Assembly (NCBI GenBank): GCA_002726915.1
Contig: PBSY01000083.1
Span: 1-64,000, forward strand
Direction of reading: 5' to 3'
DNA from: Verrucomicrobiales bacterium
Lineage (GTDB): Bacteria; Verrucomicrobiota; Verrucomicrobiia; Verrucomicrobiales; DEV007
Length of the DNA stretch: 64,000 nt
Shown here in pieces: positions 1-64,000 of the stretch. The notes under the pieces are model-generated. The model had not been told where the DNA came from, made no database searches, and saw nothing but the letters and a program-made list of their open reading frames with translations. The position numbers and the translations under genes are program-made. Each line of letters starts with the position of its first letter. Position 1 is the stretch's first letter.

Positions 1-159
1 CAGTTCGAATTCTTTAAAATCGACGAAGATCCTTACGAAGCCAAAAATCTTGCTAGCGACCCAGCCCATCGAAAAGCATTTATCGAATACCAAGAGAAGA
101 TGAAAACCTTCCAGAAGGCGATGCAAGATCCCTGGATTATGAAATGGGATTACGAATAG
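1..159 (+). CDS. sulfatase, C-terminal fragment
   Basis: The window opens inside a gene. The last 52 codons are readable in frame 1 and end at TAG. The fragment contains FFKIDEDPYEAKNLA, which resembles the 'Y/F-D-L-x-x-D-P-x-E-x-x-N-L' segment near the C-terminus of type I formylglycine sulfatases. A lysine/aromatic-rich tail (DPWIMKWDYE) follows. The catalytic domain lies outside the window, so substrate and exact family cannot be stated. Sulfatases of this kind are abundant in marine Verrucomicrobiota and Planctomycetota. The lactonase gene starts 35 bases downstream on the same strand. Confidence 0.7.
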   Translation, partial: QFEFFKIDEDPYEAKNLASDPAHRKAFIEYQEKMKTFQKAMQDPWIMKWDYE

Positions 160-194
160 TCTTTTGATACACCTCCACCTGACAATCCACTCTT

Positions 195-1298
195 ATGAAA
201 ATTCATCTTGCACTCGTGCTTTCAATCCTTTTCCACCCGTTAGTGAGCACCACTTACGCCAGCTCTATTCCAGTCTGGATTGGGACTGGAGGGGAAGATG
301 CCAAGGGAATCTACAAGGCCACATTCGATAGTAAAAATGGAACCCTGACGTCACCGGTATTGGCAACTGAAGTAGAAGGCCCGGGATGGGTAACTCTCAA
401 CTCCAAGAAAGATCGTCTCTACGCAGTCTGTAAAATCGGAGAGCCCCGCGTTGCCGCATGGAGCATCAGTGGAGCCGGCAAACTAACCTTAATCAATTCT
501 CAACCAATTGGAGATGGCGGTGCGGCCCACGTCAGTCTCGACAAGGAGGATCGAATCCTTTTCACAGCTCAGTATGGAGGAGGTTCCACGGCTGCGTTTG
601 CCCTCAACAAAGACGGCTCAATTGGCAAGCAGACGGCACTGATTGAGCACAAGGGGTCGGGTCCCAACGAGCAGCGCCAGAAGGCCCCCCACCCGCACTG
701 GACCGGCGTCAGCCCCGACAACCGTTTCCTCTTCGTTCCTGATCTCGGTAACGACAGGATTGAAATCTACAAGATCGATCACGGAAACCAGACCATCGAA
801 CACCATGGCTTCGGTCAGACCGTTTCAGGCGGAGGCCCTCGCCATATGAAATTCGGTTCGGACGGCTCAAAAGTCTACCTGCTCAATGAGTTGCTACTCT
901 CCGTAACCGTTTTCGACTACGATGCCGAAAACGGAAAGCTTAGACCCGTACAAACAATTGAGAATATTCCTCCTGAAGAAATCGAAATCCCCAGCAAGTC
1001 CTCCGAAATACGAGTCCATCCAAGCGGCAGATTTGTTTATGCCGCTAATCGTGGACCTGACAACATCACCGTATTTGCGGTAGATGACATCACCGGAAAG
1101 CTTTCCTTTGTCGAAAACGAAGCGATCCGCGGAGCGTGGCCCCGCAACTTTAATCTGAGCCCGGATGGAAAATGGCTGATCGTAGCAGGGCGCTACTCAA
1201 ATACACTTTCTCTCTTCGAAATCGATCAAAAAACAGGGGGAATAATCTTTACAGGAAGGGTTGAAAATTGTCCCTCGCCGATCTGCATTACCCACTAA
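195..1298 (+). CDS. YbhE/Pgl-type lactonase family beta-propeller protein
   Basis: A 367-residue protein with an N-terminal signal peptide (MKIHLALVLSILFHPLVS, cleavage near TYAS), so probably periplasmic. The body shows repeated propeller-blade motifs: HPHWTGVSPDNRFLF, GGGPRHMKFGSDGSKVY, RVHPSGRFVYAANRG and WPRNFNLSPDGKWLIVA. These are typical of the seven-bladed 6-phosphogluconolactonase/lactonase family, and the length is normal for it. Whether the substrate is 6-phosphogluconolactone is doubtful for an exported protein; secreted relatives are generally annotated only as lactonase family. It follows the sulfatase fragment and may share its transcript. No Shine-Dalgarno is visible before the ATG. 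Confidence 0.85.
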   Translation: MKIHLALVLSILFHPLVSTTYASSIPVWIGTGGEDAKGIYKATFDSKNGTLTSPVLATEVEGPGWVTLNSKKDRLYAVCKIGEPRVAAWSISGAGKLTLINSQPIGDGGAAHVSLDKEDRILFTAQYGGGSTAAFALNKDGSIGKQTALIEHKGSGPNEQRQKAPHPHWTGVSPDNRFLFVPDLGNDRIEIYKIDHGNQTIEHHGFGQTVSGGGPRHMKFGSDGSKVYLLNELLLSVTVFDYDAENGKLRPVQTIENIPPEEIEIPSKSSEIRVHPSGRFVYAANRGPDNITVFAVDDITGKLSFVENEAIRGAWPRNFNLSPDGKWLIVAGRYSNTLSLFEIDQKTGGIIFTGRVENCPSPICITH

Positions 1299-1760
1299 GC
1301 CAACTTTCTTCTTTCACCCAATAGCCCGTTCAAGTGAAAGCAGTGACAAGATCGACTCTTTGTTCTAGTCAGTTTCATTTGACTGCTTGCGCCAACTTGG
1401 GAAAATAGCCAAGTATTGAATTTATTAAAGAGAACAGGCTCAAAGTGAAGTTCGGGCCGAAACAACTAGATTACTTGTCCAGTCATCCCGTATCCTCATC
1501 TAGAAGGCATAGTTGCAGGAGCAAAAGGCGTCCGCGGCCCCACCCACCTAGATGGAACCAATCGGTCGATGGTAAGCTAACATCTCTCCCTAATGAAAAA
1601 GCAGGGCGTATTAAGTAATAAACGAGAACTCAGTCAATACTACCGCATCGGCCGCCCTTGTCGGCTAGACTTTTCCCACCCCATTGTTCTGGTTTCAAAA
1701 GCCCACTCTGAGGGAAGCTCCTACCAGTTTAGCTAAGCTCTTCTCTCTCTCTTAATTTCC
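1299..1760. other. non-coding gap, about 460 bases
   Basis: No convincing reading frame, tRNA or strong hairpin is visible between the lactonase and arsD. The stretch contains many stop codons in all frames. It must hold the arsD promoter, but no clear -35/-10 pair stands out. No ArsR-type operator with good dyad symmetry was recognised. Confidence 0.5.
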
Positions 1761-2078
1761 ATGAAAAACATTCAAGTTTACGATCCCGCACTTTGCTGTC
1801 CCACCGGCGTTTGCGGTCCAAGCGTTGATCCTGAACTCGTTCGAGTTTCGGCCTTACTCGCCAAGCTTAAAAACGATGGCCATTCTGTCGAGCGATACAA
1901 TCTCGGACAACAACCGACCGAATTTGTTACTAACGCCGCTGTCAAAACAGTGCTTGATGAGGAAGGAGTGGAAAGCCTCCCCCTCATTTTCATCGACGGC
2001 CAACTGGTCAGTCGAGGGAAATACCCTAGTCTTTCCGTCTGGAATGACTGGCTCGAGGAGGAATCTCCTGATACTTAA
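1761..2078 (+). CDS. arsD: ArsD-like arsenite metallochaperone
   Basis: A 105-residue cytosolic protein. It begins with the thioredoxin-like beta strand MKNIQVYDPALCCPTGVCG and carries Cys12, Cys13 and Cys18, the three positions that bind As(III)/Sb(III) in ArsD and hand the metalloid to ArsA. The C-terminal vicinal cysteine pairs of plasmid R773 ArsD are absent, as in many chromosomal ArsDs. The stop codon overlaps the arsA start by one base (TAATG), which indicates translational coupling. No arsR, arsB, acr3 or arsC is present nearby, so the efflux partner must be encoded elsewhere. Confidence 0.9.
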   Translation: MKNIQVYDPALCCPTGVCGPSVDPELVRVSALLAKLKNDGHSVERYNLGQQPTEFVTNAAVKTVLDEEGVESLPLIFIDGQLVSRGKYPSLSVWNDWLEEESPDT

Positions 2079-3865
2079 TGACATCCGATTCCAACCTTGA
2101 GAGCCTCACTGCTCCCGGAGTACCCTTTCTGTTTTTTACCGGTAAGGGAGGCGTGGGGAAAACCTCGCTGTCTTGCGCCACAGCAATCCACCTTGTGGAC
2201 CAAGGTAAACGCGTGCTTCTTGTCAGCACCGATCCTGCCTCAAATCTAGACGAGGTTCTCGGAACACCACTCGATCGCAGACCGCGCGCCATTAAGGGGG
2301 TTCCCGGCCTCGATGCTCTAAATATCAACCCTGAGGCGGCGGCGGTGGCCTACCGCGAAAAACTGATTGGTCCGCTCCGAGGGCAACTTCCTGAGGCAGC
2401 GATTCGAAGCGTGGAGGAACAATTGTCAGGAGCCTGCACCGTTGAGATAGCCGCATTCGACGAATTCTCTTCGCTTCTCGGTGACCCGAGTCAAACCAGC
2501 GATTATGACCATGTCATTTTTGACACCGCTCCGACAGGACACACCCTGCGCCTGCTGGCACTCCCCGGCGCGTGGACAGGCTTTCTGAATGAGAACACCA
2601 CGGGCACTTCCTGTCTAGGACCGCTCGCCGGACTGGAGAAGCAGCGTTCCTGGTATAACAATGCTCTAAATACTCTTTCGTCTGCCAAGCAAACCCAGCT
2701 TGTGCTCGTCAGCCGCCCAGATCAGGCCCCTCTCGCGGAAGCCGAGCGAGCTGGAAAAGAACTCGCAGAGATTGGGGTAAAAAATCAGGTGCTCGTTCTC
2801 AACGGTATCTTTGAAACCAATCAAAATGATGACGTAGTAGCGAAGGCTTTGGAGCGGCGTCAGAAAATGGCTCTACGCCAGTTCAAAAACTATCTCAACT
2901 CGATCACCGTGGTTCGCATTGCGTTAAGGAGTTACCCTCTCGTAGGCCTTGAAGCTCTTCGAAGCACTTTCAATCAGGAACTGGAGAATGCCCCAAAAAA
3001 ATACGGTGGCGTTGGCCCAATTGACCTACCTCTCCTATCCGAGTTGACCGATGATCTGGCTTCGACGGGAAGAGGCCTTATTATGACTATGGGGAAAGGT
3101 GGCGTTGGAAAAACAACCATTGCCTGCGCGCTAGCTGTTAATTTGGCGGAACGTGGCCTATCCGTTTGCCTAACGACGACGGACCCGGCTGCTCACATCA
3201 CATCAACCCTCACTGAAGCTATTCCGACGCTGCGTATCGAACGCATCGACCCCAGCAAGGTCACCGAAGACTACGTATCGGCGGTTAAGCAAGCTCAAGA
3301 AGCCAGCCTCGATCATGATGGCCTCGCCTTACTTGAAGAGGATTTAAGTTCGCCGTGTACCGAAGAAATTGCGGTTTTTAAGGCTTTTGCCAAAACGGTC
3401 GCTGAAGCAGAGAAGGAAATCGTAATCATCGATACCGCCCCAACCGGGCACACCCTTCTCCTCCTCGACGCCGCGGAGTCCTATCATCGCGAAGTGGGCC
3501 GACAGACCGGGAGCGCCGTTTCGGCAGAAGTCACCGAACTTCTGCCCCGCCTTCGTGATCCAGAATTCACTCGTGTCTTGTTAGTCACCCTACCCGAACC
3601 TACCCCAATTCACGAGGCAGCCTCCCTCCAGGAGGACCTCAACCGCGCGGAAATCTCTCCTGCTGCTTGGGTCGTCAATCAGTCATTGCATGGCCTCTCC
3701 ACCAATGATCCTATCCTCTCCGGTCGGGCGGCACGCGAAACAGCCCTCATTGAGGAGGTGCAATCCAATCACAAAAGCCCCACCTACCTCATTTCATGGC
3801 AGAAGGAAGAACCCGTTGGTCTCAGAGCACTCCGACTTGTAGTGTCGGAGGATATTCAGCAGTAA
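2078..3865 (+). CDS. arsA: ArsA arsenical pump-driving ATPase, two-domain
   Basis: A 595-residue protein made of two homologous ATPase halves. The first P-loop (GKGGVGKT) is at residues 22-29 and the second at 339-346. Each half also has the DTAPTGHTL signature. Cysteines lie in SGACTVEI, TGTSCLG and SSPCTEEI, corresponding to the three metalloid-binding cysteines (113, 172, 422) of R773 ArsA, so the allosteric As(III) site looks complete. The duplicated layout matches true ArsA rather than single-domain Get3/TRC40. It would energise an ArsB/Acr3 permease, which is not in this window. Translation is coupled to arsD by a one-base overlap. Confidence 0.92.
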   Translation: MTSDSNLESLTAPGVPFLFFTGKGGVGKTSLSCATAIHLVDQGKRVLLVSTDPASNLDEVLGTPLDRRPRAIKGVPGLDALNINPEAAAVAYREKLIGPLRGQLPEAAIRSVEEQLSGACTVEIAAFDEFSSLLGDPSQTSDYDHVIFDTAPTGHTLRLLALPGAWTGFLNENTTGTSCLGPLAGLEKQRSWYNNALNTLSSAKQTQLVLVSRPDQAPLAEAERAGKELAEIGVKNQVLVLNGIFETNQNDDVVAKALERRQKMALRQFKNYLNSITVVRIALRSYPLVGLEALRSTFNQELENAPKKYGGVGPIDLPLLSELTDDLASTGRGLIMTMGKGGVGKTTIACALAVNLAERGLSVCLTTTDPAAHITSTLTEAIPTLRIERIDPSKVTEDYVSAVKQAQEASLDHDGLALLEEDLSSPCTEEIAVFKAFAKTVAEAEKEIVIIDTAPTGHTLLLLDAAESYHREVGRQTGSAVSAEVTELLPRLRDPEFTRVLLVTLPEPTPIHEAASLQEDLNRAEISPAAWVVNQSLHGLSTNDPILSGRAARETALIEEVQSNHKSPTYLISWQKEEPVGLRALRLVVSEDIQQ

Positions 3866-3904
3866 TTATCAGCAAGACGGATTCCTCTGAAAAGCAGGGA
3901 TGAG

Positions 3905-5158
3905 CTAGACTACTGTCTCCCGAATTTCCCCCTTCAAAGTTTTCCCGAGAAACGGAGAGACAGGGCTCTTTGTCTTGAGGTAATCCCTACTGATCGTAGT
4001 CATGCCGTTGGGGTCAAAAACAAAAAACTGGGATTTCTCTCCAGTAGCGATCTTAACCGGTTCGAGCTTCACAATCCTACGCGGATCCGCAGAGTATTTC
4101 TTAATGAAAAGATCCCAACCAAAAACTTCCCGGCTGATGAAATGGTCGAAGATCGCCAAAACCGTCGTCTCCAGCCCACTCACTCCAAACGGAGCGGTGG
4201 CGAAGTCTGATGACTTTTCAAATTCAGTGTGAGGCGCATGATTTGAAGCGATCGCGTCAATCGTTCCATCAATTAGACCTTGGACCAGCGCATCGCAATC
4301 CGACTGCCGGCGAAGGGGCGGGTCAAGTTTGAAGTGCGTGTTATAATCCTCGACATCCTCCTCTGTTAGCAACAGATGGTAAGGGGAAACTTCGCAGGTT
4401 ACGTTGATTCCCTCTTCCTTCGCTGAAGCGATCGACTTGACCCCATTAGCCGTGGAAACCTGCTGAAGGTGCAACCTAGCGCCAGTGTGCTGTGCCACAC
4501 GCATGTCGCGTTCCAGCGCTATTTCCTGGCTTATCGCAGGAATTCCCGGGAGCCCAAGCCGGTATGAAACTGCCCCTTCATTTATGGCGCCAGCTTTGGT
4601 AAGCGCCGGGGTATCACCGTGCGTAGTCACGAGAAGATCGAAATCCTTGGCATACTCCATACAGCGCCTCAGTAAGTCTGGGCACGGGACTTCATGATCC
4701 GCGTCAGTCAACATGACAGCTCCTCGCGAGGCCATCCCCGAGAAGCCAGCCAGCTCTTCTCCACGGCGCTGCTTAGTGAGACAGCCGGAAACATACATCG
4801 AGATCGGACTAACCTCAGAGACAAGATCTTGGAGACTTTTAACAAGATTACCACTGTCGACGGGCGGCGCCATGTCCGGCATTAAAACCAAACCCGTTAC
4901 GCCGCCATGGATCGCTGCTTCGGCACAACTAGCAAGCGTTTCCTTGTGCTCAAATCCCGGTTCACGGGAGTGTACATTCAAATCAAACATTCCGGGAACG
5001 AGAACACAGCCACTACAATCCACCGTTCTCGTACCGTCCGCTCCTTCAATTGTCTCGGCTACTTGTTGGATTATTCCTTTTTCATCAACAAGCACATCCC
5101 CCCGCTTCGGTTCAGGAGAGTCCTCGCTGACGATTGATCCATTTTTGAAAAGGCGCAT
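3905..5158 (-). CDS. catalytically degenerate dihydroorotase (PyrC'-like)
   Basis: A 417-residue amidohydrolase of the type I dihydroorotase family, last gene of pyrR-pyrB-pyrC'. The signature region reads FDLNVHSREPG: the first His of the H-x-H metal pair is Asn61, while His63 remains. His180 (TTHGD) and Asp152 (LTDAD) are kept. The later metal His is Gln233 (LHLQQVST), and the catalytic/metal Asp of the usual D-H-A-P-H is Asn306 (SNHAPH). With these replacements a binuclear zinc site is unlikely. In Pseudomonas, inactive DHOases encoded beside pyrB are structural partners of aspartate transcarbamoylase; the same role is inferred here. It starts five bases after the pyrB stop. Confidence 0.88.
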   Translation of the reverse strand: MRLFKNGSIVSEDSPEPKRGDVLVDEKGIIQQVAETIEGADGTRTVDCSGCVLVPGMFDLNVHSREPGFEHKETLASCAEAAIHGGVTGLVLMPDMAPPVDSGNLVKSLQDLVSEVSPISMYVSGCLTKQRRGEELAGFSGMASRGAVMLTDADHEVPCPDLLRRCMEYAKDFDLLVTTHGDTPALTKAGAINEGAVSYRLGLPGIPAISQEIALERDMRVAQHTGARLHLQQVSTANGVKSIASAKEEGINVTCEVSPYHLLLTEEDVEDYNTHFKLDPPLRRQSDCDALVQGLIDGTIDAIASNHAPHTEFEKSSDFATAPFGVSGLETTVLAIFDHFISREVFGWDLFIKKYSADPRRIVKLEPVKIATGEKSQFFVFDPNGMTTISRDYLKTKSPVSPFLGKTLKGEIRETVV

Positions 5159-5163
5159 TTCGA

Positions 5164-6102
5164 TTAGTCCTTATCGGTTTCAGGTTTGAGCCAGTGAAGG
5201 ACAGCCATCCTTACAGCAATACCGTTTTCTACCTGTGTATTGATGAGGCTTTTTTCGTAACCCATAGCTTCATCAGTAATCTCAACACCACGGTTCACCG
5301 GCCCTGGGTGCATCAGGTAAGCCCCAAGCTGCCGCATTTTTTCAATACGCTCGCTATGCATTCCATACATCTTATGATACTCGGCGATACTCGGGAAAAA
5401 CTGCCCTTCCTGCCGCTCCAGTTGAACCCTAAGAAGATAAACTGCATCTGGCCTCCAATCGAAAACATCTTCCCATGAATCGAAACGCTTCATAAAATCG
5501 TGTCGCCCCTCCGGCACAAGTGAACCAGGGCCTAACACTCCAACCTCGATGCCAAGTTTGTTGAAAAGCGTGGCGGTGGATCTCGCCACCCGCGAATGCA
5601 GGATATCACCAACAATCACCACCTTCCTGCCCTCGTAATCGGGATAGACCTCCCGAAGCGTCATCGAGTCCAAAAGCGCCTGCGTCGGGTGAGCATGGTA
5701 ACCGTCGCCTGCATTCACGACCGAAGCACGAGTATGTTTTGCGACCAATCCCGGGACCCCTGCAGCCGCGTGGCGTATTACGATGTAGTCGGACTTCATC
5801 GCCTGAAGGGTTTCGATCGTGTCGAGAAGTGACTCACCCTTAACAATAGATGAACTCGAGACCGTGAAGTTGGTCACGTCCGCCGACATCCGGCTCGCCG
5901 CAACCTCGAATGAAGAACTGGTCCGGGTAGAAGGCTCATAGAAGAGATTCAGAACTGTTTTACCTCGCAGGGTCGGAACTTTTTTGACAGATCGCTGGAA
6001 GAGTTGCTTAAACGGCGCGGCGTTCTCAAATATATACTCTATCTCCTCAAGTGAGAGGCTTGCAATATCGAGAAGATCTTTTCGCGGCGTTAAATCACTC
6101 AT
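5164..6102 (-). CDS. pyrB: aspartate carbamoyltransferase catalytic subunit
   Basis: A 312-residue ATCase that joins carbamoyl phosphate and aspartate in pyrimidine synthesis. The carbamoyl-phosphate motif FYEPSTRTSSSFE is intact. The ESLLDTIETL loop (SLxDT), HPTQALLD and the C-terminal MHPGPVNRGVEI are also present. Length is typical of catalytic subunits. No PyrI regulatory subunit lies nearby; the adjacent inactive dihydroorotase is the likely assembly partner. The ATG overlaps the pyrR stop by four bases (ATGA), indicating translational coupling. Confidence 0.95.
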   Translation of the reverse strand: MSDLTPRKDLLDIASLSLEEIEYIFENAAPFKQLFQRSVKKVPTLRGKTVLNLFYEPSTRTSSSFEVAASRMSADVTNFTVSSSSIVKGESLLDTIETLQAMKSDYIVIRHAAAGVPGLVAKHTRASVVNAGDGYHAHPTQALLDSMTLREVYPDYEGRKVVIVGDILHSRVARSTATLFNKLGIEVGVLGPGSLVPEGRHDFMKRFDSWEDVFDWRPDAVYLLRVQLERQEGQFFPSIAEYHKMYGMHSERIEKMRQLGAYLMHPGPVNRGVEITDEAMGYEKSLINTQVENGIAVRMAVLHWLKPETDKD

Positions 6103-6650
6103 TTCTCGGTCACCAAGAAGACTCCCTCTTTTTTGTCATCTTCCAGAAATCGAACTTTCACGTATTGGCACAATTCTGTTTCAAGCTTTCGCCCGATGTA
6201 ATCCGGCTGCACCGGTATCTCCCGATGCCCGCGATCGATCAGAACAGCAAGCTCTATCTTGGAAGGCCGGCCGTAATCAGCCAATGCATCAAGTGCAGCT
6301 CTGACCGTGCGGCCCGTGAAAATTACTTCATCGAATAAAATAACCCGTGTACCCTCGAGTTCGAAGGGAACATTCGAACTGTTCAGCTTCGGCAGATCAC
6401 GCCCGCGATTATCAAAATCGTCCCTGTAGAGAGAAATGTCTAAAGTTCCCACAGAACAGTCTTTTCCCTTGGCCGCGAGAACATCAGCAACTCGTCGCGC
6501 TAATGTCACGCCGCGGGTGTAAACCCCAACAAAGGCTAGATTCTGATCTCCGCAACGCGACACAATTTCGGCCGCTAAAACAGCTATCGCATCCTCAATT
6601 CCTTGCGAAGTGAGGATCTCTTCGGTGGTGATGTCAGGTGTATCACTCAA
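6099..6650 (-). CDS. pyrR: PyrR, pyr operon regulator / uracil phosphoribosyltransferase
   Basis: A 183-residue PRTase-fold protein with the PRPP-binding loop VILFDEVIFTGRTVRAAL and the family segment VGTLDISLYRDDF. PyrR senses UMP/PRPP and controls pyr mRNA, and usually has weak UPRTase activity. The reading frame starts at TTG at 6650: an in-frame stop (TGA) lies upstream and no ATG or GTG occurs in between. The resulting length matches B. subtilis PyrR (about 181). No Shine-Dalgarno precedes it; instead the bases directly upstream form one arm of an inverted repeat (6651-6715). Overlaps pyrB by four bases. Confidence 0.92.
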   Translation of the reverse strand: MSDTPDITTEEILTSQGIEDAIAVLAAEIVSRCGDQNLAFVGVYTRGVTLARRVADVLAAKGKDCSVGTLDISLYRDDFDNRGRDLPKLNSSNVPFELEGTRVILFDEVIFTGRTVRAALDALADYGRPSKIELAVLIDRGHREIPVQPDYIGRKLETELCQYVKVRFLEDDKKEGVFLVTEK

Positions 6651-6715
6651 GTAGTGCTGCCGAAGAAACGGGGAAGTTTTGACCCAGGGTCAAGTGCCAG
6701 TTCATCCGGCACTAC
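6651..6715 (-). promoter_or_regulatory. possible alternative hairpins in the pyrR leader
   Basis: On the minus strand, GTAGTGCC (6715-6708) can pair with GGCACT (6698-6693; six base pairs, nine-base loop). Its GTAGTGC part (6715-6709) can instead pair with GCACTAC (6657-6651), which directly abuts the TTG start of pyrR. The two pairings are mutually exclusive. Between them lies a palindrome with arms TTGACCC/GGGTCAA (6679-6693). This arrangement could expose or hide the initiation region, as in translational pyr control. No match to the Bacillus PyrR-binding consensus was seen. The function is inferred. Confidence 0.35.
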
Positions 6716-6747
6716 ACTACTTCTAGTCACAAATCCCCAAAGCGCTA

Positions 6748-7998
6748 TCAAAAATTTCGGGTTCCGATATCTGTGCGTCGTTGCATTCCGTCAAAACTTA
6801 CCTTGTCGCTTTCACGATAAACATTCGCAACCGCCCCCTCCCGAGTGCTCCCGTCGGCTACAATCACGAGAACGCGGCCACCTGCGGTTTCGAACTGACC
6901 AGAGTCATTGAGCTTCGTCCCCGCATGAAAAACCCGCGCGTCGCTCACCTTTTCCAATCCTGAGATTACATCACCACTGCGGGAACCAGCAGGGTAACTC
7001 GCAGAGGCGGAGACGAGGCAAATACTCCATCCACTTTTGAAAGTAATCAGGTCGGGATTCAAAACGCCCTTTGCTCCTTCGAACACGTGAGCAGCGAAGT
7101 CACCTACTACCATTGGCAGGACTGCCTCAGCTTCAGGATCTCCAAAACGACAATTATACTCGATGACCTTTGGCCCCTGCGCGGTCAACATCAGACCAAA
7201 ATAGAGAAATCCGCGATAGGGCAGCCCCTCATTCTGCAGGCCTTCAACAGTCGGTTGCACGATCCTCTCGTCGATCACTTTACGAAGATCTCCTTCAAAC
7301 ATTTCGAGTGAACTGACAGCTCCCATACCCCCAGTATTAGGCCCTTCGTCCGCGTCATAAATTCGCTTGTAGTCGCGCGCAGGCGCAAGGATTTGGTAGG
7401 CCCCATCCACCACTGATGCGAAAATCGAGATCTCGGGTCCTTCAAGATATTCTTCCACGAGCAAGCGCCCTCCTCCAAACTTTCGATGACCTAGAACTTC
7501 ATCGAGAAAAGCCTCGGCATCCTCCTCATTTGAACAAACCGCCACTCCTTTGCCAGCTGCCAAACCGTCGAATTTAAGGACGGTGGGATACTGACCTCCG
7601 ATAGCTCGACGCGCCTCTTCCACGGTTTCCACCGATGAATAACCACCAGTTGGAATGGACTGCCGGACCATAAACTCCTTCGCAAACTCTTTACTTGCTT
7701 CGAGCTGCGCTGCTTCCTTCGGCGGCCCCCAGCAGGGAATTCCGGCGGCAGCACACGCATTCGCAAGCCCCTCATCCTTGACAAGGTAGCTCTCTTCACC
7801 CGCAACACAGAGATCGATCTTGAGCTCCTTCATCTTAGCGACCAGCGAAGCAACTCCATCAGCCTCCACCGGCTTAGCCAGCTTGAAGATCGCATCCGAT
7901 CCAGGGAAGGTATAGATCTCCGTTTCAGTAGGAGATTCGTGAAGAGCCGTTATGATCGCGTGTTCGCGACCGCCTTTTCCGACGACGAGGACTTTCAT
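6748..7998 (-). CDS. purD: phosphoribosylamine-glycine ligase (GAR synthetase)
   Basis: A 416-residue ATP-grasp ligase for the second step of purine synthesis (PRA + glycine + ATP to GAR). It starts with MKVLVVGKGGREHAI, where the usual serine of VVGSGGREHA is lysine. It keeps the PurD segments VLKFDGLAAGKGV, GMGAVS and EYNCRFGDPEAEAVLP. Length is normal. It lies about 450 bases downstream of the AraC gene and 97 bases upstream of pyrR, linking the purine and pyrimidine clusters on one strand. Confidence 0.95.
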   Translation of the reverse strand: MKVLVVGKGGREHAIITALHESPTETEIYTFPGSDAIFKLAKPVEADGVASLVAKMKELKIDLCVAGEESYLVKDEGLANACAAAGIPCWGPPKEAAQLEASKEFAKEFMVRQSIPTGGYSSVETVEEARRAIGGQYPTVLKFDGLAAGKGVAVCSNEEDAEAFLDEVLGHRKFGGGRLLVEEYLEGPEISIFASVVDGAYQILAPARDYKRIYDADEGPNTGGMGAVSSLEMFEGDLRKVIDERIVQPTVEGLQNEGLPYRGFLYFGLMLTAQGPKVIEYNCRFGDPEAEAVLPMVVGDFAAHVFEGAKGVLNPDLITFKSGWSICLVSASASYPAGSRSGDVISGLEKVSDARVFHAGTKLNDSGQFETAGGRVLVIVADGSTREGAVANVYRESDKVSFDGMQRRTDIGTRNF

Positions 7999-8444
7999 GG
8001 GTAAGAAATGGTGCTTGGTTTAACAACCTGCTGCTGCGTTCACACAGCAACCGGGATGATCAATCGTAGGCACGTTTGGACAAATTTCCAGCCAAGGGAA
8101 AAAAAAGATCGTGATCGAGTTGATGTCCTGTCGATTCCCGCTTCAGTGAAAAAAACCTTCACCCTTGGAACCAAAGTTCTCAATCTAGACTGGCTTTCGG
8201 CGCCTCGCTTTCTGCTGTCGACGCTCTCGAAGCTCTCGTTCCAACTTTTTGACCAAGACCACGCGATGGGAAGGGACGCTAAATGTGCCCTTCAAACGCG
8301 AATCAAAGTTGGAGATTGTCATGGTAGAGGATAACGGGACTCGCCACTGGCGCTCGCGACTCCTTGTGGGGTCTGCCGCCAAGTTGCGAAAAGGCAAAAC
8401 ACCTCCACCAGATCGCGGCAATCGCTCAGAAAATTACGGCACAC
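7999..8444. other. gap between purD and the AraC gene
   Basis: About 445 bases. The only credible coding sequence is the small basic ORF at 8185-8322 (minus). 7999-8184 would contain the purD leader. A short minus-strand inverted repeat (GTGAA/TTCAC with a T-rich loop) lies just past the small ORF and might act as a weak terminator. Nothing else was recognised. Confidence 0.4.
8185..8322 (-). CDS. candidate small basic protein, 45 residues
   Basis: The ATG at 8322 opens a 45-codon frame. It starts MTISNFDSRLKGTF, continues SVPSHRVVLVKKLERELRER and ends in a strongly basic tail (KARRRKPV). The lysine/arginine-rich amphipathic C-terminal half suggests a nucleic-acid- or ribosome-binding microprotein. 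The frame is open about 100 bases further upstream, but the upstream part looks less protein-like. No family was recognised and no Shine-Dalgarno is visible, though this is also true of most neighbours. It could be a chance frame. Confidence 0.4.
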   Translation of the reverse strand: MTISNFDSRLKGTFSVPSHRVVLVKKLERELRERRQQKARRRKPV

Positions 8445-9317
8445 TCAAGCCACCTCATACTTGGATGGCAGGCACCCCTTAACCTGCTGGAAAGCCTTGC
8501 TAAAGTGACTCAGGCTCTGGTAACCAACTTCTACAGCCGCTTCGCTGATGTTATACTTACCGCTGACGATCAATTCAGCAGCAGCCTCAATGCGAAGCTT
8601 TCGAACATACTGACTGATGGTCATGCTCACAGTAGCGGAGAACGTCCGGCTGAGATAAAAAGGACTACATCCCACCACTTTCGCAAGGCTCTGGAGATCA
8701 AGCGGCTCGTCGACGTGCTTTTTAAGATATGACTTGGCCTTTGCCACCCTCGCCATCGATAATCTCTTCTGGCGAGAACAGAAGAATTCATCTTCACCCT
8801 CCGCAGGAGCAAAACAGGCAAGGGCAATCAATTCTTTGACCTGACTCTCATACCAGAAAGAGCGAGCTGCTCCCGAGACTATCGGGTTGGTGAATGCTGG
8901 AATCACCCGCTCGACCAACACACGGCTCAGGGAACGCTCGAAAATGTCACTCTGGGATCCTTCGAAGACGATTCGGCGCATCTGCTGATTCAAGCCAGGG
9001 CGGAAAGGAGTCATCATGGAACCAAGTAGTTCGCGGCTCATACCAACAAGGAGAAGCTCGGTATGCTTCTCGGTGAGAACCACGGAGTTCTCTTCCTGAG
9101 AGTTTAAAATAGCCATCTGGCCGGCCTCAATTCGCGAAAGAGAACCCGTCTCCGGCCCAATGATAACAGCACCGCTCTGCACCATGACAAACACTGTCTG
9201 ACCCGGAACGAGCTCAAGACTTTCATCATCTTCGCCCCCGGGAACGCTGCCCCAGGCCCAGATTTGAGTTTCTTTAGCGTTACCAAAGACAGGTTTACCG
9301 ACTGCTTTCATAATCAT
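8445..9317 (-). CDS. AraC-family transcriptional regulator
   Basis: A 290-residue regulator. The C-terminal 100 residues hold the two AraC helix-turn-helices: LQSLAKVVGCSPFYLSRTF, then ISEAAVEVGYQSLSHFSKAF. The N-terminal part looks like a cupin-type sensor (LELVPGQTVFVMVQSGAVII), so a small ligand is expected but unknown. A longer frame runs back into the 3' end of purF, but the ATG at 9317 (or 9311) fits the family and avoids that overlap. It sits inside the purine cluster, between purF and purD. An inverted repeat directly upstream (9334-9348) may be its own operator. Confidence 0.85.
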   Translation of the reverse strand: MIMKAVGKPVFGNAKETQIWAWGSVPGGEDDESLELVPGQTVFVMVQSGAVIIGPETGSLSRIEAGQMAILNSQEENSVVLTEKHTELLLVGMSRELLGSMMTPFRPGLNQQMRRIVFEGSQSDIFERSLSRVLVERVIPAFTNPIVSGAARSFWYESQVKELIALACFAPAEGEDEFFCSRQKRLSMARVAKAKSYLKKHVDEPLDLQSLAKVVGCSPFYLSRTFSATVSMTISQYVRKLRIEAAAELIVSGKYNISEAAVEVGYQSLSHFSKAFQQVKGCLPSKYEVA

Positions 9318-9333
9318 GACCCTGTATTGATAC

Positions 9334-9348
9334 TGAGATTCCGTCTCA
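9334..9348. promoter_or_regulatory. inverted repeat upstream of the AraC gene
   Basis: TGAGA-N5-TCTCA, a perfect five-base dyad, lies 17-31 bases upstream of the AraC start in the purF-araC gap. Its position suits autoregulation, but it could be chance. No second copy was noticed in the purine cluster. Confidence 0.25.
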
Positions 9349-9400
9349 ATACCAGCAAAAACTTTACGATGTCGGTAGTTTTCCCAATCACGAGGCGCTC

Positions 9401-11326
9401 CTAGAGCAGAACGTCGTACGGCCGTTCGCCGGTTTTGTCCATGAAACCGACAAAAGCCTGATTCACCACCTTGTATCCTCCCGGTGTTGGGTAATCTCCC
9501 GTGAAATACCAATCACCGTTGTGAACAGGGATAGCATCATGCATCGACGCAACCGTTTGATAAATTACCTCAACCTCCCCTTTCCAACCGATCCCCTCAG
9601 GGGTCACCATTCGGCTGATCTCAGCAGAGAGATCTTCATCGGTAAAAGGTTCGTAGACCAACTTAACTGGATTGGTCATCTCATCGACCGGTTTCTTCAA
9701 CTCCTCGCGGCATCGATAGTAAACATCGGTTAAGAGATTTCGCCTTCCCGATCGTTCCAGAAGATTCACTGCGGCCTGAAAAACGATAAACTTTCCGAGG
9801 TGCGACATATCGATACCATAACAATCCGGGTATCGAATCTGCGGTGCGGTCGATGCAACCACTATTTTTTTCGGGTTGAGACGCGACAGGATCTTGATGA
9901 TGGAATCTTTCAGAGTCGTTCCTCTCACGATCGAATCATCAATCACTACGAGTGTTTCATCCGGTCCCATCTGATCGTAAGTCACGTCATAGACATGAGA
10001 GACCATCTGGTCGCGCCCTTTCTCCTGAGCGATAAATGTCCGAAGCTTGATATCCTTGTGTGCAATCTTTTCGCCTCGCGGCCAGCTTTGGAGAATCAAT
10101 TTATCGATTCCCTCTTCACTGAGCGTTCCTTCCTCAAGTTCGGCAATTAATTGTTTACGGACCTGCTCACGACGGAATTTCCTCAGTCCGTCCATCATGC
10201 CATGATAGGCGATCTCAGCAGTATTCGGAATAAAACTGAAGATTGTCTTGTCGAAGTCATCTTCAATCCGCTCGAAAATCTGCGGGACAAGATTGGCGCC
10301 CAACTGCATCCTTTCCCTGTAAATGGCAGGGTCATTCCCCCGAGAGAAATAGATGCGCTCAAACGAACAAGAACGTTTTTCACGATCTTGAGTGTAAGGC
10401 TTAATACTCAACTCTCCCGATTGGTTGACGACTCCAACATGACCACGCGGTAGTTCTTCGATAGCTCCTGATTCCGCATTAAAAACCGTCATTAACGGCA
10501 CCCGCTCGCTGGCAAATGCGATTACCTCATCGTCCTCGTAATAGTGGCACGGACGGATTCCGTTGGGATCACGGAGAACAAAACCAACGCCATTGCCGGT
10601 TGCGCCCGCAATCGCATACCCCCCGTCCCACTTATCGGCGCACTTGTTGAGAATCCGCACGATATCCATGTCATCAGAAATGATTCTGGGAATTTCGCGC
10701 CCTTCCGTCCCCTTATCGCGCTCTTTTCGATAAATCGCATCGTGCGCTTCATCCATGTGATAGCCGATCTCCTCCAGCACCGTCTGTGTATCAGTGTCAA
10801 AAACCGGGTGCTGTCCGCGATCAATCAGGTGATGATTGAGGTCACGCGCATTTGTCATGTTGAAGTTACCCAGCACCATAAGGGTCTTGGTCGGATAATT
10901 CGTACGGCGCACGTATGGATGGCACCCTCCGGCTCCAAAACTACCTGAAGTTCCGTAGCGAAGATGCCCTAAAAGGATCTCCCCTCCAAAATCAAAATTA
11001 TTTTTGAATGAAACCGGATCATCCGGATCAAGTAATCCCTTACGCTTGCGCTTACTCAAGGTCTTGAACTGTTCCTCCATCACTTTGATCAAGGAATCGC
11101 GTTGTGCGTTGCGCTTGCGAAAGAGGTAAGGTTGCCCGAGAGGCATGTCTAGTTTCACGCAGCCAACGCCCACTCCATCCTGACCACGGTTGTGCTGCTT
11201 CTCCATGAGGAGGTAGAGGCGTTGAAATCCCCACAAACAGGTACCGTATTTGTCTTTATACCAGGCAAGGTCTTTTTTCAGCCTCACAAAGGCCAGACCG
11301 CACTCGTGATGAATCGGGTCACTCAT
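9401..11326 (-). CDS. purF: amidophosphoribosyltransferase, long form
   Basis: A 641-residue first enzyme of purine synthesis (glutamine + PRPP to phosphoribosylamine). The N-terminal Ntn-glutaminase nucleophile is Cys9 (HHECGLAF), preceded by eight residues that would have to be removed, as in propeptide-type PurFs. The PRTase domain has LVVIDDSIVRGTTL (PRPP loop); the glutaminase domain has HLRYGTSGS and RDPNGIRPC. At 641 residues it is well over the 470-510 of E. coli/Bacillus PurF; the extra sequence lies in a charged insertion within the glutaminase domain and in the region around residues 350-440. Bacteroidota also have long PurFs. The downstream AraC gene follows after 83 bases. Confidence 0.92.
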   Translation of the reverse strand: MSDPIHHECGLAFVRLKKDLAWYKDKYGTCLWGFQRLYLLMEKQHNRGQDGVGVGCVKLDMPLGQPYLFRKRNAQRDSLIKVMEEQFKTLSKRKRKGLLDPDDPVSFKNNFDFGGEILLGHLRYGTSGSFGAGGCHPYVRRTNYPTKTLMVLGNFNMTNARDLNHHLIDRGQHPVFDTDTQTVLEEIGYHMDEAHDAIYRKERDKGTEGREIPRIISDDMDIVRILNKCADKWDGGYAIAGATGNGVGFVLRDPNGIRPCHYYEDDEVIAFASERVPLMTVFNAESGAIEELPRGHVGVVNQSGELSIKPYTQDREKRSCSFERIYFSRGNDPAIYRERMQLGANLVPQIFERIEDDFDKTIFSFIPNTAEIAYHGMMDGLRKFRREQVRKQLIAELEEGTLSEEGIDKLILQSWPRGEKIAHKDIKLRTFIAQEKGRDQMVSHVYDVTYDQMGPDETLVVIDDSIVRGTTLKDSIIKILSRLNPKKIVVASTAPQIRYPDCYGIDMSHLGKFIVFQAAVNLLERSGRRNLLTDVYYRCREELKKPVDEMTNPVKLVYEPFTDEDLSAEISRMVTPEGIGWKGEVEVIYQTVASMHDAIPVHNGDWYFTGDYPTPGGYKVVNQAFVGFMDKTGERPYDVLL

Positions 11327-11344
11327 GAAAAAGAAAGATCAAAG

Positions 11345-12337
11345 TCAGTTGGAGATCTCAACTTTCACAGTTCCACTGCCATCGACCTCACCAATAACAA
11401 GGGCACCCTCCTGAATTGAAGCAGCAGCTTCAGACTGATCGGCGGGAACGATCACGATCCAACCCCAACCCATATTGAAAGTTTTAATTGCCTCGGCGTC
11501 TTCAACGAAAGACAGCACCTTGCCAACCGCGCCAACTTCCCAACGTGGAATCGTGATATCGGCGCCTTTATCGCCAAGCAATCGTTCTAGGTTTTCAGGA
11601 AGCCCACCTCCCGTATTATGCGCCATGGCACGAACGTCGAGTTGCTTCTCACGAAGGCCAGCGACGACATCGTGATAAAGGCGCGTAGGGGCCAGAAACT
11701 GCTCCCACTCGTTATCTTCAATTAGACCTGGATTGGCAGAGATAATCTTACGAATTAGACTCCAGCCATTTGCATGAAATCCGTCAGAAGGGTAGCCAAT
11801 TAGCTTGTCTCCTACCCCAATTCGGGAAGGATCAATCAGCTTCGGTTTTTCAGCCGCACCAACGCAGAACCCACTCAACTCAATCATTCCATCAGGAACA
11901 ATACCCGGCATCTCGGCTGTCTCCCCGCCGGCAAGGATGCAGTCGCAATCAGCCAGATATTCAGCCATCCCAGAAATGAGGCGCTTAATCTTAGTCTTGT
12001 CGATTCGACCCACCCCAATGTAATCCAGAAAAAGCAGGGGATCCCCACCTGTGGTAAGGATGTCGTTTACGCTCATAGCAACAAGATCTTTGCCCGCAAT
12101 TTCCAGTTGGTCATGTTGCAGTAACAGATCAAGTTTCGTTCCGACTCCGTCACAACCAGTGACGATAACCGGCTCTTTGTAATCACTGAGGTCATAACTC
12201 GCCGCAAACAGTCCAAACGACTGCATCAGTGAACGCTTCGCCTCGGTTTGACGTCTCAGTTCTCCGATATCGCCGACCAGAGCGGCCGCTTCTTCAATAT
12301 CGACTCCAGCTCCCTTGTAGGTGAATTCACCGCTCAT
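11345..12337 (-). CDS. purM: phosphoribosylformylglycinamidine cyclo-ligase (AIR synthetase)
   Basis: A 330-residue enzyme that closes FGAM to AIR using ATP. The N-terminal YKGAGVDIEEA matches the family start and TGCDGVGTKLDL is the nucleotide/substrate loop. LAGGETAEMPG and HNTGGGLPENL are also standard PurM segments. Its ATG directly abuts the purQ stop codon, and purF follows 18 bases downstream, so purQ-purM-purF are co-transcribed. Confidence 0.95.
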   Translation of the reverse strand: MSGEFTYKGAGVDIEEAAALVGDIGELRRQTEAKRSLMQSFGLFAASYDLSDYKEPVIVTGCDGVGTKLDLLLQHDQLEIAGKDLVAMSVNDILTTGGDPLLFLDYIGVGRIDKTKIKRLISGMAEYLADCDCILAGGETAEMPGIVPDGMIELSGFCVGAAEKPKLIDPSRIGVGDKLIGYPSDGFHANGWSLIRKIISANPGLIEDNEWEQFLAPTRLYHDVVAGLREKQLDVRAMAHNTGGGLPENLERLLGDKGADITIPRWEVGAVGKVLSFVEDAEAIKTFNMGWGWIVIVPADQSEAAASIQEGALVIGEVDGSGTVKVEISN

Positions 12338-13090
12338 TCAGTTGGAGGATGTAACAGATTCGTAAAGTGAGCGAAAGAGATAATAACCACTCCCCCACTT
12401 TTCTTTGCCCGATCCCGCAGAATCGGGGGCGGAATTTTTCCAATCAGGGTCATAATGGTCTTCGCGATAAAGAAATCTCTCGGGGTGAGGCATCATGCCG
12501 AAAACTCGACCGGTTTCGTCCTGTAATCCTGCGATTTGTTCAAAACTTCCGTTCACATCATGATCGTAGGTCACCGCAGCAGCGCCATTTTCGCGATACC
12601 TCCGAGCATCTTCCGCACTCATCGTGACGAAGCGCCCTTCCGCATGGGCCATAGGAAATTCAAATTCGTCCGGCAGGAGTGACAAGAACGGGCTGTCAGC
12701 CTGCTTCTTCATCTTGACCCATTGGCACTGGAAACGACCACTGGTGTTTTCGACCAGACTTCCCTCCGGAAGCAAACCAAGCTGAGTCAGGATTTGAAAA
12801 CCATTACAAATACCCAAGAGGTAGCCACCGTTGTCACGAAACTCTCTCAGACCAGCGTCGATCTTCTGCTCAGTCACAAGCCTAGCCAGTCGGCCGGACA
12901 TCACGTAGTCCCCGTAACTAAAGCCGCCAGACAACATCACCAAACTCACGCCATCAAGAGTTTCGGTAGTCAATGCAGAAATCGGAACGATCTCAGTGCT
13001 GAAACCAACCACCTGAAGCGCACGAGCCGTCTCTTCGTCACAGTTGGTACCGGGAAATTTTAGTAATAATGCGCGAGGCCGTTCTTCCAT
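12338..13090 (-). CDS. purQ: FGAM synthase subunit I (glutaminase)
   Basis: A 250-residue class I glutamine amidotransferase that supplies ammonia to PurL. It has KFPGTNCDEET, SGGFSYGDY, the nucleophile elbow GICNGFQIL (Cys) and the catalytic HPE in MPHPERF. Length is typical. The start overlaps the 3' end of purL by 31 bases, so translation of the two subunits is coupled. The presence of separate PurQ, PurL and PurS shows the multi-subunit FGAM synthase rather than the fused proteobacterial PurL. Confidence 0.95.
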   Translation of the reverse strand: MEERPRALLLKFPGTNCDEETARALQVVGFSTEIVPISALTTETLDGVSLVMLSGGFSYGDYVMSGRLARLVTEQKIDAGLREFRDNGGYLLGICNGFQILTQLGLLPEGSLVENTSGRFQCQWVKMKKQADSPFLSLLPDEFEFPMAHAEGRFVTMSAEDARRYRENGAAAVTYDHDVNGSFEQIAGLQDETGRVFGMMPHPERFLYREDHYDPDWKNSAPDSAGSGKEKWGSGYYLFRSLYESVTSSN

Positions 13091-15492
13091 AGCGATTTAA
13101 GTTCGTCGAGTGGTTCATCGATCAGGACGTCAGCGCCCCGAGTCACTTTCAGATTGGAGTGCTCACCAGCCGCACGGCCAAGCGGAGCAAAAGATTGTTC
13201 TCCGAAGACTGCCGCCACTCTCTCAAGGTTTTCGGGAGCAATTTCAACTACGAGCCGGGATGGCGACTCACCAAACAACATAGCAGCGACGGATACGTCT
13301 TCGCCGGTTGGCAAAGAACTCAGATCGATCTCAAGCCCAGCTTTTCCGGAAAACGCGGCCTCTGCCAAGGTTACAGCGAGCCCTCCTTCACTGACATCAT
13401 GAGCTGAAAGAATGAGACCCTGCTTCACTGCTTCGTAGTAGCTACGATAGAGACCCATCGCCGCATCCATGTCCGTTCCGGGAACGGTCGCATTTGCTAG
13501 ACCTTTTTGGCGGGCATAGACCGAACCACCGAGATCAGACTCTGTGGAACCGATCACGGCGATGAGGCTGTCCTCCCTGCGCAGTGAACTGCCCGTCACG
13601 TGGGAAACGTCCTCAACGATACCCATGCCACTGATCAGAATGGTTACAGGAATGGAAACTGGGCCCTCTTCGGTCTCGAAATAATTATAGAAAGAATCTT
13701 TTCCGGAAACGAAAGGGGCGCCATAAACCTCGGCTGCGGCGGCAATTCCCTTAACCGTCTCGACAAGGGCACCAAGCTCCTCTTCGGCATCAGGATTACC
13801 CATGCAAAAGTTATCGAGAATAGCGAGCCGATCCGGATCGGCACCTGAGGCTACCATCTGACGGATACACTCATCAACACAGGCAGTTCCCATAGCGTAG
13901 GGATCAGTCTTCCCCCACTCAGGCAGGATGGAGACACTCATCGACATGAGACGTTCACTCCCGCTGATGCGCATCACAGAGGCGTCCTGCGGGGCATCAC
14001 CACTGGCCCCTGCAAGCGGCTTCAAAATCGTGTTACCCTGCACCTCATGATCGTATTCACGAATGATAGGCTCCCTTGAAACGACGGCAAAATCAGAGAG
14101 CAGGGCCCTCAAGTCCTTTCCTCCGTTATCGACCGCTGGGGCATCAACTGACTTTGTCTTCAACTCCCACTTGGCGCTGAGGCAACGCGTCGGGGCCGTG
14201 TGCAGCTTCGAGCAATCCAACTGGCAAACCGTCTCGCCGTGGTGAGTCACTTTTAAAATACCAGAACCATCGGCGTCACCCAAAACGATCAACTCCGTTT
14301 CGTAAAGGTCGGCTAACCTTTGCAACTCCTGCATCGACTCTTCTTTGACAGCCAATACCATTCGCTCCTGGCTCTCACTGATGAAGATTTCCCAACTTAC
14401 CATGCCAGGTTCTTTCAGGGTCACATTGTCGAGATTGATCGTGCCACCGCATTCTTCCAACATTTCGCCAGCAGCGCTGGAGTAACCACCCGCACCGCAG
14501 TCAGTGATAAACTCAATCAAATCGGCATCGCGAGCCGCTAGGACAAAGTCAGCGGCTTTCTTTTCTTCGATCGGATTGCCAATCTGAACTGCCTGTTGAT
14601 CCGATTCGTGGCTTTCGGTATCAAGGGCGGCTGAAGAAAAGGTCGCCCCGTGGAGCCCGTCGCGCCCCGTGCGCCCGCCCACAGCAATCACTTTCATCCC
14701 AGCCCCAACTTCCTTGTCAATATACTTGATGGGAATCGAACCTGCTGTGCCGCAATAGACGAGCGGGTTGTATATGTAGGAGTTATCGAACTGAATCGCA
14801 CCGCTCACTGTCGGAATACCCATGCGGTTCCCGTAGTCACGAACCCCTCTCACCACGCCTCGCATGATCCCAAGCGGATGGAGCACGTCCTCCGCTTTAA
14901 TGTTGTCCATCGTCGTATCTGGCGCACCAAAACAGAAGACGTCCAGAGAGGCAATTGGTTTGGCCCCCTTACCCGCTCCTAAAATATCACGAACAACCCC
15001 ACCAATACCAGTGTTGGCACCAGCGTAAGGCTCGATAGCGCTGGGATGATTGTGAGTTTCCGCCTTAAGACAAATGGCAAGTTTTTCGTCGAGCTTGATA
15101 AAACCAGCATTGTCATGAAAAGCAGAAAGAACAAAGCCCGGTTTGCGATCAAAAATACGATTCGAGACGTCATAGATGTAGGTCTTAAAAAGAGACTTAA
15201 CCGTCTCTTTTTTACCGTTCGTCTCGTGCTCAATGTCAGCTCCAAAAATCCGGTGCTTACAGTGCTCACTCCATGTCTGGGCTATTACCTCCAATTCCAC
15301 ATCTGTGGGCTCTCTGTTCCAGTCTCTGTAGATCTCCCGAACAGCCAACATGTCCTCCTTGGAGAGCGAGAGGTGCATGAACTGACTGAGTTCCAGAAGC
15401 CTCTCTCCGTCGAGATCGGATATCTTGAGAGTCCGGTAGTGGTCCGCTGGAGCCTCCGCAATCTGGTCAAGAATAGATTCAGTTTCAGACAT
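13060..15492 (-). CDS. purL: FGAM synthase subunit II (small-type PurL)
   Basis: An 810-residue PurL that converts FGAR to FGAM with ATP and PurQ-derived ammonia. It contains AQTWSEHCKHRIF, the family signature with His, and the glycine-rich GANTGIGGVVRD and ITDCGAGGYSSA segments. I chose the ATG at 15492, one base past the preceding gene's stop; a longer frame would reach back into that gene. It is somewhat longer than Bacillus PurL (about 740). Downstream, purQ overlaps its 3' end by 31 bases. Confidence 0.93.
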   Translation of the reverse strand: MSETESILDQIAEAPADHYRTLKISDLDGERLLELSQFMHLSLSKEDMLAVREIYRDWNREPTDVELEVIAQTWSEHCKHRIFGADIEHETNGKKETVKSLFKTYIYDVSNRIFDRKPGFVLSAFHDNAGFIKLDEKLAICLKAETHNHPSAIEPYAGANTGIGGVVRDILGAGKGAKPIASLDVFCFGAPDTTMDNIKAEDVLHPLGIMRGVVRGVRDYGNRMGIPTVSGAIQFDNSYIYNPLVYCGTAGSIPIKYIDKEVGAGMKVIAVGGRTGRDGLHGATFSSAALDTESHESDQQAVQIGNPIEEKKAADFVLAARDADLIEFITDCGAGGYSSAAGEMLEECGGTINLDNVTLKEPGMVSWEIFISESQERMVLAVKEESMQELQRLADLYETELIVLGDADGSGILKVTHHGETVCQLDCSKLHTAPTRCLSAKWELKTKSVDAPAVDNGGKDLRALLSDFAVVSREPIIREYDHEVQGNTILKPLAGASGDAPQDASVMRISGSERLMSMSVSILPEWGKTDPYAMGTACVDECIRQMVASGADPDRLAILDNFCMGNPDAEEELGALVETVKGIAAAAEVYGAPFVSGKDSFYNYFETEEGPVSIPVTILISGMGIVEDVSHVTGSSLRREDSLIAVIGSTESDLGGSVYARQKGLANATVPGTDMDAAMGLYRSYYEAVKQGLILSAHDVSEGGLAVTLAEAAFSGKAGLEIDLSSLPTGEDVSVAAMLFGESPSRLVVEIAPENLERVAAVFGEQSFAPLGRAAGEHSNLKVTRGADVLIDEPLDELKSLWKNGLAHYY

Positions 15493-15493
15493 G

Positions 15494-15946
15494 TTACTTC
15501 TCGCCTGGGATGACGCTCCAGTTGTGGATAGCGTAGTTGCAGATGTCACGAATGAATCGGTCCGATTCATTCGCGCCATCACCAAATAAATAGATGCGCT
15601 GCCGGATGTTAAGTTCTTTCAATTCAAAACCGGGATTTTCAATCCCACGATGGTAGCTCAGGATAGCTTCTTTCTCGAGGTCTAGAGCTCCAGGCTTCAT
15701 CCCATATTCCAGAGCGAAAACGAAAGACTCAAAGGCGGAATCTTCACCTCTGTTGAGTTCCTGACTGATCGAATCTTTCAAGGTCTTTTCGACGAAAGAC
15801 ACAAGGTTATTCTCCTCGCCCTCGAAATCGATCTCATAACGACGAGTTCTCCGGAAGCTCAAGTCCCCTCTCAGAGGCTCGTATAATAATTCATTGGCGT
15901 CTCCGGCCTCAATAAACCGGTCGCTGATTTCAAATGTCTCCCGCAT
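15494..15946 (-). CDS. purS: PurS-like FGAM synthase subunit with N-terminal extension
   Basis: A 150-residue protein one base upstream of purL. Residues about 75-150 resemble PurS: a strand, a 'G-x-x-D-x-E-x-x-A-I' segment (GALDLEKEAI), ELKELNIRQRIYLFGD, and a terminal helix ending CNYAIHNWSVI. PurS is a structural subunit bridging PurL and PurQ and is usually about 80 residues. Here the first 70 residues (with SFRRTRRYEIDFEGEE) are extra and may be a second PurS-like half. The identification rests on these weak motifs plus the purS-purL-purQ gene order. Confidence 0.75.
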   Translation of the reverse strand: MRETFEISDRFIEAGDANELLYEPLRGDLSFRRTRRYEIDFEGEENNLVSFVEKTLKDSISQELNRGEDSAFESFVFALEYGMKPGALDLEKEAILSYHRGIENPGFELKELNIRQRIYLFGDGANESDRFIRDICNYAIHNWSVIPGEK

Positions 15947-16020
15947 CGGTGAAATCTGGATTTTCTATGTCGAGTTCCTCTCTTTCTAGGCCGTATTCGT
16001 GTCGAGTCAACCGCAGTTAG

Positions 16021-17310
16021 TTAACTGATGCCGTTTATTTTCCGGAATCCGTCCAATGCGCCCCGATCCCGGTAGAATTCAATCTCCTCGTGCCCCGTTT
16101 CTTGGAGTCGCCCTTTCACATTCTCCGCATTGGCCAGGCCCAGCATATACTCGCGAATCGCGGTCATTTTGCGCTCCTGGATGTTGAGAAAATCAGCCGC
16201 AACTTCCGGGGTGGCGGCGTATTCGCCGGACCTCTGCCCCTCTTCAAGAATCTCCGTGAACGCGACTCCTTCCAGTTGGCCCTGTTCCTTGGCAGCTTTG
16301 ATGTCTGCAATCCAGTCCCCGTGGAGAAGCGTGAAGTAATCACGCATTGCCTGTTTATTGTAGTGATTGACGAATCGCTCGCCTTCAAAATCGATGAACA
16401 TCGTTGCGCGGAACGAGTCAGTATCAATCGTATCGACGAAAACGAGATCGTCGCCGTCCTTGGCAAATTCCCACTTAATATCCCACATCAGCAGCCCGAT
16501 TTCTTCGACAAGCTGGCGCACCGCCCACGCGCCGAGGATAGCCAGCTTCCCGCTGTCAACGAAATGCTGTCCAGACAGCCCACTCATAGCGAATGCCTCC
16601 TGCTTGCTAACCATGCGGTCCTCAGGTTCGAACTTACTTGTAAAATCTCCAACTGGCTTCTCGAGGTATTGCCAAGCTTGCAGGGGGCGGGTCGCTCCCA
16701 GTTCCTGCTCGAATGACTTCTTTGCCTGATCATCCATCGCCTCGTATCTGCGATACACCGAACTCGCACTGGTGATACCGAATCGAACGATGTATTCGAG
16801 CGGAACTACGAAGCCGTCCTCGTGAGGGAACTGCGAGTAATCGAACAAGTGGGCACCGAGGAAATCCGAGCGGGTTGGCTTGAGAATCTGGTATTTACGG
16901 ACCACATTGAAAGCGCTCGGGTTATCCGGTACTTTGCCCTTTACCAAGCTGCCAGAGACCGCATCGAGCATTCCTTCATGATGAGTTTTCATCCCCGTTT
17001 CACAGGCCTCCTCAAGAATTCCTGAAAGCAGGTCTCTTTTGAAGTCAGCTTCAAGGTCATCCTCCGATTCAATGGCAACCCTTACTCGCTGCCAGACTTT
17101 CGGATCCGACATTGACGAGTAGAGAACGTGGCGGAAAAGCCCTCGATTAACGTCACTTCCGGAGATTTCAAAAAGAGCACCTACATCAAAGACAGACCCT
17201 CGCGACGTTGTCTGGGTCACCATCACGGCACTATTTTCTGGCACAGCGAAAAGACGTTGCACCGACCCCTCATAAAATGGCTCCGTCAGATCGGAAATGG
17301 GAATGATCAT
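16021..17310 (-). CDS. purC: SAICAR synthetase, long divergent form
   Basis: A 429-residue homologue of phosphoribosylaminoimidazole-succinocarboxamide synthase. It keeps FYEGSVQRLF (family YEGKxKR), TTSRGSVFDV (usual TDRxSAFDV), VPLEYIVRFG (ECVVRxY) and FVDTIDTDSFRAT (DExxTPDSSRF). It is far longer than bacterial PurC (235-300), with extra sequence in the middle and at the C-terminus. The frame can be extended to a GTG at 17349, but the ATG at 17310 places the YEGS motif closer to the N-terminus as in the family. It precedes purS-purL-purQ-purM-purF on the same strand. Confidence 0.82.
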   Translation of the reverse strand: MIIPISDLTEPFYEGSVQRLFAVPENSAVMVTQTTSRGSVFDVGALFEISGSDVNRGLFRHVLYSSMSDPKVWQRVRVAIESEDDLEADFKRDLLSGILEEACETGMKTHHEGMLDAVSGSLVKGKVPDNPSAFNVVRKYQILKPTRSDFLGAHLFDYSQFPHEDGFVVPLEYIVRFGITSASSVYRRYEAMDDQAKKSFEQELGATRPLQAWQYLEKPVGDFTSKFEPEDRMVSKQEAFAMSGLSGQHFVDSGKLAILGAWAVRQLVEEIGLLMWDIKWEFAKDGDDLVFVDTIDTDSFRATMFIDFEGERFVNHYNKQAMRDYFTLLHGDWIADIKAAKEQGQLEGVAFTEILEEGQRSGEYAATPEVAADFLNIQERKMTAIREYMLGLANAENVKGRLQETGHEEIEFYRDRGALDGFRKINGIS

Positions 17311-17444
17311 GTTCCCCACGGACCAAAGCAACGGCGACAGAATTGTCACGCGAAAACTTCGCCTGCTTTAAAACTCTGTTCCCACTCTGGGTCTCCAAAA
17401 TTTGAACTCAGCTTCCAAGGCTCTAGTGGGAATGGAAATTTGAA

Positions 17445-18923
17445 TCAACCTCGAGTGACTTTACTGATCTTGCTGTCAGAAATCGTGAAATTCACTCGGT
17501 CCTCACGATAGTCTGTTGTCACCAAACGCGTTTCGCCATCGATCTCGATAATACGACTTGTGAGCCCCCTTTTCTTGGCGAGAGCATCACCGCCCTCGAC
17601 CGACATTCCGATAAAGTCTGAATCTTTTTCCTCTTTTACAGGCTCGTTTGCCTTCGGGTGCCCTTCCTTCGTTTCCTTCGGCTCCGAAGGAGCGCTTGTG
17701 TCGAGCAGTCGATCTAGCATCTTGATATCATCGAAATCTTTTTTACTTTCTCCCTGCCTGACGACCACCGCTCCAGCAGCCGGAAGAACGTAGAGACGCT
17801 GCTTGCCAGCTCCCGCTGCCATATAACCTCCCTTGAGCCAGGGCCTACCTTTTAAACGACTAGGCTGGGCATCAAGCAACCAGAACGTGAGACCGTAACC
17901 TCGAAAGGTTTCCGAACCCTCAAGGCACTGACGAAACGTTTCCTGATCAAAGAGCACCTCTCCAACGTGCAGTCCTTCATTGCGGAGCAACTCTCCGAAC
18001 TTGGCCCACTCCCTTGCTGTGAAAAACGCTCCGGAAGGAAGTTTTGGCATCCCATTTTCATCACGCCTCCAATGGGCATAGGTCATCTCGATTGGATCGA
18101 GCACTCTGTTCTCTAGGTAGGCCAATGGATCAGGAAATTCCAGTTCATCACTCGCGAAAAGCTTTCGGGTAACAATCTCTCCAAATATCTGAAATGGTCG
18201 AGGGCCATAAGCAAACTTGGCACCCGGCTCCGCCTCAAACTTTTCGTCTTTCCCGAATACCACGGCGGTTTCATAACTAGGAACCACTCCAACTTCGCCC
18301 GGGTTCATTCCGCTAGTCAGACTCAACAACTGCCTAATCGTAATCGACTCAAGCCCTTCCCTTCCCTGCCACTCTTTAATCGTTTCCGAAACCCGATCAT
18401 CCAGCGTGAGTAATCCATCTTTCACGGCGACGGCTAGAATCACTCCGGAGAAGCTTTTCGTACCACTGGCGAGACGATTTGATTTTGCCGGATCCCACCC
18501 TTGGTCATATTGCTCAAACACGATCTGTCCCTCGATCATCACCAAAGTAGAAAACCCATTTTGCTCGGCAGAATATTCTGAAGCGGCACGACATGAAGCT
18601 TCAGTGACCGGCGCACCTTCCGGAAAATCATAAACCAGAGCCTTGGCAGCAGCTGCTGCGTTCTGCTTTCTCCTTTTGAAAAATGATGCCAACTCGCCCC
18701 TCGTTAATGCGCCATCGGAATCAGTATCAGCAGAAGTTAGCCACTCTGTCTTTCGCCCTTGTGCTTCCAACTCAGACTTGATCACCAGCCCGTCTTCATT
18801 CTGGTCGAGCCGCTCGAAAAGTAGGCCAAGCGGAGCCGAACTCGGCGGCTCCTCCTGCGCTATAGCAGATACAAACCAGAACAACGCCACCACTGAGCCA
18901 ACGATGTTACTCGAGAACGTCAT
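17445..18923 (-). CDS. exported serine hydrolase (beta-lactamase fold) with EF-hands
   Basis: A 492-residue protein with a signal peptide (MTFSSNIVGSVVALFWFVSA). Residues about 35-90 carry two EF-hand-like calcium loops (DQNEDGLVIKSE and DTDSDGALTRGE). The rest is a class C beta-lactamase/DD-peptidase-like domain with the SxxK nucleophile in ASGTKSFSG and a YGP triad where YxN is usual. A GGYMAAG segment takes the place of the KTG/HxG motif. It is probably a periplasmic esterase or peptidase; the substrate is unknown. A Pro/Glu/Lys-rich linker precedes a 60-residue C-terminal strand-rich tail. It starts seven bases after the AI-2E transporter gene. Confidence 0.82.
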   Translation of the reverse strand: MTFSSNIVGSVVALFWFVSAIAQEEPPSSAPLGLLFERLDQNEDGLVIKSELEAQGRKTEWLTSADTDSDGALTRGELASFFKRRKQNAAAAAKALVYDFPEGAPVTEASCRAASEYSAEQNGFSTLVMIEGQIVFEQYDQGWDPAKSNRLASGTKSFSGVILAVAVKDGLLTLDDRVSETIKEWQGREGLESITIRQLLSLTSGMNPGEVGVVPSYETAVVFGKDEKFEAEPGAKFAYGPRPFQIFGEIVTRKLFASDELEFPDPLAYLENRVLDPIEMTYAHWRRDENGMPKLPSGAFFTAREWAKFGELLRNEGLHVGEVLFDQETFRQCLEGSETFRGYGLTFWLLDAQPSRLKGRPWLKGGYMAAGAGKQRLYVLPAAGAVVVRQGESKKDFDDIKMLDRLLDTSAPSEPKETKEGHPKANEPVKEEKDSDFIGMSVEGGDALAKKRGLTSRIIEIDGETRLVTTDYREDRVNFTISDSKISKVTRG

Positions 18924-18930
18924 AGTGACA

Positions 18931-20223
18931 CTAGCCTGCCGAAGTAGCCTCAGTTACGTCAAGACCTGTCGAATTTGATTCTTTAAGCTCGTCGCCACCG
19001 TCGCCACCGTCGCCACCGTCGGGGGTGTTTTTCCCCATCAGTGCAGAGATCCAGCAAAGGTCAGAGCTGTTATCCAGCATTACCTTCACAAGCATCGTCA
19101 GAGGCACTGCAAGCAACATGCCTACGGGACCCCAGACAAAACCCCAAAACAATACCGACAAAATCACGATGACAGTCGATATTCCAAATCGCTCTCCTAA
19201 CAGCATTGGCTCCAGGAAATTTCCGATCGTCACATTGATGATGAGGTAGCAAGCCATCACCCCAAGAGCGGGCCAAAAGCCATGGAGAATTAATCCGAGA
19301 AGAACAGGAGGAATCCCTGCGAGAATAGATCCAATTGCCGGCACATAGTTAAAAAGAAAAGCCAGTACCCCCCATAGCAGGGGGAAGTCGATCTTGAAAA
19401 TCACACACGTCAAGGTCGCCAAGAGTCCCGTCGCCGCGCTGGCCGCCGTTTTTATCCCGAGGTATTTCTGAATATCCTGGGTGATCGATCGAAAGCGGGT
19501 TAGATCAGGCCCTCTGACCCTGAGAACTTCGAGCATCTTTTGCGCGTAACTCCCTGACTCAGCAAGAACAAAGATCATCACAATGAGCGCGAAGAAGGTC
19601 TGCGAGGCAAGCGACGTGAACCGATTAACCACATTGAATCCACCCAGAGTTTCCATGACGCGTCCAGAGTCCCAGTAAAGATTGAACAATTCACGAAACG
19701 TCATCGTAGGTCGAAACGCTCCTAGCATCCCTTCTTCATCTTCACCACCACGCTTGGCGCCGACCGCCTCAGGGCTCTCGACGTCGTCACCGTTCACGAC
19801 TTCACCGGCGCCACCAGCTGTTCTCCAAAATTGTTCAAGACGGACCAATTGCTCATCCATCGTCACGGAAAACTCCTCGGCTTGGCGACGGAGGCGTTCG
19901 GTGTAATCGCCGCTTTTCTCGTTGAAATCACCGACAACACCCGAGGTTAGAAATACAATCCCTCCCAATATCAACAAGTCGATTACAACGGTCATCAAAA
20001 CCGCCAATGGGCGTGGGAGGCCATGTCGATCCAACCAATTAAGAATCGGCATTGAGAGCAGAGCGATGAAAAGCCCCATCATCACTGGAATAAAAAGGCT
20101 CGAAGCCATTTTAAGGCCGGTGACAATCAAGACGACACAGGCCAACGAAAGGAGAACGCGGAACCCGCTTCCCGCCACCGATTTCTTTCCTTTGACCGCT
20201 TCTGGCATGCTTCGGACCAACAT
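18931..20223 (-). CDS. AI-2E family (PerM-like) membrane transporter
   Basis: A 430-residue polytopic protein with hydrophobic helices in pairs near the N-terminus (VLLSLACVVLIVTGL, LFIPVMMGLFIALLSM) and a cluster of C-terminal helices. The PerM-type segments NYVPAIGSILAGIPP and FWGFVWGPVGMLLAVPL are present. The family includes the AI-2 exporter TqsA and Na+/H+ antiporter-like members; the substrate here is unknown. A charged loop of about 50 residues (about 145-195) separates the second and third helix groups. The C-terminus carries a GGD tandem repeat encoded by nine-base repeats. Confidence 0.85.
   Translation of the reverse strand: MLVRSMPEAVKGKKSVAGSGFRVLLSLACVVLIVTGLKMASSLFIPVMMGLFIALLSMPILNWLDRHGLPRPLAVLMTVVIDLLILGGIVFLTSGVVGDFNEKSGDYTERLRRQAEEFSVTMDEQLVRLEQFWRTAGGAGEVVNGDDVESPEAVGAKRGGEDEEGMLGAFRPTMTFRELFNLYWDSGRVMETLGGFNVVNRFTSLASQTFFALIVMIFVLAESGSYAQKMLEVLRVRGPDLTRFRSITQDIQKYLGIKTAASAATGLLATLTCVIFKIDFPLLWGVLAFLFNYVPAIGSILAGIPPVLLGLILHGFWPALGVMACYLIINVTIGNFLEPMLLGERFGISTVIVILSVLFWGFVWGPVGMLLAVPLTMLVKVMLDNSSDLCWISALMGKNTPDGGDGGDGGDELKESNSTGLDVTEATSAG
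18991..19020. repeat. nine-base tandem repeat in the AI-2E gene
   Basis: Three perfect copies of gtcgccacc followed by a partial fourth. They encode (GGD)n in the C-terminal tail of the transporter. In-frame length variation by slippage would change the tail without breaking the gene. Confidence 0.85.
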
Positions 20224-20387
20224 CGCAAATCAGCCGCCGGAGACAAGGGAATTCTGACACCCTTGGTCCAACGAATTCACATTTACCGGGCGAAGATTAC
20301 AAAATACTCTTAATTTGTGTCGAACCCGCTGCTCGTAGCGACTCCCATGACTAGGTTTTGTCGTAGCATTTTTGGACTCTCTTCTAA

Positions 20388-21965
20388 ATGATAGCCACCA
20401 GATTCATTTCCCTTGCGCTGATCCTTCTATTTGCGCCGCTGATCTACTTCACGGTCAGCGCTCAAGGAATGACCTATTCCAACTGGTTTTTCGTGCCTGC
20501 TTCCATCGTCTGGATGCTATTACTGAGTTTCTGGTATCTCGGGTTTGGGAAAAAAACTTTCAAACGTCGCGCACTCAACCTCGGAATGGGTTTGGTAAGC
20601 ATCGTCATTATCGCCCTAGTGCTATCACGATTACTCAGATACGAAGGGTCAACTTCCGGCTCGTCATTCCCTCGCTTCTCATGGGCATGGCAAAGCGAAG
20701 AGAACTCGGTTGAGAGGCTTAAGCCCCCCCATAACGATGGCGGCATTTCGCCCGAGAGGCTTAAGGGCGCGGTTCGCAACCTCAATCAAATCTTTGGACC
20801 TGAGCGCAACGGAATGTGGCCGGAAGCAGAATTCAACACTGACTGGGCTCAACACCCTCCCCTCGAAGTCTGGAGGCGACCAGTCGGGGCCGGCTGGTCG
20901 AGCTTTTCTGTGTCAGGAAAACGGTCAGTCACTCAGGAACAAATCGGCGACGACGAAACCGTCACTTGCCTCGATCTCTTTACCGGAGAAACCCTCTGGC
21001 GTCATCAGAACAAGGACGTTCGTCTGCTCCTTACCAAAACCGATACCCCAATGGCCTCTATGGGGGGCGAAGGACCCCGCTCCACCCCTACCATTCACGA
21101 AGGCAAAGTTTATTCACTCGGTGCTACTGGTATCCTGAACTGTCTCGATCTTGAAACGGGCCAAGAGGTCTGGTCACGGCAAGTGATAGAGGAATTCGAA
21201 GGAGTCAATCACGACTGGGGCCTCGCAAACTCGCCTTTGATCCTTAAAGATCAGGGAACTGTAGTGGTCGCCAGCTCCAAAAATGCCGGAACCAACCTGA
21301 TCGCCTTCAACCTGGAATCCGGGAAGACTGTATGGACGTACGACGGCCTCGGGGCCAGCTACAGCTCCGCCAGAATCATTGAGTATTTTGGAATTCCACA
21401 GATCATCTGTGTGAACCTGAAAAACGTTACCGGTCATAATCCTTCCACGGGAGTAGCACTTTGGACCTACAACTGGCCAGGGAACTTCCCACGAGTCGGG
21501 CAGCCAAACAAAATCGGCGACGCTGGTCTGCTTCTCACCGCATCGTACGGCATGGGCAGTCCGCTCCTCAAGCTATCAAAAAAAGGGAGAGACTGGTCGG
21601 TTGAGAGAGCTTGGAATTCCACCCGCCTCAAGACTAAGTTCAGCTCGGCAGCCATCATCGGTGGTTATGCCTACGGGCTCGACGAGGGCCGCCTCGCTTG
21701 TATCGATCTCGCCGACGGAAGCATTGTATGGAAAGGGGAGAAATACGGTTTCGGCCAACAGCTTCTTTTCGGAAACCACCTTCTCATCCAAACCGAAAAG
21801 GGTGCGATCGTGATTGGTCAATTGACGCCCAAGGGATTTACCGAGACCGGCCGTATCGATAATGCCCTCTCCAGTATGACATGGAACGCTCCTGCAGTAG
21901 CGGGCCGCTTCCTTCTTGTCCGTAATAATCGAGAAGCGATTTGCTATCTTTTACCCGAGGCCTGA
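20388..21965 (+). CDS. membrane-anchored PQQ-binding-like beta-propeller protein
   Basis: A 525-residue protein. The first 90 residues form about three membrane helices (FISLALILLFAPLIYFTV, WFFVPASIVWMLLLSFW and a third near residue 65-82). The rest is a beta-propeller with tryptophan-docking repeats: VTCLDLFTGETLWRH, LNCLDLETGQEVWSR, IAFNLESGKTVWTY and LACIDLADGSIVWKG. This is the outer-membrane BamB/quinoprotein-like domain common in Verrucomicrobiota and Planctomycetota. PQQ binding is not established for such proteins. It is divergent from the AI-2E gene across a 164-base gap that should hold both promoters. yjbQ follows 41 bases downstream. Confidence 0.8.
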   Translation: MIATRFISLALILLFAPLIYFTVSAQGMTYSNWFFVPASIVWMLLLSFWYLGFGKKTFKRRALNLGMGLVSIVIIALVLSRLLRYEGSTSGSSFPRFSWAWQSEENSVERLKPPHNDGGISPERLKGAVRNLNQIFGPERNGMWPEAEFNTDWAQHPPLEVWRRPVGAGWSSFSVSGKRSVTQEQIGDDETVTCLDLFTGETLWRHQNKDVRLLLTKTDTPMASMGGEGPRSTPTIHEGKVYSLGATGILNCLDLETGQEVWSRQVIEEFEGVNHDWGLANSPLILKDQGTVVVASSKNAGTNLIAFNLESGKTVWTYDGLGASYSSARIIEYFGIPQIICVNLKNVTGHNPSTGVALWTYNWPGNFPRVGQPNKIGDAGLLLTASYGMGSPLLKLSKKGRDWSVERAWNSTRLKTKFSSAAIIGGYAYGLDEGRLACIDLADGSIVWKGEKYGFGQQLLFGNHLLIQTEKGAIVIGQLTPKGFTETGRIDNALSSMTWNAPAVAGRFLLVRNNREAICYLLPEA

Positions 21966-22006
21966 TTTCCACTTGTTCCCACAGACATTTAGACTATGCC
22001 TAAGAC

Positions 22007-22438
22007 ATGCCCTTTCAGGCCCGTTCCCAACAATTTTCTGTCAGTTCAAACGGCAAAGGAACCTACGAAATCACGGGGAAAATACGGGGTTTTGTTCACG
22101 AAACTGGCATCATCAACGGTCAGGTCACAGTTTTTGTTCAGCACACCAGTGCCAGCCTTGTGATCATGGAGAATGCCGATCCCGAAGCGCGCACCGATCT
22201 CCATTCCTTCTTCGATCACCTCGTTCCGGAAGACCTCCCTTACCTCGTCCACACCTATGAGGGCCCGGACGATAGTCCTAGCCACCTGCGCATGGCCCTC
22301 ACCCGCACCAGTGAGGTCATTCCGATTCACAACGGCAACCTTGTGCTCGGCACATGGCAAGGCATCTTCCTTTTCGAACACCGACGCGCACCTCACACTC
22401 GCCACATTACTCTATCGGTAATGGGAGAGGCAGGCTAG
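22007..22438 (+). CDS. yjbQ: YjbQ/UPF0047 family protein
   Basis: A 143-residue protein with the family signature HTSASLVIMENADPEARTD, then HLRMALTRTSEVIPI and LGTWQGIFLFEHR. E. coli YjbQ has weak thiamine-phosphate synthase activity, and the in vivo role of the family is uncertain. Length is typical. Its last four bases overlap the end of the convergent glycosyltransferase gene. Confidence 0.9.
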   Translation: MPFQARSQQFSVSSNGKGTYEITGKIRGFVHETGIINGQVTVFVQHTSASLVIMENADPEARTDLHSFFDHLVPEDLPYLVHTYEGPDDSPSHLRMALTRTSEVIPIHNGNLVLGTWQGIFLFEHRRAPHTRHITLSVMGEAG

Positions 22439-24945
22439 GCGGGCTTCAACCCAAGAGACTTCGCCAACTCACTGAAGCGGGGACGATTCAGTCGCATGTA
22501 AAGTCTCGCCGATATTTCTCCTAACAAGTATACCCCAATCAAAGTGACAAGGGTGTTCACTTCGCCAGAAATCCCGGAAATAATTGCCATCGGCACGAGC
22601 AAGATCAGCAGCAAAGTCACGAGCCGCGTGACCGGCTTGGGTCTGGCCAGCAGTCGCAGCCTCGTCAACTGCTTCTCGTCGCCATGAAATTCTGTTACCG
22701 TAACCACTGCCCAGTTCCAGAGGAGACTATCCTTCACGATTATGTCAGTCTTACCGGTTTCATCGTCGCAAGCGCCAGGGAATGAATTGAGGACCGCCTC
22801 CAACAATTGATCACGGCCAATCCCCTCTTCACTCCAGAAGGTTCGCTCAACCCCAAGCTTCCACCACCCGGACATCAGCTTTCGACCGAAAATTTGAAGG
22901 GCCTCTCCCACACCGGCTACCAAATTCAACCTGCGCCAACCAAATTTCAATCGCGCTCCGCTCCGAATAGCGCCCTGCATCAGAAACATCGAGGCGAGCC
23001 AACAACGTGCTGCGGGTGAATCATAAGCCAACTCGAGTCTTGCCCTCCAAGCACGATGCTTTGACTCCGCACACGTCATGATCAGCATCGATGCTGCCAC
23101 CAAGGAGAAAGGCCACCAGAACCAGCTACCAAAAACTGAAGCAGCTATACCAAACCACCAACCAATGTGAAGACAAAGGTCACGAATCCCGGAACTCGGA
23201 GCCGGGTAGACCAACTGGAAAAGCCCGTAACCATAGCGACCATGGTAAGCGGTCTGCCCACCAGGTGCGCCCGAATCATAAACGCAACCTTTCCACACTG
23301 CTTTTCCAGAATCACCGAAGCGTCCCCGGTGCAGCGGGATCAGCATGGCTTCAGCCCGTCCGTAGCCAATCTGCTGTCCGAAAAAAGCACGCATCGAAAA
23401 TCGCCGATGGTGCCAGACAAAAGCTGCGGGATGAAATCCCAGATCAAACCCAGCATCCAACACTCGCCAACAAAAATCCACGTCATCGCCGGCTGTCCAA
23501 AACCGTTCATTAAATCCACCAACCGCATCAAACACCTCTTTCCTCACCGCCAAGTTACAGCCAGGTAGATGCTCAGCAGTATCATCAGCCAAGAGAACGT
23601 GAGTCGGCCCACCCGGAGCTGCCGTAATCACCGCCTGCTTCGGGTTTTCTGGACGTGGAGGAATGTTAGGACCACCAGCACAACCCAGTTCGGGCCGACG
23701 AACAAACTGGATCCCGATCCACTTCAACCAATCACGATCCACAATACAATCGTCATCTGTGTAGGCGATAATGTCACCATTCGCTTCAACGGCACCCCGA
23801 TTACGAGCCGCGCTCAGGCCCTGATGTGGCATCTGAATCAGCTGAACCCCATTATAAGCATTTACAATTTCCTTCACGCGTTGATCGCCCCCATCATTCA
23901 CAACGATGACCTCATAGTCTGGATAGTGAAGCTGTTGGAGTGAATCTAGGCACTCCACCAGAGTGGCACTACCCCGATAGGTGCAAACCACAACTGATAC
24001 CGAGGGGAGCAGGTCCCCTTCAATCTCATCGCCCGGCCGCTCCAAAAGAGCCCACTTCTCGCGAACGACTTCAAGAGAGGGTTTTGATGAATGGTCTCTC
24101 CGATTCAATCCAAAGTCCCAGCCGAGGATTTCTTTGCCGCCTCGGCACCACAAATCACTCCATGCAAAAATAGTCGTCCCCGCCACTCCAGCCCGGAGCA
24201 CTTCTTCCAGGTGCCACTCCAGCATCCCTGCCTGGGTCAACTCACCATGGGATTTTGAATCCGAACCAAACTCCGTAATCAAAAGTGGAAGATTCCCGGC
24301 AAGATTTTGAAGCCTGGCAAGATAGGCGCCAAGAGTCTCGGGAGTTTCGAGATAAAGATTAAACGCCACAAAGTCTTGGTTGGACGGAAAGAGATACTCA
24401 GTGCTTGGATAGTTTGCGTAGGCAAACAGGGCATCTGGATCGTTGGCCTTACCCAGTGAAATCATCCGCTCAATCTGTTCAACGACGCGCTGAGGTCTCA
24501 TCCATCGAACCAGCGTCGTCTCAATCTCATTCGCCACAAAATAACCTGCAAGAGCAGGATGCCCTCGGAACTTCTTTACGGTTTCAATCAATAACTGATC
24601 AGCTTCTACCAGAGCGCTGCGATTTTTTATAAAATCAATATGCTGCGACCAGGGAATGGTGATGAAGACACGAATGCCAAGTTGGGCACAGTCATGCATG
24701 AAATCGATCGTTGGAATCTCATAAAGACGAATCGCATTGGCGCCAAGTTCCTCACGGATCTTTCGAAGTTGTGATCGCCCCTCGTCCGGATAGGCTCCCG
24801 CCGGAAAAGGGCCAAAAGTGACCGCCTTCACAAAGCACACCTCATCTCCTGCACAAAAATACTTCCCGCTCACGGTGAGCGGTTCAGCGATTGCGGAAAC
24901 TGGAATTTCTGGAGGCTGCATCATCGGTGGAAGCGCTCCACTCAA
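22435..24945 (-). CDS. glycoside hydrolase-like / GT2 glycosyltransferase fusion
   Basis: An 836-residue, three-part membrane protein. Residues about 20-310 look like a TIM-barrel glycoside hydrolase of clan A: FVANEIETT offers the Asn-Glu acid/base pair and LLITEFGSD the nucleophile Glu. Residues about 322-560 are a GT2 domain with VSVVVCTYRG, the metal-binding YTDDDCIVD and GDDVDFCWR, as in polysaccharide-chain transferases. A membrane segment follows (near 610-645), then a soluble part and two C-terminal helices (about 775-815). It probably builds and edits, or senses, an exopolysaccharide. The sugar is unknown and the hydrolase part may be non-catalytic. Confidence 0.82.
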   Translation of the reverse strand: MSGALPPMMQPPEIPVSAIAEPLTVSGKYFCAGDEVCFVKAVTFGPFPAGAYPDEGRSQLRKIREELGANAIRLYEIPTIDFMHDCAQLGIRVFITIPWSQHIDFIKNRSALVEADQLLIETVKKFRGHPALAGYFVANEIETTLVRWMRPQRVVEQIERMISLGKANDPDALFAYANYPSTEYLFPSNQDFVAFNLYLETPETLGAYLARLQNLAGNLPLLITEFGSDSKSHGELTQAGMLEWHLEEVLRAGVAGTTIFAWSDLWCRGGKEILGWDFGLNRRDHSSKPSLEVVREKWALLERPGDEIEGDLLPSVSVVVCTYRGSATLVECLDSLQQLHYPDYEVIVVNDGGDQRVKEIVNAYNGVQLIQMPHQGLSAARNRGAVEANGDIIAYTDDDCIVDRDWLKWIGIQFVRRPELGCAGGPNIPPRPENPKQAVITAAPGGPTHVLLADDTAEHLPGCNLAVRKEVFDAVGGFNERFWTAGDDVDFCWRVLDAGFDLGFHPAAFVWHHRRFSMRAFFGQQIGYGRAEAMLIPLHRGRFGDSGKAVWKGCVYDSGAPGGQTAYHGRYGYGLFQLVYPAPSSGIRDLCLHIGWWFGIAASVFGSWFWWPFSLVAASMLIMTCAESKHRAWRARLELAYDSPAARCWLASMFLMQGAIRSGARLKFGWRRLNLVAGVGEALQIFGRKLMSGWWKLGVERTFWSEEGIGRDQLLEAVLNSFPGACDDETGKTDIIVKDSLLWNWAVVTVTEFHGDEKQLTRLRLLARPKPVTRLVTLLLILLVPMAIISGISGEVNTLVTLIGVYLLGEISARLYMRLNRPRFSELAKSLGLKPA

Positions 24946-25090
24946 CAGGGTTCAACACTAGACCCAACAGGGAATAGACGTGCAGTCAACCCGGTTTAAT
25001 CTTTTGAAAATGGAACCACACTTTTGATCGCGCGAATAAGCCCCTCGCGAAGGCTTCCAGAAGGTGGTCCTTTCTCATGCTAAAAACCTC

Positions 25091-26008
25091 ATGAACCTGC
25101 CCCCGATCCTAATAGTCATCCTGTTTTTCGCTTTCACCGGGATTGCCGCGGAGCACCCCAACGCAACAAAACAACATCCCGAAGTAGGGAAGCAGCCAGC
25201 CCCTCCTGCGATTATGGAAGACAACGCAACCTTTGAGAAGCTCGCCGATGGTTTTAAGTTCACGGAGGGACCTGCTGTTTCTCTCGATGGTAAGATTTAC
25301 TTCAACGATATTCCTAACGCACGCACCCACGTCTTCGATCCAAAAACGCTTGAGACGAGAGTATTCCGTGAAGAGACCGGTCGGGCTAATGGGCTATTTT
25401 TCACCCCGGAAGGAGGTCTGCTTGCATGCGAGGGCGGCAATCGTCGCGTCACCCTGACTGGGGCTGACGGGATCATTCGCGTTGCCGCCGATACCTACAA
25501 AGGAGGAAAGCTCAACAGTCCCAACGATGTGGTAATCGACAAACACGGAGGCTTCTACTTCACGGATCCAAGATATGGCAAAGACGGAGGCGATCTTGAG
25601 CAAGACGTCATGGCTGTCTACTACGTCAACAAAAAGGGAGACATTTCCCAAATTGCTTCCGACCTGACAAAGCCGAATGGAATTATACTATCTCCAAGGC
25701 AGGATACCCTCTACGTGGCCGACCCTGGAGTTGAAACGATTTGGGCCTACCGTGTCAAAGGCCCCGGCAAACTTGGGCCCAAGCGCAAATTTGCCGATGT
25801 TGGCAGCGATGGCATGACCATCGATTCAGGCGGGAATATCTATGTTACGTGGACCGACATCATAGTCTTCGCGCCTTCAGGTAAAGAACTTGCCCGATTT
25901 ACCCCGCCAGAAAAGCCAGCCAACTGCCTGCTGGTCGGAAATGAACTTTACGTTACGGCCCGCACTGGATTCTACCGTATCAAGCTGCAAACTTTTGGAA
26001 TCCAATAA
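25091..26008 (+). CDS. SMP-30/gluconolactonase-family exported protein
   Basis: A 305-residue protein. The ATG at 25091 gives a clean signal peptide (MNLPPILIVILFFAFTG, cleavage after IAA). The frame also has a GTG at 25064, which would add nine polar residues. SMP-30 propeller motifs are visible: KFTEGPAVSLDGKIYFND, RANGLFFTPEGGLLACEG, LNSPNDVVIDKHGGFYFTDP (Asn and Asp metal ligands) and KPNGIILSPRQDTLYVAD. It probably hydrolyses a sugar lactone in the periplasm. It forms a pair with the DUF1080 gene four bases downstream. Confidence 0.88.
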   Translation: MNLPPILIVILFFAFTGIAAEHPNATKQHPEVGKQPAPPAIMEDNATFEKLADGFKFTEGPAVSLDGKIYFNDIPNARTHVFDPKTLETRVFREETGRANGLFFTPEGGLLACEGGNRRVTLTGADGIIRVAADTYKGGKLNSPNDVVIDKHGGFYFTDPRYGKDGGDLEQDVMAVYYVNKKGDISQIASDLTKPNGIILSPRQDTLYVADPGVETIWAYRVKGPGKLGPKRKFADVGSDGMTIDSGGNIYVTWTDIIVFAPSGKELARFTPPEKPANCLLVGNELYVTARTGFYRIKLQTFGIQ

Positions 26009-26012
26009 ACCC

Positions 26013-27110
26013 ATGCTCAGGTTCGCAATTAGCACCCTTCTGTTCTTTTCCCTACAGCTTGAGGCCGACGAAGAAGGGTTCTCCCCACTATTCAACGGTA
26101 AAGATCTCAGTGGCTGGGTCGAAGTTAACACCGCTCCCTCTACTTGGAGTTTTAACGAAAAAGGTTACCTCGTCTGCTCTGGCAAACCGATTGGAGAAAT
26201 TCGAACGGAACGAATGTATCAAAACTTTATCCTTGAATTAGAGTGGCGCCACCTCATCCCCAAAGGCAATGCTGGCATCTTCGTGTGGGCCGATGACATC
26301 ACCGCACGAGGCCAACCGTTTATTCGTGGCATCGAAGTTCAGGTATTGGAAAACGCCTACGGTGATAACAAAAGCCATACGTGCCATGGGGATATCTTTC
26401 CCATTCATGGGGCCACCATGACCCCACTAGGTCAAAGCCGCGGGCAGCGAGCTTTCCCATCCGAAAGACGCTCCTATCCGAGCCCCCAATGGAACCACTA
26501 TCGAATAGAATGCCAGGATGGTAATATCTCTCTCGCCGTTAATGGAAAAATGGTCACCCAGGGTCAGGACTGTAGCCCTCGCAAGGGATTCATCTGCCTA
26601 GAAAGCGAGGGTGGAGTCGTTCACTACCGAAATATCCGGATTAAAGAACTTCAAGACAATCCGGTCAGCCCCAAGCATATCGCCATCGCAGACCGGGGAT
26701 TCAGATGCTACTACACGGGTGTCGACCTATCGGGTTGGCATCCAACCTCCGGCTGGAGCGCGGATGACTGGAAACTCGCAGCCTCCCACGAAGCTTTACC
26801 AATCATTAGCGAGACCACCTTCAGAGGCCCTCATGAATTTATCGTTGACGTGGTCACACCTGACTCTAAAACCCCTCCCATTCTCTCGCTCTACGGGAAA
26901 GATATCCCTCTAGATTTGGACCACGAGTCTCTCGCAAAGACGGGACAATGGAACCGGATCACAGCCCGCTGGGAAGCAGGGCAATTGATCGTCACGCTCA
27001 ACGACCAACCTTGGCTCACCCTGACGACACCGGCCTCAGACTCCCCTATTCGTTTGATTCCCGCGGGACAATCCACTTGGTCAAACATCTACGCGCGACC
27101 ACTCAAGTAG
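26013..27110 (+). CDS. exported protein with two DUF1080 (3-keto-disaccharide hydrolase-type) domains
   Basis: A 365-residue protein with signal peptide MLRFAISTLLFFSLQLEA. The first domain opens with the hallmark LFNGKDLSGW and has the concanavalin-like strands FILELEWRH, AGIFVWAD and WNHYRIECQDG. Near residue 235 a second, shorter module opens with the similar YYTGVDLSGWHP and ends at the C-terminus, so the domain appears duplicated. Some DUF1080 proteins act on 3-keto-glycosides; that function here is inferred. I chose the ATG just after the SMP-30 stop. The gene ends overlapping the convergent photolyase-related gene by eight bases. Confidence 0.88.
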   Translation: MLRFAISTLLFFSLQLEADEEGFSPLFNGKDLSGWVEVNTAPSTWSFNEKGYLVCSGKPIGEIRTERMYQNFILELEWRHLIPKGNAGIFVWADDITARGQPFIRGIEVQVLENAYGDNKSHTCHGDIFPIHGATMTPLGQSRGQRAFPSERRSYPSPQWNHYRIECQDGNISLAVNGKMVTQGQDCSPRKGFICLESEGGVVHYRNIRIKELQDNPVSPKHIAIADRGFRCYYTGVDLSGWHPTSGWSADDWKLAASHEALPIISETTFRGPHEFIVDVVTPDSKTPPILSLYGKDIPLDLDHESLAKTGQWNRITARWEAGQLIVTLNDQPWLTLTTPASDSPIRLIPAGQSTWSNIYARPLK

Positions 27111-28593
27111 AGAAAAATGCTTGAGCAGCGTCAATATGCCCCTGCTTCTTGTCCTCATCCATTTTCTCCCAGTTCCGCACCAGCATCCCCAGTCGATACT
27201 GCTTGCGAAAGAATTCAAGGTGAGTTCCCACAAAACTCCAAAACAAACCGTCCCACGTAGAGGTCCAACCTCCCGTCGGATAGTCCGACATCTTCCTCAA
27301 ATAGTTGGATCCCGAAATGTAAGGCTTCGTCGTGAAAATTCCCCCGTCGGAAAACTGGCTCATACCGTAGACGTTTGGAACCATGACCCAGTCATACGCA
27401 TCAATAAATAGTTCCATAAACCAACTGTAGACTTCGTCAGGTTTATACTGACACAGCAACATAAAATTACCGAGCACCATTAGCCGCTCGATATGATGAG
27501 CATACCCCGTATCAAGGGTCCGCTTAATCACGAGATCCATAGGGGCAATACCAGTAGTCGCCTTCCACATCGATTCAGGGATCGGTCTTTGATGGTCAAA
27601 GAAATTTCCATTTCGCATTTCAACGCCATGGCGCAGATACATTAATCGAATGAATTCGCGCCAACCGATCACCTGACGAATGAATCCCTCAAGCGAGTTA
27701 AGGGGAATATCGTTCGCTTCGGAGAACTCGAGGACTCGGTTGACAACAAAATCAGGTGTTAGAAGCCCGATATTCATCATCGGAGTCAACTGGCTGTGAA
27801 AGAGGATTGAGTCGTCGGTAGCCAGTGCGTCTTCGTAGGGCCCGAACAGCTGCATGCGTTGCGCAAGAAACGACTCCAGCCATGATTCAGCTCCTGCGTG
27901 GTCCACGGCGTAGACGAAGTTTTCTACGCTTCCGGGGTATTCTAGAAAATTGGAATCAACGTAAGCGAGAGCTTCCTTAACAAACGAGTTTCGATCCGCC
28001 TCAATGCGTGGAGGAACATCAAGCCCCCGCTTGGGCATCGACTTGCGGTTTTCATCGTCGAAACTCCAACGGCCGCCTGTCGGTTTTCCGTCCGAATCAA
28101 GGAGGATTCCCATTCGCTTGCGCTGTGCCTCATAAAACGAAGCCATAAAAGGCCGCTTTCTCGAACCGAAGTGGTCGTTCGCCCAATCCAGTGGGGTGAG
28201 AAAGCTTGGCGAGTCTGCCACCTTCATCTCGACACTATGGAGTTCGCAGAACCGACGCACCCGTTTAAGAGCAAGAAAGTCAACAGGGTCAACGAGGAAT
28301 AATTCACCAAAAGCTTTCGACTCAAATTTCTCTTTTAGAAGCAAATCAACGGGTAGATTTTTTTGATAATCCACATAATGGACGTCGTAACCTTCGGCCC
28401 GCAATTGGACTTCGTAACTTTTCATCGAAGCTCGATGAAGGACGATCTTTTGGCGGTGAAATCTTCCTGGAGCGGCGGTGGCATCGCCAAAAAATAGAGT
28501 ATCCTCCACCAGTAGAACTGGACGCGAACGGTCCAGCGAGGGATGCGTTTTAAAGAGCTGGTTCGGAAAAATTAATGTCCAAGCATCCGCCAT
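27103..28593 (-). CDS. photolyase/cryptochrome-related protein (FeS-BCP/PhrB type) lacking cluster cysteines
   Basis: A 496-residue member of the deoxyribodipyrimidine photolyase-related family (PhrB/CryB group), with (6-4) photolyase or photoreceptor relatives. The start (TLIFPNQLF, VLLVEDTLFF) fits the lumazine/antenna domain. GWREFIRLMY, MSQFSDGGIFTTKPY and MSDY are the FAD-domain signatures. Members with a [4Fe-4S] cluster have C-x2-C and CPF after MSDY. Here the segment at residues 435-455 reads MSDYPTGGWTSTWDGLFW, with no cysteine and about ten residues shorter, so the cluster should be absent. It lies eight bases downstream of an SDR gene and is probably co-transcribed. Confidence 0.87.
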   Translation of the reverse strand: MADAWTLIFPNQLFKTHPSLDRSRPVLLVEDTLFFGDATAAPGRFHRQKIVLHRASMKSYEVQLRAEGYDVHYVDYQKNLPVDLLLKEKFESKAFGELFLVDPVDFLALKRVRRFCELHSVEMKVADSPSFLTPLDWANDHFGSRKRPFMASFYEAQRKRMGILLDSDGKPTGGRWSFDDENRKSMPKRGLDVPPRIEADRNSFVKEALAYVDSNFLEYPGSVENFVYAVDHAGAESWLESFLAQRMQLFGPYEDALATDDSILFHSQLTPMMNIGLLTPDFVVNRVLEFSEANDIPLNSLEGFIRQVIGWREFIRLMYLRHGVEMRNGNFFDHQRPIPESMWKATTGIAPMDLVIKRTLDTGYAHHIERLMVLGNFMLLCQYKPDEVYSWFMELFIDAYDWVMVPNVYGMSQFSDGGIFTTKPYISGSNYLRKMSDYPTGGWTSTWDGLFWSFVGTHLEFFRKQYRLGMLVRNWEKMDEDKKQGHIDAAQAFFST

Positions 28594-28601
28594 GATCAGG
28601 A

Positions 28602-29303
28602 CTAGAGGAGTTTAAGGGAGGACATCCCGCCGTCGATCTGCAGAACCTGCCCTGTCACGAAACCACTCTCTGCTCCAAGAAAGAATTTAGCAGCGTCAGC
28701 AACCTCGCCAGAATCCCCAATCCGCTTCAGCGGATGCCGTTCAGCAGAAGCTTGGCGCTTCACATCTGAATTGAGCAGAAAATCTGCCATGGGAGTGTCT
28801 GTGAGCGAAAGAGCGAGGCAGTTAACGCGGATCGTCGGAGAGAGTTCGGCAGCTAACGCTCTCGCAAACCCTTCCACCGCGCCTTTAGCTCCGGCAATAC
28901 TGGCATGGAATGGTAAACCCGTCTGCACCGCAACGGTCGAAAACAGGACGATTGATGCCCCATCTGAACGCTTTAATGACGGCAGAGCCAACCTAAGCGC
29001 CCGACTGCATCCGAGGTAATTCACTTCGAGATCGCGCTGAAAATCTTCGTCACTCAGTCGGGCGAATGGCTTCAAGCTGATCGAGCCGGGGCAATAGACA
29101 AAGCCATCGAGAACCTCAGGAAGGTCCAGAGTTTGAGCGGGATCGGTCACATCAAAAGCCTGCCAGTGGCAGTGCTCGGAGTCGACGATCCCTCCTCGCT
29201 CACGCGAGGCACAAAAAACCTCATCACCCGCGCCAAGTTGGCGATTCCGGATTTGTTCTCCTACCCCGGAATTGCCCCCTACCAATAAAATTTTCTTAGC
29301 CAT
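28602..29303 (-). CDS. short-chain dehydrogenase/reductase (SDR), atypical active site
   Basis: A 233-residue Rossmann protein with the NAD(P) loop GGNSGVGEQI and ends in the usual G-Q-V-L-x-I-D-G-G (GQVLQIDGGMSSL). Catalytic Ser (LFSTVA) and Lys are present, but the segment FHASIAGAKGAVEGF has Ile where the classical YxxxK tyrosine would be. This is the layout of an SDR subgroup often found beside photolyase-related genes. The function is unknown. The photolyase-related gene follows after eight bases. Two inverted repeats separate it from hisD upstream. Confidence 0.82.
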   Translation of the reverse strand: MAKKILLVGGNSGVGEQIRNRQLGAGDEVFCASRERGGIVDSEHCHWQAFDVTDPAQTLDLPEVLDGFVYCPGSISLKPFARLSDEDFQRDLEVNYLGCSRALRLALPSLKRSDGASIVLFSTVAVQTGLPFHASIAGAKGAVEGFARALAAELSPTIRVNCLALSLTDTPMADFLLNSDVKRQASAERHPLKRIGDSGEVADAAKFFLGAESGFVTGQVLQIDGGMSSLKLL

Positions 29304-29317
29304 TCAGGAGGTCTACG

Positions 29318-29368
29318 CCTCAGGCTGAGGAAGAGATCACTGAGAGTCCTGATCGGCCGGCCGATCAG
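29318..29368. terminator. two inverted repeats between hisD and the SDR gene
   Basis: A 20-base perfect palindrome with half-site CTGATCGGCC (29349-29368) and CCTCAG-G-CTGAGG (29318-29330) lie in the 94-base gap downstream of hisD. In RNA both fold into GC-rich hairpins. No T-run follows, so this is not a textbook rho-independent terminator. The palindrome could also be a protein-binding site for the SDR-photolyase promoter. Confidence 0.35.
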
Positions 29369-29397
29369 AGGGATAAAGGCCTTCCACTCAATTCAGC

Positions 29398-30687
29398 TCA
29401 CTCCACCCTGATGGAAGCCGAGCGGCCATGCGCATCAAGACCTTCGACACGTGCAAAAGCCTCTACAATCGGTGCTGATTTCCTAATGGATTCTTGGTCG
29501 AGCCGGACAATGCTAGTGCGACGCTGGAACATATCCACAGTCAGGCCGGGGAACGATTTTCCTGCACCCCCAGTCGGCAACTCATGACTCGGACCCGCGA
29601 GGAAATCACCGACTGCCACCGGCGAGTAATTGCCAATAAAAATTGCTCCTGAGGTCGTGATCTTTGGAAGAATTGTTTTCTCGCGGCGCGTGATCAGGGA
29701 AAGGTGCTCTGGAGCAAACGCATTCACTAGGCCAACCCCGTCTTCCAACTTTTCCACGAGCACACACCAAGCCCCCTCTTTGATTGCTCTCTTAAGTTGA
29801 GCCTGACGACCGAGCGTCTTGATCTGGGAATTCACCTCGGCTTGAACCGCTGCAAGTAGCTTCTCAGAATCTGTCACGAAACCCATGATACTGTCACCAC
29901 CGTGCTCGGCCTGAGCTAGCATGTCTGCAGCGATAAACTTCGCCCTTCCACTACTATCGGCAAGAGTCACGACCTCACTGGGGCCAGGTAGGAGGTCCAC
30001 CGCCACCACACCGAACAATTGGCGCTTTGCCTCCACCACAAAGGAGTTTCCGGGTCCATAGACCTTTAGCACTGGCTTGATCGTCTTCGTTCCGATCGAC
30101 ATCCCGGCCATACCTTGGGCACCACCAACCTTGTAGATTTCCGTCGCTCCAGCCTCCTTCAGGGCGTAAAGAAGGGCAGGATTAACCTGACCTCCACGAC
30201 CGGGGGGCGTCATTACCACAATCTCCGGACAGCCTGCCGCCGCCGCGAGACAAACAGTCATATTCGACGTTGAAACGAGAGGCGCCGATCCTCCCGGGAC
30301 ATAAATTCCAACTCGCTCAAAAGGCAAGTAACGCTCGCCGACTTCAGCACCCTGCGCGTTTTTGCCGGACCAGTCTTTCCGCAGACTACGCTTAGCGAAG
30401 GCAATTACATTCTTCCTGGAAGCTGCAATTGCTTTCTTGGTTTCGGCGTCAACAGCATCTTCCGCAGCAGCCAGTTCTTCCTCCCCAACCCGAAGGTCCT
30501 TTGCGGAATCAAATTTAGCGTCATCAAAGCGGTTCGACAATTCTATCAGTGCCTTATCACCGCGAGCCCCCACATCGGCAATAATATCTTTCACGATTGC
30601 CTCCACCCCTGCAGGTGGGGCCGACCGCCGATCGAGTTTCTTGATCGCCGACTGATAGTTTTTTTGGGTGTATCGAATGATGCGCAT
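29398..30687 (-). CDS. hisD: histidinol dehydrogenase
   Basis: A 429-residue zinc enzyme for the last two steps of histidine synthesis (histidinol to histidine, NAD-linked). Family segments include VGIYVPGGSAPLVS, LPGPSEVVTLAD, DMLAQAEHGGDS, FAPEHLSL and FLAGPSHELPTGG (catalytic His). Length is typical. It stands alone here without other his genes. The ATG is preceded by no Shine-Dalgarno. Confidence 0.95.
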   Translation of the reverse strand: MRIIRYTQKNYQSAIKKLDRRSAPPAGVEAIVKDIIADVGARGDKALIELSNRFDDAKFDSAKDLRVGEEELAAAEDAVDAETKKAIAASRKNVIAFAKRSLRKDWSGKNAQGAEVGERYLPFERVGIYVPGGSAPLVSTSNMTVCLAAAAGCPEIVVMTPPGRGGQVNPALLYALKEAGATEIYKVGGAQGMAGMSIGTKTIKPVLKVYGPGNSFVVEAKRQLFGVVAVDLLPGPSEVVTLADSSGRAKFIAADMLAQAEHGGDSIMGFVTDSEKLLAAVQAEVNSQIKTLGRQAQLKRAIKEGAWCVLVEKLEDGVGLVNAFAPEHLSLITRREKTILPKITTSGAIFIGNYSPVAVGDFLAGPSHELPTGGAGKSFPGLTVDMFQRRTSIVRLDQESIRKSAPIVEAFARVEGLDAHGRSASIRVE

Positions 30688-30724
30688 GATTGCTTACTGA
30701 TTCGCCTCACAATGCTAAGGGCTG

Positions 30725-31624
30725 CTAACCAACTACAACCCAGAGGGATTTCAAATAATCGTCTCCATGAAACTCCGGGGGCATCGCCAAAGTATCACAG
30801 CTAACTACGCTTCGACCCTGCCGACTGATCCCTTCGAATACATCCTTTTTAAACTCCTCTAGGCCAAGCCGGTGCGTGTTAGCGCAGCAGAGAAGCCAGC
30901 CGCCGGGTTCAAGCAGCCCTGCCGCCGAAGCGGCGAGGTCTGCATAATTGCTATCAGTCCGGAATGTCTTTTTACCGCTGCGGGAGAAAGTGGGGGGATC
31001 CAGTATGATCCCGTGAAACCTGCGGCTCTTTTTAGCAAAAACCCCCAACCAGTCAATGGCATCCCCCCTGACACCATGGTGAACCTCCGGATCGAGATCA
31101 TTCAATCGAAAGTTGTCCCAAGTCCAATTGAGGCAGGTCTTGGACAGGTCTACCGTCGTTGTTTTCGCTCCAGAAAGGGCAGCCATTACCGAAAACCCGC
31201 CGGTGTAAGCGAAGGTGTTGAGAATTCTTTGGCCTTCCCGACTCTTCTCCGCAACGCGGCGCCGATTGAGACGCTGATCCAGAAAAATCCCTGAAGAATA
31301 GCCCGAGTCAAAATCAATCCAGAATTTGGCTCCGTTTTCCACTACCGAGAACCGGCTACCTGCTACTTCGCCCCACACCCGCTCTGGAGCGGTTGACGCC
31401 GCCTTGTCCCGCGGTCGCCAGTAGATCGAAGTTGCCACACCTTGCGCCATCTCCTTGAGATATTCAGGAAAACGGTTCTCACGAGTCTGCACCAGCCAGT
31501 GACCGTCAAAGTGATCGACCCACACCCCGGCTCTCACGTCGTGAAAAATGCGCCACGCTGTGGTATCCACCTCTGGCCGTGGGGCTAGGTCATTCCACGT
31601 TTCAGTTGGTTGCATTTTAGCCAT
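30725..31624 (-). CDS. class I SAM-dependent methyltransferase, RlmI-like
   Basis: A 299-residue methyltransferase of the RlmI/RlmK (m5C rRNA) type. It has IFLDQRLNRR, the SAM-binding LNTFAYTGGFSV, the acidic VDLSKTCLNW and the ILDPPTFSRSG catalytic loop. The N-terminal PUA RNA-binding domain of RlmI is missing, so the target could differ. The start region overlaps the 5' flank of the divergent phosphosugar mutase gene, so the two genes probably share a very compact promoter region of about 25 bases. Confidence 0.85.
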   Translation of the reverse strand: MAKMQPTETWNDLAPRPEVDTTAWRIFHDVRAGVWVDHFDGHWLVQTRENRFPEYLKEMAQGVATSIYWRPRDKAASTAPERVWGEVAGSRFSVVENGAKFWIDFDSGYSSGIFLDQRLNRRRVAEKSREGQRILNTFAYTGGFSVMAALSGAKTTTVDLSKTCLNWTWDNFRLNDLDPEVHHGVRGDAIDWLGVFAKKSRRFHGIILDPPTFSRSGKKTFRTDSNYADLAASAAGLLEPGGWLLCCANTHRLGLEEFKKDVFEGISRQGRSVVSCDTLAMPPEFHGDDYLKSLWVVVG

Positions 31625-31648
31625 GTCTTTTATACGGTGCCGAATCCT

Positions 31649-33604
31649 ATGGATACAGAACTAAGAGCTCAACTCGTCGCCGCAATCGCCAGCAACGAAC
31701 TGCTGCAAACCAGTTTCGATAATATTCACGAGTTGTTAGATGCGTCCGACAATCCGGTCTACGAAACCGCCGTTTCCGAGTTAGCCAATGACGGCCAATG
31801 GAGAGAGTTGAACAATCGCTTTTTCAAGAAACTTGCTTTCGGCACTGGAGGCCTTCGCGGACGCTCCATCGGTGAAATTATCACCCGAGTCGAGCAAGGC
31901 TCTGCCGCCGCCTACGAGCGTCCCGAGCATCCCTGCGTCGGCACCGCAACTCTCAACTTTTACAACATCACTAAGGCCACACTTGGCCTTGTTAAACAAT
32001 TGAAAAAATCATACACCGGTGAAGGCAAGCCTTCCATCGCTCTGGCTCGAGATACCCGCTTCTTTGGAAAAGCATTCGCCGAGTGCGCCGCCAAAGTAGC
32101 CAACGAAAATGGCGTGGACATCTTCCTTTTTCCTCAACCTCGCTCCACGCCAGAGCTCAGCTTTGCGGTTCGCCATCTCGGCACCACAGCCGGCATTGTC
32201 TTAACCGCGAGCCACAACCCACCTCATGACAACGGTTTTAAGGCCTACGGGAGAGACGGAGCCCAACTAGTGGACCCCGATGCCAGCGAAGTCATCGCCG
32301 AAGTAAATTCGATCAAAGGAGAGAACTACGAACCTCTCCTCGCCGAACAACAAGGGAGGACGACCGAGCTCGGCGCTGAGATGGACGAGATCTACATGGA
32401 ACGGCTCAAATCCCTCCTTCTTAACCCAGAGCTGGTCAAGTCGAAGAGCGGACTCAAGATTGTATTCACTAACATTCATGGCACCGGTGGCACTATCGCT
32501 CCACACATATTAAGACGCCTCGGCTTTCGGTGCGATACAGTCCACGAGCAGGATAGCGAGGATGGGGCTTTCCCAACCGTAAAATCACCCAATCCAGAGA
32601 ATGCTGAAGCCCTTCAGATGGGCATTGATCAAGCCGAAGCGAGCAACGCAGATGTCGTTATTGGAACTGACCCTGACAGTGACCGAATGGGCGTAGCGGT
32701 TCGCAACGGCGCCGGCGATATGACACTCCTTACCGGCAACCAGATCGGCTCACTCATAGCATACTACCGCCTCGAGATGTTCACCTCCCAAGGTATTTTA
32801 AACGAAGGAAATTGTGACAAAGCGACCCTTGTGAAGACTTTCGTTACCACAGAACTCCAGCAAGCGATTGCCGACAGTTTCGGTGTCAGCGTCGTTAACA
32901 CCCTAACCGGATTCAAATATATCGGAGGCAAACTAAGAAAATACGAAAACCAAATCCCTACTAAGCTCCGGGCTCAATATCGCAATCTCTCCGATGAGAA
33001 GACCCGCGCCCTAAGGTTGGAACACTCCAAGTTTTTCGTCTTTGGAGGTGAAGAAAGCTACGGCTATCTTGGCGGTGACTTTCTGCGAGACAAGGATGGC
33101 AACGGTGCCGCAGTCATGTTCGCTGAAGTCGCAGCCTATGCAAACTCTCTCAGCATCACTGCGGTGGAACTCCTCGACCAACTCTATGCAAAACATGGCG
33201 TCTATCTCGAAGGACAACACGCCGAGACGTTGACTGGTGCCGATGGAGCCGACAAGATTCAAAGGCTTGCTCAGACCTATATCGATCGTCCCCCGACCGA
33301 AATCGACGGCACCTCCGTCGAACGTGTCCGCGACTTTGCCAATCAGGATAACGTCGACGAGGAAGGTGACCCCGTTCCCAAAGAGAAGATGGTCTTTGTT
33401 GACCTCGCTGACGGGCGTGCCTTCGCTGTTCGCCCATCTGGCACCGAACCAAAAATTAAATACTACGTCTATTACAGACCGAAAAGTGCTCCCGCCGCAG
33501 TTCTCTCTGACGAGCAGTTGGTTGCCGCAAAAATTTCAGCAGAAGCCTCATTTGGCTCTCTCAAAGAAGCGATTGTCACTGACATGCGTTCCCGACTTGG
33601 ATAA
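31649..33604 (+). CDS. phosphoglucomutase/phosphomannomutase family protein
   Basis: A 651-residue alpha-D-phosphohexomutase. Motifs: GTGGLRGRSIGEI near the start, the phosphoserine loop TASHNPPHDNGFKAYG, metal-binding GTDPDSDRMGV, sugar-binding GGEESYGYL and the phosphate-binding VRPSGTEPKIKYYV. It probably interconverts glucose-1- and -6-phosphate. It is longer than B. subtilis PgcA (about 580). The frame opens at a TTG (31610) inside the divergent methyltransferase, but the ATG at 31649 is the sensible start. lnt begins 11 bases after its stop. Confidence 0.9.
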   Translation: MDTELRAQLVAAIASNELLQTSFDNIHELLDASDNPVYETAVSELANDGQWRELNNRFFKKLAFGTGGLRGRSIGEIITRVEQGSAAAYERPEHPCVGTATLNFYNITKATLGLVKQLKKSYTGEGKPSIALARDTRFFGKAFAECAAKVANENGVDIFLFPQPRSTPELSFAVRHLGTTAGIVLTASHNPPHDNGFKAYGRDGAQLVDPDASEVIAEVNSIKGENYEPLLAEQQGRTTELGAEMDEIYMERLKSLLLNPELVKSKSGLKIVFTNIHGTGGTIAPHILRRLGFRCDTVHEQDSEDGAFPTVKSPNPENAEALQMGIDQAEASNADVVIGTDPDSDRMGVAVRNGAGDMTLLTGNQIGSLIAYYRLEMFTSQGILNEGNCDKATLVKTFVTTELQQAIADSFGVSVVNTLTGFKYIGGKLRKYENQIPTKLRAQYRNLSDEKTRALRLEHSKFFVFGGEESYGYLGGDFLRDKDGNGAAVMFAEVAAYANSLSITAVELLDQLYAKHGVYLEGQHAETLTGADGADKIQRLAQTYIDRPPTEIDGTSVERVRDFANQDNVDEEGDPVPKEKMVFVDLADGRAFAVRPSGTEPKIKYYVYYRPKSAPAAVLSDEQLVAAKISAEASFGSLKEAIVTDMRSRLG

Positions 33605-33615
33605 AACGCTACAGT

Positions 33616-35349
33616 ATGTCGCTCCTAAAGAAACTTTGGCCATGGTTTGCTGCCGCGCTCAGCGGCTCTTTCCTAGCCCTTTGCTTTCCGCCGTTCGACC
33701 ATGACGGCTTGATTTGGATCTGGCAGGGACCTCTTCTCGCTGCTCTTTGGTTTTCAGATCCACCGAAAGCAAATTGGAGCCGTTGGCGCTGGGGACTTCT
33801 CCTCGGGTTTATCTCAGGATTTTTCTTTTTCACCATTAATTGTCAATGGATGATACAAACCGGCCATGTCGCGGGAACCCTCTGGGCAGGTTTGGCTGCG
33901 CTCGTCGCCTTCTCACTCTACCTTGCCCTCTACTTCGCACTTTTTGGCGCATTCGCTGCTACGATCGGAAGATGGGTTATTAAGGAGCCTGACAAGAGTC
34001 GAAAAGATCTCTTCAGTCAGTCTATCGATGTGCTGCGTGTCGCCTTTCTTAATGCGGCAGCTTGGTGTGGGCTGGAATGGATACGCGGAATCGTCTTCAC
34101 CGGTTTTGGGTGGAATGGTCTTGGCATTGCACTGAAAGATCACTTGTTACTCGTGCAGTTCGCCGACGTAATCGGAATCACCGGTTACGGTTTTATTCTC
34201 ATGTTTTCTGGTATTATTGCGTTTTGTACTCTCGCTCGACTTGGTCTCGAAGTGAAAGAACGGCAACGCCTGCGGCCGCATGTAGACTTCGCTGTCGGCG
34301 TGGCGGTCATCATGGGGCTATTTCTCTACGGGACGACACGAATCACAGAGGTGCCGAAAGACTCAATCGATCTGAGAGCCCGCATCATGCAGCTCAACAT
34401 TCCGATAGAAGACAAGTGGTCGGAGGATATCAAAGTCCGCCAGGACATTATTTTCGACTACCGCGACCTCACCCGTACCTTCGTTGAAACGGCCGGACAC
34501 GACCTCATTCTCTGGCCGGAAACCTGCATTCCCGGCCTTTTCATGCTCGATTGGGTTCAGGAATACTTTAACGACCACGTCCTGAAAGGAGATGATTTTT
34601 ACCTTCTTGCCGGCTTGGAAGACGCAAACTTAATCGGGGAGAGCGCTACTCAAGGGGGGGAGATCTACAATACCATCACCTTAATGAAGGGTGACACTTC
34701 ATCCTACCAATCATACCGAAAGATGCATCTAGTGCCGTTCGGGGAATACATACCTTACCGGAGTAAACTTCCTCTTTTTGAGTGGATCGCTGGCGGTATT
34801 ATTGAAGAAGATTTCACACCCGGCACTTCCTACGAACCACTCATTCTGGAAAAGGGTGGTCACGAAATCGGAATCATCCCACTGATTTGTTTCGAAGATA
34901 CTGTGGCGCGCCATACCCGTCAATTTATCCGAACAGGGCCGCAGGTTATGGTCAATGTGACGAACGATGGCTGGTTTCGTGAAAGCGCCGAACCAGTGCA
35001 GCACTACAACAACGCAATCTTTCGTTGCATCGAATTTCGGCGGCCCATGATTCGTGCTGCCAATACAGGTGTCAGCGCCTTTATCGATTCGCGTGGCAGC
35101 GTCTTCTCGCGCAAGGAAGCTGACAGTTTCGCTCGAATCCTTCGAGATGACGAAACCGGTTCGACTTTTATTCGCGGTAGCCTCCCTGCTAACGTTGAGA
35201 TCGATCTCAATCCCCCTGTCACTATCTATGCAAGAATCGGAGATACGTTCTCTATCACTCTAGGCCTCATTGCTTTGGTGGCTGTATCTACAAGACTCTT
35301 AATCACTCTCCTCCACCGAAAGGCGCCGATAGAAAAATCAGGATATTAG
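33616..35349 (+). CDS. lnt: apolipoprotein N-acyltransferase
   Basis: A 577-residue inner-membrane enzyme that adds the third acyl chain to lipoproteins. The first ~240 residues carry six hydrophobic helices, starting with an ALCFPPFDHDG segment. A periplasmic nitrilase-type domain follows, with the Glu-Lys-Cys triad in ILWPETCIPG, YRKMHLVPFGEY and LICFEDT, plus the conserved NVTNDGWF and AANTGVSAFID. A final helix (near 545-565) completes the topology. It is probably co-transcribed with the phosphosugar mutase. Confidence 0.93.
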   Translation: MSLLKKLWPWFAAALSGSFLALCFPPFDHDGLIWIWQGPLLAALWFSDPPKANWSRWRWGLLLGFISGFFFFTINCQWMIQTGHVAGTLWAGLAALVAFSLYLALYFALFGAFAATIGRWVIKEPDKSRKDLFSQSIDVLRVAFLNAAAWCGLEWIRGIVFTGFGWNGLGIALKDHLLLVQFADVIGITGYGFILMFSGIIAFCTLARLGLEVKERQRLRPHVDFAVGVAVIMGLFLYGTTRITEVPKDSIDLRARIMQLNIPIEDKWSEDIKVRQDIIFDYRDLTRTFVETAGHDLILWPETCIPGLFMLDWVQEYFNDHVLKGDDFYLLAGLEDANLIGESATQGGEIYNTITLMKGDTSSYQSYRKMHLVPFGEYIPYRSKLPLFEWIAGGIIEEDFTPGTSYEPLILEKGGHEIGIIPLICFEDTVARHTRQFIRTGPQVMVNVTNDGWFRESAEPVQHYNNAIFRCIEFRRPMIRAANTGVSAFIDSRGSVFSRKEADSFARILRDDETGSTFIRGSLPANVEIDLNPPVTIYARIGDTFSITLGLIALVAVSTRLLITLLHRKAPIEKSGY

Positions 35350-35381
35350 CGTATAAATATCCAATTTCTCCCAAACAAATA

Positions 35382-35404
35382 GGGTTAGGCCGTTGACCTA
35401 ACCC
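35382..35404 (+). terminator. hairpin downstream of lnt
   Basis: GGGTTAGG and CCTAACCC form a perfect eight-base stem with a seven-base loop, 33 bases after the lnt stop. There is no T-run on the plus strand after it; the T-rich side is on the minus strand. It may stop or stabilise the lnt transcript, or mark the leader of the next gene. Confidence 0.45.
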
Positions 35405-35481
35405 GGTTCGGACACGAAATAATCGAAATCGAATGAGCAACCCTTGTCACGTGGAAATCATTCGTACAGAATATATAACGT

Positions 35482-36027
35482 ATGAAACTAATCCATTCTT
35501 TGGTCCTAGCCGCTGCAATCATTAGTTTTCCGCTTCCCGCTTCCAGCGAGAATCAGGAGACCTTTAATGTCGCCGAATTCACATTCAAATACAGTGGTCA
35601 GTGGGTTCGCCAACAGCCTTCCAGTGGGATGCGGGCGGCAGAGTTCACTTACGATCATGAAGACGAGGGCCTTGAAGACGTTGACATCGTCTTTTTCGTA
35701 TTCGGAGGCACCGCCGGCGGCGTGAAGGCTAACATGGATCGATGGGTCGGCCAGTTCGAGGGTACTCCGGAATTTAAGGTAGAAAAGAAGGAAATGGATG
35801 GAACTGAAGTGAGTTTCCTGACGGCTAGCGGAACTTTCATGGAAAGCATGGGAGGAGGCCCATTTTCCGGTGGAGAAAAAAAGGCAATGCCTGACTACAT
35901 GATGCTCGCAGCCTTTATCCAAGGGGCAGAACAAGCCGTCATCCTTAAGCTCACCGGACCCGGTAAGTCTGTGGAAGCGCTCAAGGAAGACTTTATGGCA
36001 CTGGCTACCAGCCCATTTACTGAATAA
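35482..36027 (+). CDS. exported hypothetical protein
   Basis: A 181-residue protein with signal peptide MKLIHSLVLAAAIISFPLPA. The mature part is a single small alpha/beta domain with FTFKYSGQWVRQQP, AEFTYDHEDEG and a C-terminal VEALKEDFMALATS helix. It resembles uncharacterised periplasmic proteins widespread in Verrucomicrobiota and Planctomycetota, whose function is unknown. It stands alone between two hairpins. Confidence 0.75.
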   Translation: MKLIHSLVLAAAIISFPLPASSENQETFNVAEFTFKYSGQWVRQQPSSGMRAAEFTYDHEDEGLEDVDIVFFVFGGTAGGVKANMDRWVGQFEGTPEFKVEKKEMDGTEVSFLTASGTFMESMGGGPFSGGEKKAMPDYMMLAAFIQGAEQAVILKLTGPGKSVEALKEDFMALATSPFTE

Positions 36028-36045
36028 AAAACTCCAGTGAGTTTT
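36028..36045. terminator. bidirectional terminator between convergent genes
   Basis: AAAACTC-CAGT-GAGTTTT gives a perfect seven-base stem with a four-base loop. On the minus strand it is followed by TTATTC, making a run of six Ts from within the stem, so it should end the LysR transcript. On the plus strand it lies directly after the stop codon of the exported protein. Confidence 0.7.
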
Positions 36046-36058
36046 GAAAGGGATGGGA

Positions 36059-36949
36059 TCAAGATCCCGCCCTTTTCTGTTTCAGAATGGCGATCATTTC
36101 CCGCATCGCCGGGGTCACGGCTTTCGTCCTCCGACGCACTATTCCGAGTGGGCGATAAACAAACTGCCCTGATATCGGGACGCTAGCGAGAGTGCCACTT
36201 TCAACCTCGGAACGAACGCTCTCACTGGGAACCATTGAAATCGCATTCTCAATCAAGACCCCCCGCTTTACCGTCTCTATGTTATCGAATTCGACGACCT
36301 CTTTCACTTCGATACCTGATTGGAGAAACATACTGTCGATCGCTTTTCGCGTCGGAAGGTCGGGCTCGAAAGAAATGAAGCGTTCACCATCAATCGCCTT
36401 TAATTCGATCGATTTTTTTCTCGATAAAGGATGCCCCGGAGGACAAATGATGACCAGTCGGTCTTTCCAAGCCGGTTCAATTTCCACTCCCTTCCTTTCC
36501 TGAGGGTAGGCCACCAATCCAAGGTCAGCCTGATTATCTGACACATCGGCATAGACCTGATTTGACCGTCGATATTGTACCTGCAAATCGACGTCAGGAT
36601 AACTCTGACGAAACTTTTCAATATAGGGCGGTAATTCGTGAAACCCGATACTGTAGACAGTTGCGATGGTAAGGCGTCCCGCCACAATGTCGCGCATCGA
36701 AGCCAGTTCTTCCTCAATACCAAGGTAGGACTCCAGAATGCGGCGCGCCGCCTTCAAAAAGACTTCACCTTCCGGAGTCACTGCAAAATTGCGCCGCCCC
36801 CTTTCTACCAAAGTCACACCAAACCTCTCCTCCAACGATCGGATCTGCTGGCTCACAGCACTCTGGCTGATTCCATTGCGTTCCGCCGCATCCGAAAAGC
36901 TAGTCGTCTCGATCAAGTCGCAGAAGACCTTTAAGGTTTCGATGTGCAT
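36059..36949 (-). CDS. LysR-family transcriptional regulator
   Basis: A 296-residue regulator. The N-terminal winged helix-turn-helix reads LKVFCDLIETTSFSDAAE then GISQSAVSQQIRSLEERF. The effector-binding domain begins with GRLTIATVYSIGF. The frame opens upstream, but the ATG at 36949 (MHIETLKVF) matches the family start. The ligand and targets are not evident. The divergent neighbour, a propeller protein gene, starts 146 bases away and is a candidate target. Confidence 0.9.
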   Translation of the reverse strand: MHIETLKVFCDLIETTSFSDAAERNGISQSAVSQQIRSLEERFGVTLVERGRRNFAVTPEGEVFLKAARRILESYLGIEEELASMRDIVAGRLTIATVYSIGFHELPPYIEKFRQSYPDVDLQVQYRRSNQVYADVSDNQADLGLVAYPQERKGVEIEPAWKDRLVIICPPGHPLSRKKSIELKAIDGERFISFEPDLPTRKAIDSMFLQSGIEVKEVVEFDNIETVKRGVLIENAISMVPSESVRSEVESGTLASVPISGQFVYRPLGIVRRRTKAVTPAMREMIAILKQKRAGS

Positions 36950-37095
36950 GACAGGAAATCTGTAACCATCATGCCAGCGTTTGGCAAGAGTCATCACGCC
37001 TCAATACATGCTCCCCGATAACACCGAAGCTTTCCGGTTGCATGAGAGTAACAAAACGTCGTTACTTTCAAAGAATCAGCTACCCCTGACGCTGG

Positions 37096-38352
37096 ATGAC
37101 GCATCGCATTTCTCTCTCCCTTCTAACGTGCCTCTTGCTCCTAGCATCGATTGAACTTGCTGCCCAGGAATGGTCACGATTCCGCGGTGAAAACGGCACT
37201 GGAATCGGAAAAATCAGTTCACTCCCTGACTCTTTCACCAAGGCAGATTACGACTGGGCAATCAAGCTTCGCGGAGTCGGACACTCATCACCGGTGCTCT
37301 GGGGTGATCAGTTGTTCCTTACCCTAGCTGATGAGGAAAAAGGGCAGCGGGTCGTGGCCTGCTACCGCGCGGACAATGGGAAGCAACTGTGGAAGTGGGC
37401 AACTGATGTCGATAAGCATAACCTCCACAAATTAAATAATTTCGCTTCCTCCACTCCCGTGACGACCGCAGACGCGGTCTACGTCGTGTGGGGTTCGGGC
37501 GAAAAAACCGAAGCACTTGGCCTAACCCATCAGGGAAAACTCCTCTGGAAGAAAGAGTGGGAAAACTTCTCCTCCGACCACGGCTTTGGTAGCTCTCCAA
37601 TCATCTCTGAAGGAACTCTCATCCTCCACACTGATTCCGTTACCAATAAAAAAAGTTTCGTAATTGGACTCGATCCGAAAACCGGTGAGGAACTGTGGAG
37701 AGTGGATCGGGCTACTCAGAGCGAAGACGAAAAACATCTCACAGCCTACAATACGCCCGTGACACTCAATGTGAATGGAACACATATGGTCATAGTCTTG
37801 CAAACCAATGACGGTTGGCGCGGCCTCTCGCCTCAAACCGGAGAGAAGCTTTGGCGGTTCAAAGGTGACTACTCACTTCGCTCGGTTGGTTCTATTGCGA
37901 CTGGTGAAGGGATCGTCTTCGCAACTTTCGGTTCCGGTGGGCAAGGCAAGCAGGCGACCGCACTCAAGCCTAACGCAAAAGGTGATCCTGAAATGCTTTA
38001 TGAACTTGGTCTTTCCGACGGGCTCACCTACGTACCCACCCCACTCATCTATCGAAAACGCATTTTTCTTTGGGGCGATGGAGGTATCTTAACCTGTCGT
38101 AATGCCGAAACAGGAGAACTCGTCTACCGCGAACGCATCGGAGGAAATTTCTTCAGCTCACCCGTCATCGCTGATGGAAAACTCTGGTGTGGAAGTCTGG
38201 ATGGCGAGCTGGTCTCTGTCACTACCGGTGATCAGTTCAAAGTCTTAGGACGTTCACGTCTTAACTCTGGGATGAATGCCACTCCTGCAGTCGCAAACAA
38301 TCGTCTCTTCCTGCGGACGCAAACACACTTGATCTCGATAAAGGGACGCTAA
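37096..38352 (+). CDS. exported PQQ-binding-like beta-propeller protein
   Basis: A 418-residue protein with signal peptide MTHRISLSLLTCLLLLASI. WSRFRGENGTG near the start is the usual opening of Verrucomicrobial/Planctomycetal propellers of this type. Tryptophan-docking repeats follow: VACYRADNGKQLWKW, IGLDPKTGEELWRV and RGLSPQTGEKLWRF. It is related to the membrane-anchored propeller at 20388 but is soluble. Cofactor and role are unknown. It ends four bases before panC. Confidence 0.8.
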   Translation: MTHRISLSLLTCLLLLASIELAAQEWSRFRGENGTGIGKISSLPDSFTKADYDWAIKLRGVGHSSPVLWGDQLFLTLADEEKGQRVVACYRADNGKQLWKWATDVDKHNLHKLNNFASSTPVTTADAVYVVWGSGEKTEALGLTHQGKLLWKKEWENFSSDHGFGSSPIISEGTLILHTDSVTNKKSFVIGLDPKTGEELWRVDRATQSEDEKHLTAYNTPVTLNVNGTHMVIVLQTNDGWRGLSPQTGEKLWRFKGDYSLRSVGSIATGEGIVFATFGSGGQGKQATALKPNAKGDPEMLYELGLSDGLTYVPTPLIYRKRIFLWGDGGILTCRNAETGELVYRERIGGNFFSSPVIADGKLWCGSLDGELVSVTTGDQFKVLGRSRLNSGMNATPAVANNRLFLRTQTHLISIKGR

Positions 38353-38356
38353 GCAA

Positions 38357-39217
38357 ATGGAGCTTCTGAAAACGAGGGAAGAACTCCAATCCTGGGTCAA
38401 CAACCGATCCAGCCGTCCCCGGGCCCTCGTCCCCACGATGGGAGCGCTTCATCAAGGCCACGCTTCTCTCATCGACGCTGCCGTAAAATTGGTCGATTCT
38501 GGCGACGTGCTGACCACGATTTTTGTCAATCCCACGCAGTTTGGGCCGAACGAAGATTTCGCTTCCTACCCGCGCCGGCTCGAAGCGGACCTCACGTTGT
38601 GTGAGAGTCACGGCTCAACCGCGGTCTTTGCCCCCGAAGCGTATCATATATATGATAGCAATTCCTCTGTTAGCATTCATGAAAGCAAACTTTCCCGTCG
38701 TTGGTGTGGGGCAAGCCGTCCGGGACACTTCGATGGAGTCTGCACGGTAGTGGCCAAACTCTTTCTTTTGGCCCAACCAAACACAGCGGTTTTCGGTGAA
38801 AAAGACTTCCAGCAGTTAGCCGTTATTCAGCGCCTCACCAGAGACCTGAATTTTCCAGTAGAAATTGTTGGTTGCCCTACCGTTCGGGAAGCAGATGGAC
38901 TCGCGATGAGCTCCCGCAATACCTATCTCTCGGAAGAAGAGAGAGCTGCGGCACCGATACTTCATCGAACGTTGCGCAGTGTTGCTAATGACATATCCCG
39001 CGGAAAATTCCCCTCACCGGAAGTAGCTCGTGAAGAAATTATTGAGAGAATCTCTTCGGAGACGCTCGCCAGAATTGACTATGTTGATGTGGTCGATTCT
39101 GATTCGCTTGAGCCCCTCGATTCCTTCGATAATCACCTCCCCCGTCTACTTGCTGCTGTATTTTTTGGCAACATACGGCTAATCGACAATGTTGGCGCGC
39201 CTCAATCAATCCGCTAG
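38357..39217 (+). CDS. panC: pantothenate synthetase
   Basis: A 286-residue enzyme that condenses pantoate and beta-alanine with ATP. It has the nucleotide-binding VPTMGALHQGHASLI, NPTQFGPNED, the pantoate-site VFGEKDFQQLAVI and GLAMSSRNTYLS (KMSKS-like). Length is typical. It starts four bases after the propeller gene and precedes nadB by 44 bases, so two cofactor-synthesis genes are adjacent. Confidence 0.95.
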   Translation: MELLKTREELQSWVNNRSSRPRALVPTMGALHQGHASLIDAAVKLVDSGDVLTTIFVNPTQFGPNEDFASYPRRLEADLTLCESHGSTAVFAPEAYHIYDSNSSVSIHESKLSRRWCGASRPGHFDGVCTVVAKLFLLAQPNTAVFGEKDFQQLAVIQRLTRDLNFPVEIVGCPTVREADGLAMSSRNTYLSEEERAAAPILHRTLRSVANDISRGKFPSPEVAREEIIERISSETLARIDYVDVVDSDSLEPLDSFDNHLPRLLAAVFFGNIRLIDNVGAPQSIR

Positions 39218-39261
39218 GCTTTGCCGAATCTATTCTCCCTGAACCAACTATCCGGCAGTTT

Positions 39262-40860
39262 TTGAAAGAATACGACTTTATCGTCTTAGGTAGCGGCATC
39301 TCCGGCCTCAGTTTTGCACTGAGAGCCGCAGAGCAAGGAACCGTTGCGATCGTCACGAAAAAGGAAGCCACAAAAACAAATACCGCGTGGGCTCAGGGCG
39401 GCATTTCTTGCGTACGTGGCGAAGAAGACTCTTTCGAAAAGCACGTTTCAGATACGCTCGATGCCGGAGCAGGTTTGTGCCCAGAAGACGTCGTTCACAA
39501 AATCGTCAGCAACGGCCCGGCCGCGATACAGGAATTGATCAACTGGGGAGTCGAATTCGATACTCACCCAGGAAAAGACGGTGAACCAGAAATCGCTCTC
39601 GGGCGCGAAGGCGGGCACACAGAGCGGCGCATTCTTCATCACAAAGATACCACGGGTCGTGAGATCGAAGATAAACTACTGAGCGCGTCTCGGAAGCATC
39701 CCAACATTACGATTCTTGAGCATCATTTTGCGATCGATTTGATTACGACAGCAAAATTGGCTATTGCCTCCCCACCACGGTGTGTCGGCATCTACGCACT
39801 TGATGAAAACTCCTCCAAAATTCTGACGCTTCGCTCGGATCGGGTGCTTCTCTGCACCGGAGGAGCGGGGCGCGTCTACCTTTACACAACCAATCCGGGC
39901 GTTGCTACCGGGGACGGAGTGGCGATGGCCTGGCGGGCAGGGTGCGAGATCGCTAACATGGAATTCGTCCAGTTTCATCCCACCTGCCTTTACCACCACA
40001 GCCTAAATTCGTTTCTCATAACCGAGGCGATGAGAGGTGAAGGCGCCGAACTTATCGATAAAGAGGGGCGTCGATTCATGACAGAATACGATCAACGGGG
40101 ATCTCTTGCACCGCGGGACATCGTGGCGCGGGCGATCGACCGAGAGATTAAGAAGACGGGTGGTCCTTGCGTTTTTCTCGATATCTCTCACAAGCCCGCC
40201 GATTATATTCGCTCCAGATTTCCAAATATCTACAAGACTTGCCTTACCGTCGATATCGATATTACCAAGGATCCGATCCCAGTGGTGCCAGCCGCTCATT
40301 ACCAATGTGGTGGCGTCAAAACAAACGTTAACGGCCGCACATCTTTACCCGGTCTCTGGGCTGTGGGGGAAGTAGCCTCTACCGGCCTCCACGGTGCCAA
40401 CCGCCTCGCGAGTAACTCGCTCTTGGAAGGCGCTGTTGTATCTAAACTAGCACTCGAAGATGCTATTAAGACGCTTCCCCCAGCCAATAAGCAGGAAGTT
40501 TTGGAGATACCAGGATGGGAAACCGGAGATGTCGCTGACGTAGACGAATTAGTCGTGATTTATCACAACTGGGACGAAATTCGACGGTTAATGTGGGACT
40601 ACGTGTCCATTGTTCGTACCACCAAGCGACTGCAGCGTGCCGCCACCCGCCTGCACAATCTCCAGCGTGAAGTGCAGGAGTTTTACTGGAACTTCAAAGT
40701 CACGACTGAACTTCTTGAACTGAGAAATTTGGTCGAAGTCGCGACGCTGATTGTCGACTCTGCCGCCCGTCGCAAGGAAAGCCGGGGACTCCATTTTACC
40801 CTTGATCATCCGAACCGAAACGATCAGGAATGTCGCCACGACACGATTCTTAAAAAGTAG
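39262..40860 (+). CDS. nadB: L-aspartate oxidase
   Basis: A 532-residue flavoprotein that makes iminoaspartate for NAD synthesis. FAD-binding LGSGISGLSFAL, TNTAWAQGGIS, the substrate-site HPTCLYHH and TEAMRGEGAELID, RGSLAPRDIVARAID and the C-terminal ANRLASNSLLEG are all present. The start is TTG at 39262: no ATG or GTG precedes it in frame after the panC stop, and this start puts the FAD motif at the expected place. No nadA or nadC is present nearby. Confidence 0.94.
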   Translation: MKEYDFIVLGSGISGLSFALRAAEQGTVAIVTKKEATKTNTAWAQGGISCVRGEEDSFEKHVSDTLDAGAGLCPEDVVHKIVSNGPAAIQELINWGVEFDTHPGKDGEPEIALGREGGHTERRILHHKDTTGREIEDKLLSASRKHPNITILEHHFAIDLITTAKLAIASPPRCVGIYALDENSSKILTLRSDRVLLCTGGAGRVYLYTTNPGVATGDGVAMAWRAGCEIANMEFVQFHPTCLYHHSLNSFLITEAMRGEGAELIDKEGRRFMTEYDQRGSLAPRDIVARAIDREIKKTGGPCVFLDISHKPADYIRSRFPNIYKTCLTVDIDITKDPIPVVPAAHYQCGGVKTNVNGRTSLPGLWAVGEVASTGLHGANRLASNSLLEGAVVSKLALEDAIKTLPPANKQEVLEIPGWETGDVADVDELVVIYHNWDEIRRLMWDYVSIVRTTKRLQRAATRLHNLQREVQEFYWNFKVTTELLELRNLVEVATLIVDSAARRKESRGLHFTLDHPNRNDQECRHDTILKK

Positions 40861-41143
40861 ATTCAAACCAAATAAATCGGTGCCGGTCTCAATGTATCAA
40901 CTGATGTTTGAGACTCACTCGAGTTCTGAGGTGGCTACGGTACTGTAGACTGGTATTTTTCGATGAGCACGAAGTGCTGTAGGGTCCCGAGGCAACTCAG
41001 GGATCCAACAAGCTCTTTGCGAACTCGTCATTGACTGAAAACCCGGCGCCTAAAGAGCGTATCTTCAATACTCCGTAAATTCCGTAGGAGATTCCTTGCT
41101 TCCCACAATAATGGTGGCGAGGCCACTTCGGTGGAGTGACCTC
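40861..41143. other. non-coding gap with hairpins between convergent genes
   Basis: About 280 bases with no credible frame. GTCTCA/TGAGAC arms (17-base loop) lie near 40888-40916. At 41119-41143, GAGGcCACT and AGTGaCCTC make an eight-pair stem with one mismatch at the stop codon of the minus-strand gene. These may end the two convergent transcripts. Neither is followed by a clean T-run. Confidence 0.4.
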
Positions 41144-41957
41144 AAGGAAGAAGTATCTCCTCTGATTCATTGATACTTAAAGTGAACGGTCGCGAACTCA
41201 GGCTCTGCCCCGCCAGATCTTCCCCATAGAAAGCGATCACGATCTCTTTAAACTGCTTAATATCCCAGGCCCCCTGACTTTCCAACCAGTGTCTCACGAA
41301 TTTGGCGACAGCCAGACTTCCCTGGTCACAAACTTTATTAATCGACAGTGGATCAGCAGCTCGCAGTGCGAGTTTGCTTGTAATTTCCTTCTCCAGCTCA
41401 TCGAGATTTTCCTGACTGTCCCAGCGGGCCCAACCGGCCTTCGACTTCTTCTGAACTGTCCCAGTATCGAACGCTACGGGCAGTGAAGGACTGATGGGTG
41501 GAGCCAACACCAGAAGCCTGTTCCCATCCGTCGACACGCACCACTCCCCGTTTAGTTCGATATGATAGCGATAGGTAGCTGTGACCTGAATTTCTGAAAC
41601 CGTCGTTCCAAGCGGAAGCGTTGTGCCGAACATCTCGATATTGGTTTGCCTCGTGAACTTCTCGGTGGCGGTGGCAGTGGCAATTTCAAGAATGTTTCCC
41701 TCTGTCGCTATTGCCTCCAGTTCACGCCATTCGTCGAAAGTCTCCACGATTTTATCGGGATTGAATTCTTTCGCAATTTCTACTACGGCGTCTTTTGCTG
41801 AGTCTATTCCCTGCTTTCCAAGCCAGATAACGGAAAGAAAAACGATCAGCCCTATCAACCCAAAAAAGATTATAAGCCAGAAAGCGCGATTCCCGGCAGG
41901 GCCAATATGATGGGCCTGACTTTTATCTTTTTCTGGTTCGCGAGCTGACTCCTCCAT
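41142..41957 (-). CDS. single-pass membrane protein of unknown function (DUF4230-like?)
   Basis: A 271-residue protein. A short charged N-terminus (EPEKDKSQ) precedes one membrane helix (FWLIIFFGLIGLIVFLSVIW), leaving about 210 residues outside. The soluble part has VTATYRYHIELNGEW, NRLLVLAPPISPSLPV and a helical C-terminal half. The 'Y-x-Y-x-I-x-L ... L-P-x-P' order recalls DUF4230 proteins, but the match is from memory and weak. I chose the ATG at 41957 over one five codons upstream. Confidence 0.65.
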   Translation of the reverse strand: MEESAREPEKDKSQAHHIGPAGNRAFWLIIFFGLIGLIVFLSVIWLGKQGIDSAKDAVVEIAKEFNPDKIVETFDEWRELEAIATEGNILEIATATATEKFTRQTNIEMFGTTLPLGTTVSEIQVTATYRYHIELNGEWCVSTDGNRLLVLAPPISPSLPVAFDTGTVQKKSKAGWARWDSQENLDELEKEITSKLALRAADPLSINKVCDQGSLAVAKFVRHWLESQGAWDIKQFKEIVIAFYGEDLAGQSLSSRPFTLSINESEEILLP

Positions 41958-41990
41958 GCACCCTGTATACAATCATCCGGAGCAATTCAC

Positions 41991-42917
41991 TCAAAGAAAA
42001 TATCCGCGCTGCTTTTCGGAGATTGGCATTTCGAGAAGCTCCATTGCCTTAAGGACATCCTCCCAAACTCGGCGTTTCATGGCCATGGCCTTGTTTGCGT
42101 CACCTTCCCCCTCCTGCCTTAGGAGAAAGCTCGGATGATAGGTTACCACAACAGGAACCCCATCAAATTCATGCACCTGATTGCGAAGGCCTGACACGGA
42201 CCCTCCAACCTCCAGCAGCCCTTCGGCAGCTGTTCCCCCTAGGGCCACAATTACCTTTGGTCTGACAACCTCGATTTCACGACGAATGTATCGAATTGAC
42301 GCCGCCATTTCTGTTGTATCTGGCTTTCGGTTACTCGTTCCCTGAAACCGTCCATCACCTTTCTTAGGTCGGAACTTTACAATATTAGAAATGTAGACAT
42401 CGTCTCGCTTTAATCCCGTAGCTCCAATAATCTGGTCGAGCTTTCGTCCAGCAGGCCCCACAAATGGCTTCCGTTCCTTCTCCTCTTCCGCACCAGGAGC
42501 TTCTCCAACAAACATCATGTCAGCCATTGGATTACCCACCGCAAAAACAATCTGATCTCTCAGAGTCCCAAGAGCTCGGCACTCTTCACAGTTCTTTGCT
42601 TCTTTGAAAATCTCATTTAGTTCGGCCCTAGCCCACTTCTCGCTCCCAGCATCACCACCTTGAGCAACCACCGACGAGCCCGTTCCCGCAGATCGCTCTA
42701 CCTCCGACGGAGTCATAGTCGCAGCTTTCTCGTTAACGATTTCCCCTGCGGACCCCGAACTAGCGGTCACGGCTTTCATTAATTTCATTGGCAGGGTGTG
42801 CAAAGCCTCCTCGGTTTCCGGCTTTAGAAGAAGTGTTTTAGATCCCCTAGCTTTCTCACGCTTCAGAAGTTGTGAGAGTGCCGTCAACCCGACGGCGATG
42901 GAATTGGTTTCGCCCAT
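41991..42917 (-). CDS. uracil-DNA glycosylase, family 4-like, with incomplete Fe-S ligands
   Basis: A 308-residue DNA repair glycosylase. Catalytic motifs: FVGEAPGAEEE, PFVGPAGRKLD, NIVKFRP and the DNA-clamping TYHPSFLLRQ. Family 4 enzymes use four cysteines for a [4Fe-4S] cluster. Here C110 and C113 (NCEECRALG) are kept, but the cysteine of the usual VKCRP is Phe182, and the later one before the 'L-x-x-Q-I' helix is Ser207. A polar extension of about 100 residues precedes the domain, as seen in several bacterial relatives. I chose the ATG at 42917 because MGETNSIAVG is a better start than the frame's upstream ATG. Confidence 0.86.
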   Translation of the reverse strand: MGETNSIAVGLTALSQLLKREKARGSKTLLLKPETEEALHTLPMKLMKAVTASSGSAGEIVNEKAATMTPSEVERSAGTGSSVVAQGGDAGSEKWARAELNEIFKEAKNCEECRALGTLRDQIVFAVGNPMADMMFVGEAPGAEEEKERKPFVGPAGRKLDQIIGATGLKRDDVYISNIVKFRPKKGDGRFQGTSNRKPDTTEMAASIRYIRREIEVVRPKVIVALGGTAAEGLLEVGGSVSGLRNQVHEFDGVPVVVTYHPSFLLRQEGEGDANKAMAMKRRVWEDVLKAMELLEMPISEKQRGYFL

Positions 42918-43073
42918 GAAGACAATCTTAGCTGACAGCACCTCGTGAAGCCAGAGCCAATCGCCACTGATCCGAAAAATTTGATAGTTTTTTGTTCAAA
43001 CTTTTCCCTTTTTCCGCTTTTGAGTTTTAGCCCAGTAGTGCGAAACTTTTTTTGATTAAACAACTGTGATTTT

Positions 43074-43817
43074 ATGCTAAAGCGACTTGGTAATCTTATA
43101 CGCGGATTTTTCGGAGTCTTTGTCACTGGTCTTGAAAAGCAAAACCCTGAAGCTTTGCTGGAAATTGAGAAAGAAAACCTTCGTAAACAAATTTCTGAAT
43201 ACAATAAGGGACTCGCAGCCCACGCCGGCATGTGCGAACGGTTGATATCACAAGTTCAGCGTCAGGCAAAAGAAGAGAAAGAACTCACTTCGAAAGCCGC
43301 CGCACACTTAAGAGCCGGCAACCGAAAGCTGGCTGGCGAGTATGCTCTCCGTTTGCGGAACGTCAAAGACGAGCATCAGGCAAACATTGAGCAACTCGAA
43401 GAAGCTGAAAAGACCTACAAAGAACTCAAAAGCGCTCGTGATGTCTCTGTAAAAGCCGCGAAAGCCAAGATTGAATCTCTGCGGCGGGATATCGATGAAA
43501 CGCGTATCGCAAGAGCCACGGCTGAGCTAAACGAAATGGCTGCAGGTTTAATCAACGAAATCGGCGGTGCAGGCGATACTCTCAATCGACTTGAGGAAGT
43601 GGTCGCCGAAGAACGCGAGAATGCCAAGGGCCGGGCGTGCGTTGCGAAAGATAGTATCGACAACGCCGAACTCATCGGAATGGAAGCTGAGCGCAGCGCT
43701 ATGGAAGAACTCGCGCTTGCTGAATTTGTAGCCGAGGCCGGGATTGTCACTGAGGAAAGTAAAGCTTCAAATTTCGAAGAAACCTCTCCGGCACCAGAGG
43801 ATGAGAAAGCTACGTAG
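43074..43817 (+). CDS. PspA/IM30-family coiled-coil protein
   Basis: A 247-residue, almost wholly helical protein. The amphipathic N-terminus (LKRLGNLIRGFFGVFV) is followed by long coiled coils with QNPEALLEIEKENLRKQ and an 'R-A-G-N-x-x-L-A-x-x-Y-A-L-R-L' segment near residues 80-95, which resembles PspA/Vipp1. Such proteins coat and protect the inner membrane under stress. The N-terminal helix would be the membrane-binding part. No pspBC or pspF genes are nearby. It is divergent from the UDG gene. Confidence 0.72.
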   Translation: MLKRLGNLIRGFFGVFVTGLEKQNPEALLEIEKENLRKQISEYNKGLAAHAGMCERLISQVQRQAKEEKELTSKAAAHLRAGNRKLAGEYALRLRNVKDEHQANIEQLEEAEKTYKELKSARDVSVKAAKAKIESLRRDIDETRIARATAELNEMAAGLINEIGGAGDTLNRLEEVVAEERENAKGRACVAKDSIDNAELIGMEAERSAMEELALAEFVAEAGIVTEESKASNFEETSPAPEDEKAT

Positions 43818-43877
43818 CTCCTTTGGTAACAATTCATTCTCAAGAGACTGCATCTAACTCATTGTTGTAAACGAGGC

Positions 43878-44273
43878 CTAGTTTAGTCCGGCCTCACCAA
43901 GGTGGCCTGCGGCTTTTGATACCAAAAGGCTCATTTCCAGATCATTCCTACGGTATTCTCCATAAGAATTTAACCGAATCAGCTCTAGCGCTAGGTCTAT
44001 CATTGCAATCGCCCGATCAGGATCGCAGTCAAGTTTATCAGTCAAAACTGCATGAACCTCATCGCACGCTCCTCTCGGATCACCTGTATCTGCGTAACGA
44101 CGAATCAAGGTCCCGGCAATCTCTTTACAGAGGGACACGAGGCCAACGCTAGGGGACTTAGTTACCTGCTCACCTGAAGCCGATTGAGCTACTTTTGTCT
44201 TAACTTGGTTGCAGTCGCAGCGACTAGACGCCTGGAAAAGAGAGACGCCGACAGATCCATTTCTATTTTTCAT
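43878..44273 (-). CDS. hypothetical protein, 131 residues
   Basis: Not recognised. The N-terminal 40 residues are polar and contain CDC near residue 19. The C-terminal 85 residues look helical (LVSLCKEIAGTLIRRYAD, AIAMIDLALELIRLN). No signal peptide or membrane helix. It is convergent with the PspA-like gene, 60 bases away. It could be a small cytosolic regulator or a lineage-specific gene. Confidence 0.5.
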   Translation of the reverse strand: MKNRNGSVGVSLFQASSRCDCNQVKTKVAQSASGEQVTKSPSVGLVSLCKEIAGTLIRRYADTGDPRGACDEVHAVLTDKLDCDPDRAIAMIDLALELIRLNSYGEYRRNDLEMSLLVSKAAGHLGEAGLN

Positions 44274-44716
44274 AATAACACTCTATTCCTAGGGTCGGAC
44301 ATTTAGCGTCCCACCCCCGAATTTGTCAGGAGAGTCTTATAAAAAATTATTATTTTATTTTCATTAATGGCCTCCCCACGGTGAGCTGTGAAAGCAGCCA
44401 GACGTCCTTGCCTCGTCGAATCGCTTCACTCGGATACCTGAAGTGAATCGCAGAGTTCTTTCGTAAGGAATTATCAGGGCGCCACTATTTGACCCTTCCC
44501 TGCTGGCTGTGGCTACTTTTGCCACCTTGCCGTGAGACGGAAGGCTTAAAATAGAAAAGGCCGTTCTACCCCGAGATTTGGTCGATAAAGAAGGACTCTC
44601 GACTAAGCGTTTCAGCTATCAAAGTGCTACCGCGTGAAAATTTGAATTTCGAATCAGCCATCTTCGGTGGTGCCACACGAACCGATTTCTCTCCAAATTT
44701 CTTATCCAAAGATGCC
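44274..44716. other. non-coding gap, about 440 bases
   Basis: No credible frame. An AT-rich block around 44338-44363 (runs of A and T) lies about 65-90 bases upstream of the minus-strand hypothetical gene and could be part of its promoter. No repeats or RNA gene were recognised. Confidence 0.45.
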
Positions 44717-45727
44717 TCAATACAAAGCAGCAGCTTCCTTCAACTGGGTCGCCACTATTTCTCGTAATTCCGAAGGCTCAATAACCTCAGCCTGCCCGCC
44801 GAAGCCAAGAACCCATCGCGCAATGTCTTCAAGTGCGCTCAGCTTCATTGTTAGTTCAATAACGCTACCATCGGATTCAATTGGCGTGACCTCCTGACTC
44901 GGATGCCAGCGCCTTTCGGCCACCACCCTTGCAGCAAATCCTGAAAATCTTATTCGTATCGGGAATGAGTGCCCCCCTCCTTCGCCACCTGCCCAAACAC
45001 CAAAACTCCCAGCAAAGTGATCCTCCAACCGAAAATTCCGTGAACGCAAAAAGCGTTTGTTCGTCAAGTGAACTGACTTCATTCGTTGCACGGCAAAAGT
45101 CCGCCTTGCTTCCCGTTTCAAATCAAAGCCGATCACATACCATCCACCCTCGACCTCGACGAGGTGATACGGCTGCAGCTTACGCTTCTCCGGAATCAGA
45201 TCTCTCAATTTACGGTATTCAAAGTGAAGCTCGCGACATTCCAGCACTGCTTTAGCTAGGCGATCGAAAACAAAAGCGTCATGCTCCGTGAATCCTTGTG
45301 ATTTTACAGCAAAGGCTTGATCCAACTCAGACCACGGAATGGTTACCTGCTCACTCATACTTGATTGAAGGCGTTGGAACCCGCGCCGCAGCGTTGCTTC
45401 AAGTGCCGAACCTTTGAGCGGATCCAGTGCATTTCGAGCGAGGATTAATGAAACGAGGTCTTCGGCAGATGTTTTTAGCAAGGGAAACTGATTCACGGGG
45501 CGCGAATAAAAATACCCATGATTGGTTCCGTCATACTGGACAGGGAGATCCAGCTCGTTCTTCATGAAGCTTATATCACGCTGAATCGTTTTTCGGTTCA
45601 CCTGCAGCTCACGGGCAATGGAATTGCAGTTTGGGAAATGTCCACGGCTGACTGCTTCATGAATTCTCATGATACGCTCAAGTGGCCGGCGCGTCCCGCC
45701 GGCCTTCACCGCTTCTGCTTCCTCCAT
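44717..45727 (-). CDS. WYL-domain transcriptional regulator
   Basis: A 336-residue regulator. The N-terminal helix-turn-helix (NCNSIARELQVNRKTIQRD) is followed by a linker and a WYL-type ligand-sensing domain with GGWYVIGFDLKREARRTFAVQRMKSV-like order, in which the W-Y and the R-x-F-x-x-x-R pattern are clear. WYL proteins are often regulators of DNA-damage or phage-defence genes, but no such genes are adjacent. It is on the same strand as the small lipoprotein gene upstream, 48 bases away. Confidence 0.88.
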   Translation of the reverse strand: MEEAEAVKAGGTRRPLERIMRIHEAVSRGHFPNCNSIARELQVNRKTIQRDISFMKNELDLPVQYDGTNHGYFYSRPVNQFPLLKTSAEDLVSLILARNALDPLKGSALEATLRRGFQRLQSSMSEQVTIPWSELDQAFAVKSQGFTEHDAFVFDRLAKAVLECRELHFEYRKLRDLIPEKRKLQPYHLVEVEGGWYVIGFDLKREARRTFAVQRMKSVHLTNKRFLRSRNFRLEDHFAGSFGVWAGGEGGGHSFPIRIRFSGFAARVVAERRWHPSQEVTPIESDGSVIELTMKLSALEDIARWVLGFGGQAEVIEPSELREIVATQLKEAAALY

Positions 45728-45775
45728 ATTGCTTACTCAGGAAACCTCAGGTATCTAAGGCGGTCAAGGCATGGG

Positions 45776-46234
45776 TTATTCAAGAACCTGAACGTCGGAA
45801 TGACGCCTTTGGCTTAAAGGATCGCTCGCAGGTTCATCCACCTTTGCAATATCAGTCATCACCGCACGATCGCCCACTCCAGGACGACCACTTATGATAT
45901 CAGCCGTTATGAACTGTCCCTTTCGCGCCGAGCTGCCGACGAGCTGGGCGGTCTCGATACCGTTTATCGAAACGCTTACAATCGACGCCCCTGGCTCCAC
46001 GGGTAGAAACCTGGATGATTGAATCAGAACAAAAGATCCTCCCGGATCAACCATATGAACTATACCTATCGGCAACTGAATTGGAGTCAACCCAGCCGCC
46101 TGATCTACCCCTCCTGCCTTGTTATGATCTTTGGGCACAGCCTGACAACTGATAAAGGCACAGCAAAACAACGGGCAGAACCAATGCAGGGAGTGGAAGA
46201 AAAGTTGCACCCCACAAGATTGGACGATAGGCAT
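45776..46234 (-). CDS. putative small lipoprotein
   Basis: A 152-residue protein. A hydrophobic N-terminus ends in a lipobox-like FISC (cysteine near residue 30), then a linker. The mature part has IGIVHMVDPGGSFVLIQSS, VSINGIETAQL and ITADIISGRPGVGDRAVM, a small beta-rich domain resembling uncharacterised Verrucomicrobial lipoproteins. The function is unknown. Its start faces the divergent GGCT-like gene 25 bases away. Confidence 0.6.
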   Translation of the reverse strand: MPIVQSCGVQLFFHSLHWFCPLFCCAFISCQAVPKDHNKAGGVDQAAGLTPIQLPIGIVHMVDPGGSFVLIQSSRFLPVEPGASIVSVSINGIETAQLVGSSARKGQFITADIISGRPGVGDRAVMTDIAKVDEPASDPLSQRRHSDVQVLE

Positions 46235-46259
46235 AAAAATAGCAAGGCTACCTCAAAAC

Positions 46260-46667
46260 ATGAATTTGTTTATTTACGGCACCCTGATGGTTCCAAAGAT
46301 CTGGAATACAGTGACCCTTTGTCCTGATCCTATTTCTACTGCCGGAGAGCTATTCCATCACCGAATTCAACGGGTAAAAGATGGCGACTTCCCAGGCATA
46401 GCGGCCGACTCAGACAGTCCATATCCTATACCAGGCCTCGTGATACAGAATGTTTCGATAGCAGCTCTTGATCGACTTGATCAATACGAAGATGATTTCT
46501 ATGAGCGCGTCACTGTTTCCATCCAAACAGAAAAGGGCACCATCGAGGCGCAGGTTTATCGAATTCCGTCTGATGTGGTCAATGAGGTCCTGTCCGCCGA
46601 TCCGTGGAGTTTGGAATGGTTTGAAAAAGAAGCACTGGAGCGCTACTGGGATCGCCTATTCGCCTGA
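46260..46667 (+). CDS. gamma-glutamylcyclotransferase-like (AIG2) protein
   Basis: A 135-residue protein of the GGCT/AIG2 fold. It begins MNLFIYGTLMVP (the YGTL substrate loop) and has LDRLDQYEDDFYERV with the catalytic-type Glu. Members make 5-oxoproline from gamma-glutamyl compounds; the substrate here is not known. Its last 12 bases overlap the end of the convergent rhodanese gene. Confidence 0.85.
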   Translation: MNLFIYGTLMVPKIWNTVTLCPDPISTAGELFHHRIQRVKDGDFPGIAADSDSPYPIPGLVIQNVSIAALDRLDQYEDDFYERVTVSIQTEKGTIEAQVYRIPSDVVNEVLSADPWSLEWFEKEALERYWDRLFA

Positions 46668-47114
46668 TCCTGAGATCATGGATTTCATTTCTGTCCATTC
46701 GCCCTTGAGCACATAGACGGGATCCAGGCCAACCAATTCCCTCAGCCGGCTCGCAACATTATTGCTCTTCTGACACTCTCCACTATCACAATAAACCACG
46801 ACTGTTTTGCCCATGGCATCCTGCAAGATATCCAGGTGTTGAAACATCAAATCAGCCCACTCCCCCGCATTGAGAAGAATCGCATTTTCAAGGTGAGCTT
46901 TTTCATATTTCTCCCGACTCCTTGCATCAACCCAAAGAACTTCACCTTCCTGAACCAGCGCCGCTGCTACCGGCAAGTCGATCTGCCAGCGCAACTCTTC
47001 TGGACTGGTAACCCGATACCAAGGCGGCCTCATGGGATGGAAAACCACGCTCAATGCGAATGCCGCCAGCGAGATCGCTATAATTAAGCTCACTTGTCTT
47101 AAAGTGCCCTTCAT
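46656..47114 (-). CDS. membrane-anchored rhodanese-like protein
   Basis: A 152-residue protein with one N-terminal helix (VSLIIAISLAAFALSVVF) and a rhodanese domain outside the membrane. The active-site loop is VVYCDSGECQKSNNVA with the catalytic Cys. LWVDARSREKYEKAHLENA matches the D-x-R ... H-I-x-x-A rhodanese segment. It overlaps the DUF1573 gene start by four bases, so the two are coupled. It lies at the end of the respiratory locus and may handle sulfur or thiols during oxidase assembly (inference). Confidence 0.85.
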   Translation of the reverse strand: MKGTLRQVSLIIAISLAAFALSVVFHPMRPPWYRVTSPEELRWQIDLPVAAALVQEGEVLWVDARSREKYEKAHLENAILLNAGEWADLMFQHLDILQDAMGKTVVVYCDSGECQKSNNVASRLRELVGLDPVYVLKGEWTEMKSMISGSGE

Positions 47115-47857
47115 CTCTGGATAGCATAATAGGCAAGTGGGCGAGCGTAATTCTCAAGCTCGCAGTCACTTTCGATCCTAACAATTCCAAGGAGCGAACC
47201 ATCAGTTGAGTTAGGCGTAAGTTTAAGATCGTAAGCCCGCCCTTCCTCTATAACCTCAATTTCGCAAGTAACCTCCTCCCGCTGGCTCTCTGCGCTAAGA
47301 ATCCGTATCGGCTCATCTCTCAAGACCCGAAATTCGACTCTTTTAGTCTCAGGTTTGTCGCCGACTTTCCAGGTCGTCAAAGACTCCGTCAGTGTGTAAA
47401 GCTCCTCGATTTGGATTGATGTCGAAAGCACGACAGGCCTTGATTTTCGATCAGGCTTTACTGAAATACTCTTGATCGAACGGCCTCTAAGCTCCGAGAT
47501 ATCAAATTCCCCGGTAATGAGTGCCTCTCCTCCAGCAGGAATAGGATCTTTGTCGATGGACACGTCAAGACAAGTGCATCCAGAACGAATGCTTGCTATC
47601 TTAATACCCTCACCGGTCGTGTTCTTTACGGTAAAAAAAACGACCACTGAATCATCACCCGGATTCGCCTCCAGCTCCTGAAACTGTGGCGAGAAAACCA
47701 GACCACCAGATTCCGTGACGGGTCCTTCCGGCGGCCGAAGCACGCTCTTCTCGGTTTCATCAGGCGTGGTGAACCAAGCGTAAAATCCAAAAAGAATAAC
47801 GAACGCTGCAAAACAGATGAGGAGCCATTTTTGGAGCGTTGAGCCGGTAAACTTCAT
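47111..47857 (-). CDS. membrane-anchored DUF1573 protein
   Basis: A 248-residue protein with one N-terminal helix (WLLICFAAFVILFGFYAWF) and an Ig-like DUF1573 domain: VVFFTVKNTTGEGIKIASI, the typical SGCTC, and ALITGEFDISELRG. The second half is another beta-rich region. DUF1573 proteins are common in Bacteroidota and Verrucomicrobiota and often sit by copper or cytochrome genes. The CxC could bind metal or pair with the adjacent rhodanese (inference). ATGA overlap with the rhodanese gene. Confidence 0.82.
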   Translation of the reverse strand: MKFTGSTLQKWLLICFAAFVILFGFYAWFTTPDETEKSVLRPPEGPVTESGGLVFSPQFQELEANPGDDSVVVFFTVKNTTGEGIKIASIRSGCTCLDVSIDKDPIPAGGEALITGEFDISELRGRSIKSISVKPDRKSRPVVLSTSIQIEELYTLTESLTTWKVGDKPETKRVEFRVLRDEPIRILSAESQREEVTCEIEVIEEGRAYDLKLTPNSTDGSLLGIVRIESDCELENYARPLAYYAIQR

Positions 47858-47945
47858 TTATTTAATAAACTTTATCCAAGAGCACTTCTACGTTGATCCG
47901 TTTAGAACAATTCTAAGCGAAGCGCTCGCCTTGCTCGGAAAAAGT

Positions 47946-48692
47946 TCACTCGGGAGCTTCAATGGCGAACTCATCCCGAATATCAGACAGTTTCAGATCA
48001 GGATTCAAGACTAATCTTAAATCCATTCGCAGTCGCTGAAGCTCCAATTCACCCCGCCCCACATTCATCACATCGTAGTAGCCCCTGATATTTGCCCCGC
48101 CATCAACGAGTGCTAGTCGCTGATCGTGAGCGAACTCCCCGACCGATGGTATCATAGCAGGATCAGTCACCTCCTCGGTCGCATAGAACTTAAATTCTGA
48201 AATCATGTATTTGGAAATTTCTTCAGAATCGCCCGTTAAAAACCACCAGTCTTCAGAGTCGACGCCGTTTTCCTTCACCCAAGTATTCATTTTCTCCGGG
48301 GTATCCCCTTCCGGATCAACACTAATCGAAACAAGGCGAAAATTTGGATCATCACCATACTCCTCATCCAATAGCTTCATAAGAGCAGCCATTCCAAGGC
48401 AGCCGACAGGGCACTCCGTATACTGGTAGCCCACAACATAAACCTTGTCCCGTAACTGCCCGAGAGAGACCTCACTTCCGTCACGATTCACCAGATCCAG
48501 ATCCGTCTCCAACTTAGCAACATGAGGTGGGCGATAATTTTCGACCTCATAGATGCGTCGCTCAAGGTAAGCCCGCGTCACAAAAATTGATCCAAAAATA
48601 ATCACTGCACAAACCCCTATGATGGATCCCCACCATGTAATCAGCTGATTACGGGGAATTTCGTGAGATTCATTCTGAGTTTCGTCGGTCAT
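47946..48692 (-). CDS. SCO1/SenC copper chaperone for oxidase CuA
   Basis: A 248-residue protein with an N-terminal anchor (ITWWGSIIGVCAVIIFGSIFV) and a periplasmic thioredoxin-like domain. Copper ligands are in place: Cys94 and Cys98 (ECPVGC) and His189 (FAHDQRLALVD). VSISVDPEGDTPEKM is the standard SCO segment. It would load copper into the CuA site of subunit II encoded upstream. It follows ctaB by nine bases. Confidence 0.92.
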   Translation of the reverse strand: MTDETQNESHEIPRNQLITWWGSIIGVCAVIIFGSIFVTRAYLERRIYEVENYRPPHVAKLETDLDLVNRDGSEVSLGQLRDKVYVVGYQYTECPVGCLGMAALMKLLDEEYGDDPNFRLVSISVDPEGDTPEKMNTWVKENGVDSEDWWFLTGDSEEISKYMISEFKFYATEEVTDPAMIPSVGEFAHDQRLALVDGGANIRGYYDVMNVGRGELELQRLRMDLRLVLNPDLKLSDIRDEFAIEAPE

Positions 48693-48701
48693 TTCAATGG
48701 T

Positions 48702-49631
48702 TTAGCGGGGAGAACTCCACGCACTGTATGATACGATCATCATCAGCGGTAAGTAGAGAAGCGTATAGAAAAAGAGCTTTCTTGCGTCGTTTCGATCACC
48801 TGATTTGAGAAATTTGACCGACAGCCACAACATCAATAGACCTAAGGCAGCCCCGCCTATCGAGCCCCAAGCGCTCATTACCGGTGTCAAAAGTGGAGTT
48901 AATAGTCCCAATATCAAGATTAAGGCCGAAAAGGAAATCGCAATCCAGGCTGTCTTTTTCCCTGTCTCATCATCATTCGACCACATCTTAAATCCCCCCT
49001 GCGCATATTCCTCACGATACATCCAGTTAATGGCAGCGAAATGAGGCATCTGCCAAAAAAATAGCAGGGCCAAAAGAAACAGTCCCCCTATACTCCACAG
49101 GGGCTGTCCTCCAGCAGCCCAACCGATTAAAGGAGGCAGGGCGCCTGAAATGCCACCTACAATAGTATTTGACGAAGAAACCCTCTTCATTGGGGTGTAG
49201 ATAAAAAGATAGGTCAGCAAAGTAGCGGCCGCCATGGACGCAGCGACCATATTAACTTTCATGCCGAGATGGATGATGCCAAAAGCACAAAGCAGCCATC
49301 CAATAATAAATGCTATCGGCTTCGGCATACGGTTACCCGGAAGAGGCCTCCCCGCAGTCCGCCGCATTCGAGAATCCTGTTCAACCTCCATTAACTGATT
49401 AAATACCGCGCCTCCGGATGCTGCCAAAATAGTACCGACAAGCGTGTGAAATAGAGTCACCCAGCTAAAATCGCCCGATGAGCGAGCCGCAACGAGATAG
49501 CCGAACAGCGTGGTAAGAACGACCAGCAAGCTAAGGCGAGCCTTGGTCAGGGCCAAAAGGTCTTCCCGAACGCCCTTAAAGCCTCCCGCAGATGCCTTTG
49601 CCACTTCGACTGTTTGAATTTCTTTCGCCAT
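48702..49631 (-). CDS. ctaB: protoheme IX farnesyltransferase (haem O synthase)
   Basis: A 309-residue UbiA-type prenyltransferase with about eight membrane helices. It has LTKARLSLLVVLTT and the prenyl-diphosphate loop NQLMEVEQDSRMRRTAGRP, where the first Asp of the usual N-x3-D is Glu. The longer frame reaching into ctaA is unlikely; the ATG at 49631 (MAKEIQTVEV) gives normal length. It makes haem O for CtaA, consistent with an aa3 oxidase. Confidence 0.92.
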   Translation of the reverse strand: MAKEIQTVEVAKASAGGFKGVREDLLALTKARLSLLVVLTTLFGYLVAARSSGDFSWVTLFHTLVGTILAASGGAVFNQLMEVEQDSRMRRTAGRPLPGNRMPKPIAFIIGWLLCAFGIIHLGMKVNMVAASMAAATLLTYLFIYTPMKRVSSSNTIVGGISGALPPLIGWAAGGQPLWSIGGLFLLALLFFWQMPHFAAINWMYREEYAQGGFKMWSNDDETGKKTAWIAISFSALILILGLLTPLLTPVMSAWGSIGGAALGLLMLWLSVKFLKSGDRNDARKLFFYTLLYLPLMMIVSYSAWSSPR

Positions 49632-49704
49632 GGTTTGGCCTTGCACCGGGTTTACTGCGCGCTCTGATTCCTCCAACGAGGAGCATGGGATTGTAATGCC
49701 AAGT

Positions 49705-50808
49705 TCAGGAATTTGCGAGTTTGAGATGCAAAGCACCCCTCCGCGATTTCACGGCGAAAGCAAAAGAGAAAGCGAGAATAGCCAGTCCGTTCAGCACGTG
49801 AAAATTGGTGATCCAAAAATTCTTTCCGGTCATGATTACTGAAATGCCAAGAATTATCTGAACCGCTACCGCTCCAACAAGAAGGTAAACATACCGACTG
49901 CCCAACAAGGTTTCTTCCCCTCGTGATCGTTCCACCATTACGAACAGAACGGCTGTAAAGCTCAAGATTACAACCGCCATCAACTTATGCAGAAACATGA
50001 GGACAATAACCGGATTATCGAATTCGGGAATAAGCTCTCCCTGCGTCGTGAGGACCCCCGTGTCTACCAGACCATAACGATGAAAGTGCCGCATTGATGC
50101 CGCAATGATCAACTGGGCGTAGACCAACGATACCAGAGTGATACTTGTCTTTGGCATTCCAATACGGGAGGATGGCCTGACCCAGTCCTTGCCTGCGACC
50201 ATCACGATAAGGATGAGGAGGCAGAAGAAGGCTTGAGCAAAACAACCATGGACCACGGCAAAAGCGTTTGAGATTTCTGTGACCCGAACTCCGCCGAAAA
50301 TCGCCTGAGTAGTCACCATCAAGAGTGCCGTGGCGCACAGTTTCTGGACAAGGCTCCAGCCTCGAGAGGTCCAACACCAAATGAGCCATCCAACCGGAAC
50401 CAGTGATGTGGCAAGCGCCACCCAAAGAAAGAGCTGCTTCCGAGCAGCATCTTCTCTTTCTGCCCCAAACGCGATAAAGATGCCGAAAACCGTCGCAAGA
50501 ACCAAGACTATGCCGACCACCTCAAGAAGACTTCTCCAAGACCTCACGTAAGACCACGCAAACAATACCAGAACGAGAATCCCGACCCATTTTCCAAGCA
50601 GTCGATGACTGTGCTCAAGAAAAGGAATCATGTAGCTCAACCAACCGTCAGGGTTCACGGAACCGGCGCTGAGAGGCCAATCGGGGAAGGCCATCCCTGC
50701 CTGTTTAGTTGTCGTTGCAGCGCCCCACCAGATAAGGAGGATTGTAAATAAAACGACCAACTTGGTAAAAAAGCGGAAGGCTTTACCGCACTCCTGATGC
50801 ATGCTCAT
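49705..50808 (-). CDS. ctaA: haem A synthase (CtaA/COX15)
   Basis: A 367-residue protein with eight predicted membrane helices. It has the family segment KQAGMAFPDWPLSAGSVNP, the haem-ligand EHSHRLLGKW and the second-half helix with LHKLMAVVI. It oxidises haem O to haem A for the oxidase encoded upstream. It is the first gene after the strong terminator at 50855-50885, so it may be transcribed separately or by read-through. Confidence 0.92.
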   Translation of the reverse strand: MSMHQECGKAFRFFTKLVVLFTILLIWWGAATTTKQAGMAFPDWPLSAGSVNPDGWLSYMIPFLEHSHRLLGKWVGILVLVLFAWSYVRSWRSLLEVVGIVLVLATVFGIFIAFGAEREDAARKQLFLWVALATSLVPVGWLIWCWTSRGWSLVQKLCATALLMVTTQAIFGGVRVTEISNAFAVVHGCFAQAFFCLLILIVMVAGKDWVRPSSRIGMPKTSITLVSLVYAQLIIAASMRHFHRYGLVDTGVLTTQGELIPEFDNPVIVLMFLHKLMAVVILSFTAVLFVMVERSRGEETLLGSRYVYLLVGAVAVQIILGISVIMTGKNFWITNFHVLNGLAILAFSFAFAVKSRRGALHLKLANS

Positions 50809-50854
50809 TAAAAATGTCTACGTTTTGGAACTGCTCCAAGCTGCTCCCCGTTAC

Positions 50855-50885
50855 AAAAACGGCGGAACTCTCAAGAGATCCGCCG
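50855..50885 (-). terminator. rho-independent terminator after oxidase subunit II
   Basis: CGGCGGA...TCCGCCG at 50860-50885 extends inward to a 12-position stem with one T-T mismatch and a two-base loop. On the minus strand it is followed by TTTTTG. It lies 33 bases after the coxB stop and 46 bases before ctaA. On the plus strand the stem is followed by a run of six Ts a few bases on, so it could act both ways. It separates structural oxidase genes from assembly genes. Confidence 0.85.
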
Positions 50886-50917
50886 ATGTTTTTTATTCTG
50901 GCGGGATCACAAGCCCG

Positions 50918-51682
50918 TCACGATTTTGGTAGCAGCGGATTTTGAGAGCCATACCACTCGTCGAATTCATCGCTACTGACCGCTTTCACGTAGGCCACCA
51001 TCTGAGCATGCCCAGCACCACAAAGCTGTGCACAAACGATATTCCACTCTCCTTCTTTCTCAGGGATAAACCACATCGGGATCTCAGATCCCGGAATTGC
51101 GTCTTGCTGGGCAAACATCGGGATGATCGCCAAACCATGAATAACGTCTTTGGAAGTCACCTGTATCACAACAGGGCGCCCAACTGGGATGAGAAGTTCA
51201 TTAACGGAAACAAAGTCATCCGCAGAATTAGGATCCTCGGTAACCAAACCAACGGGATTAGCACTACTAAGACGCTCATGTGACGTCATTCCCACGAGAT
51301 TATCGGCACCGGCATAGTGGAAAGTCCATCGATACTGTTCGCCAACGGCTCGCAAATTTACCACCTCATCACCCTCGGGACGCTCCTTCGCATCTGCCCA
51401 CTTTGCCCACAAGGGGAACGCAAACCCAAGTAGAAGCACGACCTCTACAATCACTACACCAATCTCAATGTGCGTCGAGAAGTGAGAGGTGATGCCCTTA
51501 TAATTCGCCTTGGGATTTTTGGACCGACGAAATTTCACCAAAATCACACCCAGGAATGTCGTCCAACCAACGAAAAGGATTAACATGAACCAGTGGATTA
51601 GGCCCAACATGTGATTACCTACATTGCCATGCCGAGAGGCTATCTCGTGCATCCCAATCCACTCGTTGATCGATTCAATCAT
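50918..51682 (-). CDS. coxB: cytochrome c oxidase subunit II (CuA)
   Basis: A 254-residue subunit with two N-terminal helices (MLGLIHWFMLILFVGWTTF and IGVVIVEVVLLLGFAFP) and a periplasmic cupredoxin domain. CuA ligands: His182 (VIHGL), Cys217, Cys221, His225 and Met228 in CAQLCGAGHAQM; Gln219 replaces the usual Glu, which binds through its backbone. The aromatic YRWTFHY electron-entry patch is present. There is no fused cytochrome c domain, so a separate cytochrome must deliver electrons. Confidence 0.95.
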   Translation of the reverse strand: MIESINEWIGMHEIASRHGNVGNHMLGLIHWFMLILFVGWTTFLGVILVKFRRSKNPKANYKGITSHFSTHIEIGVVIVEVVLLLGFAFPLWAKWADAKERPEGDEVVNLRAVGEQYRWTFHYAGADNLVGMTSHERLSSANPVGLVTEDPNSADDFVSVNELLIPVGRPVVIQVTSKDVIHGLAIIPMFAQQDAIPGSEIPMWFIPEKEGEWNIVCAQLCGAGHAQMVAYVKAVSSDEFDEWYGSQNPLLPKS

Positions 51683-51699
51683 ACTAAATTAGTTCTTTA

Positions 51700-51933
51700 T
51701 TAATTTTTGCGTCTATCAACGCGCACCACGCTTGCTGCTTCTTCTTCTGCAAATCGCTTGGTTCTTTTAGCCAAGTAAATAATGAAGCTAAAGAAAGACA
51801 TGAGGACTCCTACCAGAACAACGAGGAGAAGGAGGATTGCGGAGTTGGCCGCGATCAACTGCTGACCATCCGCTCCGCTCAAACACATCGGACATGCGAC
51901 GAACACGTTGTCAAATATAGTGGAGATTTTCAT
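51700..51933 (-). CDS. small membrane protein with CxxC, oxidase-linked
   Basis: A 77-residue protein between subunits II and IV. A Cys14-x-x-Cys17 pair (ACPMCLSGADGQQ) precedes one membrane helix (AILLLLVVLVGVLMSFFSFII) and a basic tail. Not a recognised oxidase subunit. Short proteins with a 'C-P-x-C/G ... G' start are seen in Planctomycetal and Verrucomicrobial oxidase loci (memory, not checked). It may be an extra subunit or a thiol/metal assembly factor. It lies 17 bases from both neighbours. Confidence 0.7.
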   Translation of the reverse strand: MKISTIFDNVFVACPMCLSGADGQQLIAANSAILLLLVVLVGVLMSFFSFIIYLAKRTKRFAEEEAASVVRVDRRKN

Positions 51934-51950
51934 AGCTCGTTACACATCTC

Positions 51951-52148
51951 TCAGGTAATTACGTTTTTTATCTTCCGGTAGAAACGGATACCATAAATAA
52001 GTAGTGCGAATCCACCTACAAGACTGATCCAGCCCATATTTTCTATCACCGACGGTTGACCGGGAATGACAAGACACCAAGTAGAGAATCCAAACGAAAA
52101 CAGCGTACAGAAGGTGATGAAAGCTATGTGAAAGTGCTTGATGGACAT
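51951..52148 (-). CDS. small two-helix membrane protein, oxidase-linked
   Basis: A 65-residue protein with two membrane helices (FHIAFITFCTLFSFGFSTWCL and ISLVGGFALLIYGIRFY) joined by a short loop, and a basic tail. No family recognised. The ATG at 52148 lies four bases after the subunit IV stop; a TTG five codons upstream is possible but less likely. Position inside the coxA-C-D-x-x-B order argues for a subunit or assembly role. Confidence 0.65.
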   Translation of the reverse strand: MSIKHFHIAFITFCTLFSFGFSTWCLVIPGQPSVIENMGWISLVGGFALLIYGIRFYRKIKNVIT

Positions 52149-52152
52149 GGTT

Positions 52153-52527
52153 TTATTGCTCAATCGATTGCATCAACTTGCCGTTGGTGGTTTCAAGGGT
52201 GTCGTATTGTTCGAGAATCGGATCAAAGCCAGCGAACAGAGTAAGGGCCATCAACCCAACGAAGAAAAGTAAGGTAAAAACGAGCGTCTTGTAAATCAGC
52301 CCCTTTTCATGGTTCAAGTGCATGAAGATAACAGCAACCAAAGAAGCCTTGGTTCCGGCTAGAGCTAGACCAATGACGTAATCGCCAGGAGTTGGCCCTG
52401 GAGGACCCACATCGAACGGCGCCCAAAGTCCAAGGGCCAGGGTGAGGCCAGTACAGACGAAGAGGAGAACACCGATGATGGTGTAAATTTTCTTGTGGTG
52501 TGCCCAGTCGTGTGTCGTGTCTGCCAT
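52153..52527 (-). CDS. cytochrome c oxidase subunit IV (caa3/CyoD type)
   Basis: A 124-residue protein with three hydrophobic helices (IYTIIGVLLFVCTGLTLALG, YVIGLALAGTKASLVAVIFMHL and LVFTLLFFVGLMALTLFA). The K-A-x-L-V-x-x-x-F-M-H-L segment is typical of prokaryotic subunit IV. It lies between subunit III and two small membrane-protein genes. Confidence 0.88.
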   Translation of the reverse strand: MADTTHDWAHHKKIYTIIGVLLFVCTGLTLALGLWAPFDVGPPGPTPGDYVIGLALAGTKASLVAVIFMHLNHEKGLIYKTLVFTLLFFVGLMALTLFAGFDPILEQYDTLETTNGKLMQSIEQ

Positions 52528-52551
52528 AAGGAATCAAACAAAGGTCTTTAA

Positions 52552-54033
52552 TTACAGTAGATACATTAGGGGGAATAGGAAGATCCAGATCAGGTCAACA
52601 AAGTGCCAAAACAGCCCCCCTACTTCCACTCGGTTTGCTAAATGCTCGGGATTTTTGAGGTAAATCCGTTTTCCAAAAACCACGAAATAAAGCAAAACGA
52701 GTGCCCCGCCGATGACGTGAAGACCGTGCAAGGCAGTCATCGTAAAATAGAGTGCGTAATAATTCCCGTATCTCGGGCCATGGTTACCCATAAACTTAAT
52801 TTTATCCCGCGGAACCGAGATCGACGCGTAAGCCTCGGAGGAATTAAGGTCGGCATCCTTGGCAGAAGGCTTTGGTTCGCTGCGATGAATTTTAGCATCC
52901 CCGTGATCATCATCCTCATGCTCCTTATCGCCGTGAGCATCGTCGCTGTGATGGCCATCACCGTGCCCTAGGTGGACATAATGAAGGTTGAGCATGTGGC
53001 CACGGAGCATCTTTTCCGGAATGACTTCACCACGTTTGTCATAGTAATCCTTGATTTCCTCGTAAACTTTACGCTGTTCGGCGAAGAATTCTTTTTTCGC
53101 CTGCTCATCATCGATCACTTCCCAGACAAGAGCATCGCGCTGATTTTGAGGGAGAACCAGCTGCAGATCGACTTCATGAACTTCGAAGATAACGTTATCA
53201 CCGGTAAGTTTACCGGTGACTTTTGTTCCATCCCTAAAGTTAATCGCGTCATCGGTATGAGCTACAATCTTGCGCGGGTTCCCACGGACTTTAAATGGAT
53301 CAGCCGAGACAAGAGTTGCAGAAGTTGATACAGATACTGGCGTTGGAGCTTTCCTGCCCTCAGCAACTTCACCTCGGTAGCGCTTGCGCTCTTCTACCAG
53401 GTCCCGAGCAGTTTGCCGCCGCGCATCGAAGAACCATTTCTTAAATTCGGACTCAGAAGCGATGGTAATTTCGCCGTCACTTTCACTCCCTTGAAGAGTG
53501 AACTCAGGAAAGTCTCCATCAATGGATTCCAGTAAGATCGGAATACCACCTTGGAGGCTGAAAGACGCTTCCGTCGCTTCAAACCGGATCTGATCGGTCT
53601 TGTCTTTGATCTTCCCCTCCATCACTGAATTATCGATCAATTTGATCCCGTGATGCTTATTGAGCTTACTGTTGTATTCCACTCCCTTGATACACATGAA
53701 GGCAACCGCGCAAGCAACAACGGTATACATCCAAGACTGGAATTTACGCCAATTCCGCTCCTTTAGAGCCACCCAAGCGAAAACGACGCCAACGCTGGAA
53801 AAAATAAGAACCAAGGTATTGATAAATCCAAGCCACACGAAATCTTTGTGGACATTCAAACCCCATGGCCATGGATTATCTACACCATCTTGAATGCCAA
53901 CCCGCAAGAACACGTAGGCAGAAAACAGACCGCCAAACAGCATAACCTCAGACGCAAGAAACAGCCACACGCCAAGCTTGGCATTGTAGAGCCCGGTGTC
54001 ACGCCGGGGTGTTACTTCGTAGGGAATCTCCAT
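52552..54033 (-). CDS. coxC: cytochrome c oxidase subunit III with large soluble insertion
   Basis: A 493-residue protein; five-helix subunit III is normally about 200. Helices lie near 18-44, 64-90 and 100-117, ending in the conserved KGVEY (116-120). The last two are at 424-453 (with TALHGLHV) and 470-493. Between them, residues about 128-415 are hydrophilic. The insertion seems to hold two copies of a module: GKIKDKTDQIRFEATEA ... FKKWFFDARR ... YRGEVAEG, and GKLTGDNVIFEVHEVD ... AKKEFFAEQR ... KRGEVIPE. A His/Asp-rich stretch (about 351-383) follows. By helix count the insertion should face the periplasm. Confidence 0.9.
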   Translation of the reverse strand: MEIPYEVTPRRDTGLYNAKLGVWLFLASEVMLFGGLFSAYVFLRVGIQDGVDNPWPWGLNVHKDFVWLGFINTLVLIFSSVGVVFAWVALKERNWRKFQSWMYTVVACAVAFMCIKGVEYNSKLNKHHGIKLIDNSVMEGKIKDKTDQIRFEATEASFSLQGGIPILLESIDGDFPEFTLQGSESDGEITIASESEFKKWFFDARRQTARDLVEERKRYRGEVAEGRKAPTPVSVSTSATLVSADPFKVRGNPRKIVAHTDDAINFRDGTKVTGKLTGDNVIFEVHEVDLQLVLPQNQRDALVWEVIDDEQAKKEFFAEQRKVYEEIKDYYDKRGEVIPEKMLRGHMLNLHYVHLGHGDGHHSDDAHGDKEHEDDDHGDAKIHRSEPKPSAKDADLNSSEAYASISVPRDKIKFMGNHGPRYGNYYALYFTMTALHGLHVIGGALVLLYFVVFGKRIYLKNPEHLANRVEVGGLFWHFVDLIWIFLFPLMYLL

Positions 54034-54076
54034 ATCGAATCAATCGTAAAATGTGCGGTTACCGCTTCCTTCAGCA

Positions 54077-56035
54077 CTAAGCTTTAGAAGCGTCCACACC
54101 GTCAGCAGCCTCTTCCTTTTCTTCCACGTCATTCTCCTTCACGACACCTTGGTCACCAGTATCATCTGTCTCAAATTGCGGAGAGAAATCCCTTTCAACA
54201 CCCGGAACGCTATACTCGTATGGACCACGGTAAGCAACAGGTTCTCCGACAAAATTGCCATGGGGAGGTGGAGTTGGTGTCGCCCATTCCAGCGTAGTTG
54301 CCTCCCATGGGTTATCGTTTTTCACTTTCTTGCCGATGAACGGGCTGATGAAGACGTTTATGATGAAGGGAACTTGAAAAACGGCGAGTAGCCATGCCGA
54401 CCCTGAGGTAATGATATTAAGGTCAATCATAGTGACAGCAGCATCAGCCTCTACAATATTTAGCGTCTCGCAGATGTTGGCGAACCACGAGTTCGCCGGA
54501 GCGAATTCCTGAGTAGCGATCTGCTCGTAAGCTTTGCCGCCGTCAAAGGCGCGACGGTGGAAACCGGCCATACCTTGGAAGAACATCGGCGCGAAGATCC
54601 CGTTCATGAACACAAGGGAGCCCCAGAAGTGCAGCTGACCTAATTTCTCGCTCATCCGTCGCCCTGTCAGCTTCGGGAACCAGTGATAGATACCGGCAAA
54701 CAGCGCGAAGATCGTTCCCGGAGCAACCACGTAATGAAAGTGCCCGATGACATAATAGGTATCATGAAGGTGCAAATCAGGAAGTGAGAAGGCCAATGGC
54801 AACCCAGTAAGTCCACCAATACCAAACATTGGGATGAAAGCCGTTGCGAAGAGCATCGGGGTATTAAATCGGATCGACCCTCCCCACATTGAGATAAGGA
54901 GCGAAGTGATCAATATTACCGAGGGAACTGAGATCAGCACCGTCGTCGTCTGGAAGAATGTGGAAATTGCCGGACCCATTCCGGTAATGTACATGTGGTG
55001 AGCCCACACGATAAAAGCGAGGAAACCCAGCACCATAACCGCATAGACCATCGTCTTGTAACCCCATAGCGGCTTGCGCGTATTGCACGGGATAATCTCG
55101 GATACTATCGCGATGGCGGGGAGAATGAGAACGTAAACCTCGGGGTGAGCAAGAAACCAGAAGAGGTGCTGGTAGAGCAGCGGACTGCCTCCGCCAGCCG
55201 CATCAAAGGGCAAGCCGTTCACATTCAGGCCGGTCGGAATGAAGAAACTGGTTCCAACCATACGGTCCATCAACTGCATGATAGCCGCCACCTCAAGTGG
55301 CGGAAACGCGAGAAGAAGAAGAAAGCCGGTCACTAACATTGCCCAGACAAAGAACGGCAATCTCATCCAAGTCATCCCTTTACATCGCAAATTGATAATC
55401 GTACAAATGAAATTTACAGCGCCCAAGAGAGATGAAGTAATCAGAAACACCATCCCTGTTAACCACTGTGTTTGCCCGGTCCAGAACAAGTCGCCGAAAT
55501 GCACATCGGTTGTCGTTGCCAATGGAGAGTAGTTTGTCCAACCGGCCTTCGCCGCCCCTGAAGGCAAAAAGAAACTGACAAACATCATAATGCCTCCAAT
55601 GAGGAAAAACCAATAACTCGCCATGTTAAGGCGAGGAAAAGCCATATCAGGAGCCCCGATCTGCAGAGGGGTTACGTAATTACCAAAAGCACCAAAAGCG
55701 AGCGGCACCACACCAAGAAAGACCATTATGGTACCGTGCATGGCGCCGAACATGTTATACAGCTCGCCTGTAACTTTTCCACCATCATCAAGCCATGCTT
55801 GAAACCAAGGCCAGTCGGCAAGCATGGGCACCGGCCGGTCAGGGTAGGCGATGCTCCAGCGCATCACCATCATGAGAAAAAATCCGAAGGCTAGAAATAC
55901 CAGCGAAGTAAATCCGTATTGAATTCCAATCACCTTATGATCGGTGGAAAAAATATACTTTTTCCAGAACGGCTCTTCGTGATGCTCGTGCTCATCATGG
56001 GCCGCATTATGTGTTTCTTTTATCGCTTCGCTCAT
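54077..56035 (-). CDS. coxA: cytochrome c oxidase subunit I (aa3 type)
   Basis: A 652-residue haem-copper oxidase core. The CuB/cross-link motif HPEVYVLILPA, the CuB pair in VWAHHMY and the haem ligands in HDTYYVIGHFHYV are intact, so this is an active-type A oxidase. The N-terminus is His/Glu-rich (HDEHEHHEEP). The loop after GMAGFHRRAF is about 25 residues longer than usual (KAYEQIATQEF...). An acidic C-terminal tail of about 40 residues (DDTGDQGVVKEND, EEKEEAADG) is extra. Subunits III and IV follow in order. Confidence 0.96.
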   Translation of the reverse strand: MSEAIKETHNAAHDEHEHHEEPFWKKYIFSTDHKVIGIQYGFTSLVFLAFGFFLMMVMRWSIAYPDRPVPMLADWPWFQAWLDDGGKVTGELYNMFGAMHGTIMVFLGVVPLAFGAFGNYVTPLQIGAPDMAFPRLNMASYWFFLIGGIMMFVSFFLPSGAAKAGWTNYSPLATTTDVHFGDLFWTGQTQWLTGMVFLITSSLLGAVNFICTIINLRCKGMTWMRLPFFVWAMLVTGFLLLLAFPPLEVAAIMQLMDRMVGTSFFIPTGLNVNGLPFDAAGGGSPLLYQHLFWFLAHPEVYVLILPAIAIVSEIIPCNTRKPLWGYKTMVYAVMVLGFLAFIVWAHHMYITGMGPAISTFFQTTTVLISVPSVILITSLLISMWGGSIRFNTPMLFATAFIPMFGIGGLTGLPLAFSLPDLHLHDTYYVIGHFHYVVAPGTIFALFAGIYHWFPKLTGRRMSEKLGQLHFWGSLVFMNGIFAPMFFQGMAGFHRRAFDGGKAYEQIATQEFAPANSWFANICETLNIVEADAAVTMIDLNIITSGSAWLLAVFQVPFIINVFISPFIGKKVKNDNPWEATTLEWATPTPPPHGNFVGEPVAYRGPYEYSVPGVERDFSPQFETDDTGDQGVVKENDVEEKEEAADGVDASKA

Positions 56036-56116
56036 ACCTGTCTAAGATTGTTACGTGGCTGGAATACAAGCAAGTCCTGCTCTTTCGAAAAATACTTTAA
56101 TTGATTTGTGTCGGAT

Positions 56117-56887
56117 TTATCCCTCTACAGAACCCTCTATCGCGTCGGCGCCAGAATTCAGAAATTCACCGGTCTCGAGGTCAACCGAAGAACCCGGGAG
56201 GAATTCACCTTCTGGAATCGCCAGTAACTGCGCTTCAGTGTAGGGCCCCGTCTGACTGCTAAACTGATCTCTAGCAGCCTTAATCATATCGATAGTGACT
56301 ACGCCTTCGTCATCCGTCGGGAGACTGCCGAATTCACGGCGAATATAAGTCACTACCTGTGCGATTTTTTCGTCACTCAAGTTATTCCAAGCTGGCATGA
56401 GCTGGTTGTAGGTCTGCCCGGCAACCTTAAACGGGCCATTGATACCATGCAACATGATGGCGCCGAGACGTGAGGTTCCACCATCAACCCATTCGGAGCC
56501 CACGAGCGGCGGGAACTGCCCCGGAATACCAAGGCCCGAAGCCTGGTGGCAGGCGATGCAGTTATTATAGACTTTCTTACCGTCGCTCATCCATTCTTCG
56601 ATCCAAGCTACCTGAACAACCACCTCGTCTTCACCACCAAGGCTCGGACGTGGAGCCGGCTGATAATTGTCGTTCACGTAAATACTGTCACTGAAACCGT
56701 TCGCGGTGCTGAAGAGCTGCCCACCGCCAAGGATCAGGATAAGCGAAGCAACCACCAACACAACAGCACCAGCGGAGCCTTCTCCACCGGGCATTAAGGG
56801 ATTTTCCCTTCGAACTGAATCGTGGAGGTCAACCGTGCTTACCCTTCCCCGCTCGTAATCGATGTTCTTCTCTTCTTCGTGTGCCAT
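56117..56887 (-). CDS. membrane-anchored monohaem cytochrome c
   Basis: A 256-residue protein. About 38 cytoplasmic residues, then one helix (AVVLVVASLILILGGGQLF), then a periplasmic domain with a single haem site C110-I-A-C-H114 and a likely Met ligand in QLMPAWNNLSDEKI. The fold resembles class I/CcoP-type domains. A C-terminal extension of about 55 acidic residues follows. It sits between ccoO-like and coxA and may be the electron donor to CuA, replacing the fused domain of caa3 oxidases (inference). Confidence 0.85.
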   Translation of the reverse strand: MAHEEEKNIDYERGRVSTVDLHDSVRRENPLMPGGEGSAGAVVLVVASLILILGGGQLFSTANGFSDSIYVNDNYQPAPRPSLGGEDEVVVQVAWIEEWMSDGKKVYNNCIACHQASGLGIPGQFPPLVGSEWVDGGTSRLGAIMLHGINGPFKVAGQTYNQLMPAWNNLSDEKIAQVVTYIRREFGSLPTDDEGVVTIDMIKAARDQFSSQTGPYTEAQLLAIPEGEFLPGSSVDLETGEFLNSGADAIEGSVEG

Positions 56888-56931
56888 CTTTGTAAATGCC
56901 GTTTCTGAAATAAGTTTTATCTAGGTAAAAA

Positions 56932-57555
56932 TCAGCCTTTGGTGCCCGCCACCTCTGGTAGCGGTTGATCCTTTTTTAAAGACAAGAGATAGTCGACCAG
57001 CGCTTCTGCCTTCGCTGTTGGTTCCCAACCTTTTCCAAAAGGAGACATTTGGTAGAGGTGTTTATAAGCAGGCATTCCGCTGTCTGGATCAATTTCCTTT
57101 GGATTGAGAAGATGCTGGTGCATCAGTTCGCGAGTCGTAATGCGATGCCCAACATTGGAAAGATCCTGCCCAATCCGCTGATAGCCAAGAGGAGCGATTT
57201 CTTCAAGGGTGTAGTCAAGGGGCTGAGTCTCGCGAGCAAGCCCTTCTTCTTCTCGACCACCCCAACCGGGACGCCACATGTCCGGACCGGCGTAAGTCGG
57301 GCGAATAACCTGAGTATGGCAGTAGGCGCAACCCTCAGCGGCGTAGACCTGAGCTCCAAAATCACTCGAACCAAAACGGTAGAGTGTCGCATCGGGATAT
57401 GCAGCGACGCCACCTTCGACCTCCTGCCCCTCAGGATAATGAATCGGAACAGAATCCGATTGGCGAACGAAAGGAATAATGATCAAGAGGATTAAAGGCA
57501 ACGCAAAGGCAGTAGCGAGGCCGGCGATCAGATTTACAAACTTATTGGGCTTCAT
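56932..57555 (-). CDS. ccoO: CcoO-like monohaem cytochrome c
   Basis: A 207-residue protein with one N-terminal helix (LIAGLATAFALPLILLIIIPF) and a cbb3 subunit II-type domain. Haem site C76-A-Y-C-H80 sits in GCAYCHTQVIRPT. The family segments IGQDLSNVG and the Met ligand SGMPAYKHLY are present. It directly follows the degenerate CcoN gene (15 bases). Since that partner lacks the catalytic site, this subunit probably only relays electrons (inference). Confidence 0.9.
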   Translation of the reverse strand: MKPNKFVNLIAGLATAFALPLILLIIIPFVRQSDSVPIHYPEGQEVEGGVAAYPDATLYRFGSSDFGAQVYAAEGCAYCHTQVIRPTYAGPDMWRPGWGGREEEGLARETQPLDYTLEEIAPLGYQRIGQDLSNVGHRITTRELMHQHLLNPKEIDPDSGMPAYKHLYQMSPFGKGWEPTAKAEALVDYLLSLKKDQPLPEVAGTKG

Positions 57556-57570
57556 TCGTTTGCTAAATAT

Positions 57571-59034
57571 TTATTCTTGGAGTCCCGCAGCCATTTTTGC
57601 ACTCTCCGCTTCTCCCGGTTGTGTGTGAATCAAAGTCGGCCCTTCCGACTTCCGTCCCTTTCCGATAAACATGAGAGTCAACTGGTAGAGGAATGAAATA
57701 TTGGAAAACGAAATCATAGCCCAAGCCAAAGCGCGGCCAACGACATAGGCTGCAGAGTTAACAAAGGAGGTCGAGAAAGTCTGATCCCACTGAGCAAGGT
57801 TGCCACCCTGAGCAATCCCACCAATCAGCATAGTAACGACCAACGTAATGATACCGTATGTGCTATACCAAAAGTGAGTGCGGATCCGTTTGCCGGAGGG
57901 CCATTCAGCACCGGTGATGCGCGGGACGATAAAGTAAATTGCTCCAAACACCGTCATGGAGAAAAAGCCGTAAATAGCGAGAGTGTCGAGTCCCACAAGG
58001 AAATGGCTGAATTGAAGATCACGTCCAAACGAATAGGTCGAACTGAGCGCTGCGAGCACTGCGTAGACGGCAAGCATCAGCATTCCAAAAACAGTGAAGC
58101 GCAATGAAGGACTATATTCCCAGAGTTTGGAGCATCCCTTAAGCGTGACCAAGAGGTTGAAGACTGTCGCAAGGATCGCGAGAAGAATAAAGATCGTGGC
58201 GGCTCCGCTCACTGCTGGCATCCAGGCTGGAAAAGGCCCACCCATAAAACGAGAAAAGCCAGTCCACCCGGCCAAGAAGGCAAGCAACCAAAAACTGGCT
58301 TGCGCTAAAGGATAGCTGTATATCGGACGACCAGCGATTTTAGGGACGATGTAGTAGGCGATAGCCAATGCGATAGGTGCCATCCAAAAGTAAATCAAGT
58401 TAGTGATATACCAGGCATTCACCCCGCTGGCCATGACTGGAGCTGTGCCCTTACCAATGATGATGTTTGCGGTAATAAAAATCCACGGAAACCAGAGGGC
58501 AGCTCCAACCAAATACATCTCGGAAACATAAACAAGGGACTCCCGGCGCCTGCGAAACATTGGAATGACTCCGACAACGATCAGCAGATAAGAAGCACTT
58601 AGAAAAAGCCAAACCCACTTCGGAAAATCGAGAAGCGGGAGCGAATTCCCATAGCCCAACCAAACGGTCAAAACCGCAAAGGTAACCCCGGCGTTCCAAA
58701 TGTGACCAGCGACGAGAATACCAGCCTGGTTAGACAATTGGTTTCGGGTCAAACGCGCCATGAGCCAGAGCATGACGCCCACACCAGCCTGCATGCCCCA
58801 TCCATAAAAGAGCGCGTTCAAGTGAGCGGGAAAGAGTCGCCCATATCCGAGAATAGAATAGTCGTCCCACAAACCGGGAAGGCGAAGCTTCAATGAGCTT
58901 ATGAAGCCGAGTAACGTTGCCACTAGCAACCATGCCGCCGCACTGGTGAAGAAAAACATCACGGGATAACGAGCGGAGCGGTCAATAGCCGCTCTTTCCT
59001 CTATTTCCTCAGGTGTTGGTTCTTGCAGTGTCAT
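57571..59034 (-). CDS. CcoN-like cbb3 subunit I lacking CuB and haem-b3 ligands
   Basis: A 487-residue polytopic protein of normal CcoN length and helix pattern. It aligns without gaps at YYIVPKIAGRPIYSY (CcoN YYFVPKQAGRPVYSY). But the CuB His of WYGHNAVG is Thr211 (WYITNL), and the His pair of WAGPHHLHY is Ser261-Arg262 (WTGFSRFMG). The haem-ligand helix GHVHSG reads GLDTLA (Leu349, Thr351). Only the helix-2 His (His71, LFPAHLNALF) is kept. So oxygen reduction is not possible by this subunit. The frame is intact, so it is not an obvious pseudogene. It may be a membrane scaffold for the CcoO-like cytochrome. Confidence 0.85.
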   Translation of the reverse strand: MTLQEPTPEEIEERAAIDRSARYPVMFFFTSAAAWLLVATLLGFISSLKLRLPGLWDDYSILGYGRLFPAHLNALFYGWGMQAGVGVMLWLMARLTRNQLSNQAGILVAGHIWNAGVTFAVLTVWLGYGNSLPLLDFPKWVWLFLSASYLLIVVGVIPMFRRRRESLVYVSEMYLVGAALWFPWIFITANIIIGKGTAPVMASGVNAWYITNLIYFWMAPIALAIAYYIVPKIAGRPIYSYPLAQASFWLLAFLAGWTGFSRFMGGPFPAWMPAVSGAATIFILLAILATVFNLLVTLKGCSKLWEYSPSLRFTVFGMLMLAVYAVLAALSSTYSFGRDLQFSHFLVGLDTLAIYGFFSMTVFGAIYFIVPRITGAEWPSGKRIRTHFWYSTYGIITLVVTMLIGGIAQGGNLAQWDQTFSTSFVNSAAYVVGRALAWAMISFSNISFLYQLTLMFIGKGRKSEGPTLIHTQPGEAESAKMAAGLQE

Positions 59035-59069
59035 AAAAAGTGTTGTCGGTCAGCGGCTGAACAATCGTC

Positions 59070-59513
59070 TCATCCTGCTGATTTTGCTTTGGCTTTGCCC
59101 TTATCCTCAGCTGGTTTCTTGCTAGGTTTGGCTTCCTCCTTTTCTGATCCGCCTGAGGCGGGCTCAGGCGGATTCGAGGCCGCTTCGGCTTGCCTCATGA
59201 AGGTTGGCGAACCGGGAACAACAATACCACTCTTTGCTGGCGCAGGAACGTTTCCTGCAAGGCTTTTGATCGCTGAGTCAACCTTGGAAGCGTCAATCAG
59301 AGCCTCCTGAGCAGCTACTACTTCCTCGAGATTTTTCCAACGAATTTGTATCGTTTCCTCAGAGAAATCACCCATGTAGGCGCGATCTTCGATGCTTTCG
59401 CGCCCGAAGTTGCCGGAAAGGATCAGGACGACAAATCCAAAAGAAACCGAGATCGCAAGCCCACTGAGGAGAGTCTTATTTGGGGAGTTGTTCGACGATA
59501 CTAGGTCACTCAT
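59070..59513 (-). CDS. small membrane protein of unknown function in the act-cco-cox locus
   Basis: A 147-residue protein with one N-terminal helix (LLSGLAISVSFGFVVLILSG), a short helical part (IRWKNLEEVVAAQEALIDA) and a low-complexity tail rich in Pro, Ala, Lys and Glu. No family recognised. Its place between actF and the CcoN-like gene suggests an accessory subunit or linker. The tail region contains a perfect 11-base inverted repeat (59147-59173). Confidence 0.65.
   Translation of the reverse strand: MSDLVSSNNSPNKTLLSGLAISVSFGFVVLILSGNFGRESIEDRAYMGDFSEETIQIRWKNLEEVVAAQEALIDASKVDSAIKSLAGNVPAPAKSGIVVPGSPTFMRQAEAASNPPEPASGGSEKEEAKPSKKPAEDKGKAKAKSAG
59147..59173. repeat. perfect inverted repeat inside a coding region
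   Basis: ATCCGCCTGAG and CTCAGGCGGAT are separated by five bases (gcggg). The 11-base perfect stem codes for part of the low-complexity tail (PPEPASGG). Such a strong hairpin in coding DNA could be a palindromic inserted element or an mRNA-stability feature between actF and ccoN. No T-run follows on either strand. Confidence 0.75.
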
Positions 59514-59534
59514 GAAGCTTGTGAAGAAAAAGAC

Positions 59535-61052
59535 TTAGTTAACCACGTTGAGAGATTCGTCGAGACGCGGGTCTCGGCAGGGAAATAGGCTGGCGGAGCT
59601 GAGTTGCTTCAGAAGGAAAAACCCGAAGATTCCCCCTACGCTGACAAATGCCAGAACATCGAAGATCCAGGCACCTGGAATCGTCATGGCAATATGACCC
59701 GTTCCTGCCGTGAGGGAAGGTCCACGCTCCGGGATGATAATGTAGTAAATATCAAACACGTGCATGAGCAGGTTCCAGACGGCAACAATCGAGACCACCA
59801 AAGGTGTCTTTTTTACCGAGCGGATGAGTAGGATCCCGAACGGGATAAAGAAGTGTCCAATGACGAGAAAGCAGATTGTATAGGTGTTCCAGAAATCACT
59901 GTTACGAGTCAGGTAAAATTTTGTTTCCTCTGTGATATTGGCATACCAGATCAGGAAAAACTGGGAGAACGCGATGTACGCCCAGAAAATCACGAAGGCA
60001 TGCATCAACTTACCCATAAGGTGATAGTGCTCCAGCGTCACTACATTCCTGAGGTAACCTGCCTTTCGGAGACCAGTCAGCATCAGGATCAACAATCCCA
60101 TCGAATTGAGCGCACTTCCTGCAAACAAGTAGACTCCCCACATCGTTGAGAACCAGGTATAATCGAGTGCCATAAGCCAATCGAACACGAGAAATGTCCA
60201 GGCCACGGCGAAAAATGGAAGGAATCCACAACTCCCACGACGCATCCAGCGGAACCATTTTGGGTCGCCATCACTATCCTGGATGATCGACCAGCGCCTT
60301 ATGACCAAAGCAATTCCAATGAGGACGACAAAATAAAACGTCACCCGGAAATACCAGAATCTCTCGTTGAGGTAACCCCGCTTGACAAATAGCAGCGCTT
60401 CTTTCTTGAGGAAATTTTTATCGGTCAGCTCAGCAATCACAGCGCCCTCTGAAAGATCTTTCTCGTTCAGCTTGGCAGCTTCTTTCTCGAGTCCTTTGAT
60501 CTTGCGCTCAAAGTAGGCTGTATGACCGGGGCTTGGCGAATTGAGAGAAGCAAGCTCAACCTTGGCGGTATCTACTGCCTTCTGCGCTTTCTTAACTTTG
60601 GCTTCCTGCTCAGTGATGTAGCCAGCGGCCTCTTTTTCAGCCTTTTCGCCAGCGGACTCGAGAGCAGCTTCTCGCAAAGGAAACCATTCCCAGAGAGCGT
60701 CGCGAAAACCAAACTGGGGGAAAACCAGTGGCAGTGCGAGCACCATCATGAACGGGATCATACTACCGAGATTCTCCATGAGTCGCCTCACGACTGTCCC
60801 CCAACCCGAGTTACTGGCGTGATGGAGCAAAGTCCAGAAAAGCCCCCCCACTCCGAGAGTCAGGAAAAAAATGACCGCAAATAGCCAACTGTAACCCATT
60901 GCACCCGTCTTTTCTTCACCGAGAGAGAAGCTCAGGATAAAGAAAAGCAAGAGCCCCCCAAATCCCACCACTGCGCACAAAAGCTTGAGCAGAGTAGGAC
61001 TCTTAAAGGCCTCCCCGTCTTTAAAATCGTCGCCGTCTTTCAGACCTGCCAT
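59535..61052 (-). CDS. actF: alternative complex III subunit ActF with coiled-coil insertion
   Basis: A 505-residue integral membrane subunit of the quinol:electron acceptor oxidoreductase. The conserved LHHASNSGWGTVVRRLMENL lies after helix 2, and RFWYFRVTFYF, HYHLMGKLMHAFVIFWAYIAFSQ-type order and the C-terminal helices are typical. Between helix 3 and helix 4, residues about 127-215 form a charged insertion with coiled-coil character (EKAEKEAAGYITEQEAKVKK, ERKIKGLEKEAAKLNEKDL). Usual ActF has only about 20 residues there. By helix count the insertion is periplasmic. Confidence 0.9.
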   Translation of the reverse strand: MAGLKDGDDFKDGEAFKSPTLLKLLCAVVGFGGLLLFFILSFSLGEEKTGAMGYSWLFAVIFFLTLGVGGLFWTLLHHASNSGWGTVVRRLMENLGSMIPFMMVLALPLVFPQFGFRDALWEWFPLREAALESAGEKAEKEAAGYITEQEAKVKKAQKAVDTAKVELASLNSPSPGHTAYFERKIKGLEKEAAKLNEKDLSEGAVIAELTDKNFLKKEALLFVKRGYLNERFWYFRVTFYFVVLIGIALVIRRWSIIQDSDGDPKWFRWMRRGSCGFLPFFAVAWTFLVFDWLMALDYTWFSTMWGVYLFAGSALNSMGLLILMLTGLRKAGYLRNVVTLEHYHLMGKLMHAFVIFWAYIAFSQFFLIWYANITEETKFYLTRNSDFWNTYTICFLVIGHFFIPFGILLIRSVKKTPLVVSIVAVWNLLMHVFDIYYIIIPERGPSLTAGTGHIAMTIPGAWIFDVLAFVSVGGIFGFFLLKQLSSASLFPCRDPRLDESLNVVN

Positions 61053-61082
61053 AAAATTAAAAAATACAGTTAAGAAAATGAA

Positions 61083-61706
61083 TCACTTTGTGGACGCTGC
61101 TTGAAGAGCACGGACATAGGTAGTAATCGCCCAACGGTCCCTCACAGGAATCGCACCGCTGTAGGGCCCCATGAGACCCTTGCCATGGGTGATTGTCCAA
61201 AAAATCTGCCCCTCAGGCATCGCAATCACTCGAGGGTCTATTAAATTAGCTGAAGGCGGGATCGCCCAATACTTGGAAACGACACCGACTCCATTGCCGG
61301 ATTCTCCGTGACAAGCAGTGCAGTATATCTGATACCGCTCTTTTCCTCGGGCGAGGAAAGCCTCGTCAAACTCCAACTCTTCAGGATAACCCGATCCATA
61401 GAAGTCGCCGAAAAGGCCAGTGCTGGCGTAGTCATCGCCACGACCAAAGTCGAGGGAAGAAGTAAGCTTACCTTCATTGCCACCATGCGGAAACTGATAC
61501 CCAATTGGAAGGGTGCCAGCGACTGGCTTACGTGCTCCCTGACCGTTTTCAAAAAATCCGCTCCCCTTTTGATACTTGAGCTTGTACTGGCGATCCATAT
61601 CGGGAAACAATTCAAACGGGGGGTTTGAAAACTTCTCACCTCGGGGCCCGATACCAAAGGCAACGGCTACCACGACGATCGCTAGAATTATAAAAAACCA
61701 ACGCAT
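61083..61706 (-). CDS. actE: alternative complex III cytochrome subunit ActE
   Basis: A 207-residue monohaem cytochrome c. One N-terminal helix (FIILAIVVVAVAFGIG) may be an anchor or uncleaved signal. The haem site is C129-T-A-C-H133, followed by GQIFWTITHGKGLMGPY, which includes the Met ligand, and a terminal helix. It passes electrons out of the complex. Lies between actD and actF as in standard act operons. Confidence 0.92.
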   Translation of the reverse strand: MRWFFIILAIVVVAVAFGIGPRGEKFSNPPFELFPDMDRQYKLKYQKGSGFFENGQGARKPVAGTLPIGYQFPHGGNEGKLTSSLDFGRGDDYASTGLFGDFYGSGYPEELEFDEAFLARGKERYQIYCTACHGESGNGVGVVSKYWAIPPSANLIDPRVIAMPEGQIFWTITHGKGLMGPYSGAIPVRDRWAITTYVRALQAASTK

Positions 61707-61714
61707 GACTGGAA

Positions 61715-62272
61715 TTAGTGAGAGACCTCCTCGATTTCCCCGGCACCAATTTCCGTCAAGAAATCGCGGGTTTTTTCTTTCTTAAACTTCGGGTCACGAG
61801 ACTCGATTACCATCAGGAACCCATCGTCGGTAGACTTGGGAAAGAGCGACGAATTAAACAGTGGATGGTTCCAACGCGGCAGCATAATCCAAATAAGCAA
61901 ACCGAAGAGGATTGAAAAACCGGAAAATAGAATAGTGAGCTCAAAAGTCACTGGGAAGAAAGCCGGCACAGTAAAAAGGTTAGTGGGCTTGCTTTGAACG
62001 ACCGTTGGGTAAAGCGACACTTGGGTGAAAAACTGGAGGAAAAGAGCAAAAATGAAACCAGTTGTGCCCCCCACTAAAACAACCGCTGAAAGCCAACTTT
62101 TGCCAAGTCCCATGGCAGCGTCCATCCCGTGAATGGGATACGGAGTGTGAACGTCCCAGCGACGGAATCCGGCATCACGAACCTTCTCTGCGGCATGGTA
62201 AAGGTCCATCGCGTTGTCGAACTCGGCGACATAAGCAAATAAGCTGGTTGGTTTGGCAGTTGAATCACTCAC
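61715..62272 (-). CDS. actD: alternative complex III subunit ActD (DUF3341)
   Basis: A 185-residue protein. It begins with a small cytoplasmic domain (LFAYVAEFDNAMDLYHAAEK, YPIHGMDAAMGL) followed by two membrane helices (LSAVVLVGGTTGFIFALFLQF and FELTILFSGFSILFGLLIWIM) and HPLFNSSLF, all typical of DUF3341. The start codon is GTG at 62272. Eight bases separate it from actE. Confidence 0.93.
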   Translation of the reverse strand: MSDSTAKPTSLFAYVAEFDNAMDLYHAAEKVRDAGFRRWDVHTPYPIHGMDAAMGLGKSWLSAVVLVGGTTGFIFALFLQFFTQVSLYPTVVQSKPTNLFTVPAFFPVTFELTILFSGFSILFGLLIWIMLPRWNHPLFNSSLFPKSTDDGFLMVIESRDPKFKKEKTRDFLTEIGAGEIEEVSH

Positions 62273-62310
62273 GGCTACTAATTAAGGTAAAGTTCTCCGG
62301 TAAAATCAAA

Positions 62311-63753
62311 TTAGGCGGTGCCTTGGCGGCGTTTGTCTCGAAGGCTCTGCCAATCCCGGTGATGCGGATCAGCTTCGGGAAGCACCCCTTTCACCTCACT
62401 GACGGCAATCAACGGCAGGAAGCGGATAAAGAGTAGGAAGAGCATGAAGAACATGCCGAAGGTTCCAGCAAACATAAGCTTCTCCACCCACGACGGTTCA
62501 TAGTAACCCCACTGCCCCGGAAGGAAGTCTCTCGCTAAAGTGGTCGGAATGATCACGAAACGCTCAAACCACATACCAAAGTTCACGAAATTTGAGATAA
62601 TAAAGACCACCCATAGGTTGTGTCGGCACCACTTCCACCAAAAAACTTGGGGAGCTATAACGTTGCAGAAAAACATGCAGTAGTAAGCCCAAGTGTAAGG
62701 GCCCGAAAGAATTCGAAGGTGAAAAGCATCAGCCTCAAACTTGTTCGCCCCGTAGTAGCTGATGAACAACTCCATGATGTAGGCATAACCCACGATCGTC
62801 CCCGTCAGGAGAATGATCTTCGCCATGTTGTCGACGTGCTTGTGCGTTATTAGGTCTTCTAGGCCATAAAGCTTTCGTATCGGCAACATGAGAGTTAGCA
62901 CCATGGCGAACCCTCCAAAGATCGCCCCCGCCACGAAGTAAGGGGGAAAGATGGTCGTATGCCAACCGGGAACCACGGAGGTCGCAAAGTCAAAGGAGAC
63001 GACAGAGTGCACCGAAAGCACCAATGGCGTCGAAAGAGCGGCGAGAAGAAGATATCCCATTTCGTAGTGACGCCAGTGACGGTTACCCCCTCGCCAGCCA
63101 AGAGCGAAGAAGCCGTAGAGGAACTTCGGAATTTTCTTCTTAGCTCGGTCGCGAAGCGTGGCCAGATCGGGAATCAGACCGATATACCAGAAGATCACTG
63201 AAATCAGGAAATAGGTCGAGACAGCAAACACGTCCCAGAGCAAAGGGCTCTTAAAGTTTTGCCAGATCGCGTTGGCGTTGGGAACCGGCGCCAAAAACCA
63301 CACCATCCAGAAGCGGCCAACGTGAAAGCCTGGATAAATGCCGGCGCACATAACCGCAATCAGTGTCATTGCCTCCGCAGCGCGGTTCACGGACGTCCTC
63401 CACTTTTGACGCGTCAGGAAAAGAATCGCCGAAATTAGAGTTCCTGCATGGCCAATACCAATCCAAAAGACAAAGTTCACGATCGCCCAACCCCAAGCAA
63501 CCGGCTGGTTGTTACCCCAAACACCAACACCAGTCGACACTAGGTAAACCAGAGTGAAGGCGAGGCACAAGAAAAGAGCTACCGCCGGGACGAAAAGAAC
63601 CCACCAAATAAAAGGCTGCCGATTCTCCACGATGCCACAAATTCGGTTCGTAATCCACCCCATGGAGCGGTTATTGAGCACCAAGGGCTCACGAGCCACG
63701 CCTTCCGCCTCTGACGGATGAACATTTTGATTAGCTGTCGTCGGATCTGCCAT
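62311..63753 (-). CDS. actC: alternative complex III subunit ActC (NrfD-like)
   Basis: A 480-residue membrane protein with about ten helices, homologous to NrfD/PsrC and thought to hold the quinol site. It has [20 protein letters not shown], an A[14 protein letters not shown] order in [14 protein letters not shown], and [15 protein letters not shown]. These are standard for ActC. The gene follows actB by 24 bases. Confidence 0.94.
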
Positions 63754-63777
63754 CTAAAAAGTCAGTAATCAAGCGGG

Positions 63778-64000
63778 TTAGTGCATCTTCGATGTCACTG
63801 TGCCAACTGCGTCGGCTCCAGGCATCTTGGGGTTTGGATTCTTGATGCGGGCGAGATAACTCGTCCTCGGCCGAGTACCAATATACTTGAGAAGATCATA
63901 ATTCCTTGGGCTCGACTTCTTCACGTTCACGTTGTCCCTCGGGTCCATCAGATTTCCGAAAGTTATTGAGTCAGCCCCACAAGCATCCTGACATGCAACG
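63778..64000 (-). CDS. actB: alternative complex III iron-sulfur subunit ActB, C-terminal part
   Basis: The window ends inside the gene; the last 73 codons are readable on the minus strand. They include ACQDACGADSITFGN (end of a [4Fe-4S] ferredoxin motif, with Gly where Pro is usual), NYDLLKYIGTRPRTSYL and ARIKNPNP. These closely fit the C-terminus of ActB. The molybdopterin-like domain and other clusters are outside the window. Confidence 0.92.
   Translation of the reverse strand, partial: VACQDACGADSITFGNLMDPRDNVNVKKSSPRNYDLLKYIGTRPRTSYLARIKNPNPKMPGADAVGTVTSKMH

Follow-up and report, generated by a model that had tools for sequence, protein, structure and literature searches.

Introduction

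In the supercomplex of Flavobacterium johnsoniae, ACIII is partnered with an aa3 oxidase and monohaem c domains are present (PMC8552683). Electron transfer from ACIII to aa3 has been proposed to run via these domains, the route being left open, and the accessible text of that source mentions no CcoN- or CcoO-like subunit (PMC8552683). C-type genes adjoining those of ACIII are noted in the available part of PMC8498564, citing Refojo et al. 2010. In cbb3 oxidases the electron-accepting subunit is dihaem, as outlined in PMC8361435. A ccoN-like gene tends to be counted as a high-affinity terminal oxidase in genome papers. Here we describe an ACIII-linked CcoN homologue in which the oxygen-reducing site is missing, as it is in most of the ACIII-linked copies that we examined in Verrucomicrobiota. 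In the open-access literature, as far as its available text goes, we found no report of a CcoN family without ligands; many papers lie behind subscription, and an earlier notice is possible.

Results and Discussion

The locus and its closest relatives

The window analysed here is a stretch of 64,000 nucleotides, the beginning of contig PBSY01000083.1 of a Verrucomicrobiales bacterium. The gene order ActC-ActD-ActE-ActF-small protein-N*-O*-P*-CoxA-CoxC-Cox4-CoxB places the gene of interest inside an act-cox cluster (Table 1); N*, O* and P* are our labels for the ccoN-like, ccoO-like and ccoP-like products of the locus. ActF was named from its position and from what we presume to be its family. 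The source genome (92% complete) contained two COX1-family genes, CoxA and N*. The CcoO-like cytochrome that the sequence-only reading had seen beside N* was recovered as O*, with both a family match and a CxxCH. Related loci such as L065, L067 and L070 have an additional monohaem P*-like cytochrome between actF and N*. CoxC of the window is 493 aa long, and the insert between its two COX3 stretches ends in a His/Asp-rich run.

Table 1. Coordinates of genes and of the altered ligand positions in the window.
Feature	Position	Strand	Basis
ActC, NrfD-family membrane subunit of ACIII	62311..63753	minus	PF03916, E 1.7e-23
ActD-like subunit	61715..62272	minus	named by position
ActE-like monohaem cytochrome, CxxCH at residue 129	61083..61706	minus	named by position
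ActF-like ACIII subunit	59535..61052	minus	position; no Pfam match
Small protein between actF and N*	59070..59513	minus	0 Pfam/NCBIfam families; position in related loci
N*, ccoN-like, predicted pseudo-oxidase subunit	57571..59034	minus	open frame, PF00115, CcoN alignments
His71, helix II, only ligand His kept of six	58822..58824	minus	alignments; His in 54/57 rows
Thr211 at CuB His207	58402..58404	minus	alignments
Ala255 at helix-VII Tyr251	58270..58272	minus	alignment; Tyr in 29/29 ligand-complete and 0/148 site-less rows
Ser261-Arg262 at CuB His257-His258	58249..58254	minus	alignments
Leu349-Asp350-Thr351 at helix-X His-x-His haem ligands	57982..57990	minus	alignments
O*, ccoO/FixO-like monohaem cytochrome c, 207 aa, CxxCH at residue 76	56932..57555	minus	PF02433, E 2.8e-13; TIGR00781, 56.1 bits
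P*, monohaem cytochrome c, CcoP-like domain, 256 aa, CxxCH at residue 110	56117..56887	minus	PF00034/PF13442; TIGR00782, 33.6 bits
CoxA, A-type oxidase subunit I	54077..56035	minus	PF00115, E 8.5e-132; TIGR02891, 547.7 bits (cut-off 670.75)
CoxC, oxidase subunit III, long insert	52552..54033	minus	PF00510 in two stretches
Cox4-like small subunit	52153..52527	minus	named by position
CoxB, subunit II, presumed CuA-type motif CAQLCGAGHAQM, no CxxCH	50918..51682	minus	TIGR02866, 134.3 bits (cut-off 147.7)

The trio resembles cbb3 oxidase in the length of N*, in the N-O-P gene order and in homology to CcoN over N* residues 22-428. It differs in that N* lacks the CuB, b3 and tyrosine residues and one low-spin haem ligand, and in that P*, with its single CxxCH, is not a dihaem CcoP. 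Ligand-complete CcoN-O-P sets of other Verrucomicrobiota (such as L141, L133, L165 and L148) share the act-N-O-P order (27/28 testable loci) at 33-39% identity; unlike N*, they lack none of the six His and retain the Tyr (29 rows), and CoxA lies within 4.5 kb in 1/26 loci. The top matches in the plasmid collection were ccoN-ccoO-cytochrome c operons of Proteobacteria (Paraburkholderia, Azoarcus, Cupriavidus, Paracoccus, Indioceanicola), with 31-33% identity and the N-O-P order; these differ in being ligand-complete (5/5 examined), and act genes were not found in their 9 kb flanks. On the Paraburkholderia plasmid (L233, 8746-15608) the operon is followed by genes for a P-type ATPase, a molybdopterin oxidoreductase and a cytochrome c. 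The F. johnsoniae supercomplex resembles the N* locus in the pairing of ACIII with an aa3 oxidase.

Loss of the oxygen-reducing site

The sequence-only reading had described 57571..59034 as an intact CcoN homologue. The coordinates were correct, and the minus strand, which it had left unstated, can be added; the frame encodes 487 aa with zero internal stops and matches PF00115 at residues 25-432 (E 2.2e-42). Among COX1-family proteins N* is nearest to CcoN, although its score with the ccoN model TIGR00780 (110.8 bits) is far under the equivalog cut-off of 583.15 bits. HMMER aligned it with the solved CcoN chains 9g6b, 3mk7, 8smr and 9g83, and the homology to CcoN is whole-length in the Pfam, NCBIfam and HMMER alignments.

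In the alignments with the four chains, CuB His207 corresponds to Thr211 of N*, and CuB His257 and His258 correspond to Ser261 and Arg262. The two helix-X histidines, which bind haem b3 and haem b, correspond to Leu349 and Thr351, and the helix-II histidine corresponds to His71, the sole ligand His left of six. The residue numbers of CcoN are those we take to be usual. A MAFFT alignment of the family gave the same assignments. The replacements that had been proposed from remembered motifs, three at CuB and two in the haem helix with His71 alone left, thus reappeared in computed alignments, and neither the CcoN chains nor the family alignment put a His of N* at a CuB or b3 position. The alignment added one loss absent from the earlier account, that of the catalytic Tyr251 of helix VII (Ala255 in N*). 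This tyrosine marks oxygen reductases. N* has five histidines in total (71, 111, 344, 387 and 470), too few for a register shift plausibly to restore both a three-His CuB site and the haem ligands; an alignment error behind the seeming ligand loss was rejected on this ground and because HMMER and MAFFT concur. The sequence gives strong support to a non-catalytic N*.

Site-less and ligand-complete members of the family

Scanning contigs with this one protein as query, an approach limited to close relatives, yielded 73 loci (for example in Verrucomicrobia, Akkermansiaceae and Prosthecobacter). Matches, ordinary CcoN included, were found in 45/56 relatives and in 123/387 genomes of the phylum; phyla beyond Verrucomicrobiota were searched through plasmid records only. 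From 233 N*-type frames we aligned the 200 distinct ones in which 330 or more residues matched. We set aside 23 rows, namely fused CcoNO, L149-152/169/170/227-231 and L153-155 (the latter two groups ligand-complete), which left 177. L149, L150, L151, L152, L169 and L170 are a ligand-complete CcoN-like group from other families of the phylum; a seven-CxxCH protein is encoded in the same stretch.

Rows were called site-less when no more than three of the six ligand His were present and the catalytic Tyr was absent, and ligand-complete when they had all six and the Tyr. The family was bimodal. All six His and the Tyr occurred in 29/177 rows, four or five His in 0/177, and 148/177 were site-less, with no His (28), one (86), two (30) or three (4) and Tyr in 0/148. 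A loss peculiar to the source genome amid ligand-bearing orthologues can be set aside, since loss is the commoner state in the family. A NO-reductase reading of the ligand-complete relatives is not favoured, as Tyr251 is present in 29/29 rows. Among the 57 Verrucomicrobiales rows (alignment A1) the oxygen-reducing site was kept in 0/57: His was found at the helix-X positions in 0/57, at 261 in 1/57, at 262 in 2/57, at 211 in 17/57 and at 71 in 54/57, while His387 was found in 57/57. Some loci (L059, L061, L062, L063 and similar) keep the first CuB His (in WYIHG) and the helix-II His and have lost the other ligands. G147, presumably Opitutus terrae PB90-1, has a site-less N* too (L142).

Purifying selection

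Pairwise dN/dS was estimated by the Nei-Gojobori method with Jukes-Cantor correction, for pairs of 78-99.5% protein identity and dS of 0.1-2 (median about 1). For N* the median was 0.079 and the maximum 0.215 (469 mutually dependent pairs, with some genomes present twice via two collections). In the 275 pairs shared with CoxA, median dN/dS was 0.070 for N* and 0.069 for CoxA. The loss is an old one and is under selection (median dN/dS about 0.07), and N* has what defines a pseudoenzyme: catalytic residues lost in a gene under such selection. A pseudogene in decay or an artefact of assembly, as the lost ligands by themselves might suggest, is practically out of the question, given dN/dS of about 0.07-0.08 and relatives with open frames at 39-91% identity across many separate genomes. 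The earlier view of a non-catalytic pseudo-oxidase is supported by the absence of the site in the Verrucomicrobiales rows, by strong purifying selection and by the conserved place between ACIII and aa3.

Direction and number of losses

Parsimony counts give no direction, and direction here rests on outgroups. We rooted an N* tree of 64 rows with the outgroup, leaving out the ligand columns and the longest branches (among them the methanotrophs L137/L226/L139 and L157, L158, L161, L163 and L218). The Proteobacteria, L104, L148/L160 and L159, all ligand-complete, branched early, and on this tree N* descends from ligand-complete ancestors. The site-less state had four origins (bootstrap 5-95% range 4-4): the Verrucomicrobiales with L135/L183; L145; L166, which was placed among near relatives with all ligands; and a 12-row group of the family codes f9 and f13, f9 presumably being Opitutaceae. 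As the Proteobacteria and L104 branch early and lie away from ACIII, the link to ACIII may postdate the N-O-P trio.

Other trees gave other counts. An ActC tree of 102 rows showed nine changes of ligand state, four of them forced by well supported branches. A trimmed ActC tree of 73 rows (52 site-less, 21 ligand-complete) showed seven; it omits long or contig-end rows (L172, L158, L161, L203, L188, L139, L202, L218, L156, L197, L166, L196) and most Verrucomicrobiales rows. On it, one site-less clade was rejected with p-AU 7e-121; placing a smaller set of 26 site-less rows, mostly f9, in a single clade gave p 0.018. With 125 rows, a quickly built N* tree showed three changes, with 82 site-less rows together and L135/L183 amid ligand-complete rows, whereas the 64-row tree grouped L135/L183 with Verrucomicrobiales. 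A single ancient loss was rejected on the ActC test and the four changes of the rooted N* tree. The site was lost at least three times, four on the best tree; the number is unsure, ranging from 3 to 9 across trees. The methanotroph rows may represent a further loss.

Neighbouring genes and oxidase content

ActF lies upstream of N* in 108/109 testable site-less loci and in 27/28 ligand-complete ones. With 29 ligand-complete rows and this adjacency, the family still holds catalytic-looking members next to ACIII. O* follows within the set distance in 143/148 site-less loci (CxxCH in 143/143) and 28/29 ligand-complete loci; L091 and L163 were counted among the five misses, yet O* is visible there. 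P* follows O* in 113/113 site-less loci (CxxCH in 112/113) and 25/27 ligand-complete loci. Same-strand CoxA lay no more than 4.5 kb downstream in 67/105 site-less loci against 1/26 ligand-complete loci (L148); in the ligand-complete L159, cox genes are nearby on the opposite strand. A CoxA homologue (E at most 1e-60) occurred somewhere in the genome in 63/64 site-less and 24/28 ligand-complete cases, six genomes being assigned from identical rows. The four ligand-complete genomes in which none was found are G056, G176, G194 and G272.

In G056 and G194 no COX1-family gene was found apart from the ligand-complete N*, which suggests a working oxidase there, the survey covering the COX1 family only. 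The absence of a ccoG match in these two genomes is a point against their N* as a normally matured cbb3. As a marker, cbb3 maturation genes proved uninformative: ccoS was found in 0/15 genomes, and ccoG matched in 8/15, over the cut-off in 6/15. Five of these six (G136, G139, G176, G220, G272) also have a COX1 frame of 772-859 aa, the length of a fused CcoNO, and the sixth, G147, lay outside the COX1 census.

Two genomes of the genus of the source were informative. In G017 the N* (L012/L039) is site-less, and a second N-O-P set, ligand-complete, lies apart from ACIII (L104, 1309-2799, minus strand, no ACIII genes alongside). In G004 neither an ActC nor an N*-grade match was found.

N* in methanotrophs

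Six genomes of the family coded f8 have pMMO (PF02461). According to the chromosomes in Table 1 of PMC6688271, G091 is SolV and G200 is Kam1. Their ACIII-adjacent N* (L137, L225) has Ser, Glu, Ser, His, Phe and Val at the six ligand positions and no Tyr. Their other COX1-family genes are CoxA homologues, proteins of 563-568 aa (L255-L257), for which the best NCBIfam models are of the CtaD and SoxB types and not ccoN, and one gene of 472-476 aa with motifs that we take to be NorB-type; a NorC-like gene adjoins the last in SolV. A CcoN-type query gave one match in each of five f8 genomes, N* itself. The NCBIfam cbb3 models scored weakly on methanotroph N* (26-32 bits), and their only other match (37.7 bits) was the NorB-type protein of G308. 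No ligand-bearing cbb3 was seen in the pMMO/f8 genomes by the COX1 census, the CcoN query or the cbb3 models.

A cbb3 oxidase is counted in methanotrophs in the available text of PMC8498564, PMC10205796, PMC11102522 and PMC8170126, and PMC6688271 credits high oxygen affinity to a cbb3 adjoining ACIII. Judged by its described place, the 'cbb3 oxidase' next to ACIII in the Methylacidiphilum papers appears to be the site-less N*. The reading of methanotroph respiration in the accessible text of PMC6688271 would then appear to rest on a site-less protein. Ca. M. pantelleriae is given as lacking cbb3 in the relevant passages of PMC8170126 and PMC8498564. In G062, a pMMO genome, ActF is directly followed by CoxC (L254, 8128-8668), and no N*, O* or P* was found in the 20 kb stretch, which fits that published lack.

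A probable membrane dock between ACIII and aa3

N* is probably a cofactor-poor or cofactor-free pseudo-oxidase, its most likely role, judged from residues and gene order, being that of a dock for O* and P* between ACIII and aa3. Its ancestor would have been the catalytic subunit of an ACIII-linked cbb3-like oxidase, from which the haem b3-CuB site, the catalytic tyrosine and at least one low-spin haem ligand would have been lost, with the length and sequence pattern of CcoN retained. N* would anchor the monohaem cytochromes O* and P* in the membrane and itself bind no haem or copper. N*, O* and P* would form one complex with their neighbours, electrons would pass from menaquinol through ACIII and O*/P* to CuA of the aa3 oxidase, and in this branch oxygen would be reduced by aa3 alone. 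Gene order and the retention of two monohaem cytochromes agree with such a scaffold or relay role. Since nearly all loci examined retain O* and P*, with the oxygen site gone and CoxA adjacent or elsewhere, anchoring by N* is the simplest reading. The joint absence of N*, O* and P* behind ActF in G062 is as expected of one module. Several findings speak against the dock. G062 keeps ACIII, so not every ACIII requires the module, and in the 38/105 site-less loci where CoxA is not within 4.5 kb the partner oxidase is presumed. His71, kept in nearly all Verrucomicrobiales rows, leaves room for a five-coordinate haem b and speaks against a cofactor-free N*.

A different reuse of the fold, as a membrane subunit of ACIII that binds quinone or conducts protons, seems unlikely to us. 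ACIII-type complexes already have an NrfD-like membrane subunit that interacts with quinone and carries no cofactor (PMC8076601, in its available text), and the unshortened CcoN length of N* and its many invariant residues would suit such a role; the near-constant company of O* and P* in site-less loci would not. The ligand-complete proteobacterial relatives, too, pair with O- and P-type cytochromes and have no ACIII genes in their flanks, so that the cytochromes look like old partners of N*.

It is distinctly improbable that N* is still active via other ligands, such as histidines moved elsewhere or His71 holding one haem b, and serves to transfer electrons or to bind a gas. The near-constant His71, the invariant His387 and the first CuB His in part of the Verrucomicrobiales rows could be read in this way. 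Against it, the protein has only five His, no row of the family has an intermediate ligand set, Tyr is absent from every site-less row, and the His71 column shows Phe several times and, in further site-less rows including those of methanotrophs, Ala, Gln, Arg, Glu, Leu or Ser.

A role of N* in the assembly or regulation of the aa3 oxidase seems very unlikely. It would account for the excess of adjacent CoxA in site-less over ligand-complete loci, but more than a third of the site-less loci have no adjacent CoxA, and the trio stands apart from both ACIII and CoxA in L104 and L233-L237, so the CoxA link is not original.

Returning to the dock for O* and P*, we are inclined to extend it to the phylum: in Verrucomicrobiota the catalytic subunit of an ACIII-linked oxygen reductase may have been turned repeatedly and in parallel (four times on the best tree) into a haem-free dock, with its two cytochromes kept and electrons delivered to a different oxidase. 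Within the superfamily of haem-copper oxidases it may be the first pseudoenzyme clade, and it may be what the Methylacidiphilum 'cbb3 oxidase' really is. If N* is such a dock, the loci would offer parallel natural experiments in the conversion of an enzyme into a scaffold, and a direct way to ask how ACIII passes electrons to oxidases, a question described as open in the accessible text of PMC8552683.

Another short COX1-like protein was seen in G139 (L244, 7365-8858) and in G062 (L243, 6413-7867). In G139 it adjoins a COX1 of 574 aa and has GADHRLY where the CuB His pair might be expected; it is possibly a second partly altered oxidase subunit.
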